Source: Natronococcus sp. A-GB7 (lineage in GTDB: Archaea > Halobacteriota > Halobacteria > Halobacteriales > Natrialbaceae). From it: a DNA stretch of 64,000 bases. Positions 1 through 64,000 of the stretch are shown here, one piece after another. The position numbers were made by a program, and so were the translations under genes. The stretch spans positions 62,001 through 126,000 of the forward strand of contig NZ_JARUKV010000006.1 in assembly GCF_029688865.1 (NCBI RefSeq), in the 5' to 3' direction. Below the pieces are notes generated by a model that worked only from the letters and a program-made list of their open reading frames with translations, had not been told where the DNA came from and did not search any database. Every line of letters begins with the position of its first letter. The first letter of the stretch is position 1.

Positions 1-391
1 TGGCGTCGGTGACGACGAGAAAAAAGGAGACGGTAAGAACGAACACGATCGCGATCGCGAGCGGGCGGCTCGGCCCGAGACCGAACCCCGGCGAGGAACT
101 CTGGTAGATCACGCCGAGGGCGACGAAGGAGACGCCGAGTACCGAGAGCAGCCCCGCCTGGAGCTGGTCGAACTCCTGGTAGGCGTTTGCGACGATCCGA
201 CAGCCACAGACCGCACCGAGCAGGACGGCGAACGCTGCCAGCTGCCACGCGAACACGGCGTCGGTCGCGTACGCGAGAAGGACCAGAATCAGATGGAGGC
301 CGAACAGCCCGTAGACGAGTGCGTTCACGAGCCGCTGGGTGTCCCACCCATAGGCGAGCAACGTCCCCGGCTCTCGTTCGACAGCACTCAC
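1..391 (-). CDS. Partial haloarchaeal membrane protein (N-terminal part)
   Basis: A continuous reading frame runs off the left edge of the window. I place its start at a GTG that gives MSAVEREPGTLLAYGWD. About 130 residues are visible, with a short polar N-terminus followed by roughly four hydrophobic segments separated by very short loops, typical of a small polytopic membrane protein. The C-terminus lies outside the window. I do not recognise the family and assign no function. It is divergent from the downstream epimerase gene, and the AT-rich gap between them probably holds both promoters. Confidence 0.6.
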   Translation of the reverse strand, partial: MSAVEREPGTLLAYGWDTQRLVNALVYGLFGLHLILVLLAYATDAVFAWQLAAFAVLLGAVCGCRIVANAYQEFDQLQAGLLSVLGVSFVALGVIYQSSSPGFGLGPSRPLAIAIVFVLTVSFFLVVTDA

Positions 392-619
392 GTCTCGAGT
401 AATTATCGGCGACGAATAAATAACTGAGCCAGTAACTATATCCCGGCGGTTCAGTCCCCGCTCGAGGCCACCAAACACCCGAACCGCGGACCCGCGCCGT
501 TCGCTCGTCGCCTTCGCTGAGCGGACCGACGAGTCGGCGTGTTCGGTCGCCCGGTCGACCCACGTCCACACATAAGAAGTCCGATGTGTTTTTGGGAGTC
601 GGTGGTCTGTTGGCGAACG

Positions 620-1606
620 ATGCGCGTTCTCGTCACCGGCGGCGCCGGATTCATCGGGGGACACCTCGCCGAGTCGTTCACGAAAGCGGGACACGACGTG
701 ACGGTACTCGACAACCTGGATCCGTACTACGATACCGGGATCAAGGAACGGACCATCGAACTCGGTCGAGCGGCTGCAGCGGAGGGCGAAGGCGCCTACG
801 CCCTCGTCGAGGGCGACGTTCGGGACGCGACCCTCGTCGACGAACTGGTCGAGGACGCCGACATCGTCTACCACCAGGCGGCCCAGGCGGGCGTTCGAAC
901 GAGTGTCGACAACCCGCGCAAGCCGAACTCGATCAACGTCGACGGCACGCTGAACGTGCTCGACGCGGCCCGCGAGACCGACCTCGAGCGGGTCGTCCTC
1001 GCGAGTTCGTCGTCGGTGTACGGCAAACCCGAGTCCCTCCCCTACGACGAGGACCACCCGACGACCCCCGTCAGCCCCTACGGCGTCTCCAAGCTGGCTG
1101 CCGAACAGTACGCCCGCGTCTACTGCGAGGTGTACGGACTGCCGACAGTGTCGCTGCGCTACTTCACCGTCTACGGCCCGCGGATGCGCCCCAACATGGC
1201 GATCTCGAACTTCGTCTCGCGCTGTCTGAACGGCGAGCCACCGGTGATCTACGGCGACGGTCGGCAGACGCGGGATTTCACGTACGTCGACGACGTCGTC
1301 GACGTCAACCGGCAGCTGCTCGAGGACGGCTCGGCGGACGGCGAGGTCGTCAACGTCGGGAGCACCGACACCATCGACATCCGAACGCTCGCGGAGCTGG
1401 TTCGCGACGAAATCGATCCCTCGCTCGCCCTCGAGTACGGCGAGCGACGGACGGGTGACGCCGAGCACACCCACGCCGACGTCTCGAAGGCCCGCGAGCT
1501 GCTCGGGTACGAGCCGACGACGTCGATCCGGGATGGCGTCTCGCGGTTCATCGACTGGTACCGCTGGAACCGGGGCTGGTACGAGCCGCTAGTGTTGGAC
1601 TCCTGA
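620..1606 (+). CDS. NAD-dependent sugar-nucleotide epimerase/dehydratase (extended SDR)
   Basis: The 328-residue protein begins with the Rossmann motif VTGGAGFIG and has the SDR catalytic pair in SPYGVSK (Tyr and Lys four residues apart) around residue 155. A conserved TVYGPR segment and a C-terminal substrate domain follow. The N-terminal context DNLDPYYD resembles UDP-glucuronate 4-epimerases and related UDP-sugar epimerases, but the exact sugar cannot be read from sequence. I chose the ATG immediately before the Rossmann strand; an in-frame ATG 81 bp upstream would add an unlikely Trp/Cys-rich leader. It is first in a co-oriented run of polysaccharide genes, so it probably supplies a nucleotide sugar for surface-glycan assembly. 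Confidence 0.9.
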   Translation: MRVLVTGGAGFIGGHLAESFTKAGHDVTVLDNLDPYYDTGIKERTIELGRAAAAEGEGAYALVEGDVRDATLVDELVEDADIVYHQAAQAGVRTSVDNPRKPNSINVDGTLNVLDAARETDLERVVLASSSSVYGKPESLPYDEDHPTTPVSPYGVSKLAAEQYARVYCEVYGLPTVSLRYFTVYGPRMRPNMAISNFVSRCLNGEPPVIYGDGRQTRDFTYVDDVVDVNRQLLEDGSADGEVVNVGSTDTIDIRTLAELVRDEIDPSLALEYGERRTGDAEHTHADVSKARELLGYEPTTSIRDGVSRFIDWYRWNRGWYEPLVLDS

Positions 1607-1715
1607 TCGGGCGACGAAGCGGTTCGCGTCGCGTGGCCGGAACGCCTCCGCGAGCGACGCGGGCGCAGACGTTTTCGCGGAAAAGGTAAAGGGACGGACC
1701 TTCCGTTACTGAGGC

Positions 1716-2924
1716 ATGGCGAAAACGGCCGCGGCGTTCGTCGGTGCTGCACTCATCGTCGCGGGGCTCGCCCCGACTACGTGGCTCGTCGATCCCGCCG
1801 TCGGCTACGTCGTTTCCGGAGCCATCCTGCTGTCGATTTTCGCGCTCGGCGTCCTATACGGACTCGAGGACGGCCGGCTGGCCGGCGCCTCCCTCGAGTG
1901 GTCGATCGTCGCCCTCTTCGGCCTCTACTGGGTCGGTCTGGTCGTCCAGTTCGGCCTCACGGGCTCGACATCGTTCGTGCCGTACATCCTGCTCACGCCG
2001 CTGGTCTGCGTTACACTGTGGTACGTCTGTCCCCCGCTGCTTCTCACACACCCGAGACGGTTCGTGGGCGGGCTCGTGGGCGCCGTCACCGCCCTCACCC
2101 TGCTCGGTATCGCGCTCCTCGTCCTCGAGACGGTCACCGCGGCGAACTTCCCGTGGACGGGCAACAGCGTCCTCGGTCGGCCGGGCTTTCGCGTCGCGTC
2201 GGTGTACGGCAACTCCAACGCCTTCGGGTTCGCGGCCGCGGTCGCGAGCCTCGGCGCGCTGTGGGCGTTCCTCGAGTCGCGACGCCGACCCTGGGGTGCG
2301 GCGCTGTTCGTGACGCTGACGGGGCTCGTCCTGAGCGATGCGACGATGGCGCTGCTATCGTTCGGTGCGGGAACGGCCGTTCTGCTGTTCGTTCGCGCTC
2401 CGATAGCCGGGCTCACGTTCGCCGCCGTCGGCGCGGTCGCCGCGTCCGCGTTCCTCCTGACCGATCTCGGCGCGTCCTACCTCGCGCTCGTAATCGAACG
2501 CGGCGGCAGCGAACGCCTCGAGTTCTGGGGGGTCGCCCTCTCGCAAGCCGCCGAGAGCCCTTTCATCGGCGTCGGATTCGACGCCGGAACCCCGACCCAC
2601 AACTCCTTCGTCGCGATCGTGTTGAACGCGGGGTATCCTGTCGGCGGGGTGTACATCCTCGCGATCGCCGGGGCGGTCGCGTCGGCCCTGCGGAAGGTGC
2701 GGGCGCGGAACGCTCCGTCGTGGAACGGGTTCGTCCTCGCCGCGTTGACGCTGCTCGCGTTGCAGATGCTGACCGAGTCGTTCACGCTCGGAGGGCTGTC
2801 CACGCCGTCGCTGATGCTCGCGACGTTCGTCGGTTTCGCGCTGGTCGATCCGTCGGGGGAGACGACGATACCGCTCTCCCGGGGGTTCCTCGAGACACCC
2901 GACTCCGGCGACGTCGATCAGTAG
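1716..2924 (+). CDS. O-antigen ligase/polymerase-like polytopic membrane protein
   Basis: The 402-residue protein has about ten to twelve hydrophobic segments from residue 5 to 390. A larger extracytoplasmic-type loop lies in the middle, containing an asparagine-rich GNSNAFGFA region. This layout matches the WaaL/Wzy superfamily, which joins or polymerises lipid-linked glycans on the outer face of the membrane. The C-terminal tail is short and acidic. Its position between a sugar epimerase and a flippase supports a role in polysaccharide polymerisation or ligation. WaaL/Wzy families diverge strongly, so the precise activity (ligase versus polymerase) is inference. Confidence 0.75.
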   Translation: MAKTAAAFVGAALIVAGLAPTTWLVDPAVGYVVSGAILLSIFALGVLYGLEDGRLAGASLEWSIVALFGLYWVGLVVQFGLTGSTSFVPYILLTPLVCVTLWYVCPPLLLTHPRRFVGGLVGAVTALTLLGIALLVLETVTAANFPWTGNSVLGRPGFRVASVYGNSNAFGFAAAVASLGALWAFLESRRRPWGAALFVTLTGLVLSDATMALLSFGAGTAVLLFVRAPIAGLTFAAVGAVAASAFLLTDLGASYLALVIERGGSERLEFWGVALSQAAESPFIGVGFDAGTPTHNSFVAIVLNAGYPVGGVYILAIAGAVASALRKVRARNAPSWNGFVLAALTLLALQMLTESFTLGGLSTPSLMLATFVGFALVDPSGETTIPLSRGFLETPDSGDVDQ

Positions 2925-2958
2925 CCTTATTCCGCCCTGCTCGGAACGAACGCCGAGC

Positions 2959-4422
2959 ATGGCTCTCGCAGCGAAGATCGCGTCCGGACTCAAGGCCGAC
3001 TTCGCCTCGCAGGTCGTCCGGAACCTCTCGAGCGGCCTCCTGGTCGTCGTTCTCGCCCGCCTGCTGGAGCCCAACGAGTACGGACTGTTGTACCTCGCGA
3101 TCTCCGTCTTCGCGATCGCGACGGTGATCGGTCGGCTCGGACTCGGCAAGTCCGCCGCCCGCTACCTCACCGAGTACGAGGAGCGCGACGCCGGCCAGAT
3201 CCCGCACATCGTCGAGACCGTCGCGCTCGCGCTCGCGATAACCCTCGGAGCCGTGACGCTCGTCCTGATCGTCGCTCGCGAACCGCTCGCGGCGCTGCTT
3301 GGCGAGCCCGGACTCGAGGAGCTGTTGCTCGTCGGCGCGCTGTACGTCGCGGGCCACGGGCTCGTCAACTCCGGGAGAAACCTCTGTCAGGGGTTCAAGG
3401 AAATCGAGTGGGCCGCCTACATCACGCTCGTCGAGGCGGTCGTCCGTCCTATCGTCGCGATCGGACTCGTGCTGGCCGGCCTCGGCGCGGTCGGCGCGCT
3501 CGTCGGCTACGTCGTCAGCTCGCTCGTCGGCGCCGCGCTGTTCGCGGCGGTCGTCTACCGGCTCTACGCGCGCGCGGAGCGTGGCGAACTCGAGGCGGGA
3601 CTCCGCCGCCGGATCGCCGAGTACGCGCTCCCGATCACGCTGACCGAGAACGGGAGCACGATCATCAAGCGCGTCGACGTCGTCCTCATCGGGGCGTTCC
3701 TGACGCCGCTCGCGGTCAGCTACTACGTCGTCGCCAAACAGCTCCTGACGTTTATCAAATCACCTGCGAACTCGCTCGGGTTCGCGATCTCGCCGCGCTA
3801 CAGCGAACAGCTCCAGCGGGGCAACCTCGAGACCGCCTCGCGGCTCTACGGCGAGGCGCTGACGGCCACGCTCGTGTTCTACGTTCCCGCGGCGGCCGGA
3901 CTGGCGATCGTCGCCGAGCCGACGCTCGCGCTCGTCTTCGGCGCCGAGTACGCCGGGGGTGCGATCGTCCTGCAGCTCCTGACGATCTACCTGGTCGCCC
4001 AGGCCGTCTCCTACGTCACCAGCGGCGGGCTCGACTACCTCGGCCGGGCGAAACACCGCGCGTACGCGAAGGGGGCGGCGGCAGTCGCGAACCTCCTGTT
4101 GAACCTCGCGCTCATCCCGACGATCGGGATCGCCGGTGCGGCGATCTCGACGGCGGGCACGTACGCGGCGTACGTCGCGGTGAACGTCTACCTCATCCAC
4201 CTCGAGCTGGACCTCGACTGGCGGGCGATCGGCCGTCGCTGTGCCAAGGTCGGGGCCGTCACGGCGATCATGTCGGCGGTCGTCCTGCCGTTCGCCACCA
4301 TGATCGACGGCGCCGTCTCGCTCGCGGCGGTCGTCGCCATCGGGACGGCCGTCTGGCTCGGAACGACGGTCTCGATCGGGCTGGTCGAGCGACAGCAGCT
4401 CCGTTCGGCGGCGCCGTTCTGA
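2959..4422 (+). CDS. Polysaccharide flippase (Wzx/MATE-like, MOP superfamily)
   Basis: The 487-residue protein has 12-14 predicted membrane helices along its whole length. Its N-terminal segment (SQVVRNLSSGLLVVVLARL) is characteristic of polysaccharide biosynthesis flippases. A charged stretch ENGSTIIKRVDVVLIG around residue 230 precedes the second half, as in the MOP exporter superfamily. The expected role is to move polyprenyl-phosphate-linked oligosaccharides across the cytoplasmic membrane. It starts 34 bp after the ligase-like gene and is probably co-transcribed with it. The length is normal for the family. Confidence 0.88.
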   Translation: MALAAKIASGLKADFASQVVRNLSSGLLVVVLARLLEPNEYGLLYLAISVFAIATVIGRLGLGKSAARYLTEYEERDAGQIPHIVETVALALAITLGAVTLVLIVAREPLAALLGEPGLEELLLVGALYVAGHGLVNSGRNLCQGFKEIEWAAYITLVEAVVRPIVAIGLVLAGLGAVGALVGYVVSSLVGAALFAAVVYRLYARAERGELEAGLRRRIAEYALPITLTENGSTIIKRVDVVLIGAFLTPLAVSYYVVAKQLLTFIKSPANSLGFAISPRYSEQLQRGNLETASRLYGEALTATLVFYVPAAAGLAIVAEPTLALVFGAEYAGGAIVLQLLTIYLVAQAVSYVTSGGLDYLGRAKHRAYAKGAAAVANLLLNLALIPTIGIAGAAISTAGTYAAYVAVNVYLIHLELDLDWRAIGRRCAKVGAVTAIMSAVVLPFATMIDGAVSLAAVVAIGTAVWLGTTVSIGLVERQQLRSAAPF

Positions 4423-4436
4423 CCGCCCCGAGGGCG

Positions 4437-5108
4437 TCACGCTCGCGCCAGGACGTCCCGCCACCGGATCGGAATCTGCCCCGCGTAGGTTAGCTGCGGA
4501 TGGTCGTCCAACGGGTTCGCCGCGTCCCGGTGGGCCCGCCACCAGCGGTCGTGGATCGCGTTGATCCGGACCGGAATCCCCTCGAGTCCGACCAGCTGCG
4601 ACGCCACCAGCCGGTGGAACCCACAGGAGTTGAAGATCAGCTCCCCGTCGCGACCGACGTTGACGGCCACCTGGTCGTACCGGTCGGCGGTTCGCTCCGT
4701 CTGGGGAGCGTCGCGCTCGAGTTCGATCCCCCGTTCCCGGATCGACGCGAACAGCTCGTCGAGGTAGGCCCCGTACCCGGACGACGCGTAGGAGCGGGCC
4801 TCGCGCTCGGGGTAGCCGGCCTCGCGCAGCGACTCGACCGTGAGATCGGCTTCTTCCAAGCGACCGTCGTAGTAGCCTCGAAGCAGCCGGTACTTCGGGC
4901 TCTCGGACAGCGGCTTCGCCCGTAGGTCCCACGCTCCGGACTCGATCCGGCCGGCCGAGCGGTACTTGCGCAACACGGCGTACTCGAGGTACGTCCGGAT
5001 CTCGCGGGGGTTGACACGACAGATCACGAACGGCGGGACAGTCGGTCCCGTGATCCGCCAGGGGAGGGCGTCTCGGAGTTTCAGTCGCAGCAGGTTCCTG
5101 TTGATCAT
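4437..5108 (-). CDS. ParB-fold (nuclease-like) protein of polysaccharide loci
   Basis: The 223-residue soluble protein sits on the opposite strand, 14 bp from the flippase stop (convergent). I start it at MINRNLLRLKL; the frame stays open upstream but there antisenses the GT2 gene. Residues about 165-195 (VNVGRDGELIF, then GFHRLVASQLVG and IPVRI) match the strand-helix core of ParB/sulfiredoxin-like domains, in which a glycine-x-His-Arg-Leu motif lines the active groove. Proteins of this type recur next to glycosyltransferase genes in haloarchaea, from memory of the families. The biochemical role is unknown; it may bind or hydrolyse a nucleotide-linked substrate. Confidence 0.75.
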   Translation of the reverse strand: MINRNLLRLKLRDALPWRITGPTVPPFVICRVNPREIRTYLEYAVLRKYRSAGRIESGAWDLRAKPLSESPKYRLLRGYYDGRLEEADLTVESLREAGYPEREARSYASSGYGAYLDELFASIRERGIELERDAPQTERTADRYDQVAVNVGRDGELIFNSCGFHRLVASQLVGLEGIPVRINAIHDRWWRAHRDAANPLDDHPQLTYAGQIPIRWRDVLARA

Positions 5109-5258
5109 GGGGCGAACCGCGTCGGCACGCGGGGTTACGGCTCGAGTAGCGACCCCATCCCTATAGCTCTCGGTGGTCGCAGCCGATTCCGCTTCGCGAG
5201 CGTTCGCCACCGCCTGCGGAAGCGACACCCTGAAGATGCCGAAGAAAATCTCACCGGT

Positions 5259-6215
5259 ATGGCAACCGTCAGTGTAGTGATCCCGACCTACGAGCGTCCC
5301 GCCTTTCTCGAGGGCGCCATCGAAACTGCACTGGACCAGACGTACGACGATCTCGAGGTGATCGTCGTCGACGACGGCTCCGAGACTGCCTACGTCGGGA
5401 GGATCGTCGACGACTACCCCGATCGCGTCGTCGGGATCGAACACGAGGAGAATCGAGGACTCTCCGCGGCGCGGAACACGGGGATCGATCGGGCCTCGGG
5501 GGAGTACGTCGCCTTTCTCGACGACGACGACCGGTGGGACGAGACGAAGATCGAACGGCAGGTTCGCTGCGTCGACTCGAGCGACGACGTCGGTCTCGTC
5601 ACCTGCCTCTCCGTGTCGGTGACCCCCGACGGAGAGGTCATCCACGTCGAACGCGACGTGCCCAGCGGCGATCTCTCGGACGCTATGCTGCGGAAGAACC
5701 TGATCGGCTCGCCGTCCCGCGTGCTCGTCCGCCGGACCGCACTCGAGGAGATCGGCGGGTTCGACGAGAACCTGCCGACGAAACAGGACTGGGACCTCTA
5801 CATCCGGCTCTGCCAGCGCTGGCACGTCGGTGCCGTCGACGACCACCTCTGCTTTCGAACCTCCCACGAGAGCATGTCCAGTTCGCCCGAAGCCGTGACC
5901 CGCGATTATCGAGCCGTGCTCGAGAAACACGAGTCGCTGATCCGCGAGCGCGGCTACTGGAAGCCGGCGACGGCGGCGATCGCCGAGCGAGCGGGGCGGG
6001 CGTACCTGGATCACGACGAGCTTCGAAGCGCCCGTAGCGCTCTCAAGGCGGCGCTCTCCGCGGAGCCGACGAAACGCAGGGCGGCCCTGTTAGCGCTTTC
6101 CTACACCCACCCCGCGGTCGTCCGCTCGGCGATCGCCGCGACGCGATACCTGCGCTCGAGGCGCGACTCCAGCGGGTTCGAGTACGGAGAGGTCGTCCGG
6201 CCCGGCCCCGCGTAG
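5259..6215 (+). CDS. Glycosyltransferase family 2
   Basis: The 318-residue protein opens with VSVVIPTYERPAFLEGAI and continues with VIVVDDGS, the nucleotide-binding part of the GT-A fold. The metal-binding triad appears as FLDDDDRW around residue 90. The motif KQDWDLYIRLCQ near residue 175 corresponds to the catalytic-base region of inverting GT2 enzymes. The C-terminal 100 residues are helical and Arg-rich, possibly membrane-associating. The donor and acceptor sugars cannot be deduced. It lies in the polysaccharide locus, divergent from the ParB-fold gene, with a 150-bp gap that should contain both promoters. Confidence 0.92.
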   Translation: MATVSVVIPTYERPAFLEGAIETALDQTYDDLEVIVVDDGSETAYVGRIVDDYPDRVVGIEHEENRGLSAARNTGIDRASGEYVAFLDDDDRWDETKIERQVRCVDSSDDVGLVTCLSVSVTPDGEVIHVERDVPSGDLSDAMLRKNLIGSPSRVLVRRTALEEIGGFDENLPTKQDWDLYIRLCQRWHVGAVDDHLCFRTSHESMSSSPEAVTRDYRAVLEKHESLIRERGYWKPATAAIAERAGRAYLDHDELRSARSALKAALSAEPTKRRAALLALSYTHPAVVRSAIAATRYLRSRRDSSGFEYGEVVRPGPA

Positions 6216-6265
6216 CTCCGTCCGCACCGAAGCCTTTACCCGTCCGATCGGAAATCCCTCGAGCA

Positions 6266-7363
6266 ATGGTTCGCGTCCTCGCCGTCCTCACGCACGTCAA
6301 ACCGACGACCTTCTCCTACGAGCTCTCCGAGGCGCTGGCGGCGATCGACGGGATCGAGGTGACGATCGTCGCCTACTACGACGCCGCCGTCGAGGAGACC
6401 GCGATGGCGCCGGACTCGGCCGTCGAGTTCGTGCCGCTGAACGCGGACTCGCGTCTCGATCCGGCCGCGATACGCCACCTGCGGTGGGTCCTGCGGACGA
6501 GGTCGTACGACGTCCTCCACACCCACCACAACTTCGTTGGCTCGCTGGCCCGGCTGCTCGCCCCCCGCGGGACGCGGATCGTCGACACCGAACACGCCGA
6601 CCACGAGCGCCACTACTCGCTCCCGCAGGTGCTGGTCAACGCCGCGACGCTCTCTCGAGCGGATCGAGTCGTGGCGAACTCGAAACGGACCCTCGAGTCG
6701 CTGTACTGGTTCGAACGGCTCGGGATCGGCGAGGAGCAGTGCTCGGTGATCTACAACGGGATCGACGTCGATCGGATCGACCGCGTGCTCGAGGAACCCC
6801 GCGACTCTCGAGGGACCGAGAGGGCACGGATTACGACGGTCGGCCGGCTGAGCGAGACGAAGAACCAGTCGACGCTGCTCCGGGCGTTCGCGTCGCTCGC
6901 CGACGAGTACCCCGAGAGTCGGCTGACGATCGTTGGCGACGGCCCCCTGCGCGAGGATCTCGAGTCGCTCGCCGACTCGCTGGGGGTCCGAGCGCGCGTC
7001 GAGTTCACGGGCTTCGTCGACCGCGAGGAGGTGTACCGGATCCTCGCCGCGAGCGACCTCTACGTCCAGCCCTCGCTGTCCGAGGGTTTTTGCGTCGCCC
7101 TCGTCGAGGCGATGGCCTGTCGGCTCCCGGTCGTCGTCAGCGACGTTCCCGTCCTCCACGAGGTCGTCGGCGAGGCGGGCTCCTACGCGATACCGACCGA
7201 GCCCACCGCGTTCGCCGACCGCCTGCGACGGCTGCTCGCGGACGACGAGCTGCGGCGGGCGTTCGCAGCGCGGGCGTCCGACCGCGCGCGAACCGAGTTC
7301 CCCCTCGAGCGGACCGCAGACGCCTACGCCGAGCTGTACCGGGACCTGCTCGAATCGTCGTAG
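6266..7363 (+). CDS. Glycosyltransferase family 4 (GT-B fold)
   Basis: The 365-residue protein shows the two Rossmann-like halves of a GT-B enzyme. The N-terminal half includes DVLHTHHNFVGSLA around residue 80. The C-terminal half starts at TVGRLSETKNQSTLLRAF and contains PSLSEGFCVALVEAMACRLPVV, where the EGF-x7-E (E-x7-E type) motif holds the donor nucleotide sugar in retaining GT4 enzymes. It starts 50 bp after the GT2 gene in the same direction and is probably in one operon with it. Sugar specificity is not predictable. Confidence 0.93.
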   Translation: MVRVLAVLTHVKPTTFSYELSEALAAIDGIEVTIVAYYDAAVEETAMAPDSAVEFVPLNADSRLDPAAIRHLRWVLRTRSYDVLHTHHNFVGSLARLLAPRGTRIVDTEHADHERHYSLPQVLVNAATLSRADRVVANSKRTLESLYWFERLGIGEEQCSVIYNGIDVDRIDRVLEEPRDSRGTERARITTVGRLSETKNQSTLLRAFASLADEYPESRLTIVGDGPLREDLESLADSLGVRARVEFTGFVDREEVYRILAASDLYVQPSLSEGFCVALVEAMACRLPVVVSDVPVLHEVVGEAGSYAIPTEPTAFADRLRRLLADDELRRAFAARASDRARTEFPLERTADAYAELYRDLLESS

Positions 7364-7409
7364 GGACCGAACCGGAACGGCTTTTAGCCGAACGTCGGAC
7401 GATCCGACC

Positions 7410-8153
7410 GTGACGGGGTCCGCAGACGGCGTGACGACGGTGGAGTTCTTCGGCGTCCCGGGAGCGGGAAAGTCGACGATCGCCCGCCGACTGACCGAGC
7501 GGCTGGCGGCGACGGGACGACCGGTCGCGGAGCCGACGTACGAACTCGCCCACGAGGTCTCGAGCGTTCGGCGGTATCTCTCGAAGAGCGGCTACGCCGC
7601 GGTCGGAACGCTTCGCCAGCCTCGACGGGCGCTTGTGGGTGCTCGAGCGATCGCCGACAGCGGCCAGCCCTCTGGCCGCGCGCTGGTGAAGACGACGTTC
7701 AACTGGCAGTACGTGACCGGCGTGCTCGAGTTGCGGGCGCCGGGAGAGCTGCAGGTGCTCGATCAGGGACTGGTACAGGCCGCCTGGTCGGTCGGCCTCG
7801 GCGCCGAACGGGATCGGACGCCCTCGCTGTGCGAGCTGGCCGTCGACGCGCTCTCTCGAGGAGGAACGGCGCTGGTCGTCGTCGTCGACGTCGCGCCCGA
7901 AACGGTCCGCGAACGGCTCTCCAGGCGCGCGGACGGCGACACGCGGGTCAGCCCGACCGGCGACGGGCACGGCGTCAGCGAGGCGCTCGAACGGAAGGAG
8001 CGGGTCGAACGCTCGCTCGTGGACGCCGTCGCCGACGAACCGTCGGTCGACCTGCTTCACGTCGACAACGAGTCGCGGGCCGACCTCGAGGACGCCGTTG
8101 CGACGGTTTTCGAGCGTCTCGAGGGCGAACGACACGGGGTTAGCGGTCGTTAG
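7410..8153 (+). CDS. P-loop NTPase, thymidylate-kinase-like, in polysaccharide locus
   Basis: The 247-residue protein is read from a GTG 46 bp after the GT4 stop, which places the Walker A motif GVPGAGKST near residue 15. A second conserved stretch, VVVVDVAPETVRERLSRR around residue 165, looks like the Arg-bearing LID region of nucleotide or sugar kinases. The family resembles small phosphotransferases of the thymidylate-kinase fold. Its substrate is unknown, and a role in activating or modifying a glycan precursor is inferred only from position. An in-frame upstream extension overlaps the GT4 gene and was not adopted. Confidence 0.75.
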   Translation: MTGSADGVTTVEFFGVPGAGKSTIARRLTERLAATGRPVAEPTYELAHEVSSVRRYLSKSGYAAVGTLRQPRRALVGARAIADSGQPSGRALVKTTFNWQYVTGVLELRAPGELQVLDQGLVQAAWSVGLGAERDRTPSLCELAVDALSRGGTALVVVVDVAPETVRERLSRRADGDTRVSPTGDGHGVSEALERKERVERSLVDAVADEPSVDLLHVDNESRADLEDAVATVFERLEGERHGVSGR

Positions 8154-8165
8154 GTCCGGGAGGGT

Positions 8166-9380
8166 TCAGGGGCCGGCAGTCGGCAGAAGTAGGGTCAGCA
8201 GCAGGCTGGCACCGGCGATGACCCCGAGTCCGAGGAAGGCGCCGTCGAAGTACCCCCACTCCGCGAACGTCCCGACGATCAGCGGCCCCGTTGCCCCGAG
8301 CGCGATGTACCCCGTTCGGAGCAGCCCGAGGCCGGTCCCCCTGACGCTCGCGGGCAGTTCGTTGACGAGGTACGTCTGGGTGAGCGGCGTCGCCCCGAGG
8401 AGCACGCTGGCGACCGTAGTGATCAAGAGGAGCGAGCCGACCGTCTCGGCGAACGGAAGCGCGAGCAACACGACCGTCGAAACGCTGGCGACGATCAGTA
8501 GCATGGGTCGGTAGCCGAACCGATCACCACCGGCCCCGGCGGCCGGTTGAACGGCGATGCCGACGACGAAGAACCAGCCGAAAAGCGTCGCGGCGGCGGT
8601 CGGGGACAGCCCCTTCATCTCGACGAGGTAGATCGGGTAGAACCCGGTGAACCCCTGGTAAACGAAAAAGAGCACGAGGTGGACGCTCGTGATCAGCAGA
8701 ATCAGTCGATCCGCGACCCCGTCGATCACATCCCGGAACGTCGCCACCGACAGCGAGTAGCCGTCCGTTTCCGTCGAGACCCGACCGGGGACCGCCCGGA
8801 AGATCAGAACCGCAACCAGGAAGAACAGGGGAACAGTAATACCGAAGCCTACCCGCCAGGACAGCACCCCAGCGAGGACGGCGGCGATGACGGGGAGGGT
8901 GGCGTTGCCGGCCTCGCCGGCCGAGAGCGTCAGCCCGATGGCGGTGCCGTCCCGCCGCTCGTAGATCGCCGAGAGAATCGTGAACCGCGCGGGGCCGAAC
9001 AGCGCGGTCGAAAATCCGAAGACTCCGGTGGCCACGAACAACATCGCCGGCGTCGTCGCGCCGGCAACGGCGGCGATCGCGATCCCAGAACAGACGGTAC
9101 TGATGACCAGTGCGTTCCCCTCGCCTAACAGATCACCGACGATCCCACCGGGGAACTGTCCGAGCGCGTAGGCCGTCCAGAGCACCGTAACGAGCAACCC
9201 GAGAAGTGCCAGGTTGACCTCGAACGTCTCCCGAATAGACGGGAGGAGTGCGGGAAAGATCAACCGGACGCCCAGGGACAGAAACCAGCCGCTGGCTACG
9301 CCGACCAGAATCCAGCCGCGGCCGCCGCTCCAGAGTTCGTCCGCGACGTCCCGAACGCTCCCGAGTCGGTTTCCGTGCAC
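8166..9380 (-). CDS. MFS transporter
   Basis: The 404-residue protein has about 12 hydrophobic segments in two six-helix halves. The loop between helices 2 and 3 reads GQFPGGIVGDLLGEGNALV, a form of the major-facilitator signature Gx3D. It is transcribed toward the kinase-like gene, leaving only 12 bp between the two stops. Proteins with this layout export drugs or transport small organic anions; the substrate cannot be inferred. Its presence inside the polysaccharide locus may be incidental. Confidence 0.88.
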   Translation of the reverse strand: MHGNRLGSVRDVADELWSGGRGWILVGVASGWFLSLGVRLIFPALLPSIRETFEVNLALLGLLVTVLWTAYALGQFPGGIVGDLLGEGNALVISTVCSGIAIAAVAGATTPAMLFVATGVFGFSTALFGPARFTILSAIYERRDGTAIGLTLSAGEAGNATLPVIAAVLAGVLSWRVGFGITVPLFFLVAVLIFRAVPGRVSTETDGYSLSVATFRDVIDGVADRLILLITSVHLVLFFVYQGFTGFYPIYLVEMKGLSPTAAATLFGWFFVVGIAVQPAAGAGGDRFGYRPMLLIVASVSTVVLLALPFAETVGSLLLITTVASVLLGATPLTQTYLVNELPASVRGTGLGLLRTGYIALGATGPLIVGTFAEWGYFDGAFLGLGVIAGASLLLTLLLPTAGP

Positions 9381-9497
9381 GCCTTACTACTCGAAAATCG
9401 TAAGCTCTCTTAGTTGTTTGTTCGTGTGCGGTACTCGCCGTTCACATCCTCGAGGAGTGAGCCGAGTCAGCGGTGAGCGAGTAGGGCGCGGCGGAAC

Positions 9498-10628
9498 TCA
9501 CCGGCGGCTGATCTCCCGGAGTACGCTCGTGGTCTGCTCGACGGTCGACCGCCAGTCGTACGTCGATCCGAGCCCCCCGTCGCTTCGCGGGCTCGAGCGC
9601 GAGAGCTGTGTCTCGATCTCGTCGGCGAACGCCTTGACGTCGCCGACGGGGGCGACCGACCCCGCCTTGCCGATAACCGCAGCGACCTGCTCGAGGTCCG
9701 AGCAGACGACGCGAACGTCCGAGGCCATCGCCTCGAGGACGGTTCTGGGGACGCCCTCCGTCCGGCTCGGGAGGACGAGCACGTCCGCCGACCGGTAGAC
9801 GCGGGGCATCTCCTCGTAGGGGAGGTGGCCCAGAAACTCGACGCCGTCGCCCAGTCGGTCCCCGGCTCGCTCCTCGAGCCGGTCGCGGAGCGGTCCCTCG
9901 CCACAGAAGTACAGCGTCACGTCAGGGTAGGCCTCGCGCACGCGCTCGACGGCCGCGAGGGCGTCCTGCGGTCGCTTCCCCTCGACCAGTCGGCCGACGA
10001 ACAGCACGATCGGCCCCGACGACTCGAGCAGGTCGCTTTCGGGACCCTCGGGCCGGAACCGTTCGGTGTCGATCCCGTTGGGAACGACCTCGATCGGCGC
10101 CTGAACGTCGAATTCGCGGAGTTGTCGCTTGCAGACGTCAGTGTAACAGAACGCGACGTCGGCCTGGTCGAACGTCCACCGGCCGACGGTCTTCAGGTAC
10201 CATTCGAAGATCCGCTCGGGTGCGGTCTGGGAGTACAGTCCGTGGTTCGTGATCGCGAGTGGCGTCTCCCCGAACCGACGCTTCAGCGCCGCCAGGTTCG
10301 TCGAGAAGTACAGGTGCGAGTGGGCGTGGACGACGTCGAACCCGCGGGCGTCGTGCAGATACTGCGAAGCGCCGGCCGAGAGATCGTTGCCGAGCGGGCT
10401 GACCGTCGGATCGTACCGGACGACGGTGTAGCCGTCGCGCTCCTCAAGGTGGGGCGTTTCGGTCTCGCGTCGCACCGTCAGGACCGTGACGTCGTGGCCC
10501 ATCGCGGCCTGGTCCCGACTCATCGCGTGAACGTGGTAGGCCCCGCCCCCGTTTACCTCGGGATAGCTCTTCTGTGCGACCCGAAGGATACGCATCGGCT
10601 GCTCCGCGTCAGATAGTTCGAGCGACAT
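9498..10628 (-). CDS. Glycosyltransferase family 4 (GT-B fold)
   Basis: The 376-residue protein begins MSLELSDAEQPMRILRVAQ. The N-terminal domain contains the glycine-rich acceptor-side loop GGGAYHVHAMSRD and DVVHAHSHLYF. The C-terminal domain has LFVGRLVEGKRPQDALAAV and PSRTEGVPRTVLEAMASDV, the E-x7-E-type donor-binding motif. The frame is open further upstream, but that extension reads through a degenerate copy of this gene's own 5' end in another frame, so I reject it. The second Met (MRILRV) is another possible start. It is likely co-transcribed with the epimerase and sugar-transferase genes upstream of it on this strand. Confidence 0.92.
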   Translation of the reverse strand: MSLELSDAEQPMRILRVAQKSYPEVNGGGAYHVHAMSRDQAAMGHDVTVLTVRRETETPHLEERDGYTVVRYDPTVSPLGNDLSAGASQYLHDARGFDVVHAHSHLYFSTNLAALKRRFGETPLAITNHGLYSQTAPERIFEWYLKTVGRWTFDQADVAFCYTDVCKRQLREFDVQAPIEVVPNGIDTERFRPEGPESDLLESSGPIVLFVGRLVEGKRPQDALAAVERVREAYPDVTLYFCGEGPLRDRLEERAGDRLGDGVEFLGHLPYEEMPRVYRSADVLVLPSRTEGVPRTVLEAMASDVRVVCSDLEQVAAVIGKAGSVAPVGDVKAFADEIETQLSRSSPRSDGGLGSTYDWRSTVEQTTSVLREISRR

Positions 10629-10728
10629 ATGCGTGATAGGCGCCGCCACCGTTTGCTTCGGCGTAAGTCTTCTGTGCAACTCGGAGGCTCCGCATCGGTC
10701 GTTCCGCGTCGGGTAGTTCGAGCACCAT
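10609..10728 (-). pseudogene. Truncated duplicate of the glycosyltransferase 5' end
   Basis: Reading this strand from an ATG gives MVLELPDAERPMRSLRVAQ, then about 13 more residues matching the intact gene's N-terminus through GGGAYH, after which the frame diverges and stops. The intact neighbour begins MSLELSDAEQPMRILRVAQ, so about 32 codons are shared at roughly 75-80% identity. The fragment overlaps the intact gene's first codons by 20 bp. It is a remnant of a tandem duplication or of recombination between two glycosyltransferase paralogs, not a functional gene, although a 39-residue peptide could still be made. Confidence 0.75.
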
Positions 10729-10740
10729 CTTTGAACCCAC

Positions 10741-11673
10741 TCAGTCGTTTTCCGCAAGCCGGGAGAGGCCCTCCTCGAGGTCCACCGTCGGCTCGTAGCC
10801 GAGTTCGGTTCGGATCTTCGAGATCGCTGCTCGACTGTGTTCGATGTCGCCGGGCCGGGGCTCCCCGTGAACGATCTCGGAGTCCGAGCCGACGACCTCG
10901 CGGATCGTCTCGGCGAGTTCCCGAATCGTCACCGACGAGCCGGTTCCGACGTTGAACGACTCGCCGACGGCGTCGGTCGTCGCCGCCAGCAGGTTCGCCC
11001 GTACGACGTCCGAGACGTGGACGAAGTCCCGCGTCTGGGTGCCGTCGCCGTCGATCGTGATCGGTTCGCCGGCTCGGGCCTGCTCGAGAAAGATACTGAT
11101 AACGGCGCTGTAGTCGCCGCCGACCTGTCTCGGGCCGTAGACGTTGAAGTATCGCAGGCTGACGGTCTCGAGGTCGTACAGCTCGTGGTAGAGGCGCGCG
11201 TACTCGTCGGCGGTCGCCTTCTCCAGTCCGTACGGCGAACTCGGTTCCGCCGGGTGATCCTCGTCGACCGGCGTGTACTCGGGGTGGCCGTAGATCGCCG
11301 CGCTCGAGGCGAGTACGACCCGGGCGTCCTCGGCGCGAGCTCGCTCGAGCACTCTCAGGGTCCCGTCGACGTTGACCGCGTGACTCTCTACGGGGTCTTC
11401 GACCGACCGCTCGACGCTGACGAGGGCCGCCTCGTGGAAAACGAGATCGATCCCGTCCGTCGCTCGCGCGACGGCGTCGCCGTCCCGGAGATCGCCCTCG
11501 ACGAGCGTCACGCCGTCGGGAACGCGATCGCGACGACCGGTCGAGAGGCTATCGAGCACGCGAACGTCGTTCTCGTCGTCGAGAGCGTCGACGAGGTGGC
11601 TGCCGATAAATCCCGCCCCGCCCGTCACCAGAATCGTCTCTCCCGTCGGCGGCTCCGGTAGTTGACCTGACAT
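10741..11673 (-). CDS. NAD-dependent UDP-glucose 4-epimerase-like protein
   Basis: The 310-residue extended SDR contains the NAD motif VTGGAGFIGSHLVDAL near residue 15 and the catalytic SPYGLEK (Tyr-x3-Lys) near residue 150. Further conserved segments are VSLRYFNVYGPRQ and RDFVHVSDVVRAN. The set is typical of UDP-glucose/galactose 4-epimerases and UDP-glucuronate decarboxylases of this clade. Its start overlaps the stop of the upstream sugar-transferase gene by one base (TGATG), indicating translational coupling. It is the second epimerase in the locus. The substrate is uncertain. Confidence 0.9.
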   Translation of the reverse strand: MSGQLPEPPTGETILVTGGAGFIGSHLVDALDDENDVRVLDSLSTGRRDRVPDGVTLVEGDLRDGDAVARATDGIDLVFHEAALVSVERSVEDPVESHAVNVDGTLRVLERARAEDARVVLASSAAIYGHPEYTPVDEDHPAEPSSPYGLEKATADEYARLYHELYDLETVSLRYFNVYGPRQVGGDYSAVISIFLEQARAGEPITIDGDGTQTRDFVHVSDVVRANLLAATTDAVGESFNVGTGSSVTIRELAETIREVVGSDSEIVHGEPRPGDIEHSRAAISKIRTELGYEPTVDLEEGLSRLAEND

Positions 11674-13145
11674 CAGCTGCTACTCGACTCTTCGTCACCG
11701 CCCTTAGTTAAGCGTTCAGACAACAGCTCGACGACGTCCGCCGCAACCGACCAGATCTGGTAGGCGACGAGTTTGATATCCAGCCACAGCGACTGCTGGC
11801 GCACGTACTCGAGGTCGTACTCGAGTTTTTTCGCGGGTTCGAACCCCGTCACGTCGTTGACCTGAGCGATACCGGTAAGTCCCGGTTTGACGAACCAGCG
11901 TTTCGACCAGTCGATACCCTCGGCGTCGATCTCGCGATCGATCTCGGGTCGTTCGGGCCGCGGGCCGACGACGCTCATCTCCCCGCTGAGGATCGAGAAC
12001 AGCTGCGGGATCTCGTCGATGTGGGTCCGTCGAAGGATCCGACCGACGCTCGTGACGCGAGGGTCGACGCCGCCGGCGTCCTCCTCGCTCAGTTGGACAC
12101 CGTCGCTTTCGGCGTCGGTGACCATGCTCCGGAACTTCGAGAGGGTAAACGTCCCCCCCAGTGTCGACGTTCGGGTTTGATTGTAGAGGACGGGGCCGGA
12201 GGAGTCCAGCTTGATCGCGGTCGCGACGAGCAGGATCAGCGGTGCCAACACGAGCAGGCCGACCGTCGCGAACGTCAGATCGAACGCTCGCTTTGCCAGA
12301 CGGCCGTACCACGGCCACGGCTGGAGGTCGACGCGCACCAACGCGTCGCCGACGCGCTCGTCCTCGAGAACTCGGTCGGCGAGCGAGTCGTGGACGAGCG
12401 CGTCGACGCCCCGTTCACGACACGTTCGCAGGACACCGAAACACTCCTGGCGGTCGTCGTGGGCGAACGCGAGCACGACGGTGTCGACGTCGCGCTCGCG
12501 GACGACTCGCTCGAGCCGCGAGAGTCCGCCGAGACGGTCGATTCCGGCGATCAGCTCGACTCGGTTGACCCGATCGCTGGCTGGGAGGCCACCGTCGGTT
12601 CTGAGAACCTGTTCGTCGTCGGAACGTCGATCCAGTCCCGAGTCACCGGGATAGGACATCTCTATCGACTGCTCGGTCAGTACCGGTGACAGGAAGCCGA
12701 GGGGCGAAACGGGAAGCGAGAGGATCGAGGATTTGATCAGCGTGGGCTCGTCGCCGACGACCAGGACGCGCTCGGGACGGTCACGGCGACGACAGAGTCC
12801 GTACCAGGCGGGAAGCGTAAGTGCGAGGACGGCACCCGAGGCGAGGGTCGTCGAAACCGCGGGAGCAGCGGGGACCCCCGCGACGGCGAGGAGGATAAGA
12901 ACGAGACACGCGATACCGATCTGTCGCCAGGTCTCCGAAAGCACCGTCGCTACCGAGCGCGGTCGGGAGACGTACAGCGGGGTCAACGCGACGCTGACGA
13001 TCCCACCGACGAGCGCCGCGACGAGGAGGCCCTCACCGAAGGTGGTTGGCGCGCCGGTGAGGATATCCGCGACGAATCCCGTCGCGAGCGCGAGCAGCAG
13101 CGTCCCTGTGGCTGCGGCGCCGCGATACCCCCAGCGTAGTAACAT
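11673..13145 (-). CDS. Polyprenyl-phosphate sugar-1-phosphate transferase (exopolysaccharide initiating)
   Basis: The 490-residue protein has four to five N-terminal membrane helices, a central CoA-binding-like/Rossmann soluble domain (about residues 140-270) and a C-terminal bacterial sugar transferase domain. The latter starts at LAKRAFDLTFATVGLLVLAP and includes LSKFRSMVTDAE, RILRRTHIDEIPQLF and VVGPRPERPE. These are the conserved parts of WbaP/WcaJ-type enzymes that move a sugar phosphate to a membrane lipid carrier. It would catalyse the first step of the glycan made by this locus. It is the first gene of the minus-strand operon, coupled to the epimerase by a one-base overlap. Confidence 0.92.
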   Translation of the reverse strand: MLLRWGYRGAAATGTLLLALATGFVADILTGAPTTFGEGLLVAALVGGIVSVALTPLYVSRPRSVATVLSETWRQIGIACLVLILLAVAGVPAAPAVSTTLASGAVLALTLPAWYGLCRRRDRPERVLVVGDEPTLIKSSILSLPVSPLGFLSPVLTEQSIEMSYPGDSGLDRRSDDEQVLRTDGGLPASDRVNRVELIAGIDRLGGLSRLERVVRERDVDTVVLAFAHDDRQECFGVLRTCRERGVDALVHDSLADRVLEDERVGDALVRVDLQPWPWYGRLAKRAFDLTFATVGLLVLAPLILLVATAIKLDSSGPVLYNQTRTSTLGGTFTLSKFRSMVTDAESDGVQLSEEDAGGVDPRVTSVGRILRRTHIDEIPQLFSILSGEMSVVGPRPERPEIDREIDAEGIDWSKRWFVKPGLTGIAQVNDVTGFEPAKKLEYDLEYVRQQSLWLDIKLVAYQIWSVAADVVELLSERLTKGGDEESSSS

Positions 13146-13514
13146 TCAACATATTCTCTCCCTCAGACGCCGTATTAAAGCTTGTGAGACGGTGTAAGAT
13201 AAGTATACGACTATTTCAGGATAATCGCTCAATAGTAACTCGTTGTTACTTATCAGACGGTTTATGACACATCTAACGAGCGAGAGTGGGCGCTCATCAC
13301 CCGGTCGATCGGGCGGCGAGCAATCCGAGGTTTTCGGGATCCGATCGTCGACAGTGAGAGGGGAAACTAACCGACGGCTGTCGCTCTCTCCACGAAACTC
13401 GCTCCAGAACTCGTGATCTGAGCCGGGGATCACGAACAGTTTCGGCGTCCACAACGTCCTGTTTCTCGGTTATGTGACTATTACTAACCACGTCGTCGGA
13501 CGAAGGTGTCGCGT
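13146..13514. other. Intergenic region between divergent genes
   Basis: This gap of about 370 bp separates the start of the sugar-transferase gene on the minus strand from the start of the lipoprotein gene on the plus strand. Its first 120 bp are AT-rich, with runs such as AAGATAAGTATACGAC, and should contain the promoter of the polysaccharide operon. Reading frames here have non-haloarchaeal composition. I see no convincing gene. Confidence 0.5.
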
Positions 13515-14093
13515 ATGAACCGACGGACGATGCTTCTCGGAGCCGGCGCCGCACTCACGGCGACGATAGCCGGGTGCGGAAGCGCGGACGGAGAAGATAC
13601 GGACGAACCGGACGACGCCGACGAACTGGACGACTCGCTCGAGGACGATAGGGACGACGACGCCGACGCCGACGACACCCCGACCGACGAACTTTCCGGG
13701 GAGGACGACGAGGACGACGAGGACGATGACCCAGTCGAGGACCGAATCCCCGGGTTCGAGGACGACGCATTTGCTGTCGACAGCGACGACGTCTCGATCG
13801 GAGCGGTGACTCGCGATGATGAGACGGTTACCGTTCGGATGGAGGCACACACCCTCGACCAGGAGGCACTCGAGGACGACATGGAGGACGCCGGTCGGGC
13901 GTTCGTCGGGGCCATCGACGACGTCGACGAGTTCACCGGGGCCGTCTCGACCGTCGAGTGGGACGTCGTGTACGGGGGTAACGAACTCGCCGACTTCCAC
14001 ATCGAATCGGAGTGGCTCGAGGCCTACGACGCGGGCGAACTGTCGGAGGACGAGCTCCTCGATCGGATTCTCGAAACGGGATCGATAGACTAA
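13515..14093 (+). CDS. Tat-exported acidic lipoprotein, function unknown
   Basis: The 192-residue protein begins MNRRTMLLGAGAALTATIAG, a twin-arginine signal followed by a lipobox with Cys (IAGC) near residue 21. It should therefore be exported folded and anchored by a lipid-modified cysteine. Residues 25-85 are a very Asp/Glu-rich low-complexity linker, followed by a globular C-terminal domain with alternating charged strands. A GTG nine bases upstream is an alternative start. It is the last normal-composition gene before the AT-rich island. I do not recognise the C-terminal domain. Confidence 0.75.
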   Translation: MNRRTMLLGAGAALTATIAGCGSADGEDTDEPDDADELDDSLEDDRDDDADADDTPTDELSGEDDEDDEDDDPVEDRIPGFEDDAFAVDSDDVSIGAVTRDDETVTVRMEAHTLDQEALEDDMEDAGRAFVGAIDDVDEFTGAVSTVEWDVVYGGNELADFHIESEWLEAYDAGELSEDELLDRILETGSID

Positions 14094-14341
14094 GCCTCGA
14101 GGAAACCGGATAGTAAACTGTATATGGCGATACAGAAATGGTGGCAGAACGCCGCAGAACTTCGGAGGATGGGTTTTGACAAACCACCAAATTAGTGACG
14201 TTTCTATATTCGGACATGCATGATTGGTATGAAATGTGACCGGTTAGTTCCAGTTTTAGATCTAAGACAGTTAGAATGTGATGTAGGTGAGTGAATGAAA
14301 GTGCAGGAAACTTATTACTGATAGAGTTATAACCATTACAT

Positions 14342-14560
14342 ATGAGTCAGAACAAATCTGACGGTGGGAAATTCATTGCTTCAATTCATCGTTCAATACT
14401 TGGTGCGCTACTTGCAATAGCCGGAATTGTAGGGCTTGCTGGGGTAATGGAAGCGGTTACCGGAGGGCATCTGTTGTTTGGTGTTGTTGGAATCGTAGTT
14501 GCTGGAATCGCAGTTTATTGGATCTATTACCTGTTTATGGAAGGTTTGCAAGAACGGTAA
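14342..14560 (+). CDS. Small two-helix membrane protein, unknown function
   Basis: The 72-residue protein begins MSQNKSDGGKFIASIHRSI and has two hydrophobic segments (about residues 18-35 and 42-62) with a short loop containing Glu and Gly residues. The ATG follows an AT-rich stretch suitable for a promoter. Codon use is AT-rich like the rest of the island. No family is recognised. Small membrane proteins of this kind are common in haloarchaeal viruses and plasmids, but that is only context. Confidence 0.55.
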   Translation: MSQNKSDGGKFIASIHRSILGALLAIAGIVGLAGVMEAVTGGHLLFGVVGIVVAGIAVYWIYYLFMEGLQER

Positions 14561-14644
14561 GACAGATTCGCTATCTACAGATGTGTATGGAACAGACAGC
14601 AACAGACCAGCAATGTTTATAAGTTATTGTTGGTAATAGTACAT

Positions 14645-14821
14645 ATGGAAGTTACGCGTAAAAATGTCCTCAAGGTATTTGGGCCAATATCTATACTAAC
14701 AGTCCTGATATTAGTGTATCTTACATCGCTTTCTTCTTGGTGGGTTCTCGGAATAACGGTCCTCGTTGCCATAATTATCCCTCAGTCGATAATTCGGTTT
14801 CATCCCAGAATTAATGTCTGA
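14645..14821 (+). CDS. Small membrane protein, unknown function
   Basis: A 58-residue protein starts at the ATG of MEVTRKNVLKVFG. Two hydrophobic stretches (about residues 12-28 and 31-46) are followed by a short basic tail. A TATA-like TTTATAAG lies about 30 bp before the ATG, which suits a leaderless transcript. A TTG 18 bp upstream is an alternative start. Nothing more specific can be said. It follows the 72-residue membrane protein in the same direction, and the two may be expressed independently. Confidence 0.45.
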   Translation: MEVTRKNVLKVFGPISILTVLILVYLTSLSSWWVLGITVLVAIIIPQSIIRFHPRINV

Positions 14822-14905
14822 GTTCCCACACATAACGGATCTCCCTCTACTGACTATTGAAACCTACTACAGAACTCTATGCTATCGACACTGACCAGCA
14901 CCTCA

Positions 14906-15640
14906 TCACAGCTTCTTGTATGTGAGATCTTTTGAAGAAACATATTCACGAATCAGTTCACCAAGTTCCCATGTACGATGTACGTCTGCTAAATTATGCT
15001 GAAGTATCGGAAGAAATTCTTCGCGTTTATAGCGTTCGACAGCACTCCCAGAGTCTTCGAACGGATCATACGGCTCGCCCTGATACCAGATGTGATCCAC
15101 ACTTTCGGAAGTGGTCTCTATCGGAACCTGATCAACTTCATTAAACAAGATGTCATGTGATCCGACAAGCGTGTTTATATCTGATCCGTTACCGTAGGCG
15201 GTGTGCTGCGTGTTGAGTCGCTTCTTGACTGGTTCAAAAATGTCTGCGAATTGGATGTTGTCGAACACCCAGTTGAGATCGTTCTTGATGCATCGGGTGC
15301 GTAGGAACGGAAGATCGAAGCCACCAGACCATGAGTCGGCGTTATAGGCAATAAGTCGGTTGTAGTTTCTGTCGAACTTCTCAAAAATGATTTCTTGTAC
15401 TGCCTTCAGTAGGTGCCATTCATTTTCTACTACGGTCACTGAGACCGGAACACCACCACTCACACTTTCAAGCCGTTGTTCGCTTTTCTGAGACGATAGT
15501 GTACTTCCATCAGTATTGATTACGAGTTCTGCTCGTCCTGTTGGAAGCCAGAAACCGGAGACCGTGATTTGATCAGACCACCCGAATCCTGTTGTTTCGA
15601 TGTCCCATGCGACGTGTGTTCGATCTATTTCTTGGATCAT
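14906..15640 (-). CDS. RNase H-fold 3'-5' exonuclease-like protein (DEDD type)
   Basis: From MIQEIDRTHVAWDIETTGFG the protein is about 244 residues. It carries three exonuclease motifs in order: ExoI DIETTGFG, ExoII around LIAYNADSWSGGFDLPFL, and ExoIII in HNLADVHRTWEL. These provide the acidic DEDD-type metal ligands of the DnaQ/PolB-exonuclease superfamily. No polymerase domain follows, so it is a stand-alone nuclease. An earlier ATG at 15784, overlapping the stop of the preceding gene, would add 48 residues that read through a repeat element; I regard that as less likely. It may take part in replication or repair of the island. Confidence 0.6.
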   Translation of the reverse strand: MIQEIDRTHVAWDIETTGFGWSDQITVSGFWLPTGRAELVINTDGSTLSSQKSEQRLESVSGGVPVSVTVVENEWHLLKAVQEIIFEKFDRNYNRLIAYNADSWSGGFDLPFLRTRCIKNDLNWVFDNIQFADIFEPVKKRLNTQHTAYGNGSDINTLVGSHDILFNEVDQVPIETTSESVDHIWYQGEPYDPFEDSGSAVERYKREEFLPILQHNLADVHRTWELGELIREYVSSKDLTYKKL

Positions 15641-15710
15641 CGCACCTGTAGCATCAGGAAGAGATAACAAAACGAACGGGGCTGAACTTCCGGAAGTCCG
15701 TGAGATGATT

Positions 15711-15745
15711 CTATCAGTAGTTGGTAGTACGGTTTCTTTATTCAG
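15711..15745 (-). repeat. 35-bp island repeat, copy 1
   Basis: On the minus strand this reads as an AATAAAGAAA half followed by CGTACTACCAACTACT. Copies 2, 3 and 4 match it at most positions. It lies 36 bp beyond the stop of the small membrane gene on this strand and forms an inverted pair with copy 2. Confidence 0.75.
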
Positions 15746-15780
15746 AACTTTGCCTGAAGCCCACGTTACGCACAGGGGAC

Positions 15781-15996
15781 TCATTGACGACGGGTGTAGA
15801 TGAATTGTGAAATAATGAACACAAGCGCGGCAGAAAAGAAGATTCCCATTGTCTCAATTGCCAACTCACCAAGAGCCCAGTACTGATACGAGAGAACAAT
15901 AAAGCCAGCAACCAGAGCCGCTGTGAACCCGTTTCTGTAGCTCCTCGCTTTATTATCATCTAAGTCTGAATCTAAAACGATTTCTGCAATTCCCAT
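15781..15996 (-). CDS. Small membrane protein inside inverted-repeat pair A
   Basis: The 71-residue protein has an acidic N-terminus (MGIAEIVLDSDLDDNKARS) and two hydrophobic helices. The first ends in an SYQYWALGEL segment. The motif resembles the FQYWQSN segment of the 61-residue protein at 17328-17513, which lies between the second pair of repeats. The two may therefore be distant paralogs carried in equivalent cassettes. The stop overlaps a possible upstream start of the exonuclease gene by four bases. Function is unknown; the repeat arrangement suggests it belongs to a unit with orc1/cdc6. Confidence 0.5.
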   Translation of the reverse strand: MGIAEIVLDSDLDDNKARSYRNGFTAALVAGFIVLSYQYWALGELAIETMGIFFSAALVFIISQFIYTRRQ

Positions 15997-16057
15997 AGTG
16001 TATATGTAATCATAACAACTGGATCACTAATAGGTTTCTGCCGTTCAGTACGCATAC

Positions 16058-16131
16058 CTACGTAACGAATCGACCAATTCAGATTCACGGCTCAGATTGA
16101 ATAAAGAAGCCGTACTACCAACTACTGCTAG
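16058..16131 (+). repeat. Island repeat, copy 2 (core 16098-16131) with extended flank
   Basis: The core reads TGAATAAAGAAGCCGTACTA then CCAACTACTGCTAG and is inverted relative to copy 1. About 40 bp on its left (from CGTAACGAATCGACC to CACGGCTCAG) also match the left flank of copy 4. The extended direct repeat is therefore about 74 bp. It lies between the end of orc1/cdc6 and the start of the small membrane gene. Confidence 0.75.
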
Positions 16132-16138
16132 GTACGGG

Positions 16139-17146
16139 CTATGAAGAATGAGTATTGTATGTACGCCCCCGGTTTTCGCCGTTAGCGACAACAAGGTTGT
16201 AGTGCTGCATCTTCTGTAGATAGTACCGCATCATTCGCTTTGTCTTCGGCTCATCAATCCGATTTTGGTAGACCTCATACAGACGGCCAGCCGAAGTCTC
16301 TCCTTCCTCAGTTAGAACATCATAGAGTATCCGTTGATCCTCTGTAAGTTTCTCTACGTTTTTCTGCTTGATTTCCGTTTTCGCTTCCGGTACTGCATCA
16401 TCAATATACTCGTCTGAAATACCGTTCTCATTGTTTTGTGAAGCCAGTCGTGCAGCTTTTCGAAGCACTCCTATTGCAACACGAGCATCGCCTTTAGACG
16501 CGACAGCAATGCGCTCTAACTGATCAGGAATAACAGCATCTGGCTCCAACCCCCAGTGTACCCTGTCTTCGAGTATGGATACGATCTCCCCACTCCGATA
16601 CGGTTTGTAATGGATGCGTGTTATCGTCTGCAGACGGCTTTTGAGACGATTATCTAGCCGGGAGAACAGATCCTCCTCTTGATTCGCTATGAGAACCATT
16701 TCGACGTTTGGTGTGCGGTATATGTTGTAAAGTACGTCGGTGGTTTCGAGTTGATCTGCTTCATCAAGAACGACTACGTAGGGTGGGCCGTCGTAGTTGT
16801 GTAGTCGGTCACGGAGTTTGTCGGTGGGTGTGGATTGACGGTGGATGTCGAGTGTTTGGTCAATGCCTTCAAGGATGCGGTAGAGGGTCTGGAACTGCGT
16901 ATGGTCTTTCCAGCAGTTGACGTATTGTGTGTTGAGATCGATTACGTTTTCGTGGAGTTGTTTGAGGATGTACTGTGTAGTGCAGGTTTTTCCGACGCCT
17001 GGGGGTCCGTGTAGGAGGGTGGTTTCTCCTGGTTCGCCGTTGGTGAGTGGTTTGAGAGCGGCGGAGAGTGTAGTGAGTTCGTTATCGCGGTGAACGAGGT
17101 CTTTGGGTACGAATTCGGCTTGGAGGACTCGCGCGTCTGTTATCAT
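16139..17146 (-). CDS. Orc1/Cdc6 family replication initiator (AAA+ ATPase)
   Basis: The 335-residue protein starts MITDARVLQAEFVPKDLVHR, the usual N-terminal block of archaeal Cdc6 proteins. It has Walker A LLHGPPGVGKT around residue 45, Walker B YVVVLDEADQL around 130, and a sensor-2-like segment with GDARVAIGVLRKA near 230. The C-terminal 80 residues look like the winged-helix domain that binds origin DNA. It is shorter than typical chromosomal haloarchaeal Orc proteins (about 400 residues), as expected for plasmid- or virus-type members. It is AT-rich in composition. Four copies of a 35-bp repeat flank it, so a local replication origin is plausible. Confidence 0.88.
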   Translation of the reverse strand: MITDARVLQAEFVPKDLVHRDNELTTLSAALKPLTNGEPGETTLLHGPPGVGKTCTTQYILKQLHENVIDLNTQYVNCWKDHTQFQTLYRILEGIDQTLDIHRQSTPTDKLRDRLHNYDGPPYVVVLDEADQLETTDVLYNIYRTPNVEMVLIANQEEDLFSRLDNRLKSRLQTITRIHYKPYRSGEIVSILEDRVHWGLEPDAVIPDQLERIAVASKGDARVAIGVLRKAARLASQNNENGISDEYIDDAVPEAKTEIKQKNVEKLTEDQRILYDVLTEEGETSAGRLYEVYQNRIDEPKTKRMMRYYLQKMQHYNLVVANGENRGRTYNTHSS

Positions 17147-17208
17147 AACGCATACTTCAACAGCATCCTAAATAAGTGGAAGTGGTGAATTTCCGCTTTT
17201 CCGATTTA

Positions 17209-17244
17209 CTGGTTAGTAGTTAGTAGTGCAGTTTCTTTATTCAG
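17209..17244 (-). repeat. 36-bp island repeat, copy 3
   Basis: On the minus strand it reads CTGAATAAAGAAACTGCACT followed by ACTAACTACTAACCAG and matches copies 1, 2 and 4 at most positions. It sits 62 bp upstream of the orc1/cdc6 start and 83 bp upstream of the small membrane gene on the plus strand, so it lies in the shared divergent promoter region. It is inverted relative to copy 4. Confidence 0.7.
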
Positions 17245-17327
17245 AATTGTGTGTGAAACTCCCGATCAGTATAGGTCAGGGAAATAAAGAGCATAAGAAT
17301 TAAACTCTTTGACAGAATACGACGCCT

Positions 17328-17513
17328 ATGAACCAGACTACGGAACGTCTTGAATATCACATCAAGGGTGCATTCATAGTCCTGCTCGTCCTCGCGGCAT
17401 TCCAGTACTGGCAGAGCAACCTCGATCTCGGATTCCTAGTTGTAGTGGCAGCTGGTTACGTTGTTCTCAGGATGGCGTTTGATATTATCCAGGAACGATA
17501 CATAAACGCCTGA
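17328..17513 (+). CDS. Small membrane protein inside inverted-repeat pair B
   Basis: The 61-residue protein begins MNQTTERLEYHIKGAFIVL. Two hydrophobic helices occupy about residues 14-25 and 32-48, separated by QYWQSNLD. It resembles the 71-residue protein of repeat pair A in length, topology and the QYW motif at the end of helix 1. It is divergent from orc1/cdc6, with 181 bp of AT-rich DNA between them. Function is unknown. The pairing with orc1/cdc6 and the repeats is the most informative context. Confidence 0.5.
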   Translation: MNQTTERLEYHIKGAFIVLLVLAAFQYWQSNLDLGFLVVVAAGYVVLRMAFDIIQERYINA

Positions 17514-17535
17514 ACGCTGTTCCCTTCGCACTCTA

Positions 17536-17610
17536 TACATAACGTATCGACAATTCAGATTCACGGCCCAGACCAAATAAAGAAATTGTACTACCAACTA
17601 CTACTGACAG
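17536..17610 (+). repeat. Island repeat, copy 4 (core 17574-17610) with extended flank
   Basis: The core reads CAAATAAAGAAATTGTACTA then CCAACTACTACTGACAG. The 38 bp to its left (ATAACGTATCGAC to CACGGCCCAG) match the flank of copy 2 with few differences. It is inverted relative to copy 3 and ends at the stop codon of the winged-helix gene. Confidence 0.75.
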
Positions 17611-18075
17611 TCATTCATCCTTGTCTACTCTTCCTTGTTCTTCCTTTGCAGGGTCCGTAGTGGTGTACAGCGTAGGTGCAATCGGAATAAATTCATCATC
17701 CGCATATTTTTTGTCCATTTCTTCATAACCATCTACAATAGTGTCTAACACATTATCACGCGCATCATCGAATCCTTTACGCGCATCTCTTAATTCGTAA
17801 TGATAGTGAACTAAGCCAATATGCTCCATATTCATCAATAAATACCTGCCCCTGTTCGTCAAAATATACGCATGTGATTTTCCCTTCTCTCCATCAACTA
17901 CTTCAGTGTCAACTAGTGACAAATATTCTGCCCGTTTCAACCTTTTAGTTAATGTTCCTTGACTAATGTCGAGTGCATCATCTAATTCGTTGAAACGAGA
18001 CCCATTATATCCCATCTCACACACCATTCGTATTGACCCTTTTTTCCACAGAAACCCTCTAACATCTCCTGACAT
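17611..18075 (-). CDS. Winged-helix transcriptional regulator
   Basis: In this 154-residue protein, residues 5-85 form a winged-helix domain: a helix with SRFNELDDAL, a recognition helix ISQGTLTKRLKRAEYLSLV, and a wing containing VDGEKGKSHAYILTNRGRYL. The pattern is that of MarR/HxlR/PadR-like archaeal regulators. The C-terminal 60 residues are charged and probably helical. Composition is AT-rich, as in the rest of the island. It may control genes of the island. It lies divergently from the transposase gene, with about 150 bp between them. Confidence 0.7.
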   Translation of the reverse strand: MSGDVRGFLWKKGSIRMVCEMGYNGSRFNELDDALDISQGTLTKRLKRAEYLSLVDTEVVDGEKGKSHAYILTNRGRYLLMNMEHIGLVHYHYELRDARKGFDDARDNVLDTIVDGYEEMDKKYADDEFIPIAPTLYTTTDPAKEEQGRVDKDE

Positions 18076-18223
18076 TAATCTCTAATTCATATTGCAACAT
18101 ATTAAATTCTACAGTACACTCTAATTTAGCGCACGCTCTCACCTTTTTGATTAAATACACCCATCAACTACGCCGATTACCGGAAATCGGAAACTTCGCA
18201 CTTAAATCTTAGTTTAAAACCAG

Positions 18224-19930
18224 ATGACATCTACCATGAAACCATCAAACCACGATTCTCTCCTTGACGATCTAGCTGAGCAGGCAGAAGAGCGCTGCCA
18301 AGTCCGCGACCATATATCAAAAGTAATTGCTGATCTCGAATTTTCAGACGAAATGTTCACAGACCAGCACGATGGGTCTGCTTTCTACGATTTTGAGGGA
18401 ATGGTACGTATATTCCTTTACAAAGAAGTTCGCGGCCTCAGCCAACGAGAAACTGCACGACACTTGGAGCAATGGCCACACATACTGATGAAATTCGGGC
18501 TGGACCGTTCTCCAAGACAAGCAACATTGTCACATACGCGCCAAAATCGGTTTTCCTTCACTGATTGGCTATTCCTGCGTGATGCTGCATCTCAAATCCA
18601 AGAAATCGCGGAAGAACACGATCTGATTCATGTTCCAAACGACTCTCCACCAATTTCACCGGACGAAATTCAGGACGGTGGGCTAACTGAGAAAGAAATT
18701 CGACGGGCCACGCAACTCGCCCGGAAACACGTATTCAAACCGTTCAGCACAGGACGTGCTGAGAACGCAAAATACGACGATAACATTTTCTGGGAGATGC
18801 AGGCCTACTTGTCGATGGTTAGATGTGGGACTGCACAAGGCGGTCGGCGCTTTGCTCGAATGAGCAAACGAAGCGAGACACCACACGGGGACACACACGA
18901 AAGAACAATAAAGAAAATTGGTGCTCCTAATCCCCAAACCAGTCTCAAAGAATGGAGTGATGGATCAGACACGGTGAATTGGAAACGGACTCGGAAACAG
19001 TTACTTGATCCGTTCAATGACGCTATTGAACATCTCTTAGAAGAATCCACACTCAAAAACGATATTCGGGAACCAGTTAACGTCGCCATTGACATTACAC
19101 CATGGCAGTTCTATCCCTCCCCATGGAAGGACAGAGACCGGAATCTTCCAAAAGAAGACTATCCAGAAATGGTTGCAGGGTTGAAAGATAGGGGTGTTCG
19201 TGGATATGAGTTTGCGACGTTAACTGTCGTAGGAGTAAACACCCCGATTATTCTTGCTGTTGAACCAGTTAAACGTCGCTCTGCATGGGAAAATGATGGG
19301 GTTGGATCAACACCAGTAGCGGATGTAGTAGAGCGGCTTCTGAATAAGGCGCATCAGTATGTTGAGATCAACAAGGTGATGGCTGACCGGGAGTTTGACA
19401 CCCATCGTGTTCGAGATATTGTTGACCGAAAGGGGATGACCTACTTGATTCCGAAGCGGTTCAGTGCCTCGAAGGATTTTGAGAACGCTGAAAAGGTCGA
19501 GCAACATCCTCACGCAGATGTGGCAGTCGAGCAAGATGTTTCGCTTTCAGTTGATGATAGAACACATGAAGTAAATTTCATGTATGTCCCGTCAAAATCG
19601 GGTGAGGGTTCTGCACTGTTCACAACAAATGCAGATGTAACTCCGGATCGGGCACAAGGTTTGGTGGCTCAGTACCGGGACCGATGGATGATTGAGAACG
19701 AGTACAAGTCGATCAAAGCGGATTTCCTGCCGGTCACCTGCTCGAAGGACTACCGCATGCGGATGTTCTATTTTATTGCGGCTACCCTGATGTACAATCT
19801 GTGGCGGTTGACGAATCTTGTTCTTCGGGACTTGGTGGATGTGGATCTTGGTGAATCTCCACCAATAACAGCAGGAGAATTCGTGGAGTTGTTGGCGGTT
19901 TTCGTTGAGCCGCAGACAGAATACGGGTAA
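18224..19930 (+). CDS. IS4-type DDE transposase
   Basis: The 568-residue protein has the acidic residues of a DDE transposase: D in VNVAIDITPW (about residue 290), D in KVMADREFDTH (about 390), and E in YRDRWMIENEYKSIK (about 490). The last segment fits the IS4 signature Y-x2-R-x3-E-x6-K exactly. The N-terminal 120 residues contain a helical region with GLSQRETARHL, probably the DNA-binding part. At 568 residues it is longer than many IS4 members, but large haloarchaeal members exist. The frame is intact. I could not identify convincing terminal inverted repeats or a target-site duplication. Confidence 0.88.
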   Translation: MTSTMKPSNHDSLLDDLAEQAEERCQVRDHISKVIADLEFSDEMFTDQHDGSAFYDFEGMVRIFLYKEVRGLSQRETARHLEQWPHILMKFGLDRSPRQATLSHTRQNRFSFTDWLFLRDAASQIQEIAEEHDLIHVPNDSPPISPDEIQDGGLTEKEIRRATQLARKHVFKPFSTGRAENAKYDDNIFWEMQAYLSMVRCGTAQGGRRFARMSKRSETPHGDTHERTIKKIGAPNPQTSLKEWSDGSDTVNWKRTRKQLLDPFNDAIEHLLEESTLKNDIREPVNVAIDITPWQFYPSPWKDRDRNLPKEDYPEMVAGLKDRGVRGYEFATLTVVGVNTPIILAVEPVKRRSAWENDGVGSTPVADVVERLLNKAHQYVEINKVMADREFDTHRVRDIVDRKGMTYLIPKRFSASKDFENAEKVEQHPHADVAVEQDVSLSVDDRTHEVNFMYVPSKSGEGSALFTTNADVTPDRAQGLVAQYRDRWMIENEYKSIKADFLPVTCSKDYRMRMFYFIAATLMYNLWRLTNLVLRDLVDVDLGESPPITAGEFVELLAVFVEPQTEYG

Positions 19931-20188
19931 CTGACTGTTGTTATCGTATTCGCCTTTTGAGTAGTTGCATCGCTCGTTAGCGCTTCTTATTTTTATCAAT
20001 AACTAACCGTATTTTATATTAGTAAATAATTTTAAATCCGTATCTTCTCTGACCTGATTTCTCAGATAAACAGAATTGGTCAGCGGACCGCTTTTCGTTT
20101 GTCAACCGGTCAAACTCCGAAGTTGTGACGCCGACTCCTGTGGGGCGATCCCGGAGCACCCCGGCTCGAGGTAATCCTCGGCTTCGCG
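19931..20188. other. Non-coding right end of the island
   Basis: The first part is very AT-rich (for example TATTAGTAAATAATTTTAAAT near 20020-20035). GC content rises sharply from about 20090. The transposon end and the island boundary should lie here. I see no gene, and no clear inverted repeat matching the left side of the transposase. Confidence 0.4.
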
Positions 20189-20593
20189 GTGCTGGTTGCA
20201 GGTGTGCTGATCATGACGGCCGTTTCGAACGGTCTCGACGCGGGACATCCCGGGAGGCGGTTTCTCCACGATATCGGGCTCCCGTTCGTTCTCTTCTACG
20301 CCCCTGGAGTGGTCGCTGCCGTCGGCTCGTTTCTCAGGTGCGGTGCCGCGACGTGTCTGGTGGTCGGCCTGATTCCGGCTGGCGTCTTCGCGTCGACCGC
20401 GATCCTCGGGAGCGTGCTCGGGGTTCCGGGAGTCGGCGGCGGAGATGCCCCGCTCTGGAGCATCACGCTGGCGTTCGCGACGATCAGCCTCGTCGCCGCT
20501 ATCGTCGGGTGCGTCGTGGGTCTCGCGATACGAGTCGTCGTCGCCCGCGTTCACCGGAGACGCGCCGGGCGTACCGAGTCCGAAGGCGAGTAG
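20189..20593 (+). CDS. Polytopic membrane protein, probably 5'-truncated
   Basis: From a GTG the protein has 134 residues with three to four hydrophobic helices (VLIMTAVSNGL, PFVLFYAPGVVAAVG, CLVVGLIPAGVFAS and a long C-terminal one) and an Arg-rich tail. The frame stays open for about 20 codons upstream, encoding a hydrophobic continuation of the first helix without any ATG, up to a stop near 20127. This position coincides with the edge of the AT-rich island. The gene has therefore probably lost its start through insertion of the island. The family is not recognised. Confidence 0.5.
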   Translation: MLVAGVLIMTAVSNGLDAGHPGRRFLHDIGLPFVLFYAPGVVAAVGSFLRCGAATCLVVGLIPAGVFASTAILGSVLGVPGVGGGDAPLWSITLAFATISLVAAIVGCVVGLAIRVVVARVHRRRAGRTESEGE

Positions 20594-20755
20594 ACACGGG
20601 GGACGTCGGTCAGTAGACGCCCCGCGATCGGAGCGATTCGACCGATGCGCCCAGAAGGTGATCGCCGCGACCTCGGTCTCGCTTCGCGTTGGGACCGTCT
20701 CGACGGGCGGGCCGCGGTTGCGGTCGGGCGTCACCGGTTGACAGCCGTCGATGCC

Positions 20756-20956
20756 TCACTCCTCCCACGCGCTGGGAGCGATACCGAGGACCTGAACGAC
20801 GGGACGGTACAGAAAGACGAGAACGAAGATGATCGCGAGTTCGATCCAGAAGCCGACGTCGCCGGCGAGGGTTCGCACGACTCCGAGCACGAGAAACACC
20901 AGCAGTAGCATCGCGAGGTAGTGCGGGACGAGCTCGAGCAACCGGTCCGTGTCCAT
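20756..20956 (-). CDS. Small two-helix membrane protein
   Basis: The 66-residue protein begins MDTDRLLELVPHYLAMLLLV. It has two hydrophobic segments (about residues 10-28 and 35-56), each followed by few charged residues, and ends in an acidic SAWEE. Haloarchaeal composition supports a real gene. A TATA-like CATATAGT lies about 20 bp before the start on this strand. Function is unknown. It is divergent from the purU/glyA pair. Confidence 0.6.
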   Translation of the reverse strand: MDTDRLLELVPHYLAMLLLVFLVLGVVRTLAGDVGFWIELAIIFVLVFLYRPVVQVLGIAPSAWEE

Positions 20957-21469
20957 GGAAGGCGTTCGACGACGGCGACTATATGCGTACTGGCTGGTCG
21001 GTTCGGTCTCGAGTCCACGACCCTCGACTGCAACCGCGGCTCGCTCGGAACCGGTCGTCCCGTCGGTCGCAGCCTGATTGTTATAAACATAACTACGATT
21101 GTAGTATCTATCAATTCGGGCAGCTATTCAGGTCTCTCGAGCTCGGACAAATTAACAAACTTCCAAGAGTTATATCTAGTCTCTAGTTCGTTCCGACAAC
21201 GAGGGAGGCGGTGCGGTCGGTACTCGGACCGATACCGCCCTCGGTCGGCGACCCCCGTTCGTTCACGAGCTATAAGTTTCCAAACACGACGAGCGTTCCG
21301 AACCACATCCCCTCTCAGTGATTTCAGGAGAGCCAACGTTCATTACCGGCGAACCGGAACTACGGTAGTAGATGTCACACCACAGGCAAGCCCCTCGAGG
21401 CGAGGAGCCACTGCAACGACGACAACGACGGCGGTCGGCGAGCGCCGACGGTCGACGGAGGCGGCAGCG
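20957..21469. other. Intergenic region upstream of purU
   Basis: About 510 bp with no convincing gene. It has AT-rich patches near 21085-21185 (for example GAGTTATATCTAG) and near 21265-21280. These could hold promoters for purU or for an undetected small RNA. The purU frame remains open upstream through most of this region, but the extension is Arg/Ser-rich and has no domain similarity. Confidence 0.4.
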
Positions 21470-22447
21470 ATGACCCGCGAGAGCACCGAGATCACCCTTA
21501 TCGGTGAGGACGATTCGGGAGTACTCGCGGAGCTGACCACCGCACTCTACGATCGCGACGTCGAGTTGCTCGAGCTGGATCAGGCCGTCCGCGACGGCAC
21601 CTTCCGGATGAACGTCCGGGTCGACACCGACGGGATGGCCGTCTCGCAGTCGACCCTGCGGACCGAGCTGCAGACGCTCGGCGACGAGTTCGACGTCGAC
21701 GTCCGGGTACGGTTCCCCTCGAGCTGCGACGACCAGTCGATCGCCGTCCTGGTCACGAAGGAGAGCCACTGTCTGGAGGCGCTGCTCGAGGCCTGGGACG
21801 AGGGCGAACTCGGCGCGGATATCGGGGTCGTCATCGGAAACCACGGCGATCTGCGTCCCCTTGCGGCAGAGTACGACGTCCCGTTCTACGACGTCGGCGA
21901 CGAGAGCGGCTCGCCCGACGAGGACGAACTCCTGGAGCTGCTCGCGGAGTACGACACCGACCTCATCGCGCTGGCCCGATACATCCAGATCCTCTCCCCG
22001 GAGGTCGTCTTCCGGTACGAGGACCGTATCATCAACGTCCACCCGAGCCTCCTGCCGGCGTTCCCCGGCGCTGCGGCCTACCGCCAGGCCCTCGAAAAGG
22101 GCGTTCGGATCGCGGGCGTCACCGCCCACTACGTGACCACGGACCTCGACCAGGGACCGATCATCACTCAGCGCGCGTTCAACGTTCCCGCCGACGCCGC
22201 CGAGGCCGATCTCAAGGCGCGCGGCCAGCCCCTCGAGGCCGAGGCCCTGCTCGAGGCGATCGAGCTCCACCTCGAGGACGAACTCGCCGTCGAGGACGGC
22301 CGAGCCGAACTCGAGCAACCGGATCGGACCGCGACCCAGCTCGGCGCACCCGCGGAGCTGGACCGGGCCAACCCCGAGGCTCCGGTCGACGAGCGCGAGT
22401 CGCTCGTCGCCGACGACCGCGAGGGAACGGCCGTCGCCGACGACTGA
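21470..22447 (+). CDS. purU: Formyltetrahydrofolate deformylase (PurU-like)
   Basis: The 325-residue protein starts MTRESTEITLIGEDDSG. Residues 1-80 form an ACT domain. Residues 85-270 form the formyltransferase domain: catalytic-site segments SIAVLVTKESHCLEALLEA, IINVHPSLLPAF with the conserved Asn/His, and DLDQGPIITQ with the catalytic Asp. An ACT domain fused to a PurN-type domain is diagnostic of PurU, which hydrolyses 10-formyl-THF to formate and THF. A 50-residue acidic tail follows. It lies directly upstream of glyA and near folD and the demethylating dehydrogenases, consistent with disposal of one-carbon units from betaine breakdown. A PurN-like transformylase role is the main alternative. 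Confidence 0.88.
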   Translation: MTRESTEITLIGEDDSGVLAELTTALYDRDVELLELDQAVRDGTFRMNVRVDTDGMAVSQSTLRTELQTLGDEFDVDVRVRFPSSCDDQSIAVLVTKESHCLEALLEAWDEGELGADIGVVIGNHGDLRPLAAEYDVPFYDVGDESGSPDEDELLELLAEYDTDLIALARYIQILSPEVVFRYEDRIINVHPSLLPAFPGAAAYRQALEKGVRIAGVTAHYVTTDLDQGPIITQRAFNVPADAAEADLKARGQPLEAEALLEAIELHLEDELAVEDGRAELEQPDRTATQLGAPAELDRANPEAPVDERESLVADDREGTAVADD

Positions 22448-22612
22448 CGTCGATTTCGCCACCCGTTCTGTGGCCCGTGCTCGTCGATTGTACTCGAGGA
22501 GAGGCGTCCACTTTCGTCGCCATCCGTTCCACGCACAGTCAGCTATCTTACGTATCGTGGTTGAACACTCACGCTCGCAAGATACTTACTCCGGGTTCCC
22601 GCTACTCGTAGT

Positions 22613-23863
22613 ATGGCGTTCGACCAGCCACTCGACAGCATCTCGCCGAGCGTAGCGACGGCCATCGATCGCGAACGCGACCGACAGGAGTCGACGCTCG
22701 GCATGATCGCCTCGGAGAACCACGTCTCGGAAGCCGTCCTCGAGGCCCAGGGCAGCGCGTTAACGAACAAGTACGCCGAGGGCTACCCCGGCGGCCGGTA
22801 CTACGGCGGTTGCCAGCACGTCGACACCGTCGAAGAGGACGCGATCGAATCGGCGAAAGCGCTCTTCGGTACGGACCACGTCAACGTCCAGCCCCATAGC
22901 GGGACCCAGGCGAACATGAGCGTCTACTTCGCCGTCCTCGAGCCCGGCGACGGCATCCTCTCGCTGTCGCTCTCCCACGGCGGTCATCTGAGCCACGGCC
23001 ACAGCGTCAACTTCTCCGGACAGCTCTACGACGTCGATCAGTACGAGGTCGATCCCGACACGGGGTACATCGACTACGACGACCTCGAGCGACAGGCCCG
23101 CGAGACCGACCCCGAACTGATCGTCAGCGGTTCGTCGGCGTACCCCCGCGAGTTCGACTACGAGCGGATCGCCGAGATCGCCGACGACGTCGACGCCCTT
23201 CACCTCGCGGACATCGCCCACGTGACCGGGCTCGTCGCGGCCGGCGTCCACGCCTCGCCCGTCGAGCACGCGGAGTTCGTCACCGGGAGCACGCACAAGA
23301 CGATCCGCGCGGGTCGCGGCGGGATCGTGATGTGTGACGAGGAGTACGCCGACGACATCGACTCGGCGGTCTTCCCCGGCGCGCAGGGCGGCCCGCTGAT
23401 GCACAACGTCGCCGGCAAGGCCGTCGGCTTCGCGGAGGCCCGAACCGACGCGTTCGACGAGTACGCCGAGCAGGTCGTCGCGAACGCGAAACGCCTCGCC
23501 GACGTCTTCGTCGAGCGGGGGCTCTCGCTGGTCAGCGGCGGCACCGACAAACACCTTCTGCTGGTCGATCTCCGCGAGTCCCATCCCGACCTCACGGGCA
23601 AGGAAGCCGAGTCGCTGCTGAGCGACGCCGGCATCATCGTCAACAAGAACACCGTTCCCGGCGAGACCAGATCGCCGATGGTCACCAGCGGGATCCGCGT
23701 CGGCACGCCGGCGCTCACCACGCGAGGCCTCGAGGAGGCGGAGATGGAGACCGTCGCCGACTGCATCGTCGACGTGCTCGACGCACCGGACGACGAGGCC
23801 GTCACCGAGCGCGTGGCCTCGCGGGTCGACGAACTCTGTACGGCGTACCCGATCTACGAGTAG
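22613..23863 (+). CDS. glyA: Serine hydroxymethyltransferase
   Basis: The 416-residue protein begins MAFDQPLDSISPSVATAID. It contains the substrate-binding block TNKYAEGYPGGRYYGGC and the PLP-lysine motif TGSTHKTIRAGRGG around residue 230, as well as PGAQGGPLMH. It interconverts glycine plus 5,10-methylene-THF with serine in the cytoplasm. It follows purU by 165 bp in the same direction. In the setting of betaine catabolism it would consume the glycine and a methylene group to give serine. Full length and all key residues are present. Confidence 0.97.
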   Translation: MAFDQPLDSISPSVATAIDRERDRQESTLGMIASENHVSEAVLEAQGSALTNKYAEGYPGGRYYGGCQHVDTVEEDAIESAKALFGTDHVNVQPHSGTQANMSVYFAVLEPGDGILSLSLSHGGHLSHGHSVNFSGQLYDVDQYEVDPDTGYIDYDDLERQARETDPELIVSGSSAYPREFDYERIAEIADDVDALHLADIAHVTGLVAAGVHASPVEHAEFVTGSTHKTIRAGRGGIVMCDEEYADDIDSAVFPGAQGGPLMHNVAGKAVGFAEARTDAFDEYAEQVVANAKRLADVFVERGLSLVSGGTDKHLLLVDLRESHPDLTGKEAESLLSDAGIIVNKNTVPGETRSPMVTSGIRVGTPALTTRGLEEAEMETVADCIVDVLDAPDDEAVTERVASRVDELCTAYPIYE

Positions 23864-23995
23864 CGCTCGAGCGGTTCGATTTCTTCCGTCGTAACGACCC
23901 ATTCGATCGCATAGCCGTCGTGCGATCGAGTGCGCACTGAGTCCCAGTGGCTACTATAGCCGGGAAAACCGAGCCAGGAGAACAGCGACGCCCGT

Positions 23996-25636
23996 TCAGT
24001 CGTCGGACGGATCCGCAGTTTCGGGTTCCGTCCGGGTTCCCTCGAGGTCGGTCGAGCCGATCGAGACGTCGTCCTCCTCGCGGAGGAACAACGGTTTGCG
24101 AGCCCCGAACGCGGACATCATCGAGATCATGGCGAGCAAGGCGATGATCGAGAACGGGCCACCGGTGATGATCGCGGCCTGCTGGAGCGCGTCGACGCCG
24201 CCGGTGACCATCAGCAGGGAGGCCAGCGCCCCGATGAGAAAGCCCCAGATGACGCGGTTGATCGTCGAGGGGTCCTCGACGCCGCCGGTGGTCAGCATGC
24301 CGAGTGCGAGCGTCGAGGAGTCGGCCGACGTGATCAGGAACGTCGTCACGAGCACCAGAAAGAGGACGGTCAGCACGCCACCCAGCGGGAGCGCCTCGAA
24401 CAGCGGGTAGCCCGAACCCGCCTCGCCGAGTTCGCCGACGACCGCGAGGATGTCGGCTCGGCCGCTGTCCTGGAGGAAGATCGCCGCCCCGCCCATGGTC
24501 GCGAACCAGGGGACCGTGATGCCGGTCGAGGCGATCACGCCTGTCACGGCGACCTGTCGAACCGTCCGCCCTCGAGAGATCCGCGCGATGAAGAGGCCGA
24601 CGAACGGCGTCCACGAGAACCACCAGGCCCAGTAGAAGATGGTCCAGCCGCCGACCCACTCGTCGACGCCGGCCCCGGCGCCGTTGCCGGAGCCGGTGTA
24701 GAAGCTCATCGTGATGAACTCGTTGATATAGGCCCCGAGCGCCTGGGTTCCCATCGACATGATCTGGGTCGTGGGTCCGAGCAGGAACGTCGCGAGGGTC
24801 AAGAGCGCGAACAGCCCCATATTGAAGTAGGAGAGCCGTCGGATCCCCTTGCGAACCCCGAGCGCGACGGAGATCGTGAACGCGACCGTGAGACCGGTGA
24901 TCACCACCACGGTACCGGCGTCACCGACGCTGGCGCCGGTAGTCCACTCGATACCGACGAGGAACTGGCTTCCAACCAGCCCGAGCGTCGTCGCGACGCC
25001 CCCGATCGTGGCGAACACCGCGAGGACGTCGATCGACTTCGCCAGCGGGCCGTCGAGGTTCTCGAGGCCGACCCACGGCGCGATCACCGTCGAGATGCGA
25101 AGCGGCGCGTCGTACCGGTAGGCGAAGTACGCGATCGGCAGCGCCATCACGACGTACGCGGTCCACGCGGAGACTCCCCAGTGGAAGAAGGTGTACTGAA
25201 TCGCACTGACCGCAGCACCGGAGGACTGGGCCTCGGCGTCGACGAACGGCGAGACGGCGTCGTAGTGGAAGATGGCCTCGGCGGGGCCCCAGAAGACGAT
25301 TCCGGCGGCGATCCCCGCCGAGTACAGCATCGCGAAGTATGCGGGGAAGGCAAACTCCGGCTGCTCGTCGTCGGCGCCGAGTTTGATGTTCCCCCACGGA
25401 CCGAAGATGAGGAAGCCGACGAACGCGACGAGGACGAACATCGCGACCAGGTACCACCAGCCGGCGGCGGTCCACAGAACGTCGTTCGCGTCGGCCATCA
25501 CGCTCGACGCGGCTCCGGGCCGAATCACGAACGCCAGCACCGCTACGGCCGCGATGACGAAACCGACCGTGAAGACGGCGACATCTAGCTCCTCGGCGAA
25601 CCGCTCCAGCGGTCCGGTCGACTTAGAGCCGGCCAC
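23996..25636 (-). CDS. BCCT-family glycine betaine/choline transporter
   Basis: The 546-residue protein has about 12 membrane helices. Family motifs are present: FFHWGVSAWTAYVVMALPIA in helix 4 and the signature YWAWWFSWTPFVGLFIARIS in helix 8, whose Trp residues form the trimethylammonium-binding box. The C-terminal 30 residues are charged and could sense osmolarity. BCCT carriers take up betaine, choline or carnitine with Na+ or H+. Placement next to betaine demethylation genes suggests that betaine is taken up here as a nutrient as well as an osmolyte. It converges on glyA. Confidence 0.93.
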   Translation of the reverse strand: MAGSKSTGPLERFAEELDVAVFTVGFVIAAVAVLAFVIRPGAASSVMADANDVLWTAAGWWYLVAMFVLVAFVGFLIFGPWGNIKLGADDEQPEFAFPAYFAMLYSAGIAAGIVFWGPAEAIFHYDAVSPFVDAEAQSSGAAVSAIQYTFFHWGVSAWTAYVVMALPIAYFAYRYDAPLRISTVIAPWVGLENLDGPLAKSIDVLAVFATIGGVATTLGLVGSQFLVGIEWTTGASVGDAGTVVVITGLTVAFTISVALGVRKGIRRLSYFNMGLFALLTLATFLLGPTTQIMSMGTQALGAYINEFITMSFYTGSGNGAGAGVDEWVGGWTIFYWAWWFSWTPFVGLFIARISRGRTVRQVAVTGVIASTGITVPWFATMGGAAIFLQDSGRADILAVVGELGEAGSGYPLFEALPLGGVLTVLFLVLVTTFLITSADSSTLALGMLTTGGVEDPSTINRVIWGFLIGALASLLMVTGGVDALQQAAIITGGPFSIIALLAMISMMSAFGARKPLFLREEDDVSIGSTDLEGTRTEPETADPSDD

Positions 25637-25834
25637 GCGCTCTCACCCTTCTGTTCCCGGGTCGATCTGAGTCCCGGACCGGTCGCTCGGTTCGCCGTTC
25701 GATGCGTCGTCTCGTTCGCTCGGTACGCTGATATTTCATGCTAGTCACTATCTCTCATCCGAATCGATTCGACGGGCGTCCGCTATCGTCGCCCGTGGTG
25801 TCCGTAAACCGTGTTCGGTGGGAGGCGCTCCCCC

Positions 25835-27079
25835 CTACTCGCGGTTGACGTCCTCGACGTCGTACCCCTCGGCCTCGATGCTGTCGATGATCGCGGCGGC
25901 GTGTTCGATCCCGCTCGTCTCGATCTGGAAGACGAGGTACGCTTCGCCGACGTTCAGCGATTCGACCGCGCGGTCGTGGCGGACGGTCTGGATGTTCGCC
26001 CCGTGGTGGGCGATGATCCCGGAGAGCTCGTTCATCTTCCCCGGCATGTCGTCGATCTTCACGCGCAGGCGCAGGATCTGGCCCCGACCGGTGAGCGCGT
26101 GGATCAACACCGTCTGCAGCATCGTCATATCGAGGTTGCCGCCACACAGCAGCGGCATGACGGTCTCGCCCGCGACGTCAAGGTCGTCGCCCAGCAGCGC
26201 CGCGACCGATGCCGCGGCCGCCCCCTCGACGACCTGCTTCGCCCGCTCGAGCAGGAGCAAGATCGCCCGTGCGATCTGTGAGTCGGTGACGGTGACGACC
26301 TCGTCGACGTGTTCCTCGATGAGCCCCAGCGTCAGCTCGGAGATCCCCCCGGTGGCGATCCCGTCGGCGATCGTGTCGACGTCGTCGAGCGTCACCGGGA
26401 CGCCCTTGTCGAGGCTCTCGTGGACGGTCTGGGCGCCCGTCGCCTGGACGCCGACGACCCGCGTCTCGGGAGAGAGGTGGTCGAGCGCCGTGGAGATCCC
26501 GCTTATCAGGCCGCCCCCGCCGATCGGGACGATGACGGTGTCGACCTCGGGGAGGTCCTCGTACATCTCGATTCCCAGGGTGCCCTGGCCGGCGACGATC
26601 GCCGGGTCGTCGTAGGCGTGGACGAACTCGACGTCGTTGTCGGCCGCGTACTCCTTTGCGTAGGCCATCGCCTCCTGGAAGTCCTGGCCGACGAGTTCGA
26701 CCGTCGCGCCGTAGCTTCGAGTCGCGTCGATCTTCGCCTGGGGGGCGTGTCTCGGCATGACGATCGTCGAGTCCGCCTCACACCTGGTCGCGGCTAGCGC
26801 AACGCCCTGGGCGTGGTTGCCGGCGCTCGCGGCGACGAACTCGTCGGCACCGTCGGCGACGGCCTGACTGATCCGGTTGTACGCCCCGCGGGTCTTGAAC
26901 GAGCCGGTCCACTGGAGGTGTTCCATCTTCAGGTAGACCTCCGCATCGACCAGCTCCTCGAGGGACGTGGATCGCTCGATCGGCGTGCGCTTGACGACCG
27001 TCTCGTCGGTCAGGCGTTCTCGCGCTCGTTCGATGTCCTCGTACTGGATCTCGGGTTCGCGTTTTCGTGATTCGTTCAT
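25835..27079 (-). CDS. ilvA: Threonine/serine dehydratase with C-terminal ACT domain
   Basis: The 414-residue PLP enzyme has the Schiff-base lysine in GSFKTRGAYN (about residue 65), the phosphate-binding SAGNHAQG and the glycine-rich PIGGGGLISG near residue 190. A C-terminal ACT domain starts at GQILRLRVKIDDMPGKMNEL. The enzyme deaminates threonine to 2-oxobutyrate and usually serine to pyruvate. It starts 17 bp after the stop of the dehydrogenase gene on the same strand, suggesting co-transcription. In that context serine produced by GlyA is a plausible physiological substrate, although a biosynthetic role in isoleucine synthesis is possible. Confidence 0.93.
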   Translation of the reverse strand: MNESRKREPEIQYEDIERARERLTDETVVKRTPIERSTSLEELVDAEVYLKMEHLQWTGSFKTRGAYNRISQAVADGADEFVAASAGNHAQGVALAATRCEADSTIVMPRHAPQAKIDATRSYGATVELVGQDFQEAMAYAKEYAADNDVEFVHAYDDPAIVAGQGTLGIEMYEDLPEVDTVIVPIGGGGLISGISTALDHLSPETRVVGVQATGAQTVHESLDKGVPVTLDDVDTIADGIATGGISELTLGLIEEHVDEVVTVTDSQIARAILLLLERAKQVVEGAAAASVAALLGDDLDVAGETVMPLLCGGNLDMTMLQTVLIHALTGRGQILRLRVKIDDMPGKMNELSGIIAHHGANIQTVRHDRAVESLNVGEAYLVFQIETSGIEHAAAIIDSIEAEGYDVEDVNRE

Positions 27080-27096
27080 ACTCTCGTCTCGACGGC

Positions 27097-29646
27097 CTAT
27101 CGGATTATTTTATCCCGTCCGGGGTCGAACAGCGGCTCGTCCCGAACCGTCGCGTCGTAGCTCCGTCCCTCGCAGTCGATTTGGACCGACGTCCCCGTCT
27201 CTGCGTACTCGCTGGGGAGGTAGGTGTAGGCGATCGACTCGCCGATGCTGTAGCCGTAGTCGCCGGCCTGGACGTAACCGAGGACGTCGCCGTCCTTCGA
27301 AACCGGCCGTCCCCCGAGCGCGACGTCCGTCGACTCGTCGAGGGTGAGGCAGGCAACCCGGTTGTCGATCCCCTCGTCTTTCGCCTCGACGAGCGCCTCC
27401 CTGCCGACGAAGTCGGTGTCGAGATCGACCGCGAACGGGAGCCCCGCCTCGTAGGGGTTGACGTCGGTATCGACGTCGGTTCCCCACAGCCGGAACCCCT
27501 TCTCGAGGCGCATCGACTCGACCGCGCCGGCGCCCATGGGACGGACCCCGAGATCCTGACCGGCCTCCCAGAGGGTGTCCCACAGCTTCTGTGCGTACTC
27601 CGTCGGCGCCCACAGCTCCCAGCCGAGTTCGCCGACGTAGGAGAGCCGCAGGGCGATCACGGGGACGTCGCCGACGTAGATCCGCTTCCCGCTGAAGTAG
27701 GAGAAGTCGTCGTTCGAGAGGTCCGCGTCGGTCGTCCGCTGGAGGAGCAATCGTGCGTTCGGCCCCCAGAGGCCGATCGTACTCTTCGCGGACTCCTCGA
27801 CCGTGACCGACACCGTCTCGGGGGCGTGACTCTCGAGCCAGGAGCCGTGGATCCCCGGCGAGTTCCCGCCGCCGGTCGTCACCATGTACTCCTCGTCGTC
27901 GAGGCGGGCGACGGTGAGGTCCGCGAGGACGGTTCCGCCCTCGTTGAGCATCGTGGTGTAACGGACCTGGCCGATCGAGAGGTCCATGTCGTTGCTACAG
28001 ACCCGCTGGAGGAAGTCGCCGGCGTCGCTGCCCTCGACCATGATCGAGCTGAACGTCGTCATGTCGAACATCGACACCTTCTCCCGAGTGTGGAGGTGTT
28101 CGGCGCCCTCGATCGGGGAGCGGTTGACCCCCTGCCAGCCGTCCTGCTCGGGGATGCGGTCCTCGTACTTCGAGACGAGGTCGGCGTTGGACTCGTACCA
28201 CTGGGGGACTTCCCAGCCGCCGCTCTGGTAGAACTCCGCGCCCAGCTCCTGCTGGCGGTGATAGAACGGACTCGTTCGGAGCCCGCGGCGGTCGGCGGGC
28301 TGCCAGCGGGGCTCGACGATGCTGTAGACCTGCTGGTAGCGCATCCCGCCCCGGTCCATGAAGTACTGCTTGTTCCCCGCGTGGGGTTCGAACCGGTTGA
28401 CGTGGATCCCGCTCGTGTCGACGGGGCCGGAGGGGAGCCGGGGGACGCCCGTCTCCATCCACTCGGCGAGGATCTTCCCGTAGCCGCCCGAGTGGGTCCA
28501 CCAGATCGCGAGCCCGGTCCAGAGCCCGTCGACCTGTGCGGTTTCCCCGAGGACGGGCATCCCGTCGGGGGTGTAGACGAAGATCCCGTTCTCGGTGGCG
28601 TCGAACTCCTTGCCTGCGGTCGCGGGCAACAGCTCGTCGAACGCCTGTTTCGGTGACTTCTCGCGGTCCGGGTGGGTCGCCTTCGTCCAGTGTTTCTCCG
28701 TGAAGCTGTGGACGGAGGCCTGGCTCTCCTCGGTGTTCGATCCCATCTCGTCGGGGTCGACCACGAGTTGCTCGTGGTTGTACGAGCCCAGACCGTACCC
28801 CTCGCCGTGGGTCCGGAAGTACAGCGAGTTGTCCTGGTCGCGGCCGACCGGACGGTCCGGGGGCTGGGCCATCGACTCGGTGATCTCCCGGTCGCCCGGG
28901 ATCTCGAGCCCGGTGACGGCGTCGTCGGCCCGTTCGTTGCCCCGGAGCTCCTCGAGCGGTTCGGTGACGACGTACTGGTGTTCGACCGGGGCGATCGGCA
29001 GGTCGACGCCCGCCAGCTGCCCGGTCTGGTAGGCCCAGTTGTTCGTCGCGAGCACGCAGCGGTCACACTCGATGCGACCGCGGTCGGTGACGACCGCCTG
29101 CACTTCGTCCCCTTCAACCTCGATGTCGGTCACCTCGGTGTGGCCGTGGAACGACGCCGGCGTCGTCTCGAGGTACCACTGGAGCGCGTCGGTGCCGGCG
29201 ACCTGGCCGTCGGTCGGCGAGTAGTATCCCCCGAGGATCTCCTCCTCGTCGACCAGCGGCAGTCGTTCGGTTACCTCCTCGGGCTCGAGTAGCTCCGGCT
29301 CGGGGAGACCGTACGATTTCGCCCACTCGACCCGGCGCTGCAGGAAGTCCATGCGTTCCTCGGAGCGAGCGAGCTCGATTCCGCCGGTCTCGTTGTAGAC
29401 GCCGGCCTCCTTCAGCAGTCGGGTCGTGTAGTGTGCGGTCTTCGTCTGGAGTTTCGACGGCGAGGTCTGGAACATGATCCCCGGCGCGTGGGTCGAGGAG
29501 CCGCCCGTTACAGGGAGCGGTCCCTTGTCGAGGACGACGACGTCGTCGGCGCCGAGTTCGGTCAGGTGGTAGGCCACGCTGCACCCGACCGCCCCGGCAC
29601 CGACGATCACCGTCTCGGCGCTCGAGGGCGGGTTGTCTGTGCTCAT
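27097..29646 (-). CDS. FAD-dependent dimethylglycine/sarcosine dehydrogenase-like enzyme (paralog 1)
   Basis: The 849-residue protein starts MSTDNPPSSAETVIVGAGAV. The FAD domain (residues about 10-390) has the dinucleotide motif GAGAVGCSVAYHL and GGSSTHAPG, whose His aligns with the covalent-FAD His of mammalian dimethylglycine dehydrogenase. A linker domain follows, then a C-terminal GcvT-like aminomethyltransferase domain (about 450-845) that binds THF. Family members oxidise N-methyl groups and transfer formaldehyde to THF. A second homolog at 31185-33752 shares the same architecture. Dimethylglycine and sarcosine are the likely substrates of the pair, but which enzyme takes which cannot be told. 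Confidence 0.9.
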   Translation of the reverse strand: MSTDNPPSSAETVIVGAGAVGCSVAYHLTELGADDVVVLDKGPLPVTGGSSTHAPGIMFQTSPSKLQTKTAHYTTRLLKEAGVYNETGGIELARSEERMDFLQRRVEWAKSYGLPEPELLEPEEVTERLPLVDEEEILGGYYSPTDGQVAGTDALQWYLETTPASFHGHTEVTDIEVEGDEVQAVVTDRGRIECDRCVLATNNWAYQTGQLAGVDLPIAPVEHQYVVTEPLEELRGNERADDAVTGLEIPGDREITESMAQPPDRPVGRDQDNSLYFRTHGEGYGLGSYNHEQLVVDPDEMGSNTEESQASVHSFTEKHWTKATHPDREKSPKQAFDELLPATAGKEFDATENGIFVYTPDGMPVLGETAQVDGLWTGLAIWWTHSGGYGKILAEWMETGVPRLPSGPVDTSGIHVNRFEPHAGNKQYFMDRGGMRYQQVYSIVEPRWQPADRRGLRTSPFYHRQQELGAEFYQSGGWEVPQWYESNADLVSKYEDRIPEQDGWQGVNRSPIEGAEHLHTREKVSMFDMTTFSSIMVEGSDAGDFLQRVCSNDMDLSIGQVRYTTMLNEGGTVLADLTVARLDDEEYMVTTGGGNSPGIHGSWLESHAPETVSVTVEESAKSTIGLWGPNARLLLQRTTDADLSNDDFSYFSGKRIYVGDVPVIALRLSYVGELGWELWAPTEYAQKLWDTLWEAGQDLGVRPMGAGAVESMRLEKGFRLWGTDVDTDVNPYEAGLPFAVDLDTDFVGREALVEAKDEGIDNRVACLTLDESTDVALGGRPVSKDGDVLGYVQAGDYGYSIGESIAYTYLPSEYAETGTSVQIDCEGRSYDATVRDEPLFDPGRDKIIR

Positions 29647-29840
29647 ATAACACACCGTGGTACAGTGGGTATGATAAGTGCATCGGTGACGGTCGAACGT
29701 GGCCGGCGATTCGGGTGCTGCGGGCCGAGTACCGGCCACGAAGCGACAGTGCAACTCGGCAGTCCACAACTACTCCGTTGGCCGACACGTGTTGTGATCC
29801 GGCCGTCGGGCGATTGAGGACGCCACGAACGCGTCCGTGG

Positions 29841-30734
29841 CTACGGCAGCGAGACGGGGACGTCTGCCTGAATACTCGCCGCCTTCACGGTGTTGTAGAG
29901 CAACATGGCGATCGTCATCGGACCGACGCCGCCGGGAACGGGCGTGATCGCGTCGGCCTTCGCTTTCGCGCTCTCGAACTCGACGTCGCCGACGAGCTCG
30001 TACCCCTTCTCGGTGTCCGCCTCGACACGGTTGACGCCGACGTCGATCACGGTCGCGCCCTCCCCGATCATCGAGCCGTCGATCAGCTCGGGGTAGCCGG
30101 CGGCCGCGATCACGACGTCCGCCTGCCGGGTCTTCTCGCCGAGATCGGCCGTTCTCGAGTGACAGACCGTCGTCGTCGCGTTCCCGCCGTCGGCCTTCTG
30201 AATCAGCAGGTTCGCCATCGGCTTGCCGACGATGTTCGACCGACCGACGACGACGGCGTCTTTCCCCTCGGTGTCGACGTCGGCCGCCGCAAGCAGCCGC
30301 TGGATGCCGTGGGGCGTACACGGCTTGAACCGGGGCTCGCCGGCGACCAGCAGGCCGGCGTTCTCGGGGTGGAAGCCGTCGACGTCCTTCGTCGGCTCGA
30401 TCCGCTCGAGAACGGCTCGGTCGTCGATGTGATCCGGTAGCGGCAGCTGCACGAGAATCCCGTGTACCGCGGGGTCCGCGTTCAGGTCGTCGATCCGCTC
30501 GAGCAACACGTCCGTCGGCTCGGTCGGATCCAGCTCCGCGTGGACGCTCTCGATCCCGAGTTCCGCACACGCCCGCTGTTTCATCGAGACGTACGTCTCG
30601 CTCGCCCCGTCGTCGCTCATCAGCACCGTCGCCAGCCCCGGCGTCACGCCGGCCGACTCGAGCGTTTCGACGCAGGACTCCAGTTCCGATCTGATACCGT
30701 CGGCGACCTCGTTTCCGTCGATGATCCGTGTCAT
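29841..30734 (-). CDS. folD: Bifunctional methylene-THF dehydrogenase/methenyl-THF cyclohydrolase
   Basis: The 297-residue protein carries the FolD landmarks: VSMKQRACAELG with the catalytic Lys near residue 50, GILVQLPLPDHID, PCTPHGIQRLL, the NADP-binding VVGRSNIVGKPMANLLI and TPVPGGVGPMTIAMLL. It oxidises 5,10-methylene-THF to 10-formyl-THF. It sits between the two dehydrogenase paralogs that generate methylene-THF, all on the minus strand. This strongly suggests that it channels one-carbon units from demethylation toward PurU or biosynthesis. Complete, with no anomalies seen. Confidence 0.97.
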   Translation of the reverse strand: MTRIIDGNEVADGIRSELESCVETLESAGVTPGLATVLMSDDGASETYVSMKQRACAELGIESVHAELDPTEPTDVLLERIDDLNADPAVHGILVQLPLPDHIDDRAVLERIEPTKDVDGFHPENAGLLVAGEPRFKPCTPHGIQRLLAAADVDTEGKDAVVVGRSNIVGKPMANLLIQKADGGNATTTVCHSRTADLGEKTRQADVVIAAAGYPELIDGSMIGEGATVIDVGVNRVEADTEKGYELVGDVEFESAKAKADAITPVPGGVGPMTIAMLLYNTVKAASIQADVPVSLP

Positions 30735-31020
30735 AGTGGGTCTTCGCTGCGACCGCCGACGTCCGCGCGACCCGCGAGCGACTACGATCTCGCTCCGGGC
30801 GGCGTCGACCGCCGGCTGCAGCGCTATCGGTTGCTCGCCCGGCCGGACAATGAATCCTCGGGGGCGATGTTCGACGTTTCATCCTCGAGACAGCTTCTGG
30901 ACTACGATTCGCGAAATCCCGCTCTTGGGATAAACACCACAAGTATTCCCCCTGCACCTACTTTGAGATCGGATGTCAAGGTCCAGGTGACACCTGTTGA
31001 GGGGTGTCGCTGCCATACGG

Positions 31021-31049
31021 AGGGAGGCGTACCGCCGTTCCGCCTCCCT
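31021..31049. other. GC-rich stem-loop
   Basis: The arms AGGGAGGCG and CGCCTCCCT pair perfectly over nine bases around an 11-base loop. It lies about 140 bp past the dehydrogenase stop and 290 bp upstream of folD. It could protect an mRNA end or be part of an RNA element. It lacks the T-run of a classical terminator. Confidence 0.5.
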
Positions 31050-31163
31050 TCTCTCCCATAGCAACGCGCGGTGCGGCTCCGTTCCGGTTTTTTCGCTCCC
31101 GTGGGGACTCGAGCAGGTAGCGCTCGAGATCGTGGAAACGTCACTACGCATCGATAGCGAGTC

Positions 31164-31169
31164 AAAAAA
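31164..31169 (-). terminator. Oligo-T transcription terminator
   Basis: On the minus strand a run of six T follows the stop codon of the dehydrogenase gene by about 16 bases. Archaeal termination commonly occurs at such T-tracts without a required hairpin. Confidence 0.4.
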
Positions 31170-31184
31170 GCGCTCGAGGCCGAA

Positions 31185-33752
31185 CTACAGCAGCGGGCCG
31201 TCCCGCACCGTCGCTGCGTAGCGTTCGCCCTCGTGGAGGATCTCGACCTCGGTGCCGGGTTCTGCGTACTCCGGCGGAAGGTAGGCGTAGGCGACGCAGG
31301 CGCCGACGGTGTACCCGTACTCGGCGCTGTGGACGTACCCCAGCGATTCGTCACCGTCGAGGACGGGTCGGTTCTTGAAGACGACCGCGTCCTCGTCCTC
31401 GAGGGTCAGACAGGCCACCTTGTGATCGATCCGTTCGCCCTCGGCGGCCTCGACGACCGCGTCCTTCCCGATGAACTCGGTCTCGAGGTCGACGGCGAAG
31501 CTCAGCCCCGCCTCGTAGGGGTTGTGCTCGGTGTGGAGGTCCTCTCCCCACAGCCGGAACCCCTTCTCGATGCGCAGGGAGTCGAGCGCGCCGTTGCCGT
31601 ACGGCCGGAGGTCGTGGTCCTGACCGGCCTCCCAGAGGTGCTCCCAGAGCTGCCCGCCGTACTCGCTGGGCGTGTACAGCTCCCAGCCGAGTTCGCCGGC
31701 GTAGGAGACCCGCAGCGCCCGCACCGGGACGTTCTTGACGAACATCTCCTGGGAGGTGAAGTAGGGGAAGGCATCGTCCGAGAGATCGGTTCGGGTCACC
31801 TCGCTCAACACGTCGCGGGCGTTGGGCCCCGTGAGAACGAACGAGGTGAGCTCCGAGGTGACCTCCCGGACCGTGACGTCCTCGGGGGCGTGTTTCTTGA
31901 CCCAGGCGACGTGGTTCTGCCCGACTTCTCGACCCGTGGTGAGCACGAGGTAGCGATCGTCGTCCGTTCGGGTGACGGTGATGTCGGCCCGCACGCCGCC
32001 CTCCTCGTTGCACATGAGGGTGTAGCGCACCTGGCCGACGTCGATGTCCATGTCGTTGGTACAGAGGTACTGGACGAACTCGCCGGCACCCTGTCCGCTG
32101 ACTTCCATCTTGTTGAACGAGGTCATGTCGTGGATGCCGACCTCGTTGCGGACGTGTAGCGACTCGGCGCCCTCGATCGGCGACCAGTACTTCGCCTCCC
32201 AGCCGTCCCGCTCGGGGACGTCCTCGCCGTAGCGCGCCAGCAGGTCGGCGTTCGAATCGAACCACTGGGCCTCCTCCCAGCCCGCCTCGGCCCACAGCTC
32301 GGCGTCGAGCTCCTGGAGTTTGTGGTAGACCGAGCTGCGGCGGATGTCCCGCTGGTGGTCCGTCCAGGTCCACTTGGGGTGGACGATGTTGTAGACGATC
32401 CGGTACTCCTCGCCGCCGATGTCGCGGGCGAAGTCCCAGCTGCCCTCGTGGGGCTGGAACCGGTTGACGTTACAGTGCGAGAGGTCGATTCGGCCGTCGG
32501 AGAGCTTCGGGGCACCGGTCTCCATCCACTCGGCCAGCGCACGCCCCGCGCCGCCGGCGTGGGTAACCCAGATGGCCGCGGCGGTCCAGAGCCCGTCGTA
32601 CTCCTGGACGGGGCCCATCACGGGGAGGCCGTTGGGCGACTCCGCGAACATCCCGTTGTACTTGTGCTCGAGCTCCTTGCCCTTGGTCGCGGGCAACAGC
32701 TCGTCGCTGGCCTGACGGGGCGCCTTGTCCGGACGGTCCGGGTGGGTCGCGTTGTTCAGGTGGTAGTCGGAGAACTCGTGGATCGAGCCCTGCTCGCCGC
32801 CTTCCTCGTTGCCGCCCAGCTCCTGTGGGTCGGGGACGAGGGGCTCGTGGTTGTACGAGCCGATTCCGTAGGCGTCGCCGTGGGTCCGGAAGTACAGGGC
32901 GTTGTCCTGGTCCCGAAGGATCGGTCGGTCGGGGTTCGCGAGCAGGCGGTCCGCCTTCTCGCCGGAGACCTCGCGGTAGTTCTCGTAGACCGGGTCCTGG
33001 GTAACGTCCTGGTCGCCCGAGAGCTCCTCGAGGGACTCGGTGATCGTGTACTGGTGTTCGACCGGCGTCACCGGGAGGTGGACACCGAGCTGTTCGCCAA
33101 GCTGGCGCGCCCAGATGTTCGTCGCGATCACGACCTCGTTGCACTCGATGTCGCCGTGTTCGGTGACGACGGCCTGCACCTCGCCGTCCTCGACCGCGAC
33201 GTCCTCGGTCCGCGTGTGAGGGACGAACTTCGCACCCCGATCCATCGATGCCCTCGCCAGCGCGGCGCAGGCCTTGACCCCCGACACCTGGCCGTCGGTC
33301 GGCGAGTAGTAGCCGCCCTGGATGACGTCGCTGTCGACCAGGGGGAGCTTCTCCTCGACCTCCTCCGGCGAGAGGAGCTGTGGGTCCGGAACGCCCCAGG
33401 CGGTGCCGTGCTCGACCCGGCGCTGGAGGAAGTCCATCCGCTCGTCGCTCCGGGCGACCTCGATCCCGCCCGTCTCGCTGTAGAGCTGGTTTCCGTCCTC
33501 GTCCTCGAGCTGGGAGTACAGCTTGCGGCTGTAGTTCGCGAACTTGGTCAACACCTTGTCCTCGGCGGTCTGGAACATGATCCCCGGCGCGTGACTCGAG
33601 GATCCTCCGGTGGTCGGAAGCGGCCCCTGGTCGACGACGACGACGTCCTCGCGCCCGAACTCGGTCAGGTGGTACGCCGTGCTGCAGCCGACGATTCCGG
33701 CGCCGACGACGACGGTGTCGGCCTCGGCCGGCAGACTGTCGTGTGTATTCAT
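31185..33752 (-). CDS. FAD-dependent dimethylglycine/sarcosine dehydrogenase-like enzyme (paralog 2)
   Basis: The 855-residue protein begins MNTHDSLPAEADTVVVGAGI and has the same order of domains as paralog 1: FAD-binding oxidoreductase with GAGIVGCSTAYHL and GGSSSHAPGIMFQT, a linker, and a C-terminal GcvT-type THF-binding domain starting near DMTSFNKMEVSGQ. Shared blocks with paralog 1 run the whole length, so the two are products of duplication with divergence. The pair fits successive demethylation of dimethylglycine and sarcosine. It is divergent from the HTH-protein gene at 34067, suggesting that this protein may regulate it. Confidence 0.9.
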   Translation of the reverse strand: MNTHDSLPAEADTVVVGAGIVGCSTAYHLTEFGREDVVVVDQGPLPTTGGSSSHAPGIMFQTAEDKVLTKFANYSRKLYSQLEDEDGNQLYSETGGIEVARSDERMDFLQRRVEHGTAWGVPDPQLLSPEEVEEKLPLVDSDVIQGGYYSPTDGQVSGVKACAALARASMDRGAKFVPHTRTEDVAVEDGEVQAVVTEHGDIECNEVVIATNIWARQLGEQLGVHLPVTPVEHQYTITESLEELSGDQDVTQDPVYENYREVSGEKADRLLANPDRPILRDQDNALYFRTHGDAYGIGSYNHEPLVPDPQELGGNEEGGEQGSIHEFSDYHLNNATHPDRPDKAPRQASDELLPATKGKELEHKYNGMFAESPNGLPVMGPVQEYDGLWTAAAIWVTHAGGAGRALAEWMETGAPKLSDGRIDLSHCNVNRFQPHEGSWDFARDIGGEEYRIVYNIVHPKWTWTDHQRDIRRSSVYHKLQELDAELWAEAGWEEAQWFDSNADLLARYGEDVPERDGWEAKYWSPIEGAESLHVRNEVGIHDMTSFNKMEVSGQGAGEFVQYLCTNDMDIDVGQVRYTLMCNEEGGVRADITVTRTDDDRYLVLTTGREVGQNHVAWVKKHAPEDVTVREVTSELTSFVLTGPNARDVLSEVTRTDLSDDAFPYFTSQEMFVKNVPVRALRVSYAGELGWELYTPSEYGGQLWEHLWEAGQDHDLRPYGNGALDSLRIEKGFRLWGEDLHTEHNPYEAGLSFAVDLETEFIGKDAVVEAAEGERIDHKVACLTLEDEDAVVFKNRPVLDGDESLGYVHSAEYGYTVGACVAYAYLPPEYAEPGTEVEILHEGERYAATVRDGPLL

Positions 33753-34066
33753 AACTCACCTCGATATGCTGGTGGGGGTCGGATATAGCTGTCGCCATCC
33801 CGGATCGTCCAACGAACGATACGAAAACTGAGGGATCGTGTTTCGAACGACGAGTCGGTCTCGGTAAGCGCACGACGTCGTCGGGCTGCGTCGCCTCGTC
33901 GGAGCGCTCGGGGAACTCGATCGGGCGGCCCGTCGGACCCGGTTCGATCGCTCGTAGATTCTCGATTATCACGCCCGCTACCAGGTGCTCAACCTCGATG
34001 TATATGAAGGGACGGAGTATTCCCCACTCAGTATTACCCCGACCGAAACCCAAGCGTAGATAAATC
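33753..34066. other. Divergent promoter region between dehydrogenase and regulator genes
   Basis: About 310 bp. On the minus strand a TATA-like CTATATCC occurs near 33785, some 30 bp before the dehydrogenase ATG. On the plus strand GATGTATATGAAG near 33997 precedes the HTH-protein gene. No gene is seen between them. Confidence 0.5.
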
Positions 34067-35284
34067 ATGAGGATCGGTGACTCGGTTGATACACTCTCGC
34101 AAATAGTAGACCGGTACGAGGCGGACGGCGGCGTGATCCGGCAGGTCGACGCGACGATCTCCGGGCGAGCGGACTCGGCCGGTCCGAGCGTCTCGGTCGA
34201 CGTCGTCGCCCCGCTGTGTGACGCGACGGCGTCCGAATCGGAATCCGGAACGGCTCCCGAAGCGGCACGTCTGGACGACGACGGCGGACTCCGCCTCGAG
34301 TTCGCCCCGTCGGCACTCCCCACGATAGCCGAGTACGCGCCGGAGGACGTCGTCGTGGCGAAAGACGACGCCCGCGTAACCGCGGACGGCGACGTCGTCG
34401 TGACGTTTGCGCTCGGGTTCGAGGAGGAGTCGGAGCCGGCTCGAGACGAGACGCCGGCGAGTTCGGCGGCCGAATCGGACGCCGGGGTAGAACCGGCCGA
34501 GACCGACGGACCGCTCGAGACGGACGAACCCCTCGACGGGGACGCCGTCGACTCGGTGTCGACGGACTCCCGACTCGAGAGCGAACCCGAAACGGAGTCC
34601 GCGATCGACTCCGAGGTCTCGCGGGCCCTCGAGGACGCGCGCAACGAGGAGCTGCCGCCGTACGACGACGCCGAGTACCTGCAGTGTCTGTACGAGTCCT
34701 TCGAGACGTTCGCGGCGATGGCCGACGTCCTCGAGATGGACGTCGCCGCCGAGACCGTCCGTCGGTACATGATCGACGCCGGCGTGCACGACCCGGTCTC
34801 CTACGACGTGGACGACACGGCGGAAGCGGAGGACAGAACTGAGTCGGTCGCCGACTCGAGCGAGCGGCTCCCCGCGGACGGATCGGAGTCCGTCGCGAGC
34901 GACGCGGAGCCGGAGCCTGATCTCGCTCGTCCCGACGGGACCGCCGAACCGGCCGACGATATCCCGGAGCGGCCCCTCGTTGCGGACGGGATCGGCCTTC
35001 CGGACGACGTCGAGGTCGAGGGGCTGATCGACGCGGTCGAGTCGTCGATGACGCTGTACGACGTCTCTCGAGCGCTCGACCTCGAGCGCGACCGGACTCG
35101 GGAGCTGCTCGAGGGGCTCGACCTGATCGATCTCGTGGTCAGACGCGTCTACGCCTCGAGAACGCCGGAGGAGGGTCCGTCGCGGGAGGAGATCGCCGAG
35201 CGGATCCGCGGCAGCGACCGGCACCGATCCGAGCGACGCGCCGGGGATGCCCACTCCGGCGATCGGCAGTCGGCCGTCCCGTAG
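34067..35284 (+). CDS. Probable DNA-binding regulator with acidic linkers and two helix-turn-helix-like segments
   Basis: The 405-residue protein is strongly acidic. Residues 1-130 form a beta-rich N-terminal domain (MRIGDSVDTLSQIVDRYEAD). A low-complexity Glu/Asp/Ser linker covers about 130-190. A first HTH-like segment reads FAAMADVLEMDVAAETVRRY (about 225-245), then a second acidic linker. A second HTH-like segment is TLYDVSRALDLERDRTRELL near 335. No enzyme motif is seen. Its gene lies between and divergent from a dehydrogenase gene and just upstream of the Rieske pair, so regulation of betaine catabolism is a reasonable inference. The family is not firmly recognised. Confidence 0.65.
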   Translation: MRIGDSVDTLSQIVDRYEADGGVIRQVDATISGRADSAGPSVSVDVVAPLCDATASESESGTAPEAARLDDDGGLRLEFAPSALPTIAEYAPEDVVVAKDDARVTADGDVVVTFALGFEEESEPARDETPASSAAESDAGVEPAETDGPLETDEPLDGDAVDSVSTDSRLESEPETESAIDSEVSRALEDARNEELPPYDDAEYLQCLYESFETFAAMADVLEMDVAAETVRRYMIDAGVHDPVSYDVDDTAEAEDRTESVADSSERLPADGSESVASDAEPEPDLARPDGTAEPADDIPERPLVADGIGLPDDVEVEGLIDAVESSMTLYDVSRALDLERDRTRELLEGLDLIDLVVRRVYASRTPEEGPSREEIAERIRGSDRHRSERRAGDAHSGDRQSAVP

Positions 35285-35435
35285 CGTCGCTCGCCGATCG
35301 ACACCGATCCGCGACCGTCGACCGAGTTCCGCTTTCCCGTCCTCACGTACTCCGTTCTCTCCCAGCTCGTCCGCTACGAGCCGGTTTCGACTCCTCGAAG
35401 AACCGGGTCGGGTCGAGTCGTCACTCCCACGGGGG

Positions 35436-35458
35436 TATATATTGGTGTTCAATAACAC
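35436..35458 (+). promoter_or_regulatory. TATA box with adjacent palindrome upstream of Rieske gene 1
   Basis: TATATATT at 35436-35443 is followed directly by GTGTTCAATAACAC (35445-35458), a perfect 5-bp inverted repeat with a 4-bp spacer. A palindrome overlapping the region just downstream of a TATA box is well placed to act as an operator. The start codon follows 42 bp later. Confidence 0.5.
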
Positions 35459-35499
35459 GGGTGAACGACTTTCAGTATATCCTGTGTTGGTGGTGCCAT

Positions 35500-36585
35500 A
35501 TGACACAGTGGGACGACTCACGAGCCGCCGCGGTGAGTGAGAACGTTGCAGACGAGTCGAGCACGTCATCGGCAAATCAGCTCGCCGACCCCGATCCCTT
35601 CGAGACGGAGAAGGAGACGGTCTTCGGCGAGTACTGGATGTACGCCGGCCACGCCAACAGCATCGCCGAGCCGGGACAGTTCTTCACCCGGACCGTCGGC
35701 GACCGGCAGCTGATCGTCGTCCGCGGTCACGACGGCGAGATCAAGGCGTTCGACAACGTCTGTGCCCACCGCGGCTCCAAGATGGTCGAGGATACGCCGA
35801 TGACCGATCCCGGCGGCGGGAGCCGGATCCAGTGTCCGTACCACCTCTGGACGTACGACCTCGACGGCGAGCTCCGGAGCACGCCCAAGAGCTTCGAGGA
35901 CGCGAGCCTGAACCCCGACCTCGAGAACGAGGACGTCCAGGAGTTCGACTGCGAGACCAACGGCCTGAACGACGTCCACGTCGACAGCGTCGGCCCGCTG
36001 CTGTTCGTAAGCCTGAGCGACGATCCGCCGGCGCTGTCCGAGCAGGTCGGCGTGATGACGGATCGGCTCGAGTCGCTGTCCCTCGAGGGGTACGAACACG
36101 GCCGACGGATCGCCGAGGAGGTCGAGTGTAACTGGAAGACGGTCGCGGGCGCCGCCCTCGAGCGTCTCCGTCGCGGCGACCGGCTCGCGGGGCTCGAGCC
36201 GTCGGACGCCGCCCTCGAAACCGCGGATCGTCACTGGCTCGTCCGATCCACCCGTGATGGGGGCCGCGAGGCGCAGGTTCACTACCTGTGGCCGAACCTC
36301 ACGATCGAAGTGTACGACGACGTCGACGGCTACGGAACCTGTCGCATCGATCCGATCGACGGCGATCGGTGTCAGCTGATCGCCGACTACTACGTCCGGG
36401 ACGGCGACCTCGAGGAGAAAGAGCGCGAACGGATCCGGACCAGTCGCCGACGGCGCGCCGAACTGGTCGAGCTGGCCGGACGCCGTCGGGACGACCACGA
36501 GGCCTCCGCGCAGGCCCGACTCGAGCCGGACGATACCGTCGGGAGTCTCCATCAGCTCGTAACGGGAGGTGACGCCGACCGATGA
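35500..36585 (+). CDS. Rieske oxygenase-like alpha subunit retaining only the Rieske centre
   Basis: The 361-residue homolog of glycine betaine/choline monooxygenase-type alpha subunits is read from MTQWDDSR, the start shared with its paralog. The Rieske ligands are intact: C88 and H90 in VCAHRG, C112 and H115 in CPYHLW. In the catalytic domain the usual E-x2-H-x4-H motif after NWK is replaced by AALERLRRGD with a small deletion (residues about 218-230), and the distal Asp ligand is replaced in the RRRRAELVE segment. It should therefore hold a [2Fe-2S] cluster but no mononuclear iron. The stop overlaps the next gene's ATG (ATGA). It is probably an electron-transfer partner of the paralog at 37296. 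Confidence 0.85.
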   Translation: MTQWDDSRAAAVSENVADESSTSSANQLADPDPFETEKETVFGEYWMYAGHANSIAEPGQFFTRTVGDRQLIVVRGHDGEIKAFDNVCAHRGSKMVEDTPMTDPGGGSRIQCPYHLWTYDLDGELRSTPKSFEDASLNPDLENEDVQEFDCETNGLNDVHVDSVGPLLFVSLSDDPPALSEQVGVMTDRLESLSLEGYEHGRRIAEEVECNWKTVAGAALERLRRGDRLAGLEPSDAALETADRHWLVRSTRDGGREAQVHYLWPNLTIEVYDDVDGYGTCRIDPIDGDRCQLIADYYVRDGDLEEKERERIRTSRRRRAELVELAGRRRDDHEASAQARLEPDDTVGSLHQLVTGGDADR

Positions 36586-36959
36586 GCGCGCAACGACAGG
36601 TCGCGTACGCCGCGAGCTGCCCCGACTGCGACGTCGACCTGCACGGCGACGACCCGAACGAGATCGTCGAGTTCTACCGCCGCCACTCGAGCGTCACGGG
36701 CCACGACGTGGAGTTTACGCGGATCCAGCCCGACCTCACCGACGCGGTGACCGAGGACGACCTCAAGGAGGTGTACACGCTCGAGGACGTCGTCGCCAAG
36801 CTCGAGGCGGAGTACGAGGACGGCGTTCCGATCGGCGCCGTCGCGGCGGCGATGAGCGAGCAGGGACTGTCGATCGGCGAGACGCTCGAGAAGATCCACG
36901 AGATCCGAATGGGTGGTGGGCTGTACGAACCGCAGGACGACCACCTGCGTGCGTTCTGA
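36582..36959 (+). CDS. Zinc-knuckle plus winged-helix protein (MCM-C-terminal-like)
   Basis: The 125-residue protein is translationally coupled to the first Rieske gene by an ATGA overlap. Near the N-terminus CPDCDVDLHG forms one CxxC half of a possible zinc site. Residues 65-125 (TLEDVVAKLEAEYEDGVPIG onward, ending IRMGGGLYEPQDDHLRAF) resemble the winged-helix domain at the C-terminus of archaeal MCM helicases, where a Gly-x-Leu-Tyr-Glu-Pro turn closes the wing. No helicase domain is present. It probably binds DNA or acts as an adaptor. Its place in the oxygenase operon suggests a regulatory role, which is inference. Confidence 0.7.
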   Translation: MSAQRQVAYAASCPDCDVDLHGDDPNEIVEFYRRHSSVTGHDVEFTRIQPDLTDAVTEDDLKEVYTLEDVVAKLEAEYEDGVPIGAVAAAMSEQGLSIGETLEKIHEIRMGGGLYEPQDDHLRAF

Positions 36960-37295
36960 TCGGGTAGCCGTCGCGGTCGGCGCATCGGCTTCCGGATCGT
37001 CCTGCTGTCGACGAACGCCGGTCCTACACTGCGAAGACGACCGCCCGAACGACCTCTTCTCGGCTGCGACCACGATCGTACCCAGTACCGCCGGGAACGG
37101 CGGTCGTTGACCAGTGAGATCCAGAACTCGAGTCGCAACGCTGCCGACGATACTGGCTCGACGAACGCGAGCGACGGCGGGCGACTCGAGACCGGAGCGG
37201 CCCCGCTGCCGGCGCGGCGGGAACCACCCGTCATATAAATGGGCGCTATATACCTAGTTAACTTCTTTCATGAACTCGATCATCATAGAGAGTGT
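36960..37295. other. Intergenic region upstream of Rieske gene 2
   Basis: About 336 bp with no gene seen. TATA-like CATATAAAT (37232-37240) and CTATATAC (37246-37253) lie 45-65 bp before the ATG. A TTCATGAA palindrome at 37267-37274 follows. The second Rieske gene therefore seems to have its own promoter as well as any read-through. Confidence 0.5.
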
Positions 37296-38306
37296 ATGAC
37301 ACAGTGGGAGCACGCTCGGACGAAGCCAGTCAGCCCGGATATCACGGAAAAGTCGAACGCGTTGCCGGCGAAGTACTTCACCGAGCCCGAGACCTTCGAG
37401 ATGGAGAAGGACAAGGTCTTCGGGCGGTACTGGGTGTACGCCGGCCACGCCAGCTGTATCGACGAACCGGGACAGTTCTTCACCCGCAGCGTCGGCGGTC
37501 GCGACCTCGTCGTCGTCCGCGGGACGGACGGCGACGTCGAGGTCTTCGAGAACTTCTCGGCACGAACGGGGTTCCCCGTGGTCGAGGAGACGTCGATGAC
37601 CGATCCCGGCCGCGTCGACCCGGCCGAGTTCGAACACGCCGAGTCGGTCCGCGTCGACAGCATCGGACCGCTTTACTTCGTCAACCTGAGCGACGAGCCG
37701 CTGTCGCTGACCGAGCAGGCCGGCGTGTTGAAGGAGCGACTCGAGTCGCTGCCCCTCGAGGAGTACGAGCACGGCTGTCGGGTCGTCTCGGAGGTCGAGT
37801 GCAACTGGAAGGTGTTCGCGGGCAACTACTCCGAGTGCGATCACTGCCAGGCCAACCACCAGGACTGGATCAAGGGGATCGAGCTCACCGACTCCGAGCT
37901 CGAGGTCAACGACTACCACTGGGTGCTCCACTACACCCACGACGAGGACGTCGAGGACGACCTCCGGATCCACGACGAGCGCGAGGCCCAGTTCCACTAC
38001 TTCTGGCCCAACTTCACGATCAACATGTACGGCACCGCCGACGGCTACGGCACCTACATCATCGACCCGATCGACACCGGCCGCTTCCGCCTGATCGCGG
38101 ACTACTACTTCCGTGACGGCGATATCTCGGAGGAGGAGCGCGAGTTCGTCCGTACGAGCCGCCAGCTCCAGGAGGAGGACTTCGAACTCGTCGAGCGCCA
38201 GTGGGCAGGATTGCGGACCGGCGCGCTCGCACAGGCTCAGCTCGGCCCGAACGAACACACCGTCCACAAGCTCCACCGCCTCGCTCAGGAAGCCTACGAC
38301 GCCTGA
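37296..38306 (+). CDS. Rieske oxygenase-like alpha subunit retaining only the mononuclear-iron site
   Basis: The 336-residue paralog of the 361-residue protein upstream starts MTQWEHARTK. The two align closely from residue 1, so S88 and R90 stand exactly where C88 and H90 of the Rieske centre should be. About 41 residues containing the second ligand pair (CxxH) are deleted after residue 105. The catalytic domain is intact: E180, H183 and H188 in NYSECDHCQANH, and D295 in QEEDFELVERQW match the bridging carboxylate and iron ligands of this family. It can therefore bind catalytic iron but cannot hold the [2Fe-2S] cluster. The likely substrate is glycine betaine, from context. Confidence 0.87.
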   Translation: MTQWEHARTKPVSPDITEKSNALPAKYFTEPETFEMEKDKVFGRYWVYAGHASCIDEPGQFFTRSVGGRDLVVVRGTDGDVEVFENFSARTGFPVVEETSMTDPGRVDPAEFEHAESVRVDSIGPLYFVNLSDEPLSLTEQAGVLKERLESLPLEEYEHGCRVVSEVECNWKVFAGNYSECDHCQANHQDWIKGIELTDSELEVNDYHWVLHYTHDEDVEDDLRIHDEREAQFHYFWPNFTINMYGTADGYGTYIIDPIDTGRFRLIADYYFRDGDISEEEREFVRTSRQLQEEDFELVERQWAGLRTGALAQAQLGPNEHTVHKLHRLAQEAYDA

Positions 38307-38323
38307 TTCTCGAGCGAACCCAC

Positions 38324-39607
38324 TTACGTGTTGATGGTGTCGGCTCGACGGTGAAGCCAGATCGCACAGCCGATCGTCACGAGCCCGGCGACAGCGGCGA
38401 TTCCGAACGCGACGCGGTACCCCGTCACCGTGTAGACACGGACGCCGCCGACGAACTCGCCGGTCCAGTAGGCGTCGAGTACCCACCCCATCGCCGTCGG
38501 GAAGACGGCGGCCCCGAAGAACGAGGCGCCGTTGATCGCGCCGAGCGAGATCCCGCTCGCCCGGCTCGAGTGGCGCTCCTTGATCAGGGGATAGGTGAGG
38601 ACGAACGTCCCCAGCAACGCACCGGCCACGAAGAACACCGCTCCGACGACTGCGAGCGGCGGGTCGCCGACGATCGCGAGCAGCGCGAGCGCGCCGGTGT
38701 AGACGAGCCCGCCGCCGAGGACGAACTCGGTTCGACGCTCGAGACGATCGGAGAGCCAGCCGAACGCAGGCGGGCCGACGGCGCTCCCGACGCCGCCAAG
38801 CAGCGTACACAGCGACGCCACGGTGACGGAGGTGTCGTACACCTGCACGACGTAGGGGATCCCCCAGAGGCCGAACAGCGTGAGGTTCACTCCGCCCGTA
38901 CAGAACAGGAGGACGCTGACGACCCACGTCCACCGATCGCGCAGGACGGTGGCGCCGTGGGTTCGGATCTCTCCCAGCGTGAGCCGGGACTGCTCGGGAA
39001 CCCCCGCGATCGGTTCGAACCCCGCGCGTTCCGGCGAGTCCCGGACGACGAGCGCCGTCACGGCGGCGGCGACCAGTCCGACGGCCGCGAGCATCGACAG
39101 CGAGGTTCGCCAGCCGGTCGCGTCCACCAGCACGGCCAGCGGCGTCGTCGCGAGCACGCCGCCGACGCCGCCGACGGCGAAGCTCAGCCCGTTCATCGTG
39201 CCGAACTCGTCGACGCGGTACCAGCTGGCACAGAACCGCAGCATACAGACGAAGATCACGCTGCCGCCGAGCCCGATCACCAGCCGACCGGCCAGCGCCG
39301 AGGGGTACCCCTCCGCGAGCGCGAACCAGAGCGCACCGGCGTTCATCGTCACTGCGCCGACCGCCGCCGTCCGCCGTGGACCGATTCGGTCGACGAGGAC
39401 GCCCGTCGGCAGCTGCATCAGGGCGTAGACGAGGAAGAAGACGGCGTGAAGCGTGCCGAGCTGCCCGCCGGTCGTCCGAAACGCCGCCATCAGGTCGTCG
39501 GCGAGGACAGCCGTCGAGAGCCGGTAGACGTTGACCAGCAGGAAGGAGACGGCCAGAATCCCCCACAGCAGCCAGCGACGGTTTCTCGGCGACGACCAGT
39601 AGTCCAT
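38324..39607 (-). CDS. MFS transporter
   Basis: The 427-residue protein has 12 hydrophobic segments. MFS signatures include LPTGVLVDRIGPRRTAAVG between helices 2 and 3 and a related GWLSDRLERRTEFV between 8 and 9. It converges with the second Rieske gene (18-bp gap). The substrate is unknown; transport of a methylated amine or an organic acid would suit the neighbourhood but nothing in the sequence shows it. Confidence 0.9.
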   Translation of the reverse strand: MDYWSSPRNRRWLLWGILAVSFLLVNVYRLSTAVLADDLMAAFRTTGGQLGTLHAVFFLVYALMQLPTGVLVDRIGPRRTAAVGAVTMNAGALWFALAEGYPSALAGRLVIGLGGSVIFVCMLRFCASWYRVDEFGTMNGLSFAVGGVGGVLATTPLAVLVDATGWRTSLSMLAAVGLVAAAVTALVVRDSPERAGFEPIAGVPEQSRLTLGEIRTHGATVLRDRWTWVVSVLLFCTGGVNLTLFGLWGIPYVVQVYDTSVTVASLCTLLGGVGSAVGPPAFGWLSDRLERRTEFVLGGGLVYTGALALLAIVGDPPLAVVGAVFFVAGALLGTFVLTYPLIKERHSSRASGISLGAINGASFFGAAVFPTAMGWVLDAYWTGEFVGGVRVYTVTGYRVAFGIAAVAGLVTIGCAIWLHRRADTINT

Positions 39608-39929
39608 ACTGGACGTCTCGAGTGCGCCCTCAAAGCGTTTGATATTACGACCGCGAACGGGGATCTCTTACGGACCCGTCGGCTCGAACGACACCTCGAG
39701 TCGTCGTTCCTGCCGCCACCGTCATCATCCCATCATATGTGGGTGTTCGGACACGTCGTGTTTCCCGGAGCCTCGTTCGCTCGCGAGTTTTACAGTCATA
39801 TGGATGTATACAACGCGTTCCTCGTGAGCGATCGTGTCGTCCCACGTCCGTCCGAAGATCGCTTGGCGGCCCGCTCGAGCCCGCGACGCCGATCGAGGAA
39901 ACAACGGGGTCTCTCGAGCAGGAGCGTTC
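39608..39929. other. Intergenic region
   Basis: About 320 bp between the MFS start and the aldolase stop, both on the minus strand. Reading frames are Arg-rich shadows. TATA-like sequence on the minus strand near 39730-39740 (CATATG context) is unremarkable. I see no gene here. Confidence 0.4.
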
Positions 39930-40583
39930 CTACCCCGACCGAGCAGACTCGACCGCGGCGACGAACTCGGCGGCGGTCTCGCGGACCCGATCCATGTCGT
40001 CGTCCGCGATCGCGTCGTAGTCGACGATCGCGCTCCCGACGCCGACGGCGAAGGCTCCCGCGTCGAAGAACGACGCGACGTTGTCGGCGGAGACGCCGCC
40101 GGTCGGCACGACGCGAACGTTTCCGAGCGGGCCCTGCAGCGCGCCGACGTGGTCGGGACCGACGGTCGTCGCCGGGAACAGTTTCAAAATATCGGCACCG
40201 GCCTCGATCGCCGTCACGGCCTCCGTCGGCGTCGTGACGCCGGGGATCGAGACGACGCCGTGGCGGTTGCACGTTCGGATCACGTCGGGGTTGCAGTCGG
40301 GCGCGAGGACGAACGTCGCCCCTGCGTCGACGACCGACTCCGTCGTCGCGGCGTCGAGGACGGTCCCGGCGCCGACGACGGCGTCGGTATCACGCAGTTC
40401 GCGGTCGACGGCCGCAACCTTCTCGCGGACGCGAGTTCCGTCGGCGGTCACTTCGATCGCGCCGACCCCGGCGTCGTGGATCGCTCGAGCGACGGAGGCG
40501 ATTCGATTCTCGCTGATCCCGCGAAGCACTGCGACGACGCCGCTGTCGCCGATTCGTCGTTCGACGGCGTTCGATCCGGACAT
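39930..40583 (-). CDS. Bacterial-type KDPG/KHG aldolase
   Basis: The 217-residue protein reads MSGSNAVERRIGDSGVVAVL onward. It has the class I aldolase features of the Eda family: GAIEVTADGTRV with the catalytic Glu near residue 40, GAGTVLDAATTESVVDAGA, and the Schiff-base Lys in DILKLFPATTVGP near 130, followed by PTGGVSADNV. It cleaves 2-keto-3-deoxy-6-phosphogluconate (or the galactonate analogue, or 4-hydroxy-2-oxoglutarate) to pyruvate and an aldehyde. A longer upstream frame lacks conservation and was not used. It stands alone here without other Entner-Doudoroff genes. Confidence 0.9.
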   Translation of the reverse strand: MSGSNAVERRIGDSGVVAVLRGISENRIASVARAIHDAGVGAIEVTADGTRVREKVAAVDRELRDTDAVVGAGTVLDAATTESVVDAGATFVLAPDCNPDVIRTCNRHGVVSIPGVTTPTEAVTAIEAGADILKLFPATTVGPDHVGALQGPLGNVRVVPTGGVSADNVASFFDAGAFAVGVGSAIVDYDAIADDDMDRVRETAAEFVAAVESARSG

Positions 40584-41162
40584 ACGGACGCTTTCTCGAT
40601 CGCGGGCTTGAACGTAGCGGTTCATCACTCGGACGAGGGTTCGACTGCGTTCTACAGGACCGGGACGGCTGCCGTGGTGCAATCGGCAGGCTCCGTCCGC
40701 GAGAGAGTGGAGTGATCGACGAACCGATGCTTGGGTTCGCCAACCGACTCGAGAGGTATCTATAGCCAGATAGCTCCCCCGAAATATTGGAAAAAGTGCT
40801 AGACTGCTGCTCGAGATAGAAGGGTACACGTTCGGTTTCTCTCTTGTCGGCTTCGCTCCGGAGCGGGCCTCGCCAACACCGATCCCTGTCGTATATCGCC
40901 TGACAGTGAGAACCCGCTCAGAAGAAGAGGTGTAATAGGTAACTACTGAATCGATCGGTAGTGTTACCCTGATCTCAGTACGACCAGTTTTACCTATTCC
41001 CAGTAATGTAGTGAAATCAGACAGTACGATTGGAACGAGCCGCCGACTCGTCTCTGAACCGGGCCGAGTCGCTTTCGTCGGTCGCGCGAGCCGACGGGTC
41101 TGGCTGGCGTGGTTCGTCGATCGGCGAAAACACTCATATCGGATCGTGCGGTATCCCCGGGT
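40584..41162. other. Intergenic region of about 580 bp
   Basis: The middle (about 40790-41035) is moderately AT-rich with several short A/T runs and short near-repeats such as AATAGGTAACTACTGA. No gene, tRNA or known RNA could be recognised. It should include the aldolase promoter on the left and that of the small membrane protein on the right. Confidence 0.4.
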
Positions 41163-41348
41163 ATGACGCGTCCACTGCGGATCGTCGGCCTCGCCATCGC
41201 CGGCATCGTCGCCCTCTGGCTCGTCCTCGAGCTTGTCGCGCTCGTGTTCGGGCTCGTGACGTGGATCGTGAACACGGTCGTCTCGCTGGCGGTGCTCGCC
41301 CTCCTCGTCTACGTCGGCTATCTGGTCGTCTCCTCGATAGCTACCTAA
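41163..41348 (+). CDS. Small two-helix membrane protein
   Basis: The 61-residue protein reads MTRPLRIVGLAIAGIVALWL onward and is almost entirely hydrophobic, with two helices and a short turn. The ATG is chosen over one 54 bp upstream because the extra residues are polar and Ser/Arg-rich. Similar one- or two-helix proteins are common in haloarchaea, with no assigned role. Confidence 0.6.
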   Translation: MTRPLRIVGLAIAGIVALWLVLELVALVFGLVTWIVNTVVSLAVLALLVYVGYLVVSSIAT

Positions 41349-41405
41349 CGCAGAACAGCTGCAATAGGTACCTCTTTCGAACGAGTCACCTCTCTCCTTT
41401 CCCGC

Positions 41406-42182
41406 CTACTCCTTCGCGAGAGTGTCCGCAACGGCGACAAAGCGAAGCCGTCGGTAGTCGGCGACCCACGAGCCGTCGCGGAACAGCTCCGGGCGGAGTC
41501 GGTCCTCGACCGCCCCGACGATCGCGTCGCGCTCGGCGTCGGGAACCTCCTCGAAGAATTCGTCTCCGAACATCCCGATCCAGTTCGCGAGGCCGTCCGC
41601 GCCGTTCTCGAGCTCCGTCGGCCGGTCGAACAGCGTTGCCGAGCGCACCTCGAACCCGTGGGCCTCGAGGCGCGGCGCGTACTCGCCGATCGAGGGGAAG
41701 CACCAGGGGTGGTCGCCGTCGTACCCCCGGTCGGCGAGTTCGGCCTCGAGCGCGTCGACGATCGCTCGGACGTTGCCCGTTCCGCCCAGTTCCGCGACGA
41801 ACCGGCCGCCCGGCCGAAGCGCGTTCTGCACGGTCTCGAGGACGGCGTCCTGGTCGTCGATCCAGTGCAGCGCCGCGTTCGAGAGCACGGCGTCGAACGG
41901 CTCGTCAGCGTCGAACGTCGTCGCGTCGGCTCGAACGAACGAACAGTCCGGGTGCGCCTCGCGGGCGGTCGCGATCATCTCGCCGGAGCTGTCGAGCCCG
42001 ACGGCGGTCGCGCCCGCGTCGCTGACAGCCGCCGTCAGCTCCCCGGTGCCGCAGCCGAGATCGAGCACGCGCTCGCCGGCGGTCGGCTCGAGGAGCTCGA
42101 GCAGGTCCCGACCGTACTCGTAGACGAACGAGTGGTCGTCGTCGTAGGCGGTTGCGTCCCAGTCGTCTCGAGGGGGCGTCAT
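41406..42182 (-). CDS. SAM-dependent methyltransferase (trans-aconitate methyltransferase-like)
   Basis: The 258-residue class I methyltransferase has motif I RVLDLGCGTGELTAAVS near residue 40, motif II VGLDSSGEMIA, and motif IV FDAVLSNAALHWIDD, where the LHW triplet is typical of trans-aconitate 2-methyltransferase and related enzymes. The family methylates small carboxylic acids and other small molecules; the actual substrate is unknown. It lies downstream of the formate-dehydrogenase-like operon on the same strand, with a 96-bp gap. Confidence 0.9.
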   Translation of the reverse strand: MTPPRDDWDATAYDDDHSFVYEYGRDLLELLEPTAGERVLDLGCGTGELTAAVSDAGATAVGLDSSGEMIATAREAHPDCSFVRADATTFDADEPFDAVLSNAALHWIDDQDAVLETVQNALRPGGRFVAELGGTGNVRAIVDALEAELADRGYDGDHPWCFPSIGEYAPRLEAHGFEVRSATLFDRPTELENGADGLANWIGMFGDEFFEEVPDAERDAIVGAVEDRLRPELFRDGSWVADYRRLRFVAVADTLAKE

Positions 42183-42278
42183 CGTCGAGTGCTACGGCGA
42201 CAGGTTCCCTATCCGTTCTGGTTACGGCTGGAAATCCTTCCCACTCGTAGTCACAGCAGGGGTAGCCGGGTGGAGAGC

Positions 42279-43415
42279 TCAGATCGGGAGCGGCATCGGC
42301 GTGAACTCGGCGGCGAGCAGGTAGGTCAGCGCGAGGGCGACCTTACCGGCGACCACCAGCAGCCCGGCGACAGCGTAGGACGTCGCCGCAGCGGTCCCCG
42401 AGAGCGCGTCGCGCCGCTGGCCGACGACCGTTCCGACCGACAGCAGGATCGGCACGACCAGCCCGGCGAACACGGCCCCGCCGAGGAACAGGGTAGCGTG
42501 GGTGGTCAGCATATTCTCGACGGCCGGCTCCGCCGCAGGCACCTGTTCGGGCAACAGCGTAACGGTCGCGAGGACCGCCACCAGCGTCGCCGCGAGCAGT
42601 CCGGCAGCCGCCAGCGAGTAGCGCTGTACCGTCGGAGTGACGGATCGGTCGGCGACCGCCGTCAGCCCGACGGAGACGGCCAGCCCTGCGCCGAGCCCGC
42701 CGAGGATCTGGACCGGAACCAGGAACGTTTTGTCCCACAGCGCGACCCGCTCGGTCGCCCCGGAGCCGTACGCCATCGCCGAGTAGACGAGGACGCCGGC
42801 GGCGAAGATCGCGAAGACGCCCCCGATCGCGAGGCGGATCGGCTCCGAGGGGCGAGTGTAGTCGGCGAGCGCGTCGAGTCGGTCCAGGAGCCCGATACGG
42901 TTGAGGATGCCCCGGATCCCGCCGGTCGTCCCGCCCGTCGCAGCCCTGGCGGGTCCGTCCTCGGCTCCGCCGTCGGAGGAGACGTCCCGTCCGCCGTCGG
43001 CCGCGAGCGTTCCCTCGCTCCCTTCGGCGACGGTCGGGGAGTGCGGTCGGTTCCGCCCGAACGCGACCCAGGCGAACATCAGGAACGAGCCCAGCCCGAA
43101 CCCGAGCAGCATGTACGCCCCGATCGCCATCCACGACCCGAGGTTCGTCATCGTCAGCGGAATCAGCATCGCCCGGAACGGCGTCGCGAGGTGTGACAGC
43201 AGGACGGGCGGTCCGATCGCCAGTCCGAGCAGTCCGACGAGGTAGCCGTACTTGGCGATCCGGCCGTGCTCGCTCGCGTTGCCCCTCGCCGAGAGGAGGT
43301 CCGCGACGTATCCGGTCAGGTACGCGCCGCCGGCGATCCCGATCATGGCGACGTAGACGCCGATTCGCCAGTTCCACTCCGTGTACGGAAGTTCGAACGC
43401 GATTTCTGTTGCCAT
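42279..43415 (-). CDS. NrfD/PsrC-type membrane subunit of molybdoenzyme complex
   Basis: The 378-residue integral membrane protein has eight to ten helices, starting NWRIGVYVAMIGIAGGAYLT, the usual first helix of NrfD-family quinol-interacting subunits. A polar loop with low-complexity sequence (about residues 125-165) separates the halves. It is last in the order catalytic subunit, iron-sulfur subunit, membrane subunit, with a 6-bp gap after the iron-sulfur subunit. It would anchor the complex and exchange electrons with membrane quinones. The low-complexity loop is an oddity. Confidence 0.88.
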   Translation of the reverse strand: MATEIAFELPYTEWNWRIGVYVAMIGIAGGAYLTGYVADLLSARGNASEHGRIAKYGYLVGLLGLAIGPPVLLSHLATPFRAMLIPLTMTNLGSWMAIGAYMLLGFGLGSFLMFAWVAFGRNRPHSPTVAEGSEGTLAADGGRDVSSDGGAEDGPARAATGGTTGGIRGILNRIGLLDRLDALADYTRPSEPIRLAIGGVFAIFAAGVLVYSAMAYGSGATERVALWDKTFLVPVQILGGLGAGLAVSVGLTAVADRSVTPTVQRYSLAAAGLLAATLVAVLATVTLLPEQVPAAEPAVENMLTTHATLFLGGAVFAGLVVPILLSVGTVVGQRRDALSGTAAATSYAVAGLLVVAGKVALALTYLLAAEFTPMPLPI

Positions 43416-43421
43416 CGTGTA

Positions 43422-44024
43422 TCACTCCCCCACGATTTCGTCCGCGTCGTCTCCGAAGACGATCCGTGCAGCCTCCTCGTTGAACGGCGTCGAGACGTGG
43501 TCCTCCTCGAGTTTCTCCGAGAGTTCGTCGGGCGTGCCGAACAGCAACGCGTCGGTCGGACACTCCGAGGAGCAGGCTGGCTCGAGGTCCTGCTCCTGGC
43601 GGGGCTCACAGGTCGTGCACTTGTCCATCAGGCCGTTCCCGCGGGCGCCCAGCGGCGACGCCTCCTCTGCCTCGGGGACCTCGGCGTCGGGGTACTGCGG
43701 CGCGCCGAACGGACAGCCGACGCCGCAGTAGTGACAGCCGATGCACATCCCCGCGTCCACCCGGACGGTGCCGTTGTCGCGAAACCGAAGCGCGTCGGTC
43801 GGGCAAACCTCGACGCAGGGCGCTTCGGCGCAGTTGTAACACTGCATCGGCTTGTTCGTCTCGTCGTCCGTGCCGTGGGCGAGCGCGACGACCTGAATCC
43901 GGTCGCTTTCGGGCGGCAGGTCCCACGTCCGCTGACACGCGACCTCGCAGGCGCCGCAGTCGATACAGGACTCCCAGTTCGGGATTACCCGGGCCGTTCC
44001 TCCGTCTGATTGGTGTGTGCTCAT
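43422..44024 (-). CDS. Four-cluster ferredoxin-like iron-sulfur subunit of molybdoenzyme complex
   Basis: The 200-residue protein contains four cysteine groups typical of FdhB/DmsB/NrfC subunits: SCIDCGACEVACQ, CYNCAEAPCVEVCP, CIGCHYCGVGCPFG and a split set KCTTCEP ... ACSSECP. These bind four [4Fe-4S] clusters that carry electrons from the molybdenum subunit to the membrane partner. A GTG nine bases upstream, immediately after the catalytic subunit's stop, is an alternative start that would leave no gap. Completely conserved cysteines suggest an active protein. Confidence 0.92.
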   Translation of the reverse strand: MSTHQSDGGTARVIPNWESCIDCGACEVACQRTWDLPPESDRIQVVALAHGTDDETNKPMQCYNCAEAPCVEVCPTDALRFRDNGTVRVDAGMCIGCHYCGVGCPFGAPQYPDAEVPEAEEASPLGARGNGLMDKCTTCEPRQEQDLEPACSSECPTDALLFGTPDELSEKLEEDHVSTPFNEEAARIVFGDDADEIVGE

Positions 44025-44033
44025 CGGTTTCAC

Positions 44034-47003
44034 CTATCGCTTGTGGCGGTTCATGCGCTGTTCTTGCCACTGGAGCTGCCGATCCGACAGCTCCGGAATC
44101 TCGCCGTCGTCGGCCACCCGGACGCGACACAGCGTCACCTTCGTCTCCTGCATCTGGGTCTCGCGGTCGTAGGCCGGCGCCGTCCCGGCGTTGATCGACT
44201 CGCCGATCACGAGCGGCCCCAGTCCCTCGGGGACGGTCTCCAGCATACTCTCCCCCTCGAGGATGCCGCTCCAGTGGTAGGGGGCGAACGCGTGATCGGG
44301 GGCGACGCGCTCGGTGACGTTGGCCTGGACGACCATCTCGGCGTGGGGCGTCTCGACGACGATCCATTCGCCATCCTCGACGCCGAGGTCGTCCCCGACC
44401 TCGGGGTGGAGCTCCAGGTACATCATCGGCGACCGCGATGCCGTGCCGAGCGTACTGCGAGTCTGTGCGGCGGCGCCCTGGTGTTCGACCTGCCGGCCCG
44501 ACGTGAGGACCAGGTCGTACTCCTCGTGGGCGTCGATGTTGTCCTGCTGGACCCGTTCGTTGTCGAGCTCGACGCGCCAGTGGTCCTCGACGCGCTCGTT
44601 ACAGGGGTAGTCCTCGACGAGATCCGCACGCGGCGTGACCGCGGGCTCGCGGTGGACCGGGATCTCGTCGGTGAGGTTCCAGGCTTTCATCCGGGCTCGG
44701 CCGCGACCCCACGGGGCGTCGGGCTGGGGGGTGTCGAACTCCGCGTAGCGCTCGAGGTCGACGTCGTACCCCTCGTCGGCAAGCGCCTCGGCGGTGTCGG
44801 CGACCGACTGAGACTCGTCCTCGGCGTACTCCACGGGGAGCGTCGCCGCAGCGGGGTTTTCGGGGTCGGGCAGCACGGTCGAGAACAGCGGGTACTGTGG
44901 GACCCCCTCGAGTTCGCCGTCCCACCACTCCGGCTCGAACGGCTCCCGGAGCTGCTCGTCGGGCTCGACCTCGGGGTCGTCCTCGTCGACCGCCGCGTCC
45001 CACCAGTTCGCACGGAAGTCCATGCCGCCTTCCGCGGGGTGAAGCGATGCGTCGTAGAGGATCGGCGTTCCAGGGTGGTCCTCGTGCCAGGACGGCCACG
45101 GCAGGCCGTAGTAGTCGCCGTCGAGTTCGTCGTACAGCTCGTGGTCCTCCTCGAGGTCGGCCCGGAGGTCCTCGACGCTGAACAGGTCCGCGTGCTCCTG
45201 GTGGAGTTTCAGCCGTTCGGGCGTCTGGCCGACGTAGCCGATCGAACGCGTCCCGAGGTTGATCTCCCGAAGGATCTCCTCGGGCTCGTCGTAGTCGAAG
45301 TGGTCGCCGAAGCCGAGCCCGTCGGCAAAGTCACACAGCAGCTCCCAGTCCGTCCGGGAGTTGTGTCGCGGGGTGACCGCCTGGTTTCGCCACTGGAGCT
45401 GCCGACCGGTGTTGGTGGCGCTGCCGGCCTCCTCCATGTTGGTCGCCGCCGGCAGCATGTAGACGTCGGTGTCGGTCTCGGCGAGTTCGGCGATCTGGTT
45501 CGGGTAGACGTCGACGTTGACGATGAACTCGAGTTCGTTGACCGCCTCGCGAACCCGCTTGTACTCGCTGAGCGAGCCAAGTCCGTGCCCCCAGAAGACC
45601 GCCGCCCGGAGCGGGTCGGGCTGGTAGATATCCCACTCGTCGTCGAGGACGCCCTCGAACCAGCGGGCGACGGTGAACCCGTTCTTTTCCATCAGCTCCG
45701 TCGAGTGGAACCGATCGACCAGCTCGTCGTAACCGATCTCGCCGGAGGTGCTCTCGGTTTCGGTCCAGACGCTCGTCCAGTGCTCCCAGGCGCCGGGATC
45801 GAGCCCGTAGTAGCCCGGCGTGTTCCCGGAGTCGACGCCGAGGTCGGTCGCGCCCTGGACGTTGTCGTGGCCCCGATAGATGGGCGTCCCGCCGCCGGAC
45901 TGGGCGGCGTGGCCGAGCGTCAGGTTCAGCATGGCGTAGGCCCGAACGTTGCCCGTCGCGTTGTTGTGCTGGGTACCGCCCATCGCCCACTCGACGCAGC
46001 TCACCTCGGCGTCGGCGAGGGTTTCGGCGAGTTCGGCGAGCTCGTCCTCGGACGTCCCGGTGATATCCGAGACGGTCTCGAGGTCGTACTCGGGGAGGAC
46101 GTCGTCGCGGAACTCCTCCCAGGTCGGGACCATCACGCGGCTCTCGATGAACTCCTCGTCGTGAAGGTCGTTCTCGACGATGTGGTAGATCAGGCCGTAG
46201 ATGAACGCGACGTCGGTTCCCGACCGGAACTGGTAGTAGTCGTCGGCGGCGGCGGCCGTCTTCGTGTACCGCGGTTCGGCGACGATGTGTCTGCCACCCC
46301 GTCGCTGGGCCTCCTGGAAGTGCTGCCAGGCGACGGGGTGGCTCTCGAGCGGGTTGTGCCCGATGATGAGGTTGACGTCGACGTTCCGCATGTCGTTGTT
46401 GTTGTTGGTCATCGCGCCGACGCCCCAGGTGTTCGCGATTCCGGTCACCGTCGTCGAGTGACAGATCCGTGCCTGGTGGTCGATGTTGTTCGTCCCGTAG
46501 AGCGCGGCCAGCTTCCGGATCAGGTACGCACACTCGTTGGTGTGTTTGGCTGACCCGACCCACATCGTGGCGTGGGGACCGGTCTCCTCGCGGATATCGT
46601 CGAGTCGGCCGGTAATCTCCTCGAGGATCGCGTCCCACTCCATCCGGGTCCACTCGCCGTCCTCGAGTTTCAGCGGCTCCTTGAGTCGCTTGTCGGAGTT
46701 GACCGACTGCGCGAGCGACGCTCCCTTCGAACAGAGCCCGCCCTGGTTGATCGGATTGTCGTCCCACGTCTCCTGTCCGACGACGGCATCCCCTTCGACG
46801 GCCATCTGTACCCCACACCCGACCGAGCAGTGCGTACAGACCGTCTTGACCAGCTCGTCGGCCGCGTCCGGATCAACGACGTCGTCCTCCTGTGCATCCC
46901 CTCGCTCGAGGAGCGTTCGCCCCCCGACCGCCGTCGCGAGCGTCCCAGCAGCACCGGCCTTGAGGAACCCCCGACGATCGAGATCGAGCGTCGATCGTGG
47001 CAT
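44034..47003 (-). CDS. Formate dehydrogenase-like molybdopterin catalytic subunit
   Basis: The 989-residue protein starts MPRSTLDLDRRGFLKAGAAG, a twin-arginine signal, so it is exported folded with its cofactor. The [4Fe-4S] motif is CTHCSVGCGV with the fourth Cys in GGLCSKGASLAQ. The residue that would be the molybdenum ligand is Cys in ARICHSTTVTGIANT, matching the Sec/Cys position of formate dehydrogenases. GAMTNNNNDMRN and the C-terminal molydopterin-dinucleotide-binding domain (DLVLTSGRQVEHQ) also fit FDH-N. Together with the next two genes it forms a formate:quinone oxidoreductase-type complex. Other CISM substrates cannot be excluded. Confidence 0.88.
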   Translation of the reverse strand: MPRSTLDLDRRGFLKAGAAGTLATAVGGRTLLERGDAQEDDVVDPDAADELVKTVCTHCSVGCGVQMAVEGDAVVGQETWDDNPINQGGLCSKGASLAQSVNSDKRLKEPLKLEDGEWTRMEWDAILEEITGRLDDIREETGPHATMWVGSAKHTNECAYLIRKLAALYGTNNIDHQARICHSTTVTGIANTWGVGAMTNNNNDMRNVDVNLIIGHNPLESHPVAWQHFQEAQRRGGRHIVAEPRYTKTAAAADDYYQFRSGTDVAFIYGLIYHIVENDLHDEEFIESRVMVPTWEEFRDDVLPEYDLETVSDITGTSEDELAELAETLADAEVSCVEWAMGGTQHNNATGNVRAYAMLNLTLGHAAQSGGGTPIYRGHDNVQGATDLGVDSGNTPGYYGLDPGAWEHWTSVWTETESTSGEIGYDELVDRFHSTELMEKNGFTVARWFEGVLDDEWDIYQPDPLRAAVFWGHGLGSLSEYKRVREAVNELEFIVNVDVYPNQIAELAETDTDVYMLPAATNMEEAGSATNTGRQLQWRNQAVTPRHNSRTDWELLCDFADGLGFGDHFDYDEPEEILREINLGTRSIGYVGQTPERLKLHQEHADLFSVEDLRADLEEDHELYDELDGDYYGLPWPSWHEDHPGTPILYDASLHPAEGGMDFRANWWDAAVDEDDPEVEPDEQLREPFEPEWWDGELEGVPQYPLFSTVLPDPENPAAATLPVEYAEDESQSVADTAEALADEGYDVDLERYAEFDTPQPDAPWGRGRARMKAWNLTDEIPVHREPAVTPRADLVEDYPCNERVEDHWRVELDNERVQQDNIDAHEEYDLVLTSGRQVEHQGAAAQTRSTLGTASRSPMMYLELHPEVGDDLGVEDGEWIVVETPHAEMVVQANVTERVAPDHAFAPYHWSGILEGESMLETVPEGLGPLVIGESINAGTAPAYDRETQMQETKVTLCRVRVADDGEIPELSDRQLQWQEQRMNRHKR

Positions 47004-47028
47004 ACAATGACAAACAGAGTGATCGGTA

Positions 47029-47038
47029 ATAAATATAG
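47029..47038 (-). promoter_or_regulatory. TATA box for the formate dehydrogenase-like operon
   Basis: On the minus strand CTATATTTAT lies about 26-35 bp before the catalytic subunit's ATG. This is the spacing expected for a leaderless or near-leaderless archaeal transcript. Confidence 0.5.
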
Positions 47039-47256
47039 CCGGTACCCATACCTTCTTTGATCTATAATTTTTAGCCCTGTTATATCTACCGACCAAACGC
47101 AACTCGTCCGGCGCCGACAACTCGTCGGCGAGCGGACGCTGTCTCGGCTGACGCTTTTTCGTCGCTGTCGGCGTCGAGACCCCACTTCGGAGCGGCGAGA
47201 TGAAACACTCGCTGAACGTGGGTACAGATATGGTACTACGTAGCATACTATGATCT

Positions 47257-47418
47257 ATGCGTGTTCGATGTACCCTCTGCAGACGGACCATCCCGGACCG
47301 GTCCCTGCAGCGCGTCTGCGAGTGTGGCTGGTGTATGGACCCGAACTGCCAGCGAAACCACGAGTCGTTCTGCCCGGTCCACGGCGAGGATCGGTGGATC
47401 GGCGCCGTCGAGATCTAG
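47257..47418 (+). CDS. Small cysteine-rich zinc-ribbon protein
   Basis: A 53-residue protein starts MRVRCTLCRRTIPDRSLQRV and contains CxxC, CxC, Cys and His residues in CECGWCMDPNCQ and NHESFCPVH. The pattern suggests two zinc sites, in treble-clef or B-box-like fashion. The ATG is at 47257 and the frame ends in TAG. Composition and charge pattern look authentic although the gene is short. It is divergent from the formate-dehydrogenase-like operon (promoter region between) and 47 bp upstream of the beta-lactamase-family gene. Function is unknown. Confidence 0.6.
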   Translation: MRVRCTLCRRTIPDRSLQRVCECGWCMDPNCQRNHESFCPVHGEDRWIGAVEI

Positions 47419-47465
47419 CCGTCAGCGACCCGTACCGTTTTCTCGCGAGGTACTGTTCGTAGGTC

Positions 47466-49454
47466 ATGGCTCGAGGGGCGACACTGACGGCACTCGTTTG
47501 TCTGCTTCTGGTAAGCGGGCTCGTCGGCCCGGTCGTCGGAACGGCGATGGCCGACTCCGGCGGCGCCGCGGCGGATGGACTCGACGACGCGGCCCACCCG
47601 TCGACCGACGACGCTACCGGGCCGACCGCGAGCGATCAGGTCGTCGGTACCGAGGTCGACCAGTTGATCGAGAGTGCGATGGCCGACCACGACGTCGCGG
47701 GCGCGTCGGTCGCGGTCGTCGAGGGCGAGGAACTCGTCCACGCCGAGGGGTACGGTGACGCCGACGCCGCGACCGGAACCCCGGTCGATCCGAACGAGAC
47801 GTCGTTCATGGTCGGCTCGGTCGGAAAACTGATGGTCTGGACCGCGGTGATGCAGGGCGTCGAGAACGGCGACCTCGAGCTCGACGAACCCGTCGGCACC
47901 TACCTCGAGAACTACTCCGTCGAGGGCGAGGACGAGGTGACCCTCGAGCACCTCGGGACCCACACCCCCGGCTACGAGGATCGCCTCCAGGGGCTGTTCG
48001 TCGAGAGCTACGACGAAGCCGACGACTGGGAGGCGAAACTCGAGCGGGAGCTGCCCGCACAGGTCAGACCGCCGGGCGAGACGGTCGCCTACTCGAACCA
48101 CGGCACCGGGCTCGCGGCACTGGTCGTCCAGGAGGCCCTCGACGAGCCGTTCGAGGAGTACGTCGAACGCGAAATCTTCGACCCGCTGGCGATGGAGGGC
48201 GCGACGATTGAACAACCCGTTCCCGACGATCGAGGGCCGGTCTCACAGGGTCACGCCCCGACCGAGGACGGGTTCGAGACGGACGATCCCGTCATCGTCG
48301 GCGTTCCCCCGGCGGGTTCGATGAGCGCCACCGCGACCGATATGGGGAACTTCGCGGTCGCGGCGCTGCAGGACGGCGCGTTCGAGGACGAGCGCGTCCT
48401 CGAGTCCGAGTCGGCCGAGGCGATGCTCGAGCAACGAGCGACGAACCACCCCGACGTCGGCGGGGTCGGCTACGGCTACATGCTGGGCGAGCGCGGCGGC
48501 GAGGAGATCGCCTGGCACACCGGCGGCACCGAGTACTTCAACACGCTGTTCGCACTGTTCCCCGAACACGACGTCGCGCTCTACGTGAGCTTCAATACGG
48601 CCGGCAGTGGGACCGGGCTGGCGGACGTCCTCGACGGGTTCATCGAGCAGCGCTTCGACGACGAGGCGGGCGAGGACCTTGAACCGGATCCGGCCACCGC
48701 CGACCGCGCGGACGCGTACGAGGGCGAGTACCGGAGCACCGGGTTTCAGACCACTCCCGAGAAGCTCGTCGGGCTCGCCGACGCGTACACCGTCTCCGTG
48801 ACCGACGAGGGGTACCTCGAGCTGGGCTCACCCCTGATCGGCGGCGAGACGCGCTGGGTCGAACTCGAGCCCGGCGTCTTCGCGCCCGACCCCGACGAGG
48901 ACGACGCGACGTTTACCTCGAGCGTGGTGATCGAGGACGGAACCCTCTACACGGACGCGCCCGCGGCTCCGTACGAGGCGGTGTCGTGGTACGAGCGGGC
49001 GACGGTCCAGCTCGGCCTGGCGGTCGTCGCGCTCGGCGCGGTGCTCTCGACGCTCCTCGTCTGGCCGATCAGCGCGTACCGCAACCGTGGGTGGGGACGG
49101 ATGCGGACTCACCTTACTCGCCCGCGGCTGGCACTCCTCGCCGGCGCCGGCCTTCTCGTCGCGTTCGTCGTCGGCCTGCTCGCGAACGGGGTGGGTGACC
49201 CGAATCAGTTCGTGTACGGTTACACGCCGTGGCTGCGGCTCACCCTCGCGCTCCTGCTCGGGCTTCCGCTGGCGGCCCTGGCCGCGCTGGCGTTCGTCGG
49301 CCTCGAGTGGTACCGAGTGATCGCAGCGCGGAATCTCGAGGCGAGTTCGACGACACCGGTCGGGCTGGCGTACCTGACCGCGCTGTCACTCGCCTTGCTC
49401 GCGTTCGTCTGGCAGCTGTGGTACTGGAACCTACTGACCGCAGCGACGTTCTGA
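47466..49454 (+). CDS. Beta-lactamase-family serine hydrolase with C-terminal membrane helices
   Basis: The 662-residue protein has an N-terminal signal peptide (TLTALVCLLLVSGLVGPVVG). The hydrolase domain (about residues 55-390) shows the class C/penicillin-binding triad: SVGK (S-x-x-K), YSN in VAYSNHGTG, and HTGG near residue 355. A beta-sandwich-like domain follows and the C-terminus has about four membrane helices. It is likely an extracytoplasmic, membrane-tethered esterase or peptidase; haloarchaea lack murein, so the substrate is unknown. All three catalytic motifs are intact. Confidence 0.9.
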   Translation: MARGATLTALVCLLLVSGLVGPVVGTAMADSGGAAADGLDDAAHPSTDDATGPTASDQVVGTEVDQLIESAMADHDVAGASVAVVEGEELVHAEGYGDADAATGTPVDPNETSFMVGSVGKLMVWTAVMQGVENGDLELDEPVGTYLENYSVEGEDEVTLEHLGTHTPGYEDRLQGLFVESYDEADDWEAKLERELPAQVRPPGETVAYSNHGTGLAALVVQEALDEPFEEYVEREIFDPLAMEGATIEQPVPDDRGPVSQGHAPTEDGFETDDPVIVGVPPAGSMSATATDMGNFAVAALQDGAFEDERVLESESAEAMLEQRATNHPDVGGVGYGYMLGERGGEEIAWHTGGTEYFNTLFALFPEHDVALYVSFNTAGSGTGLADVLDGFIEQRFDDEAGEDLEPDPATADRADAYEGEYRSTGFQTTPEKLVGLADAYTVSVTDEGYLELGSPLIGGETRWVELEPGVFAPDPDEDDATFTSSVVIEDGTLYTDAPAAPYEAVSWYERATVQLGLAVVALGAVLSTLLVWPISAYRNRGWGRMRTHLTRPRLALLAGAGLLVAFVVGLLANGVGDPNQFVYGYTPWLRLTLALLLGLPLAALAALAFVGLEWYRVIAARNLEASSTTPVGLAYLTALSLALLAFVWQLWYWNLLTAATF

Positions 49455-49502
49455 TAGGTGGGGTGAACGCGGGGGTCGTCCCTCGAGAGCCGGGGACGGC
49501 CC

Positions 49503-49946
49503 CTAGAAGGGACCGCCCACCGTCGCGACGACGACCAACAGCGCGGGAATCGTCGCCGTCGCAAGCGCCACGAGGTGGGGTGCGGGCGTCTCGTCGACGG
49601 TGGACCGCGCCTTTGCCGCGGTCGCGACGGTAAACGTCGTGCTGGCGGCGAGGAAGAGGACGATCGACCAGAAGATGCTCTCGTTGTACCGGGCACGAAC
49701 CGCCGGCCGATCGAGCGTGTAGTGGAACGCGAACAGGTCGGCCCACTGAGAGTTGTGGAACGCGTAGAGTTCGGTCTCGTACACCGGCGCGATGTGGTGG
49801 ATATCGGGGAACAGGCCCCAGAGCCCGCCGACCGCGACGAGCCACAGCGGCAGCCACGTCGGGAGTCGGTACCGGAGCGCCAGCGGTGTGAGGAGCAGGA
49901 GGACGAGCGCTGCGCCGACCAGGAAGTGGACGATTGCGGGTGCCAT
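49503..49946 (-). CDS. Polytopic membrane protein with HxD-type motifs
   Basis: The 147-residue protein has a first helix containing APAIVHFLVGAALVLLLL. The sequence GLWGLFPDIHHIAP then carries closely spaced His and Asp, and two further helices follow. The pattern (membrane-embedded His plus FPDIDH-like motif) resembles membrane-bound metal-dependent hydrolase families of the YdjM type, which is tentative. It converges with the beta-lactamase-family gene. Confidence 0.7.
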   Translation of the reverse strand: MAPAIVHFLVGAALVLLLLTPLALRYRLPTWLPLWLVAVGGLWGLFPDIHHIAPVYETELYAFHNSQWADLFAFHYTLDRPAVRARYNESIFWSIVLFLAASTTFTVATAAKARSTVDETPAPHLVALATATIPALLVVVATVGGPF

Positions 49947-50252
49947 TGGAGCGGACCGGCGGGGACCCGGTCGAAGACTTCGGTTTCACGGCCTCGCGCT
50001 TCAGTAACCGGTGAGTACACCGACTCGAGCGACCGCCGGCCGACGAGTACCGAGAGATTTCCGGCCCGTCGACTCGGGAGCGATGCGCAGAGATGTCCTC
50101 TCGAGCGCTGTACCGATCGAACTCTCGATCAGCACGGGACTACCGGCACTCCGGCGCGGGAGCGGCCGAATCCGGTAACTCGGTGTTGCCTCGAGCCGGT
50201 CGGAATTCAGCGGGCTTATGCGTCCGCCGGAGAAGTGATCGACGTCTCCATC

Positions 50253-51425
50253 ATGCGCTGGCGGTATCGGACGACGGTCCTCGTCCTCTGTCTGCTCGCC
50301 TTCTTCGTGACGTACTTCGCGCGGATGGCGATCAGTCCGGTAATCCCGTTTATCGCCGCGGACTTCGACGTCTCGAACACCCAGATCGGATTCGCGCTCT
50401 CGGGGATGTGGCTCGCCTACGGGCTCTCGCAGTTTCCCAGCGGCGTCCTCGGGGATCGGTACGGCGAGAAACCGGTGATCCTCGTCGCCGTCGGCGGCAC
50501 GGCGCTGGCCAGCCTCCTGCTCGCGTTCGCGCCCGCGTTTCCGGCGTTCGTCCTGTTCGCCGTGATCCTCGGGCTGGTCGCGGGGCTGCACTACGCCGTC
50601 GCGACGACGCTGCTGTCGCGGACGTACGACGAACTCGGTCGCGCGGTCGGCATCCACTCGATCGGCGGTCCGCTCGCGGGCCTCGTCGCGCCCGTCGCAG
50701 CGGCCTGGGTCGGCACCCGGTACGGCTGGCGCCCGGCCGTCGCGCTCGCGCTGCTCGTCGGCCTCCCCGTGTTCGCCCTCTTCGCCCTGCGGGTGCGTCC
50801 GACCGAGCCGCGACGGCCCGATCAGCCGATGCGCGACCGGTTCGAGCTCGCGGCGCTTCGTGAACTGGTGACGCGGCCGGCTATCGCCTTCACGCTCGGC
50901 ATCGCCATGCTCGGAACCTTCATCGTCCAAGGACTGCTCACCTTCCTTCCGACCTTCCTGATCGACTACCACGCCTACTCCGCGACGCTGGCCGGCGTCG
51001 CCTTCTCGGCGTTTTTCGTCGTTCGGACCGTCGGCCAGTCGATCCTCGGCGAGTTCTCCGACCGGTACGGGCGCGACCTCGCGATCGGGATCGCGATGCT
51101 CGCGGGGACGGTCGGCGTTCTCGGGATGGTCGTCGGACCGGGGCTCGTCACGGTCGGCGTCGCCGTGCTGTTGACGGGGCTGGGCTCGAGTTTCTTCGCG
51201 GCGCTCGATCCGCGCTTTCTCGACCAGTTCGGCGACACCGAACGCGGCGCGGGGTTCGGGCTCGTCCGCACGGTCTACACCGTCGTCGGCTCCGCCGGCT
51301 CGGTCGGCGTCGGCCTGTTCGCGGACCTGTTCGGCTGGGGCGTGTCGTTTCTGGTCCTCGCCGGCCTGTTCGCGCTGACGTTTTCGGCACTCGTCGCGAA
51401 CTGGGCGCTCGAGCTTGGCTATTGA
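50253..51425 (+). CDS. MFS transporter
   Basis: The 390-residue protein is read from MRWRYRTTVLVLCLLAFFVT, with 12 hydrophobic segments. MFS signatures include YGLSQFPSGVLGDRYGEKPV after helix 2 and GEFSDRYGRDLAIG after helix 8. A GTG 18 bp upstream is an alternative start. The frame is open further upstream, but that extension is Arg/Ser-rich and unlikely to be real. The substrate is unknown; a drug or organic-anion carrier is typical. Confidence 0.9.
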   Translation: MRWRYRTTVLVLCLLAFFVTYFARMAISPVIPFIAADFDVSNTQIGFALSGMWLAYGLSQFPSGVLGDRYGEKPVILVAVGGTALASLLLAFAPAFPAFVLFAVILGLVAGLHYAVATTLLSRTYDELGRAVGIHSIGGPLAGLVAPVAAAWVGTRYGWRPAVALALLVGLPVFALFALRVRPTEPRRPDQPMRDRFELAALRELVTRPAIAFTLGIAMLGTFIVQGLLTFLPTFLIDYHAYSATLAGVAFSAFFVVRTVGQSILGEFSDRYGRDLAIGIAMLAGTVGVLGMVVGPGLVTVGVAVLLTGLGSSFFAALDPRFLDQFGDTERGAGFGLVRTVYTVVGSAGSVGVGLFADLFGWGVSFLVLAGLFALTFSALVANWALELGY

Positions 51426-51573
51426 GATTTCGAACGGATTTCGGTTCGCGGCAACACCTTGAGTAGTAATCAACAATCTTCGCACTGTTCGGCGACAAAT
51501 TTATTCAATCATGGTGGTGTTCGAACGGAGACAAAAGTATAATATAATTATAAACAGCACCCGTTCATAGAAG

Positions 51574-52584
51574 ATGATAGAAGATAGTGGACGGCGGGAA
51601 TTTCTCGCAACGGCTGCCGTTGGAACGACGGTCGGGGTAGCAGGGTGTACCGACGCGCTGACGCCGGACGACAACGGATCCGATTCGGAGGCTGCGGACT
51701 TTCCGTCGGACGATATCGAGATTATCTGTCCGTTCGACGAGGGTGGCGGAACCGACCTGACCGCGCGGCAACTGTCCGAACAGCTGGAAAACCAGCTGGA
51801 TACGTCTTCGTTCGTGACGAACTCGACGGGCGGATCGGGCAGCGTCGGGTTCAGCGAGATCGCCTCCGCTTCCGCCGACGGTCACACGCTCGGGATCCTC
51901 ACTGTCGAAATCTGCACCGTCTCCCACCTGGATATCGGAGACGTAACCCACGAGGACATGACGCCGATACTGCAGTACAACTTCGATCCGGCGGCGCTTA
52001 CGGTCCACGAGGACGCACCCTACGACAGTTTAGAGGAGTTCGTCGACTACGCCGAGGACAACCCCGGCGAGATCAGCGTGTCGAACTCGGGGACGGGTGC
52101 GATCTGGCACCTCGCGGCAGCGGAGTTCGAGCAGGCCGCCGATATCGAACTCGACCACATCGGGTACGAGGGCGCCGCACCCGCGACGGAAGCGGTTCTC
52201 GGTGGCGAGGTCGAGGCGACGACCTCGAGCGCGGCGGAGGTTTCCTCACAGGTCCAGGACGGCGACCTCGAGATGCTCGCGTTCTTCGGGGACGAACGTC
52301 ATCCGGCCTTCGAGGACGTGCCGACCCTGACCGAAGAGGGCTACGACGTTACGGTCGGTGCCTGGCGGGGCATCGGCGGCCCTGCGGGCATGGACGAGGA
52401 GATCGTCGAGACGCTTGAGGACGCGTTCGACGAGATCCACAGCTCCGAGGAGTTCGAGGAGTTCATGGAGAACAACAACTTCCAGCTCGAGCACCGTGAC
52501 GCGGAGGAGTTCGGGCAGTTCATGGACGAGGAGTACGACCGGTTCGGCGAACTGATCGACGAACTGGGAATCGAAGGCGAGTAA
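51574..52584 (+). CDS. tctC: Tripartite tricarboxylate transporter substrate-binding protein (TctC-like)
   Basis: The 336-residue lipoprotein has RREFLATAAVGTTVGVAGC, a twin-arginine signal with a lipobox Cys, followed by an acidic linker. The mature domain begins IEIICPFDEGGGTDLTARQL, matching the first substrate-binding strand and loop of TctC/BugT proteins, and continues with the conserved VSNSGTGAIWHLAAAEFEQ. It captures a carboxylate outside the cell for the TctAB permease. It lies upstream of tctB and tctA in one operon. Confidence 0.93.
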   Translation: MIEDSGRREFLATAAVGTTVGVAGCTDALTPDDNGSDSEAADFPSDDIEIICPFDEGGGTDLTARQLSEQLENQLDTSSFVTNSTGGSGSVGFSEIASASADGHTLGILTVEICTVSHLDIGDVTHEDMTPILQYNFDPAALTVHEDAPYDSLEEFVDYAEDNPGEISVSNSGTGAIWHLAAAEFEQAADIELDHIGYEGAAPATEAVLGGEVEATTSSAAEVSSQVQDGDLEMLAFFGDERHPAFEDVPTLTEEGYDVTVGAWRGIGGPAGMDEEIVETLEDAFDEIHSSEEFEEFMENNNFQLEHRDAEEFGQFMDEEYDRFGELIDELGIEGE

Positions 52585-52635
52585 CCGGTCGCTCGAGTAC
52601 GAACCACGGTTATTTACCGATACTGTAGGATCAGA

Positions 52636-53151
52636 ATGGGATTACACGTACCACACACTGACAAACTCGGATCGATTCTCTGGCTACTGTTAGCGGTCGG
52701 GATCTTCGTCGTCTCCGCAGATTTGCCTACCGGCACCGGGGAGACCGGAGCGGCGTTTTACCCGCGCGTAATCGCCGTGCTCATCGCCCTCTTTGCCTGT
52801 ATGCAACTCGGCCGTAGTTTCTACGACGAGGGATACCAAGTTCGCGACGTGTCGAGACAGCAGACACAGCGCGTCATCGCCGTCGTCGCTCTCGTTACGA
52901 TCTACGTGCTCTCGCTCCCGTGGTTCGGTTTCGTCACCGGGACGGTGCTGTTTCTGATCGTGGGAATGCTCTACTCCGGAGCGCGTTCTCCGATCCGCAT
53001 CGGAGTCGCCGCCCTCGGACTGACGCTGGTGCTGTACTACGTCTTCGCGGTGTTTCTCCGAATTCCCCTGCCAGAGAGCCCGTTCGTTCCGGTCGAAGCT
53101 GCGCTTCCTGGACTGATCCACGTCGGGTTGATTCCTGGGGTGATCGGCTAA
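52636..53151 (+). CDS. tctB: Tripartite tricarboxylate transporter small membrane subunit (TctB-like)
   Basis: The 171-residue protein has four to five hydrophobic helices and a polar first loop after ADLPTGTGETGAAFYPRVIA, matching the usual arrangement of TctB/DUF1468 subunits. It starts 51 bp after the binding protein and ends one base before the tctA ATG. It completes the transmembrane part with TctA. The transported carboxylate is not predictable from sequence. Confidence 0.88.
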   Translation: MGLHVPHTDKLGSILWLLLAVGIFVVSADLPTGTGETGAAFYPRVIAVLIALFACMQLGRSFYDEGYQVRDVSRQQTQRVIAVVALVTIYVLSLPWFGFVTGTVLFLIVGMLYSGARSPIRIGVAALGLTLVLYYVFAVFLRIPLPESPFVPVEAALPGLIHVGLIPGVIG

Positions 53152-53152
53152 C

Positions 53153-54631
53153 ATGCTCGCCGGACTGCTCGAGGGGCTCTCACTCGTTTTCCAACCGCTC
53201 GCGCTCGCGCTGATCGTCTTCGGCGTCGTCGTCGGCATCGTCATGGGATCGATCCCGGGAATGACGGCGACGATGACGGTTGCCGTTCTCGTCTCGTTTA
53301 CGTTCGGGATGAATCCAACCGAGGGGATGATGCTTCTGCTCGGTATTTACGGCGGCGCGCTGTACGCGGGTTCGATCCCGGCGATTCTCATCCGGACGCC
53401 GGGGACACCGAGCGCCGCCGCGACGATCTTCGACGGGTTTCCGCTGTCGGAACAGGGGCAAGCCGGAAAGGCGATCGGGATCGCCACGATCGCCTCGTTC
53501 GTCGGCGGCGCCGTTAGCGTTCTCATCGTTACCGTTCTGTCCCCACAGATCGCCAACGTCGCACTCAACATCGGCTCGCCCGAGTACTTCGCGATCGCGT
53601 TTTTCGGACTGACGATCATCGCGAGCATCAGCGGCGATTCGATTACGAAGGGGATGCTGTCAGGACTGCTCGGGATGCTGATCGCGACGGTGGGGCTCGA
53701 TCCGACGCTGGGTCAGCCCCGATTCACGTTCGGATTTCCCGAACTGAGCGCCGGTATCGAATTTATCGCGGTGATGATCGGTCTCTTCGGGCTGGCTGAG
53801 GGGGTCAACCGATACCGCGAAGGGATCGGCACGATCGACCTTCAGCAGGACCTCAGCGGTATCACTCCCTCCCGCGCCGACCTGAAGAGTATCCGAAACG
53901 TAACGCTCGGCTCGAGCGTCGCGGGCTCGATAATCGGCTCGATACCGGGCGCTGGCGGCGACATCGCGTCGTTCGTCACGTACAACGAGGCCAAACGCTG
54001 GGCAAAAAACGCTACGCCGGAGTTCGGGAGCGGGAACATCAAGGGCGTCGCCGCGGCCGAGTCCGGGAACAACTCGAGTACGGCGGGTGCGCTCGTCCCG
54101 ACGCTGACGCTCGGTATTCCCGGGGACTCGGTCACAGCGATCCTGATCGGTGCGTTGCTCGTCCACGGGATTCAACCGGGTCCGGGACTGTTCGATAACG
54201 AACCGGGGCTCGTCTTCTCGATCTTCATCGGCTTCTTCCTGGTATACGTCGTGATCCTCGTTCTCGGCCTACTGGGTGCACACGTCTGGGTTCGCGTCAT
54301 CAACTTCCCCGCAAAGTACCTCTGGCCGAGCATCTTCGTCCTCTGTGTCGTCGGCACGTTCGCGCTTCGCGGGAACCTCCTCGACATGTGGGTAATGGTC
54401 GCCGCCGGCGTCCTCGGCTTTATCCTCCGAATGGACGGCTATCCTCTCGCGCCGATCGTCCTCGGTATGATCCTGGGACCGATCGCCGAGGAAAACCTTC
54501 GACGATCACTCGAGCTCTCGAACGGGAGCTGGGACATCATCTATACGAGTCCGATCGCGATGGTGATCCTGCTGCTCGCGGCCGCGTCGCTCGTCGCTCC
54601 GATCGCGCTTCAGTATCGAGAGAGCGAGTAA
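53153..54631 (+). CDS. tctA: Tripartite tricarboxylate transporter large membrane subunit (TctA-like)
   Basis: The 492-residue protein has about 11-12 helices. Family motifs include GSIPGMTATMTVAVLVSFTF with a conserved PG pair near residue 35 and the repeat-related GSIPGAGGDIASFVTYNEAK near residue 265. The inverted pair of PG motifs is typical of TctA. Uptake is driven by an ion gradient together with TctB and TctC. It follows tctB by a single base. No truncation seen. Confidence 0.95.
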   Translation: MLAGLLEGLSLVFQPLALALIVFGVVVGIVMGSIPGMTATMTVAVLVSFTFGMNPTEGMMLLLGIYGGALYAGSIPAILIRTPGTPSAAATIFDGFPLSEQGQAGKAIGIATIASFVGGAVSVLIVTVLSPQIANVALNIGSPEYFAIAFFGLTIIASISGDSITKGMLSGLLGMLIATVGLDPTLGQPRFTFGFPELSAGIEFIAVMIGLFGLAEGVNRYREGIGTIDLQQDLSGITPSRADLKSIRNVTLGSSVAGSIIGSIPGAGGDIASFVTYNEAKRWAKNATPEFGSGNIKGVAAAESGNNSSTAGALVPTLTLGIPGDSVTAILIGALLVHGIQPGPGLFDNEPGLVFSIFIGFFLVYVVILVLGLLGAHVWVRVINFPAKYLWPSIFVLCVVGTFALRGNLLDMWVMVAAGVLGFILRMDGYPLAPIVLGMILGPIAEENLRRSLELSNGSWDIIYTSPIAMVILLLAAASLVAPIALQYRESE

Positions 54632-54855
54632 CCTCGAACGCGGATCAGATCGTCTTTTCGTCTCTGCCTTTGCCGTCCGAGACCGTCCTCTCGCCAGCTG
54701 ACCGTGTCGTATTTCCGTGCGTCTACCGGCTACAACCGCTCGCGAACACCAGGTTCCGCAGCCCTGCAGAACTCGCTCCGCTCGAGGGGATCGATACCGT
54801 CGAAGGCTGGGGAGCCGCGGCCAATTCTGAGACGTGCCGGGTCCGACGGCCCGTG

Positions 54856-55305
54856 TCACCCGCTCATTCGAAACTCCCGGCCGTCCGGCGACTCGAGATT
54901 TAGTGATTCGCCGTGCCACTCGATCTCGAGCTTTCCGCGCGAGAGGTACGGTGAGAGGGCGTCGGCCGACAGCAGCCCGCGGTAGCTCCCGTCGCTGACG
55001 ACGGGAAGGTGTCTGATGCCGGCGGCTCGCATCGTCTCGGTCGCCGTTTCCAGCGTCGCCGTCGGTTCGATCGTCGTCACCGGGGTCGACATGATCTCTT
55101 CGACGGTCGGCTCCTCGGTCGTTTCCGCGACCATCGCGACGATATCGGACTCGGTGACGATACCGGTGACGACGTCGCCGAGGCAGACCACGAGGGCCGG
55201 AACCGTGGGGCAGCGAAGGCGTTGTGCCGCCTCCCTCGCGGGCAGGTCGGGCGACACGGTCGGCGGGGCCCGAACCCCGAGGTTGTCGACTGTCATCTCT
55301 ATCAT
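54856..55305 (-). CDS. CBS-domain protein
   Basis: The 149-residue protein starts MIEMTVDNLGVRAPPTVSPD. It contains two CBS domains: the first around VPALVVCLGDVVTGIVTESD, the second around TPVTTIEPTATLETATETMR and ending HLPVVSDGSYRGLLSADALS. CBS pairs bind adenosine ligands and regulate partner proteins. No other domain is attached, so the partner is unknown. An upstream Met 21 bases earlier is possible, but the TATA box position supports this start. Confidence 0.85.
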   Translation of the reverse strand: MIEMTVDNLGVRAPPTVSPDLPAREAAQRLRCPTVPALVVCLGDVVTGIVTESDIVAMVAETTEEPTVEEIMSTPVTTIEPTATLETATETMRAAGIRHLPVVSDGSYRGLLSADALSPYLSRGKLEIEWHGESLNLESPDGREFRMSG

Positions 55306-55651
55306 GGATGATGGGTGGTAACACACAACATTATATAGAACTCCTGGACATACGGTTTCAGGATGTTAGAATTGCTAGTGGTCTTTGAACAAGATTCGGC
55401 AGGTTCCTGGGCAGCCGCTACTTTCCCAGGGCCGATAGCGGGCGGTGCTTCGTTCGACGTTGGGACGCGGACGCGGGCTCGAGCGGCGATCGTCTGGGGC
55501 GGTCGTCCGAGAAACGGTATCGATTCGGAAACGTCGACGTCGGTCTCCTCGGAACTCGAGATCGCGGAAGAGCGAGGTCGAACTCGGCGCGTTTCCGGAG
55601 CCCGGCGTCGCCGCGATTTCGACGTTCTCGCCGACGGGGGGTTCGGGGGTC
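55306..55651. other. Intergenic region between the CBS gene and a regulator
   Basis: About 345 bp. A plus-strand frame from 55363 gives LLVVFEQDSAGSWAAATFPG, which slightly resembles the start of a HicB-type domain, but it soon becomes Arg-rich and runs antisense to the next gene. I therefore do not call a gene here. Confidence 0.4.
55331..55340 (-). promoter_or_regulatory. TATA box of the CBS-domain gene
   Basis: On the minus strand TTCTATATAA ends about 26 bp before the ATG. This fits a leaderless transcript. Confidence 0.5.
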
Positions 55652-56008
55652 CTACCAGCTTCGGGACGGGTATCCCAGGGACCCGTCGGGCGGCCAGCAC
55701 TCGAGTTCCTCGGAGAGCCCGAACACGCGATTCGCGCGCTCTCCGTCCGCGAGCGATACCGAATCTTCCCAGTTCGGGTCGATGATCTCTTCGTCGGCGA
55801 GCTTCGGCAGGTGCGTGTGTCGAAGCCGATATCGGGCGCGTTCGATCTTTCTATCGTCGAGGTCCTCGGCCGGGATCTGGTGTCGCCGGGCGGCCACGCT
55901 CCGCGAGAGGCCCTCGACCGTCACCGTCCGATCCCGTTCGACCAGCTCGTGCAGGACGAGCTGGCGGTCGGCGCTGGCGAGCACCGCGAGTGCCTTCGTC
56001 CGGTCCAT
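55652..56008 (-). CDS. Winged-helix regulator, haloarchaeal DUF7344-like
   Basis: From MDRTKALAVLASADRQLVLH the protein is about 118 residues. The pattern (helix with DRQLVLHELVERD, LSRSVAARRHQIP, then RARYRLRHTHLPKLADEEII) is that of the haloarchaeal winged-helix family in which a His-Leu-Pro-x-Leu turn precedes the wing. Starts further upstream (TTG at 56053, or ATG at 56254) remain possible, but the extra residues are Cys/Arg-rich and unlike haloarchaeal protein. A TATA-like TATATATGCC occurs on this strand near 56215. DNA-binding is inferred from fold. Confidence 0.7.
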   Translation of the reverse strand: MDRTKALAVLASADRQLVLHELVERDRTVTVEGLSRSVAARRHQIPAEDLDDRKIERARYRLRHTHLPKLADEEIIDPNWEDSVSLADGERANRVFGLSEELECWPPDGSLGYPSRSW

Positions 56009-56288
56009 CTCTGGCGGGACCTCCGCAGTCCGGTCCAAAAACAGCTCGGTCAAATTACGTTGGAAAAGCTCGAGACAGCAGCCCGGAACTCGCTCGTCGG
56101 CTCTCGAGGACGGTTGCAACAGTAGGCTCCAGAACCGACCGAGTTCCGGGTTGCAGGGGGCGGCGACGAGAACTCTCGGACCCGAGCCTCGGTGCGGATT
56201 TTTCTGTCGGCATATATACATTAGTAAACGCTCTCGAGTTACGAAAGTAGCCAATAGAACAAAACCCTAGAAGTTCCACTAAAAAAAC

Positions 56289-56612
56289 ATGGTGGGGACA
56301 TTCACCGTCGACCTGCGGGATGGACGGAGCGTTCCGTTCGACGAAATCGTGGTGCTGGAACGGAAGAACGGTACGTGGATCCGCTGTGTCAGGGACGAAC
56401 CCAGTCCGCGTGAGCAGCTCCCGGAGACGACGAAGTACTACCGCCTCGAGACCGACGTCGAGCGCATCGTTATCGAACCCGACGGCGAGCCGTGTGAGGC
56501 CTCGCTCTCGTCGGGGGCAGAGACGGACACGCCGGACGGGGCTGTCGCCCTGCTCGAGGAAGCCGACGAGGAGCTCGCCGAAGACGGGACAGTTCGGCGG
56601 CCGCTCGAGTAG
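56289..56612 (+). CDS. Conserved hypothetical acidic protein
   Basis: The 107-residue protein MVGTFTVDLRDGRSVPFDEI onward is beta-rich for its first 75 residues and ends in an acidic Glu-rich tail. A TATA-like CATATATAC at about 56213-56221 and the A-rich leader just before the ATG fit a real promoter. No known motif is seen. It is divergent from the winged-helix gene. Confidence 0.65.
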   Translation: MVGTFTVDLRDGRSVPFDEIVVLERKNGTWIRCVRDEPSPREQLPETTKYYRLETDVERIVIEPDGEPCEASLSSGAETDTPDGAVALLEEADEELAEDGTVRRPLE

Positions 56613-56889
56613 GACGACGAGGCCGCTTCCTCGACGCCGCTCCCTCGACGCGTTGCCGTCCGCTGGCTCGAAGGCCGACCGTCGTTACGGGCTCGGACGG
56701 CTCGTCGAACTCCTCCTCTCGATAGGCGACACCGGTCGACTCCCCGACCACCTCGAACCCGCTCGACTCGCAGCGACAGCCGTCCCTCGAGCCGATCGGC
56801 TGTACCGTCCCGTCCGACGCGATCCTGGCAGCGCAGGCCGATCCGCACGCGGTGCAGACCCCGATCCGCAATCGCACCTCCTCGTCCAT
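56470..56889 (-). CDS. Possible cysteine-rich small protein, C-terminus uncertain
   Basis: From the ATG at 56889 the first 65 residues look like real protein: CTACGSACAARI with CxxC-x3-C spacing, a CRC pair, and an acidic segment YREEEFDEPSEP. After that the frame runs on as Arg-rich antisense through the 3' part of the gene on the other strand. Either the true stop was lost, or a frameshift moved the end, or the ORF is not genuine. The coding stretch is probably about 56680-56889. Confidence 0.4.
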   Translation of the reverse strand: MDEEVRLRIGVCTACGSACAARIASDGTVQPIGSRDGCRCESSGFEVVGESTGVAYREEEFDEPSEPVTTVGLRASGRQRVEGAASRKRPRRPTRAAAELSRLRRAPRRLPRAGRQPRPACPSLPPTRARPHTARRRVR

Positions 56890-57062
56890 GCGCTATCACA
56901 CGACGCGGAGCGTAAGTAGATCGCTGATAGTTCGATACGGTCCTCGATCGGACGATTCCGGCCGTCTCGCGGTCGCTTTCGGCTCACCCGTTCGTCACCG
57001 GGTTCGTCGATGCACTCGCGAGACGTGAGTCGAGACCGACTCGAGGATCCGCCCGGTTCGAG

Positions 57063-58259
57063 TCACGCGTGTGACGGCCGAGCGGTGCCGACGGCCGTCG
57101 ACCAGAGTCCGACGAGAATCGCGGCGAAGGTGAGAGCGATCGCGATCGTGAAGCTTCCGGTGTAGGCGACGCTCGCGGTTCCTAGCGGGGGCATCGCCAG
57201 CGCGGTTACGCCGATCGCGATGTTGAACACGCCGACGATGGCGGTGTCCTTCTCGGGGGAGTAGATCGTCATCACCAGCGGGATGTACAGCGTCGCGGAG
57301 CCGCCCAGCCCGAGCCCGATCAGGAAGATCGCGATCGGAAGCGTCGAGTCGGCCGAGGCGAACAGCAGGGCGATGCCGGCAGCCGCGGCGGTAAGCGACC
57401 CGAGGAAGGCCCGTCGGGAGCCGACGATGTCGGCGAGATAGCCCCCGCCGATCCGCGAGATGATGCTGACCCCGCCGATCAGTCCGAACGCGGCCGACGC
57501 CCCGGCTTCGGTGAGTCCGCGGGAGGCGAAGAGGTCGACGGCGTAGGCGGCGAGCAGCTGATACCACGCAAACGACAGCGCGATCCCGACGAACAGCAGC
57601 TGGAACGTCCGGGTTCCGCCGAGCCGAGCGAGCCACTCGAGGAGTTCGCCCGCGGTCGCGGTCGACTGTTCGGCCCACCGTGGGCGCCGACAGACCAGCC
57701 CGGCCAGCAGGAACGCGACCGCGGTTGTCGACATAACGAGGAGAAACCCCGGCCGGACGCCGAGCTCCGAGAGGACGAGCTGCCAGATCGGCGGGAGGAC
57801 GGTCAGGCCGAGCCCGTTGCCGACGAAGATCAGCCCCGTCGCGGCGCCCCGTCGGCGATCGAACCAGCGCGGGACGACCGACGCGAGGAGGACGAACGCC
57901 GTCCCCAGCGCGATGCCGAGGAACGCGAAGACGACTGCTAGCCCGGCGACCGACTCCACGAGGTACAGCGCGGGCGCCAGCAGCCCCGTCACGAGCGAGC
58001 AGGCCAGTAACACGACTCGAGAGTCCAGCCGGGTGCCGAAGACGCCGACGAGCCCGGAGCCGATGAAGAACGTAAACAGCATGACGGCGAACACGCCCGA
58101 CAGCGCGAGCGGCGAGACCCCGAAGGCGTCGCTGAACGGCGCGCGGAAGATGCCGTACGACAGCGGTGTGCCGAAGGTAAAGACCATCGCGACGGCGCCG
58201 ACGATCGCCACCAGCCAGCTGCGGCGGCCGTCGGGACGTTCCTGGTCGTCGGTGCGCAC
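57063..58259 (-). CDS. MFS transporter (OFA/oxalate-formate antiporter-like)
   Basis: The 398-residue protein is read from GTG giving MRTDDQERPDGRRSWLVAIV. It has 12 hydrophobic segments, a first-helix motif GTPLSYGIFRAPFSDAFGVS and the loop GGGYLADIVGSRRAFLGSL between helices 8 and 9. The opening YGIF-x-x-PF pattern is characteristic of the oxalate/formate antiporter and monocarboxylate subfamily of MFS. Transport of a monocarboxylate is plausible, and formate would fit the metabolism elsewhere in this window, but this is speculation. Confidence 0.88.
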   Translation of the reverse strand: MRTDDQERPDGRRSWLVAIVGAVAMVFTFGTPLSYGIFRAPFSDAFGVSPLALSGVFAVMLFTFFIGSGLVGVFGTRLDSRVVLLACSLVTGLLAPALYLVESVAGLAVVFAFLGIALGTAFVLLASVVPRWFDRRRGAATGLIFVGNGLGLTVLPPIWQLVLSELGVRPGFLLVMSTTAVAFLLAGLVCRRPRWAEQSTATAGELLEWLARLGGTRTFQLLFVGIALSFAWYQLLAAYAVDLFASRGLTEAGASAAFGLIGGVSIISRIGGGYLADIVGSRRAFLGSLTAAAAGIALLFASADSTLPIAIFLIGLGLGGSATLYIPLVMTIYSPEKDTAIVGVFNIAIGVTALAMPPLGTASVAYTGSFTIAIALTFAAILVGLWSTAVGTARPSHA

Positions 58260-58567
58260 GGCACTGTCTCGAGCGCGCTCGGTCGAAAGGATTCTGATCC
58301 ACGGCTGGATTGCCGAGATCGGCTCGAGTCGGGCGGCCGGACTCCTGCTCTGTGGCCACGGTGGACGAGAGAGGGGAGGTCGGATTCGACCCCGCTCGAG
58401 TTGCCCGGCGACGACACACCGCGAAGCTACTTGCCCCCGCGTGGTGGAGTGACTCGCGAGCTGACGGACGGCCGTCCTCCAGCAGCCATGCTCGACCACC
58501 AGTCGCGGTTCGTAGTTCGGACACTACGGCGAGAGCCGACGACCGAACGGACGGAGGGAGTCGACCG
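58260..58567. other. Intergenic region
   Basis: About 308 bp between the divergent MFS gene and the 40-residue membrane protein. It is GC-rich with no clear TATA box visible by eye and no gene that I accept. Confidence 0.35.
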
Positions 58568-58690
58568 ATGACGCCGCTCGAGCCGATGCTCGCGGTCGTT
58601 TTCGGACTGTCCGCGACGTACCTGCTCGCCTGGTGGTACTGGTGGGACGTCCTCGTCGACGAGGGGATCGAACTCGAGTACGCCGAGTGA
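58568..58690 (+). CDS. Very small single-helix membrane protein
   Basis: The 40-residue protein MTPLEPMLAVVFGLSATYLL onward has one hydrophobic helix ending in a Trp-rich AWWYWW, followed by an acidic tail. Its layout (one helix, aromatic belt, acidic tail) resembles small accessory subunits of transporters, but no family is assigned. It is divergent from the MFS gene. A longer frame upstream is unlikely to be coding. Confidence 0.45.
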   Translation: MTPLEPMLAVVFGLSATYLLAWWYWWDVLVDEGIELEYAE

Positions 58691-58814
58691 CGGCGCCCCT
58701 CGAGCGCCCGATCCGACGGCGTGGCCGTGGCCGTGCGGTCGAGCACCGACGTATGCGGGTCGGTCCCACGGGTTTATTCGCTACGGCGATGAGTCCGTAG
58801 CTGGGTCGACACCA

Positions 58815-59225
58815 ATGAGCAAACTGACGCTGGATACGGCAAAGGAGATCGTCGACGCGGCCGAAGAGCGGGCGGCAGAGATCGACGTCCCGATGTGTAT
58901 CGCGGTGACCGACGAGGGCGGGAACCTCGTCGCGTTTCACCGGATGGACGACGCGCTGCTGGCGAGCATCGACATCGCCCGGAACAAGGCCTACTCGTCG
59001 GTGGCGCTGCGGATGGAGACACAGACCATCCAGGAGGTCTCACAGCCGGGCGAGTCGCTGTACGGACTGGGGAACACGAACGACGGCCGGATCGTCACCT
59101 TCGGCGGTGGGCTTCCGCTCGAGGACGACGGTGCTGTCGTCGGCGGCGTCGGCGTCTCCGGGGGCAGCGCGGACGAGGACGTAGACGTCGCGGAAGCCGG
59201 CGTCGACGCGTTCGACCGCAGCTAG
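58815..59225 (+). CDS. HbpS/GlcG-like heme-binding family protein
   Basis: The 136-residue protein begins MSKLTLDTAKEIVDAAEERA. It contains the family blocks IAVTDEGGNLVAFHRMDDA, IARNKAYSSVALRMET and a glycine-rich VVGGVGVSGGSADEDVDVAE. These proteins form octamers and some members bind heme or degrade it oxidatively. Others accompany glycolate or diol metabolism genes. The actual role here is unknown. The next gene is a UspA protein 54 bp downstream. Confidence 0.88.
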   Translation: MSKLTLDTAKEIVDAAEERAAEIDVPMCIAVTDEGGNLVAFHRMDDALLASIDIARNKAYSSVALRMETQTIQEVSQPGESLYGLGNTNDGRIVTFGGGLPLEDDGAVVGGVGVSGGSADEDVDVAEAGVDAFDRS

Positions 59226-59279
59226 CGTGGTCCGACTACCGTTGGAACGCGTCCTCGCGACGCGTCCCATAGGGCAGCG

Positions 59280-59708
59280 ATGAGCGACGGGATCGTCGCC
59301 GTCGTGAGCGGCACCACTGGCCCCGAGCGCGTGCTGTTCGAGGCCGCGCGCCGGGCGGACGACTCCGGCGCGACCGTCTACGTCCTCTACGTACTGGGCG
59401 TCGAGTGGTACGCGAGCACGGAGCTCTGGCTGGCCGAACGGCTGCGGATTCCGACCGGTGCCGACACGATACGGACGATCTGTGAACGCAAGGCCGACCG
59501 ACTCGCCGCGCCCACACTCGAGCGCTACGAGGCGGCCGGGCGGATCGGCCACCCGATCGCCGAGATCGTCGAGTACGCCACGGAAGTCGGGGCCGACACC
59601 GTCGTCGTCGACGGCGATCTGCGGTCGGGAACCGGTGCCTGGCGCCGGGCTTCGGATCCGCTCGAGGCGTTTCGCGAGCAGGGGCTGTCGGTCGTTCCGG
59701 TGTACTGA
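59280..59708 (+). CDS. Universal stress protein (UspA fold)
   Basis: The 142-residue protein starts MSDGIVAVVSGTTGPERVLF. It has a Rossmann-like alpha/beta arrangement with VYVLYVLGVEW near residue 35 and VGADTVVVDGDLR near 105. The ATP-binding G-x2-G-x9-G-S/T motif is degenerate (GTGAWRRASDPLEAF), so it may not bind ATP. It is followed by the P450 gene after 55 bp. Confidence 0.75.
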   Translation: MSDGIVAVVSGTTGPERVLFEAARRADDSGATVYVLYVLGVEWYASTELWLAERLRIPTGADTIRTICERKADRLAAPTLERYEAAGRIGHPIAEIVEYATEVGADTVVVDGDLRSGTGAWRRASDPLEAFREQGLSVVPVY

Positions 59709-59763
59709 TCCGAGTCAAGTGACAGCACACATCATTATTGCCCGACTGCGCGTACGACCGGTC

Positions 59764-61074
59764 GTGAACGACCCGGCCGCTCCGGCGGCGCCGAACCGGC
59801 TGCCAGTCGTCGGCCACGCGCCAGCGTTCGCCCGCGAGCCGTTCGCCGCGCTGGAACGGTGGGCCGAGCACGGGAGCGTCGTCCGTCTCGAGTTCCCGGG
59901 GGAGCGGTTTTACCTGGTGTCCGATCCCGAGATCGTCGCCACCGTGTTTCGCGACGGTGAACGCAGGTTCACGATCGCCGATCAGCAACGCCGGGCGTTC
60001 GCCGACGTCGAGGACCGCGCGGTCTCGACCGCCGTGGGCGATCGGTGGCGACGGCTCCGCGGGGCGCTTCGGCCGGCGTTTACCCGCGAGGCCGTCGAAC
60101 GGTGTGCCGAGGGGATCGTCGAGCGAACGATCGCCCGGACCGAGACGTGGACCGATGGCGAGGAGATCGACCTCCACCGCGAGATGCGGCTCCTCACGCT
60201 CGAGATCCTCGCCGAGACGTTGCTCGACCTCGACCTGCGGGGCGACGAGGACGCGGTTCTCGCGGCGACCGACGCGCTCGTCGCCAGAAGCGATCCGCGA
60301 CGGCTCGGAGCGGCGCTTCCAGAATGGATGCCGACCCCGACGGATCGGCGATTTCGACGGACCGTCCGCGACCTCGAGTCGGTCGTCGAGCGTGCCCTCG
60401 AGACGCCTCGCGGCGAGGGAGAGAACGCCCGCACCGTCCTCCTCGAGGCCCACGAGGCCAGCGAGCTAACGGACCGGGAAGTGCGGGACAACCTCGTCGC
60501 CCTGTTGCTCGCCGGCACCGATACGTCCGCGCTCGCGCTGACCTACGGCTGGTACCTGCTGTCCCAACGTCCGGCCGTTCGTCGGTCGCTCGTCGCGGCG
60601 TACGACGATCACGTCGGCTCGGGACGGCCGGCCCTCGGCAATTTTGACGGCCTCGAGGAGGTCGAGCACGTCGTCAGGGAGACGCTTCGGCTCTACCCCC
60701 CGACGTGGAACACCATGCGACAGTCGACCGAGTCGGTCGTCCTCGGCGGGCATCGGCTGCCCGAAGGAGCACAGTTCATGCTCCCACAGTGGGTGTTCCA
60801 CCGCGACGAACGGTTCTGGGAGGCACCGACGGCGTTTCGCCCGGCACGGTGGGCCGACGAGTCCGACCGGCCGGAGTACGCCTACTTCCCGTTCGGCGGC
60901 AGACCGCGCCACTGCGTCGGGGCGCGGTTCGCCCGCCTCGAGTTGCGCCTCGCGCTGGCGGCGATGGTCGGTCGCGTCGACCTCGACGTCTCGGTCCCGG
61001 AGCCGCTGTCGTTCGTCCCGACGCTCTCGCTTCGGCCCGCGGTCGAGCTCTCTGCGACCGTTCGCCACCGGTGA
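59764..61074 (+). CDS. Cytochrome P450
   Basis: The 436-residue protein is read from a GTG giving MNDPAAPAAPNRLPVVGHAP. It has the I-helix oxygen-activation motif LLAGTDTSALAL, the K-helix ExxR in VRETLRLYPP, and the heme-binding loop FPFGGRPRHCVGARF with the axial Cys near residue 384. It has no membrane anchor, so it is soluble, and is probably reduced by a separate ferredoxin. Substrate unknown. A longer frame beginning within the UspA gene was rejected. Confidence 0.93.
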   Translation: MNDPAAPAAPNRLPVVGHAPAFAREPFAALERWAEHGSVVRLEFPGERFYLVSDPEIVATVFRDGERRFTIADQQRRAFADVEDRAVSTAVGDRWRRLRGALRPAFTREAVERCAEGIVERTIARTETWTDGEEIDLHREMRLLTLEILAETLLDLDLRGDEDAVLAATDALVARSDPRRLGAALPEWMPTPTDRRFRRTVRDLESVVERALETPRGEGENARTVLLEAHEASELTDREVRDNLVALLLAGTDTSALALTYGWYLLSQRPAVRRSLVAAYDDHVGSGRPALGNFDGLEEVEHVVRETLRLYPPTWNTMRQSTESVVLGGHRLPEGAQFMLPQWVFHRDERFWEAPTAFRPARWADESDRPEYAYFPFGGRPRHCVGARFARLELRLALAAMVGRVDLDVSVPEPLSFVPTLSLRPAVELSATVRHR

Positions 61075-61098
61075 CGGCGGGCTACCGACGGCACTCGA

Positions 61099-61252
61099 TC
61101 AGTTGAACCACTCGACGTACTCCTCGCAGGCGCCACACGACGCGTGCGTCACCCACGCGTCGCCGTGATCGTGTTCGGCCGGCGCGACGCGGGAGAGCTG
61201 GAGGTTCGTGGATCCGCACTCGGGACACTGCGGGGGGGATCGCTTCGCTCAT
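61099..61252 (-). pseudogene. Frameshifted small zinc-ribbon protein
   Basis: On the minus strand ATG opens MSEAIPP, then a run of seven C throws the frame. In the other frame the sequence continues QCPECGSTNLQLSRVAPAEH and ends with THASCGACEEYVEWFN and a stop at 61099. Removing one C from the run gives a complete 50-residue protein with two CxxC pairs, a standard haloarchaeal zinc ribbon. The run may be a real one-base insertion, a sequencing error or a slippery tract. Confidence 0.6.
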
Positions 61253-61475
61253 TATATCCCACAATTCGATATATGATATTAAAAATTGTCAATGGAGTCT
61301 TGTTTTGGAACCGAGAGAGATCGGACGCGCTCGCGGTCGGGTTCGCGACGTGTCGGCGAGTTTCGCTCCGCAATCGAGTCGGTGAGCGACCGTACCCCAC
61401 TGTGTCGGATCGGCCGATTCTCGCGGGGTAGGAACGACTGATAGCACTATCATCGCTCGAGAAGGACGATCCCGT

Positions 61476-61904
61476 ATGAGGTATCTCATCGCAACCGACG
61501 GCTCCGAGGTCAGCGACACCGCGGTCGAGCGCGCGGCACGCGACGCGAGCGCGCTGGAGGCGTCCCTCGAGATCGTTCACGTACTGACGCCCGAAACGGA
61601 GCTCGTGGACGGAGCGCTCGTGTTGCCCGGCGAAGAGCGCGCCGTCGAGTACGGCGAGCGGACGCTTCGCCAGGCGACGGAGCTGGCGACCGAGACCGTC
61701 GGCGGCGGGGCCGACCTCGAGATCACGACCGAGCTGCTGGCGGGACGGCCCGCGGCGGCGATCGCCGACTACGCCGACGAGGCCGGCGCCGACGGGATCT
61801 ACGTTGGTCACCGCGGCCTCTCGACGGAACACGAACGGGTCGTCGGCAGCGTCGCCAAAGCGGTCGTCGACAAGTCGACCGTTCCCGTGACGATCGTCAA
61901 GTAG
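61476..61904 (+). CDS. Universal stress protein (UspA fold)
   Basis: The 142-residue protein MRYLIATDGSEVSDTAVERA onward has the full UspA layout, including ADGIYVGHRGLSTEHERVVG followed by SVAKAVVDKSTVPVTIV. The G-x2-G-x9-G-S motif (GHRG...GS) is present with minor change, so ATP binding is likely. It stands alone with its own upstream region. Family members respond to stress; the specific role is unknown. Confidence 0.93.
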   Translation: MRYLIATDGSEVSDTAVERAARDASALEASLEIVHVLTPETELVDGALVLPGEERAVEYGERTLRQATELATETVGGGADLEITTELLAGRPAAAIADYADEAGADGIYVGHRGLSTEHERVVGSVAKAVVDKSTVPVTIVK

Positions 61905-62482
61905 CGAGGACCGCCCCCTCGCTCTCGTCGTCAGCGGGATCGTCCGTCGCGCGCCGCCGTCGACTCCGGTGGTTGCCGATCGTCAGTTCACCACGCTGAT
62001 TCTCTCGGTCGAAGCGTACGATTGTAGTATATACTCTTCGTATATCTAAATATATGGTTTTCTTCCCGAGGTAGTGGGGTAATTACACCATCAGAAGGAC
62101 TTATTACTGAACAGACGGTATCCGGAGTACGGTGGTGATGACAACGAATACCACACGATCCGTCAGTCGATGTGCCTGTGGCAATCCAGGTCGCGACCCG
62201 ATCCCCTGAGATCGGGTACCGGAGACGCCTCGTCTGTTGCCTACTGTCATGCTTCCACCTTCGCGACCCGGTTTTTGGCCGATTTTCGTCCGCTCACTCG
62301 AGCCGATCGCTTCCAGCGCCCGGATCGGAGAGTAGTTTCCGTCGTACCGGCGAGCCGCGCCCGTCGCGGGCGTCCGTCGACGAGCGCCGAGTGCGGTAGC
62401 CGACCGCTACAGTTCCGGGTAGCCTCGGATGAACGGCTGCACCGGGCAATTACCCATATCCTCAGCGGGAGACGGCGACACG
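61905..62482. other. Intergenic region of about 580 bp
   Basis: An AT-rich core (about 62020-62060, with GTATATACTCTTCGTATATC) could be a strong promoter region. A 23-codon frame at 62138-62209 contains a RCACG motif and might be a tiny broken zinc-type peptide, but I do not call it. Longer frames are Arg-rich shadows. Confidence 0.4.
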
Positions 62483-63004
62483 ATGATGGGTGGCACAGGG
62501 GAAGGCGCATCGCCGATCGAAAACCCCTTCGTGGCGGGGTCGACGGCCGAACGGCTGTACGAACTGCTCGCCCGGACGGACGGGGAACGGACCGCCGCCG
62601 AACTGGCGACGCAAGCCGGCCGCGACCGCAGCGCGGTTCGGGAGACCCTCGAGTCGTTCGCCGCACTCGGGATCGTCACCGAACGGACGGGATCGCCCTC
62701 GACGTACGAACGAAACGACAGGCGGTTCCCCCGGACCGCAGACGGGGCGACGGTGCTCGCCCGGGAGCGCTCGCTCGAGGAACTCGAAGCGCGGATGGAC
62801 GTGCTGGTCGATCGGGTGTGGCGCTACCAGTGCCGCTACGACGCCGAGACGCCGCTCGGTGTCGACTGTTCGGCCGTCGACGTTACGCCGGCGACGCTGG
62901 CCGACTGGGAGGCCGCCCGCGCGGAGCTGCAGCGTTGTGAGCGCGCGCGGCGGCTCCGACTGCGCGAGGTGGTGTCCGCGGTAGAGTCCGAAGAACAGGT
63001 CTGA
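62483..63004 (+). CDS. Winged-helix transcriptional regulator, DUF7342-like
   Basis: From MMGGTGEGASPIENPFVAGS the protein is 173 residues. The segment NPFVAGSTAERLYELLARTD, followed by AAELATQAGRDRSAVRETLE and FAALGIVTERTG, is the pattern of a haloarchaeal HTH family in which F-x-A-G-S-T precedes the first helix. The C-terminal half is charged and helical (LEARMDVLVDRVWRYQCRYD). Either Met at 62483 or 62486, or the Met at 62429, could be the start. Targets are unknown. Confidence 0.8.
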   Translation: MMGGTGEGASPIENPFVAGSTAERLYELLARTDGERTAAELATQAGRDRSAVRETLESFAALGIVTERTGSPSTYERNDRRFPRTADGATVLARERSLEELEARMDVLVDRVWRYQCRYDAETPLGVDCSAVDVTPATLADWEAARAELQRCERARRLRLREVVSAVESEEQV

Positions 63005-63068
63005 GGCGACTCGGTCCGAGAACGCCCCGTCGTCGGCGGTGCTCGCTCGATCCTCGACCTGCTCGCGG

Positions 63069-64000
63069 TCATTCCGCGGGCGCTTCCTCGACGGGCCGAA
63101 GGAGGACCGAGAACGTCGCGCCCTCGCCGGGTTCCGAGTCGACCTCGAGGGTGCCGTCGTGGCGCTCGGCGATCCGCTGACAGAGCGCCAGGCCGATCCC
63201 CGTTCCCTCGTGGTCCGCCTGGGTGTGGAGGCGATCGAACACCTCGAAGATCCGGTCCTGATCCTCGGGATCGATCCCGATCCCCTCGTCTCGAACCGCG
63301 ATCTCCCACCGATCGCCGACCCGTTCGGCGGAGACGTGGACGCGGGGCCGCTCGTCGCCGCTGTACTCGAGAGCGTTCGAGACGAGGTTCTGAAACAGCT
63401 GGCGCAGCTGGCTTCGGTCGCCCGCGACGCGGGGGAGCTCCTCGGTGGTGATCTCGGCGTCGGTCTCCTCGATCCGGACCCCCAGATCGGTCAGCGCGTC
63501 ATCGAGGACGGCGTCGAGATCCACGGGCTCGAACGGGTCACCCCGCGTCTCGACCCGGGAGTACTCCAGGAGGTCGTCGACCATCACCTGCATTCGGTCG
63601 GCGCCGTCGACGGCGAACTCGATGAACTCCTCGGCGTCCGCGTCGAGCTCGTCGCCGTAGCGCTCCTCGAGCAGCCGGAGGTAGCTCGAGATCATCCGAA
63701 GGGGCTCCTGGAGGTCGTGGCTCGCTGCGGAGGCGAACTGTTCCAGGCGCTCGTTCGAGGCCTCGAGCTCTCGGACGGTCGCCTCGAGTTCCTGCTGTGT
63801 CTCCCGTAGTTCGTCGTTGCGCTCCTCGAGTCGGTCCTGAACCCGTTCGAGGGCGTCGTTTCGCTGCTCGATTTCCCGCTCCCGGGAGATCGCACGGGAC
63901 TCGTGGATCCCGATCCCGAGGCCGGCGACCGAGCCGATCGCGAGCGCGACGGCTCGCGTGCCGAACGTGAACTCGGTCGGGATCCCGGGGTGGAGCGCTC
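63069..64000 (-). CDS. Sensor histidine kinase (C-terminal part, N-terminus beyond window)
   Basis: The reading frame enters from the right edge. A membrane helix (VALAIGSVAGLGIGI) is followed by a long coiled coil rich in Glu/Arg/Gln. The H box ASHDLQEPLRMISSYLRLLE is present with the phospho-accepting His. The HATPase domain shows N (QLFQNLVSNALEYS), G1 (VRDEGIGIDPED), F (IFEVFDRLHTQ) and G2 (GTGIGLALCQRIAERHDG) boxes. It ends with PVEEAPAE. The sensor region is not visible. No response regulator gene is adjacent in the window. Confidence 0.92.
   Translation of the reverse strand, partial: ALHPGIPTEFTFGTRAVALAIGSVAGLGIGIHESRAISREREIEQRNDALERVQDRLEERNDELRETQQELEATVRELEASNERLEQFASAASHDLQEPLRMISSYLRLLEERYGDELDADAEEFIEFAVDGADRMQVMVDDLLEYSRVETRGDPFEPVDLDAVLDDALTDLGVRIEETDAEITTEELPRVAGDRSQLRQLFQNLVSNALEYSGDERPRVHVSAERVGDRWEIAVRDEGIGIDPEDQDRIFEVFDRLHTQADHEGTGIGLALCQRIAERHDGTLEVDSEPGEGATFSVLLRPVEEAPAE

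Follow-up and report, generated by a model that had tools for sequence, protein, structure and literature searches.

Several described systems bear on the arrangement reported here. Mobile insertion cassettes, exemplified by those of qnrD and qnrS2 (PMC3913671; PMC5444012), and MITEs, which have been described from haloarchaea together with the ORF-bearing ISH2 (PMC3119063), depend on a transposase supplied in trans. The ISH3 family comprises elements of 1.2-1.5 kb with CRGT ends and target duplications of 4-5 bp (PMC2266710). HRAMP is an array-less CRISPR derivative of haloarchaea, in whose accessible descriptions nucleases (HNH, PD-(D/E)xK) are named and a transposon is not (PMC8730458; PMC12669027), and CRISPR-associated transposons (CAST) bring Cas effector homologues, with no adaptation module, onto a transposon with defined ends (PMC12669027). 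Lastly, haloarchaeal orc/cdc6 origins, whose recognition boxes are often inverted repeats adjoining the orc/cdc6 gene, have been proposed to move with transposases, integrases or transposases being located close to 42 of 102 (PMC3528665).

The locus considered here lies in a 64,000-nucleotide stretch of Natronococcus sp. A-GB7 (contig NZ_JARUKV010000006.1, positions 62,001 to 126,000), hereafter the window, and centers on an orc1/cdc6 gene flanked by four repeats (Table 1). Two non-autonomous cassettes without a transposase, i.e., mobile insertion cassettes, have these repeats as their terminal inverted repeats, and both are nested within a transposon of 5,973 bp that constitutes the cdc6 locus. 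Like mobile insertion cassettes and MITEs, such units hold one or more passenger genes or none between inverted repeats, lack a transposase, and are flanked by a target duplication, and they presumably share the dependence on a transposase in trans; unlike them, a single haloarchaeal family of ends, spread over many genera, encloses cargos that number in the dozens and are unrelated, and the element with which these ends are shared is a transposon bearing HRAMP and not a plain IS. The locus also resembles the transposase-linked haloarchaeal origins in that orc/cdc6 stands beside a transposase (PMC3528665), but the limits of the moved unit are here defined, by ends and a duplication as well as by an empty site and an insertion in the opposite orientation.

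Table 1. Features of the orc1/cdc6 locus, with positions numbered from the first nucleotide of the window.
Feature	Position	Strand	Description
Host element	14155..20127		5,973-bp transposon; holds exonuclease-like, cdc6, HxlR-like, and transposase genes and both cassettes
Left end of host element	14155..14167	+	CAGAACTTCGGAG
Exonuclease-like gene	14906..15643	-	Weak RNase_H_2 match, below cut-off
Cassette 1	15715..16127		413 bp, non-autonomous, inverted ends; between cdc6 and exonuclease-like gene
Left end, cassette 1 (copy 1)	15715..15744	-	30 bp; 27-bp core AATAAAGAANNNGTACTACCAACTACT at 15716-15742(-); target-side 4 bp CTAT at 15711-15714
Cassette 1 cargo ORF	15781..15996	-	71-aa small membrane-type protein
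Right end, cassette 1 (copy 2)	16098..16127	+	30 bp; core at 16100-16126(+); target-side 4 bp CTAG at 16128-16131
Orc1/Cdc6-family gene	16139..17146	-	335 aa; TIGR02928 above cut-off, AAA_22, Cdc6_lid
Candidate Cdc6 box	17180..17205	+	AAGTGGTGAATTTCCGCTTTTCCGAT; TTCC-spacer-TTCC upstream of cdc6
Cassette 2	17214..17603		390 bp; between cdc6 and HxlR-like gene
Left end, cassette 2 (copy 3)	17214..17243	-	30 bp; core at 17215-17241(-)
Cassette 2 cargo ORF	17328..17513	+	61-aa small membrane-type protein
Right end, cassette 2 (copy 4)	17574..17603	+	30 bp; core at 17576-17602(+)
HxlR-like winged-helix gene	17611..18075	-	Pfam HxlR 6.5e-08
ISH3-like DDE transposase	18224..19930	+	568 aa; Pfam DDE_Tnp_1
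Right end of host element	20115..20127	-	CTCCGAAGTTGTG

The first-pass annotation of this DNA had reported four repeat copies in two inverted pairs, and all four are present: copies 1 to 4 match 24/24, 24/24, 22/24, and 24/24 of the fixed core positions, and they score 54-69 on a weight matrix of the ends (68.8 and 67.6 for cassette 1, 58.0 and 54.2 for cassette 2), while no score of at least 12 was obtained when 884 kb of reversed sequence was scanned with the same matrix, so that chance is no plausible source of the repeats. Complementarity amounts to 94% over 34 nt for pair 1/2 and 74% over 47 nt for pair 3/4, and in both pairs AGTAGT lies outermost and AATAAAG innermost; the terminal inverted repeat of the two cassettes reads CAGTAGTTGGTAGTACGGTTTCTTTATTCA. 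The two units that these pairs had been said to bound are thus upheld, with the exact termini placed a few bases inside the limits first drawn; the shared inner flanks, likewise noted at first pass, are borne out by identities of 85% over 55 nt (copies 2 and 4) and 75% over 61 nt (copies 1 and 3). The four bases on either side of cassette 1 agree at three of four positions (CTAT/CTAG), whereas cassette 2 has decayed termini (CAG to TAG) and no target duplication at its flanks; both cassettes are therefore old or altered.

In a matrix built from 128 ends, conservation stops sharply at CTACTG and is followed in the flank by N-TA-N, which defines ends of the form 5'-CAGTAG...CTACTG-3' and a target of 4 bp, NTAN. 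At a tolerance of 3 mismatches, the 27-bp core is found in 82 of 125 Natrialbaceae genomes, in hundreds of copies, and a reversed control pattern has 0 matches in the same 125 genomes; an exact scan of genome contigs located the core in Haloferax, Haloarcula, Halorussus, Haloquadratum, Halostella, and others as well. Many matches are paired in the geometry of the window units, and matched ends bound units of 0.17-2.3 kb whose cargo is unrelated and read in either direction, including HTH regulators, a response regulator, a PAP2-like protein, a racemase-like enzyme, lipoproteins, VapBC-type pairs, and small membrane proteins (names taken from translations read by eye, not from library matches). 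The G+C content averages 48% inside the cassettes and 58% outside. The window units and most others carry an ORF and so depart from the short, non-coding form of a MITE. Non-coding versions of 110 bp that do fit that form occur in Haloarcula with exact NTAN duplications (L114 540-649, TTAT; L132 2890-2999, ATAA). Other variants include cargo that by eye resembles VapBC-type toxin-antitoxin pairs (L108 5260-6188; L127 511-1332) and ends doubled in tandem on one side, about 122 bp apart (L069 10268-10953; L064 895-1651; L070 5811-5987). A viral source for the repeats was considered and rejected, given that viral contigs held no exact match and phage records no end match. No description of the cassette family, or of its link to HRAMP transposons, was found among open-licence papers.

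Target duplications and empty sites identify these units as insertions. Among 42 non-redundant cassettes, the 4-bp NTAN flanks are identical in 23 and match at three or more positions in 33; random re-pairing of the flanks (2,000 trials) gave a mean of 2.4 identical pairs and a maximum of 9. In the window's own genome, a cassette (L069 10272-10949) splits a transposase gene and is flanked by a CTAC duplication, and its rejoined flanks give a gapless 599-nt alignment, 89% identical, with the sibling genome G006, where the transposase gene is intact. For the window module, a comparable state exists in another genus (G077), where transposase, HxlR, cdc6, and exonuclease genes stand in the same order without either cassette; the intergenic gaps measure 84 and 67 bp in that genome versus 464 and 495 bp in the window, an excess close to the two cassettes. 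An empty-site comparison of L074 within its own genus met flanks too diverged at the junction, and a clean empty site for cassette 1 was not found in G002, in which the interval is replaced. The suggestion made at first pass that the repeats are the ends of a small mobile cassette is accordingly sustained across many genomes by varied cargo, NTAN duplications, and empty sites, as well as by the recovery of the 61-aa gene in a cassette elsewhere. It is very probable that non-autonomous cassettes, presumably moved in trans, inserted beside an orc1/cdc6 gene that itself lies inside the 5.97-kb transposon.

The same observations bear on the reading that the repeats are fixed regulatory elements, for instance paired promoters or terminators that insulate small genes and are themselves immobile. 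Each window unit does enclose a single small ORF, and by eye a loose likeness to an archaeal TATA region can be made out in the inner part TTTCTTTATTC; nevertheless, the cargo is unrelated between units and read either way, two Haloarcula units measure only 110 bp, homologues of both cargo genes occur without repeats, and neither exact duplications nor a gene-splitting insertion with an empty site is expected of regulatory elements. This reading merits very little credence, although the repeats could possibly affect transcription as a side effect.

At first pass the repeats had alternatively been proposed as origin-recognition elements for the Orc1/Cdc6; in such a reading they would be boxes bound by the enclosed protein, and the region an origin built on them. 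The proposed identity of the initiator is secure, as the central gene is a true orc1/cdc6 (TIGR02928, 196.7 bits against a cut-off of 181.3), and such a gene flanked by repeats in inverted pairs is the kind of arrangement in which inverted-repeat boxes commonly occur beside orc/cdc6 in haloarchaea (PMC3528665). The distribution of the repeat nonetheless opposes this role. Whether it always flanks a cdc6-like gene had been posed as a check, and it does not: hundreds of copies lie away from cdc6, nearly all loci in the 82 of 125 genomes being cdc6-free, and no cdc6 was seen in the cassette units examined. Conversely, about 30 related cdc6 loci lack the repeat, that of G077 among them, the exceptions being the window locus and decayed traces in G002 and G011. 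No haloarchaeal G-string (a run of at least 4 G or C) was present in the cdc6 flanks examined, and exact target duplications are not expected of origin boxes. A different box, moreover, is conserved upstream of the window's Cdc6 subfamily: a TTCC-spacer-TTCC motif, unrelated to the repeats, lies about 48-59 nt upstream of the start codon and recurs in 24 of 33 relatives versus 0.84 in shuffles. Judging by this conservation, Cdc6 probably binds the box at 17180-17205. Origin function can be explained without the 35-bp repeats, the cassettes play no evident role in what Cdc6 does, and the origin-box role was rejected, with virtually no likelihood left to it.

The cargo of the two window cassettes agrees with what the first-pass annotation had read, namely one protein of 61-71 residues with a QYW motif per unit, directed away from the initiator gene; both are hydrophobic, their two-helix character is a judgment made by eye, and neither has a significant match in Pfam or NCBIfam. 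A tiny membrane-protein gene is no fixed attribute of such units, being one kind of cargo among many. Homologues of the 71-aa protein (64-82% identity) occur in five other genomes and were found only outside cassettes. The 61-aa gene has an 89% identical copy within a complete cassette at a different locus of G078 (L277), with TTAT on both sides and no cdc6 detected, and it also occurs twice without any ends in a sibling species. Because homologues of both genes exist without ends, the cargo looks like ordinary genes trapped between two ends. In G002, the counterpart of cassette 2 retains recognizable ends and inner flanks around a different middle, which suggests that cassette contents may be exchanged between conserved ends. 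The position of cassette 1 is occupied in that genome by unrelated DNA of about 460 bp (L010 1047-1508), holding a different 76-aa membrane-type ORF without recognizable ends. Two further tiny membrane-type ORFs adjoin the exonuclease-like gene in the host element (14342-14560 and 14627-14821), and no cassette ends are recognizable around them. Taken across the family, the cassettes constitute a widespread route by which single haloarchaeal genes, e.g., regulators, toxin-antitoxin-like pairs, small membrane proteins, and enzymes, are packaged and moved between near-identical ends.

The element into which the cassettes were inserted has its own boundaries. Its ends read CA(G/C)AACTTCGGAG and are flanked by an ACGCCG duplication (14149-14154 and 20128-20133); the whole of 14155-20127 lies in the opposite orientation in the sibling species G002 between collinear flanks, and in a further sibling species, G004, the element is absent and the rejoined site forms one contiguous alignment at 82% identity. 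The inversion, the duplication, and the empty site together establish the Cdc6 gene as part of a 5,973-bp transposon. In G002 the element sits at the same target, its duplicated bases being offset by one or two, and the two states could reflect either two insertions at a preferred site or a single insertion that later inverted. The host element could represent an origin or initiator moved by a transposon (cf. PMC3528665) or, alternatively, an AAA+ protein serving transposition; in either case it offers a delimited example of an orc1/cdc6-carrying transposon, a kind of element that had earlier been proposed for haloarchaeal origins on the sole ground of nearby transposases. The association of Cdc6, HxlR, and transposase genes recurs in G011, G077, and G044, the HxlR-like gene is kept beside the transposase in G090 and G145 as well as in those three, and in G077 the exonuclease-like gene is placed with respect to cdc6 as it is in the window; inverted-repeat alignment revealed no ends for the G077 or G011 version of the Cdc6 element. 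The window transposase (NCBIfam ISH3, 9.9e-21, 74 bits, below cut-off) was rejected as the owner of the repeats, since about 30 of its relatives lack these ends and it has an end pair of its own. Three HxlR-transposase gene pairs have the right end of a cassette immediately next to them (L069 5276-6003; L145 698-1501; window 17574-18224), and in G077 a gene that by eye resembles a tyrosine recombinase stands just past the transposase of the Cdc6 module (L225 7059-8201).

A candidate for the enzyme that moves the cassettes emerges from loci in which an ISH3-like transposase gene ends 45-90 nt inside a cassette-type end. Relatives of this end-linked transposase occur in 12 of 392 Halobacteriales genomes, mostly in elements of 6-7 kb with matching ends on both sides (L195-L202); the 4-bp flanks are identical in L196 (ATAA), L197 (TTAC), L198 (ATAC), L199 (ATAA), L201 (GTAA), and L202 (GTAA), and differ in L195. 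Like the ISH3 family, these elements have an archaeal DDE transposase, CAGT ends, and 4-bp duplications, but they are far longer at 6-7 kb, carry extra genes, and encode transposases of 566-620 aa for which ISH3 is the best NCBIfam model while remaining below its cut-off (128 bits versus 225). Cas5/Cas7-like genes lie inside 6-7 kb transposons at L195-L203 and L205. Most of these transposons carry three conserved genes, encoding a Cmr3/Cas5-like protein, an unknown 246-aa protein, and a Csm3/Cas7-like protein, which public annotation lists as hypothetical proteins beside an unnamed transposase. As predicted proteins, the three match the published outline of HRAMP, although the library matches are weak (PADLOC Cmr3 1.5e-06 and Csm3 8.2e-06; Pfam RAMPs 0.0028, below cut-off). 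A search with the Cas5-like protein found matches in 103 of 392 genomes, and in 23 of 30 fetched loci the matrix placed an end within about 110 nt behind the Cas5-like gene, two more being recognized by eye. Adjacent Cas5-like and Cas7-like proteins with a conserved unknown protein would be a feature in common with HRAMP in haloarchaea; what sets these loci apart from its accessible descriptions is that the genes are bounded by transposon ends and accompanied by a DDE transposase and duplications of the target. They likewise resemble CAST (PMC12669027) in the presence of putative Cas effector homologues without an adaptation module on a transposon with defined ends, but an ISH3-like transposase takes the place of Tn7/Mu-type genes, and inspection of the listed ORFs by eye revealed no Tn7-type gene. 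The HRAMP transposons and the cassettes are bridged directly by L140, a deletion derivative in which the left and right edges of an HRAMP-type transposon surround other cargo, with TTAC on both sides.

The mover of the cassettes would thus be an ISH3-like DDE transposase that acts in trans and recognizes their ends, and the transposase of the HRAMP transposons, which have the same ends and the same 4-bp duplications, is the best candidate for this role. The window's genome yielded no match for this transposase or for its Cas5-like gene, and the transposase was found in only 12 of 392 genomes, so that the cassettes may have some other enzyme as their mover. The cassettes would then be real and their mover unrelated to HRAMP transposons, for example an unsampled simple IS or a transposase since lost. 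The cassettes (82 of 125 genomes) are indeed far commoner than the HRAMP-type transposase, of which G000 has no copy, and cassette ends usually both finish in CTACTG, whereas one HRAMP end finishes in CAACTG. Against a separate mover stand the absence of any other transposase within a matching end pair, save an apparently nested IS5-like gene in L080, and the near identity of the transposase-side end of HRAMP elements to the cassette end, the CAGTTTCAGG block included; such a mover is unlikely, though well short of negligible. With mobilization by the HRAMP-transposon transposase as the preferred reading, the location of HRAMP genes in transposons with matching ends and duplications makes the choice between a defence system and a transposition module directly testable. 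It is conceivable, though rather improbable, that HRAMP is a working part of the transposon, wherein a Cas5/Cas7-like complex would act as a guide, aiding the ISH3-like transposase in target choice, and the same machinery would spread the cassettes; if true, such HRAMP-aided targeting would amount to an archaeal counterpart of CRISPR-associated transposons with an independent origin. In a related transposon (L204 4354-9278), bounded by ends of the kind described and flanked on either side by TTAT, the place of HRAMP is taken by a metallophosphoesterase-like gene together with two unknown genes.

Follow-up and report, generated by a model that had tools for sequence, protein, structure and literature searches.

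The small protein (SP) whose gene directly follows a Rieske oxygenase gene in the window, by which the whole analysed stretch of 64,000 nucleotides from Natronococcus sp. A-GB7 is meant, is very likely a dedicated partner or regulator of this oxygenase, and it combines a likely zinc finger with a C-terminal domain that, judged by profile comparison, is a relative of the winged helix of haloarchaeal MCM helicases. The features concerned are as follows:

35500 to 36585, forward strand: Rieske gene 1 (R1), with the start chosen by homology in a reading frame open from 35461.
36582 to 36959, forward strand: SP gene, 125 aa, from the open reading frame list, Pfam and the family alignment.
Residues 11 to 47 of SP: likely zinc finger (PF25214).
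Residues 67 to 125 of SP, approximately: MCM-type winged helix (PF25215 match at residues 72 to 122).
37296 to 38306, forward strand: Rieske gene 2 (R2), with the start chosen by homology.

The linkage of SP to the oxygenase was surveyed in 391 haloarchaeal genomes, of which 67 proved to hold strong copies, defined by E < 1e-15, at 70 places in all. In every one of the 70, the gene directly upstream on the same strand is that of a GbcA/CntA-like Rieske oxygenase (two of these loci, L042 and L044, are cut by contig ends), and no strong copy was found away from an oxygenase gene in the 391 genomes. The gap between the two genes runs from -8 to +88 nt in the 66 scored copies, 57 of which have 30 nt or less, and measures +102 and +103 nt in two further copies with corrected starts (68 copies with a readable start in all); as the SP start nearest the oxygenase stop was taken, this choice favours short gaps. 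In the window, the TGA of R1 (36583-36585) and the ATG of SP (36582) share the letters ATGA, a 4-nt overlap, just as the first-pass annotation had read it. The linkage holds across numerous genera, in which the identity of SP falls to as little as 31%, while the genes on both sides vary and several of the copies are plasmid-borne. Haloferax volcanii, which served as a control genome, has an SP match as well. Four close relatives were obtained from a contig search, in a Natrialbaceae MAG (99%) and in Natronococcus species (76-90%). The weaker SP matches listed, which were left out of the count, are frames of at least 500 aa, a pair of fragments next to a strong copy in G357, and a frame of 213 aa in G123, whose product is a distant relative and whose locus of 3.3 kb showed no oxygenase; the weaker match in the window's own genome reads as MCM.

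The same linkage is found in the opposite direction, given that a search for oxygenase relatives at E <= 1e-30 returned 72 genomes, namely all 67 of those with SP (in the genus of the window, the oxygenase is present as R1 and R2) and five others, which have a divergent oxygenase only (46-56%), with all of its motifs kept and without SP. The conservation beside Rieske gene pairs, which the first-pass annotation had proposed as a check, thus stands for the oxygenase and falls for the pair, as in most cases the gene before SP is one intact oxygenase gene, and R2 occurs in 16 of the 391 genomes, always together with a partner that bears the Rieske centre (assembled across contig ends in G192). 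Neither the oxygenase nor SP was found in G197 and G296, though both genomes keep SOX and HTH_10 at 82-93%. The former retains BCCT-like (36%) and TDH (70%) genes together with DMG, SOX and HTH_10 (these three at 87-93%, DMG at 87%), with approximately 150 bp between SOX and HTH_10, and in the latter SOX and HTH_10 adjoin, while the chromosome of G181 bears an oxygenase fragment at the SOX/HTH_10 site, without SP. Given these joint absences and the fragment, the oxygenase and SP appear to have been gained and lost together, and, by this distribution of genes, the pair appears to come and go as one.

The winged helix of the MCM type that had been proposed for SP is borne out by a profile-profile search, in which the C-terminal part of SP (68 members) matched the C-termini of 30 haloarchaeal MCM proteins with a probability of 98.2% (E 3.6e-14, 59 columns), against 0.1-1.0% for five alignments from the SP loci that served as controls, a likeness far above chance. 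The single SP sequence scores 19.4 bits (E 0.0011) on the model MCM_WH_arc (PF21120), below its curated cut-off of 26.1, and the only matches to this model at E <= 0.1 in the window's own genome are MCM and SP (SP at E 0.0025); 39 of the 68 SP members match it at the same threshold, the best of them at 4.4e-6. The two domains are homologous over the whole length of PF21120 and have a YEP wing motif in common. The structural searches were weak, as MCM was reached at E 0.034 by the single sequence and no better by the profile (0.31), and AlphaFold2, run on five SP sequences, gave a weak model (mean pLDDT 56) with helices at residues 67-77, 84-93 and 98-109 and with the wing not resolved. A comparable winged helix with the YEP motif also closes a protein of 580 aa for which Pfam gave no match, encoded in another locus (L003; G000:C18:55724-55975); this protein may, at a guess prompted by PMC8329085, be a haloarchaeal RPA-associated protein.

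Unlike the archaeal MCM, SP has no helicase, with no match to the AAA+ ATPase core in its 125 aa; it is a stand-alone protein with a zinc finger, and its predicted recognition helix is acidic, with a net charge of -0.11 per residue and a K+R fraction of 0.09 against 0.27 in MCM. The winged helix of archaeal Rpa2 is reported to work chiefly through contacts between proteins, and that of MCM to be an allosteric regulator which interacts with Orc1 (PMC11686378), while a review suggests that the MCM winged helix may sense DNA structures (PMC4619765). Given this acidic helix and the modes of action described for Rpa2 and MCM, the earlier label of a replication-type DNA-binding module is right as to the MCM type and overstated as to DNA binding.

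A 168-aa protein of Haladaptatus (L111:5833-6336) has a pair of finger-like repeats and a winged helix that fits the MCM model more closely than the Pfam model HVO_B0008_C, and it connects the SP family with the MCM winged-helix group. No Rieske gene was found in the 12.3 kb around this relative, nor in the 3.3-3.5 kb around two other distant relatives (L184 and L185), which likewise have finger-like repeats and a winged helix resembling that of MCM. Such relatives, with no oxygenase found in these stretches, indicate a wider family of proteins with a zinc finger and an MCM-type winged helix that also occurs in other contexts, and of which the SP branch is, on the sequences compared, the oxygenase-linked branch.

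Both halves of SP exceed the Pfam cut-offs, HVO_B0008_N (PF25214) with 71.7 bits (cut-off 27) and HVO_B0008_C (PF25215) with 100.4 bits (cut-off 27.4), and both models are matched by all 68 members of alignment A1, from which two of the 70 copies (L038 and L043, with runs of N) were left out. SP is therefore a member over both models, the Pfam descriptions of which hold no function; the linkage to the oxygenase and the relation to MCM were worked out in the present analysis, and 'HVO_B0008' was not found named in the open-access literature searched. No ligand-binding domain was found in SP by the domain-model scan. The CxxC noticed earlier before the winged helix (C13, C16) is indeed present, as part of a larger CxxC-x18-H-x5-H set (C13, C16, H35, H41), which is complete in 59 of the 68 aligned members, whereas five of the remaining nine are without all four ligands and four have C13 alone. 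The ligands are kept or lost together, which fits a single metal site, and the N-terminal half is likely a zinc finger with a C2H2-type ligand pattern, through which zinc would be bound; Zn_ribbon_Brz is weakly matched by six of the 68 members.

The surroundings of the operon point to the pathway in which the oxygenase may work, and comprise the following in the window:

31185 to 33752, reverse strand: DAO-GCV_T fusion, dimethylglycine-oxidase-like, a pathway neighbour.
34067 to 35284, forward strand: cluster c6 protein, with no Pfam match over the cut-off, before the R1-SP operon.
38324 to 39607, reverse strand: MFS transporter, also a neighbour in three other loci (L052, L053 and L065).

Across the loci, the neighbours, whose clusters were named from one scanned representative each, include DAO-GCV_T fusions (dimethylglycine-oxidase-like), a sarcosine-oxidase-like DAO protein, a BCCT transporter and serine hydroxymethyltransferase (SHMT), besides a PALP/ACT enzyme (threonine/serine deaminase-like) and GcvT-like and MTHFR-like proteins. 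The cluster c6 protein, present in 22 of the 70 SP loci, is a possible regulator. Elsewhere in the window, positions 14001-20000 have a G+C of approximately 0.45, against approximately 0.66, and are perhaps an inserted element.

Variants of NYSECDHC-x3-H, with the pattern Y-x-E-C-x-x-C, are found in R2 and in the intact oxygenase relatives, which would have this pattern in common with the group V Rieske monooxygenases (CntA, GbcA and Stc2). It appears to fit the residues Tyr203, Glu205 and Cys206/Cys209 described for CntA of this group (PMC10952381, PMC7948474), a fit drawn from the description and not from the CntA sequence. The best NCBIfam model is GbcA, and the scores of 70, 112 and 142 bits are far under its cut-off of 670, which means that the oxygenase is not a GbcA equivalog. 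Glycine betaine is the likeliest substrate, and the SP-linked oxygenase would probably start its breakdown. A survey of 2011 described the use of betaine by haloarchaea, with dimethylglycine-oxidase-like genes near BCCT transporters, and the passages concerned contain neither 'dioxygenase' nor 'ring hydroxylating' (PMC3102087). Among titles and the beginnings of abstracts in the open-access literature searched on haloarchaeal Rieske and betaine work, on oxygenases lacking a Rieske centre, on GbcA and on dimethylglycine, nothing was found on the oxygenase-SP pair.

In the genus of the window, where R1 is 52-54% identical to the oxygenase query and R2 is present, the oxygenase looks split, to judge from its motifs, into a protein with the Rieske centre (R1) and one with the catalytic iron (R2). 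All four Rieske ligands are kept and both mononuclear-iron His are lost in R1 (6/6, the window and five relatives), while R2 keeps the catalytic iron motif NYSECDHCQANH...D and has lost all four Rieske ligands (6/6 sequences), and neither has the full set of a Rieske oxygenase alpha subunit, i.e., the Rieske ligands together with the 2-His-1-carboxylate. The match of R2 skips the residues after 107-109 in all 16 cases, where the second ligand pair is located (up to residue 117). Over five species pairs, which have species in common and so are not independent, the dN/dS of R2 is 0.02-0.12 in the catalytic half, a strong constraint, and 0.12-0.39 in the Rieske half, and that of R1 is 0.14-0.52 in the Rieske half and 0.25-0.73 in the catalytic half, the Rieske half being the lower in all five pairs and the two halves differing little in one of them (0.30 and 0.34).

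Electrons are described as passing between neighbouring subunits in CntA (PMC7948474, PMC10952381), which makes a mixed R1-R2 oligomer chemically sensible. A comparable division of labour is described for the 7-methylxanthine demethylase NdmCDE, in which NdmC is a catalytic subunit without a Rieske centre, as R2 would be, the centre is on another protein, as on R1, and NdmE is a non-redox helper (PMC4408171); the extra Rieske centre is on the reductase NdmD in that system, whereas here it would be on R1, an oxygenase paralogue without an iron site of its own. It is conceivable, if rather unlikely, that R1 (as a Rieske relay) and R2 (with the iron) form a true two-gene betaine oxygenase, in which electrons cross the R1-R2 interface and SP, whose gene lies between theirs and which is built from a replication-type winged helix, is a required third component for docking or assembly, like NdmE.

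Upstream of both oxygenase genes, the window has a conserved promoter element:

35447 to 35466, forward strand: element of the R1-SP operon, in the form of the inverted repeat GTTCA-N10-TGAAC, with a TATA-like box (35436-35442) immediately before it.
37246 to 37262, forward strand: corresponding R2 element CTATATACCTAGTTAAC, preceded by a TATA-like box (37234-37239); its position was set by eye, and its matrix score is low.

A start rule found 63 of the 70 SP-linked promoters (L038, L042-L044, L052, L062 and L095 are missing), and in 58 of these 63 a 15-nt matrix has its best match between -55 and -40 before the oxygenase gene, a count which arises partly by construction, given that the matrix was built from the same promoters. 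The R2 promoters, which are outside the matrix set, score at least 12 in 13 of 16 cases, at -46/-47, and R2 lies at least 10 kb from SP in five of these genomes; the three lowest-scoring R2 promoters, that of the window among them, show a variant at the site by eye. None of the five promoters of SP-less oxygenases scores above 6.0, an absence that is confounded by the divergence of these oxygenases. Matches of at least 12 off the oxygenase promoters (30 of 83 in the 70 loci) are below the shuffled expectation (26 in half the positions).

Two lineage forms of the element were also searched. The first, chosen from the genomes in which it was counted, occurs as a single exact copy, located at the oxygenase in every case, in 14 of 16 genomes; G298 and G387 have no exact copy, and its one-mismatch copies elsewhere are hardly more frequent than those of a backward control (12 vs 9). 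A one-mismatch copy lies 46 nt before the SHMT gene in G118 and G293 (L214 and L215), and the oxygenase and SHMT elements perhaps make up a small regulon. For the second form, the 16 genomes searched gave 28 exact matches, of which 17 fall, by their coordinates, at promoters of the oxygenase or of R2 and 11 elsewhere; G132 has none, and the reversed control gave 0. A related element is still carried before the operon by the nine SP members that have lost zinc ligands. The matches at the oxygenase and R2 promoters make it likely that these genes are under conserved control, and the coupling of substrate supply to transcription by SP, as suggested in the first-pass annotation, is possible, as the element tracks the SP gene.

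The protein that reads the element was sought by covariation in 59 promoters, L098, L101, L106 and L107 being left out of the 63. HTH_10-type genes, the family to which Bat belongs, are found in 36 of the 70 SP loci (the one representative scanned matches HTH_10 and BAT), and an IclR-type cluster in 10. In 33 loci with HTH_10, the distances between elements correlate with those of the HTH_10 protein at r 0.75 and with those of the SP winged helix at 0.67, and the partial correlation with the element is 0.48 for HTH_10 given the SP winged helix and 0.16 for the SP winged helix given HTH_10. Given the oxygenase, the partial r between the SP winged helix and the element is 0.45, against 0.43 for the leader behind the element, taken as a control, and, since the leader correlates with SP nearly as well as the element does, the covariation may reflect shared ancestry. 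The winged-helix covariation was thus dropped as a case for SP alone as the reader, and the covariation in the 59 promoters did not single out SP. No exact copy of the first form was found in three genomes that have a close HTH_10 (74-87%) and no SP, in which the oxygenase is also absent. In the genome of the window, no close HTH_10 homologue was found beside the operon, the best (42%) being on another contig.

The reading that is tentatively put forward, and which is narrowly ahead of that of an enzyme subunit, is that SP acts as a local co-regulator dedicated to a Rieske oxygenase operon for a quaternary-ammonium compound (probably glycine betaine), in the manner of Brz and Bat. SP would be co-translated with the oxygenase and would act on the promoter element, most likely not alone, its winged helix joining a Bat-type (HTH_10) DNA-binding factor by protein-protein contacts, and would in this way adjust how strongly the oxygenase and R2 are expressed; the zinc finger may serve as a contact or sensing part. 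A precedent is described in Halobacterium salinarum, where Brz, a small zinc-finger protein of 60 aa encoded upstream of bop, and Bat, an HTH protein, together drive the bop promoter (PMC2253796, PMC3184054). As in the bop regulon, a small zinc-finger protein is encoded here beside the gene concerned, with an HTH_10-type gene often nearby; unlike Brz, SP is encoded downstream of the gene concerned and has a winged helix, and its regulatory role is a predicted one. A pair of this kind would account for the element, for the acidity of the helix and for the correlation with HTH_10, and the reading rests, besides, on the two-domain build of SP, its invariable linkage, the tracking of SP by the element and the Brz/Bat precedent. 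Counting against it are the lack of strong SP copies away from the oxygenase, a pattern met more often with partners of enzymes than with regulators, and the elements themselves, given that the one-mismatch copies of the first form are about as numerous as those of the backward control and that 11 of the 28 second-form matches are elsewhere. The acidic recognition helix, the lack of a close HTH_10 beside the window's operon, the nearly equal correlation of the leader control and the confounding of the SP-less promoters weigh in the same direction.

A somewhat less probable, yet serious, possibility is that SP belongs to the oxygenase itself, as a subunit without catalytic function or as an assembly factor, and that its winged helix binds the enzyme and aids assembly, cluster loading or the docking of the electron donor, as postulated for NdmE with NdmC and NdmD. 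This role best explains the strict two-way linkage with its short gaps, and agrees with the joint absences in G197 and G296, the SP-less fragment in G181, the acidic helix, the protein contacts and allostery described for the winged helices of Rpa2 and MCM (PMC11686378, PMC4619765) and the NdmE precedent (PMC4408171). The five aligned members whose R1 lacks the iron site are also the five in which SP carries an insertion of six residues, although this insertion is confined to one clade and may be a single event. It leaves unexplained why the element tracks SP and recurs before the unlinked R2 and two SHMT genes, and the five divergent oxygenases that keep all motifs without SP indicate that this type of enzyme does not need SP in general. 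That SP binds the element directly and alone, as an autoregulator, is improbable: it is the sole DNA-binding-like protein present at all 70 loci (HTH_10-type 36, IclR-type 10, c6 22), and the three SP-less genomes with a close HTH_10 are without an exact copy of the first form, but the acidic helix, the absence of a ligand-binding domain in the domain-model scan, the better correlation of the element with HTH_10 and its persistence in the nine members with lost zinc ligands all argue against this. It is scarcely credible that SP is functionally unconnected with the oxygenase and hitchhikes by linkage on mobile, plasmid-borne betaine clusters, as, despite the plasmid copies, the linkage is kept across many genera and down to 31% identity while the flanking genes vary, and the dN/dS of SP is 0.03-0.44 over the same five non-independent species pairs.

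Whether SP proves to be the local co-regulator or a subunit, a protein family without a function gains a clear partner, present in all 67 genomes with SP. The split into R1 and R2 offers a natural test of the passage of electrons between neighbouring subunits in Rieske oxygenases, and the outcome for SP would reveal either a Brz/Bat-like control unit for the breakdown of osmolytes or a new kind of Rieske helper.
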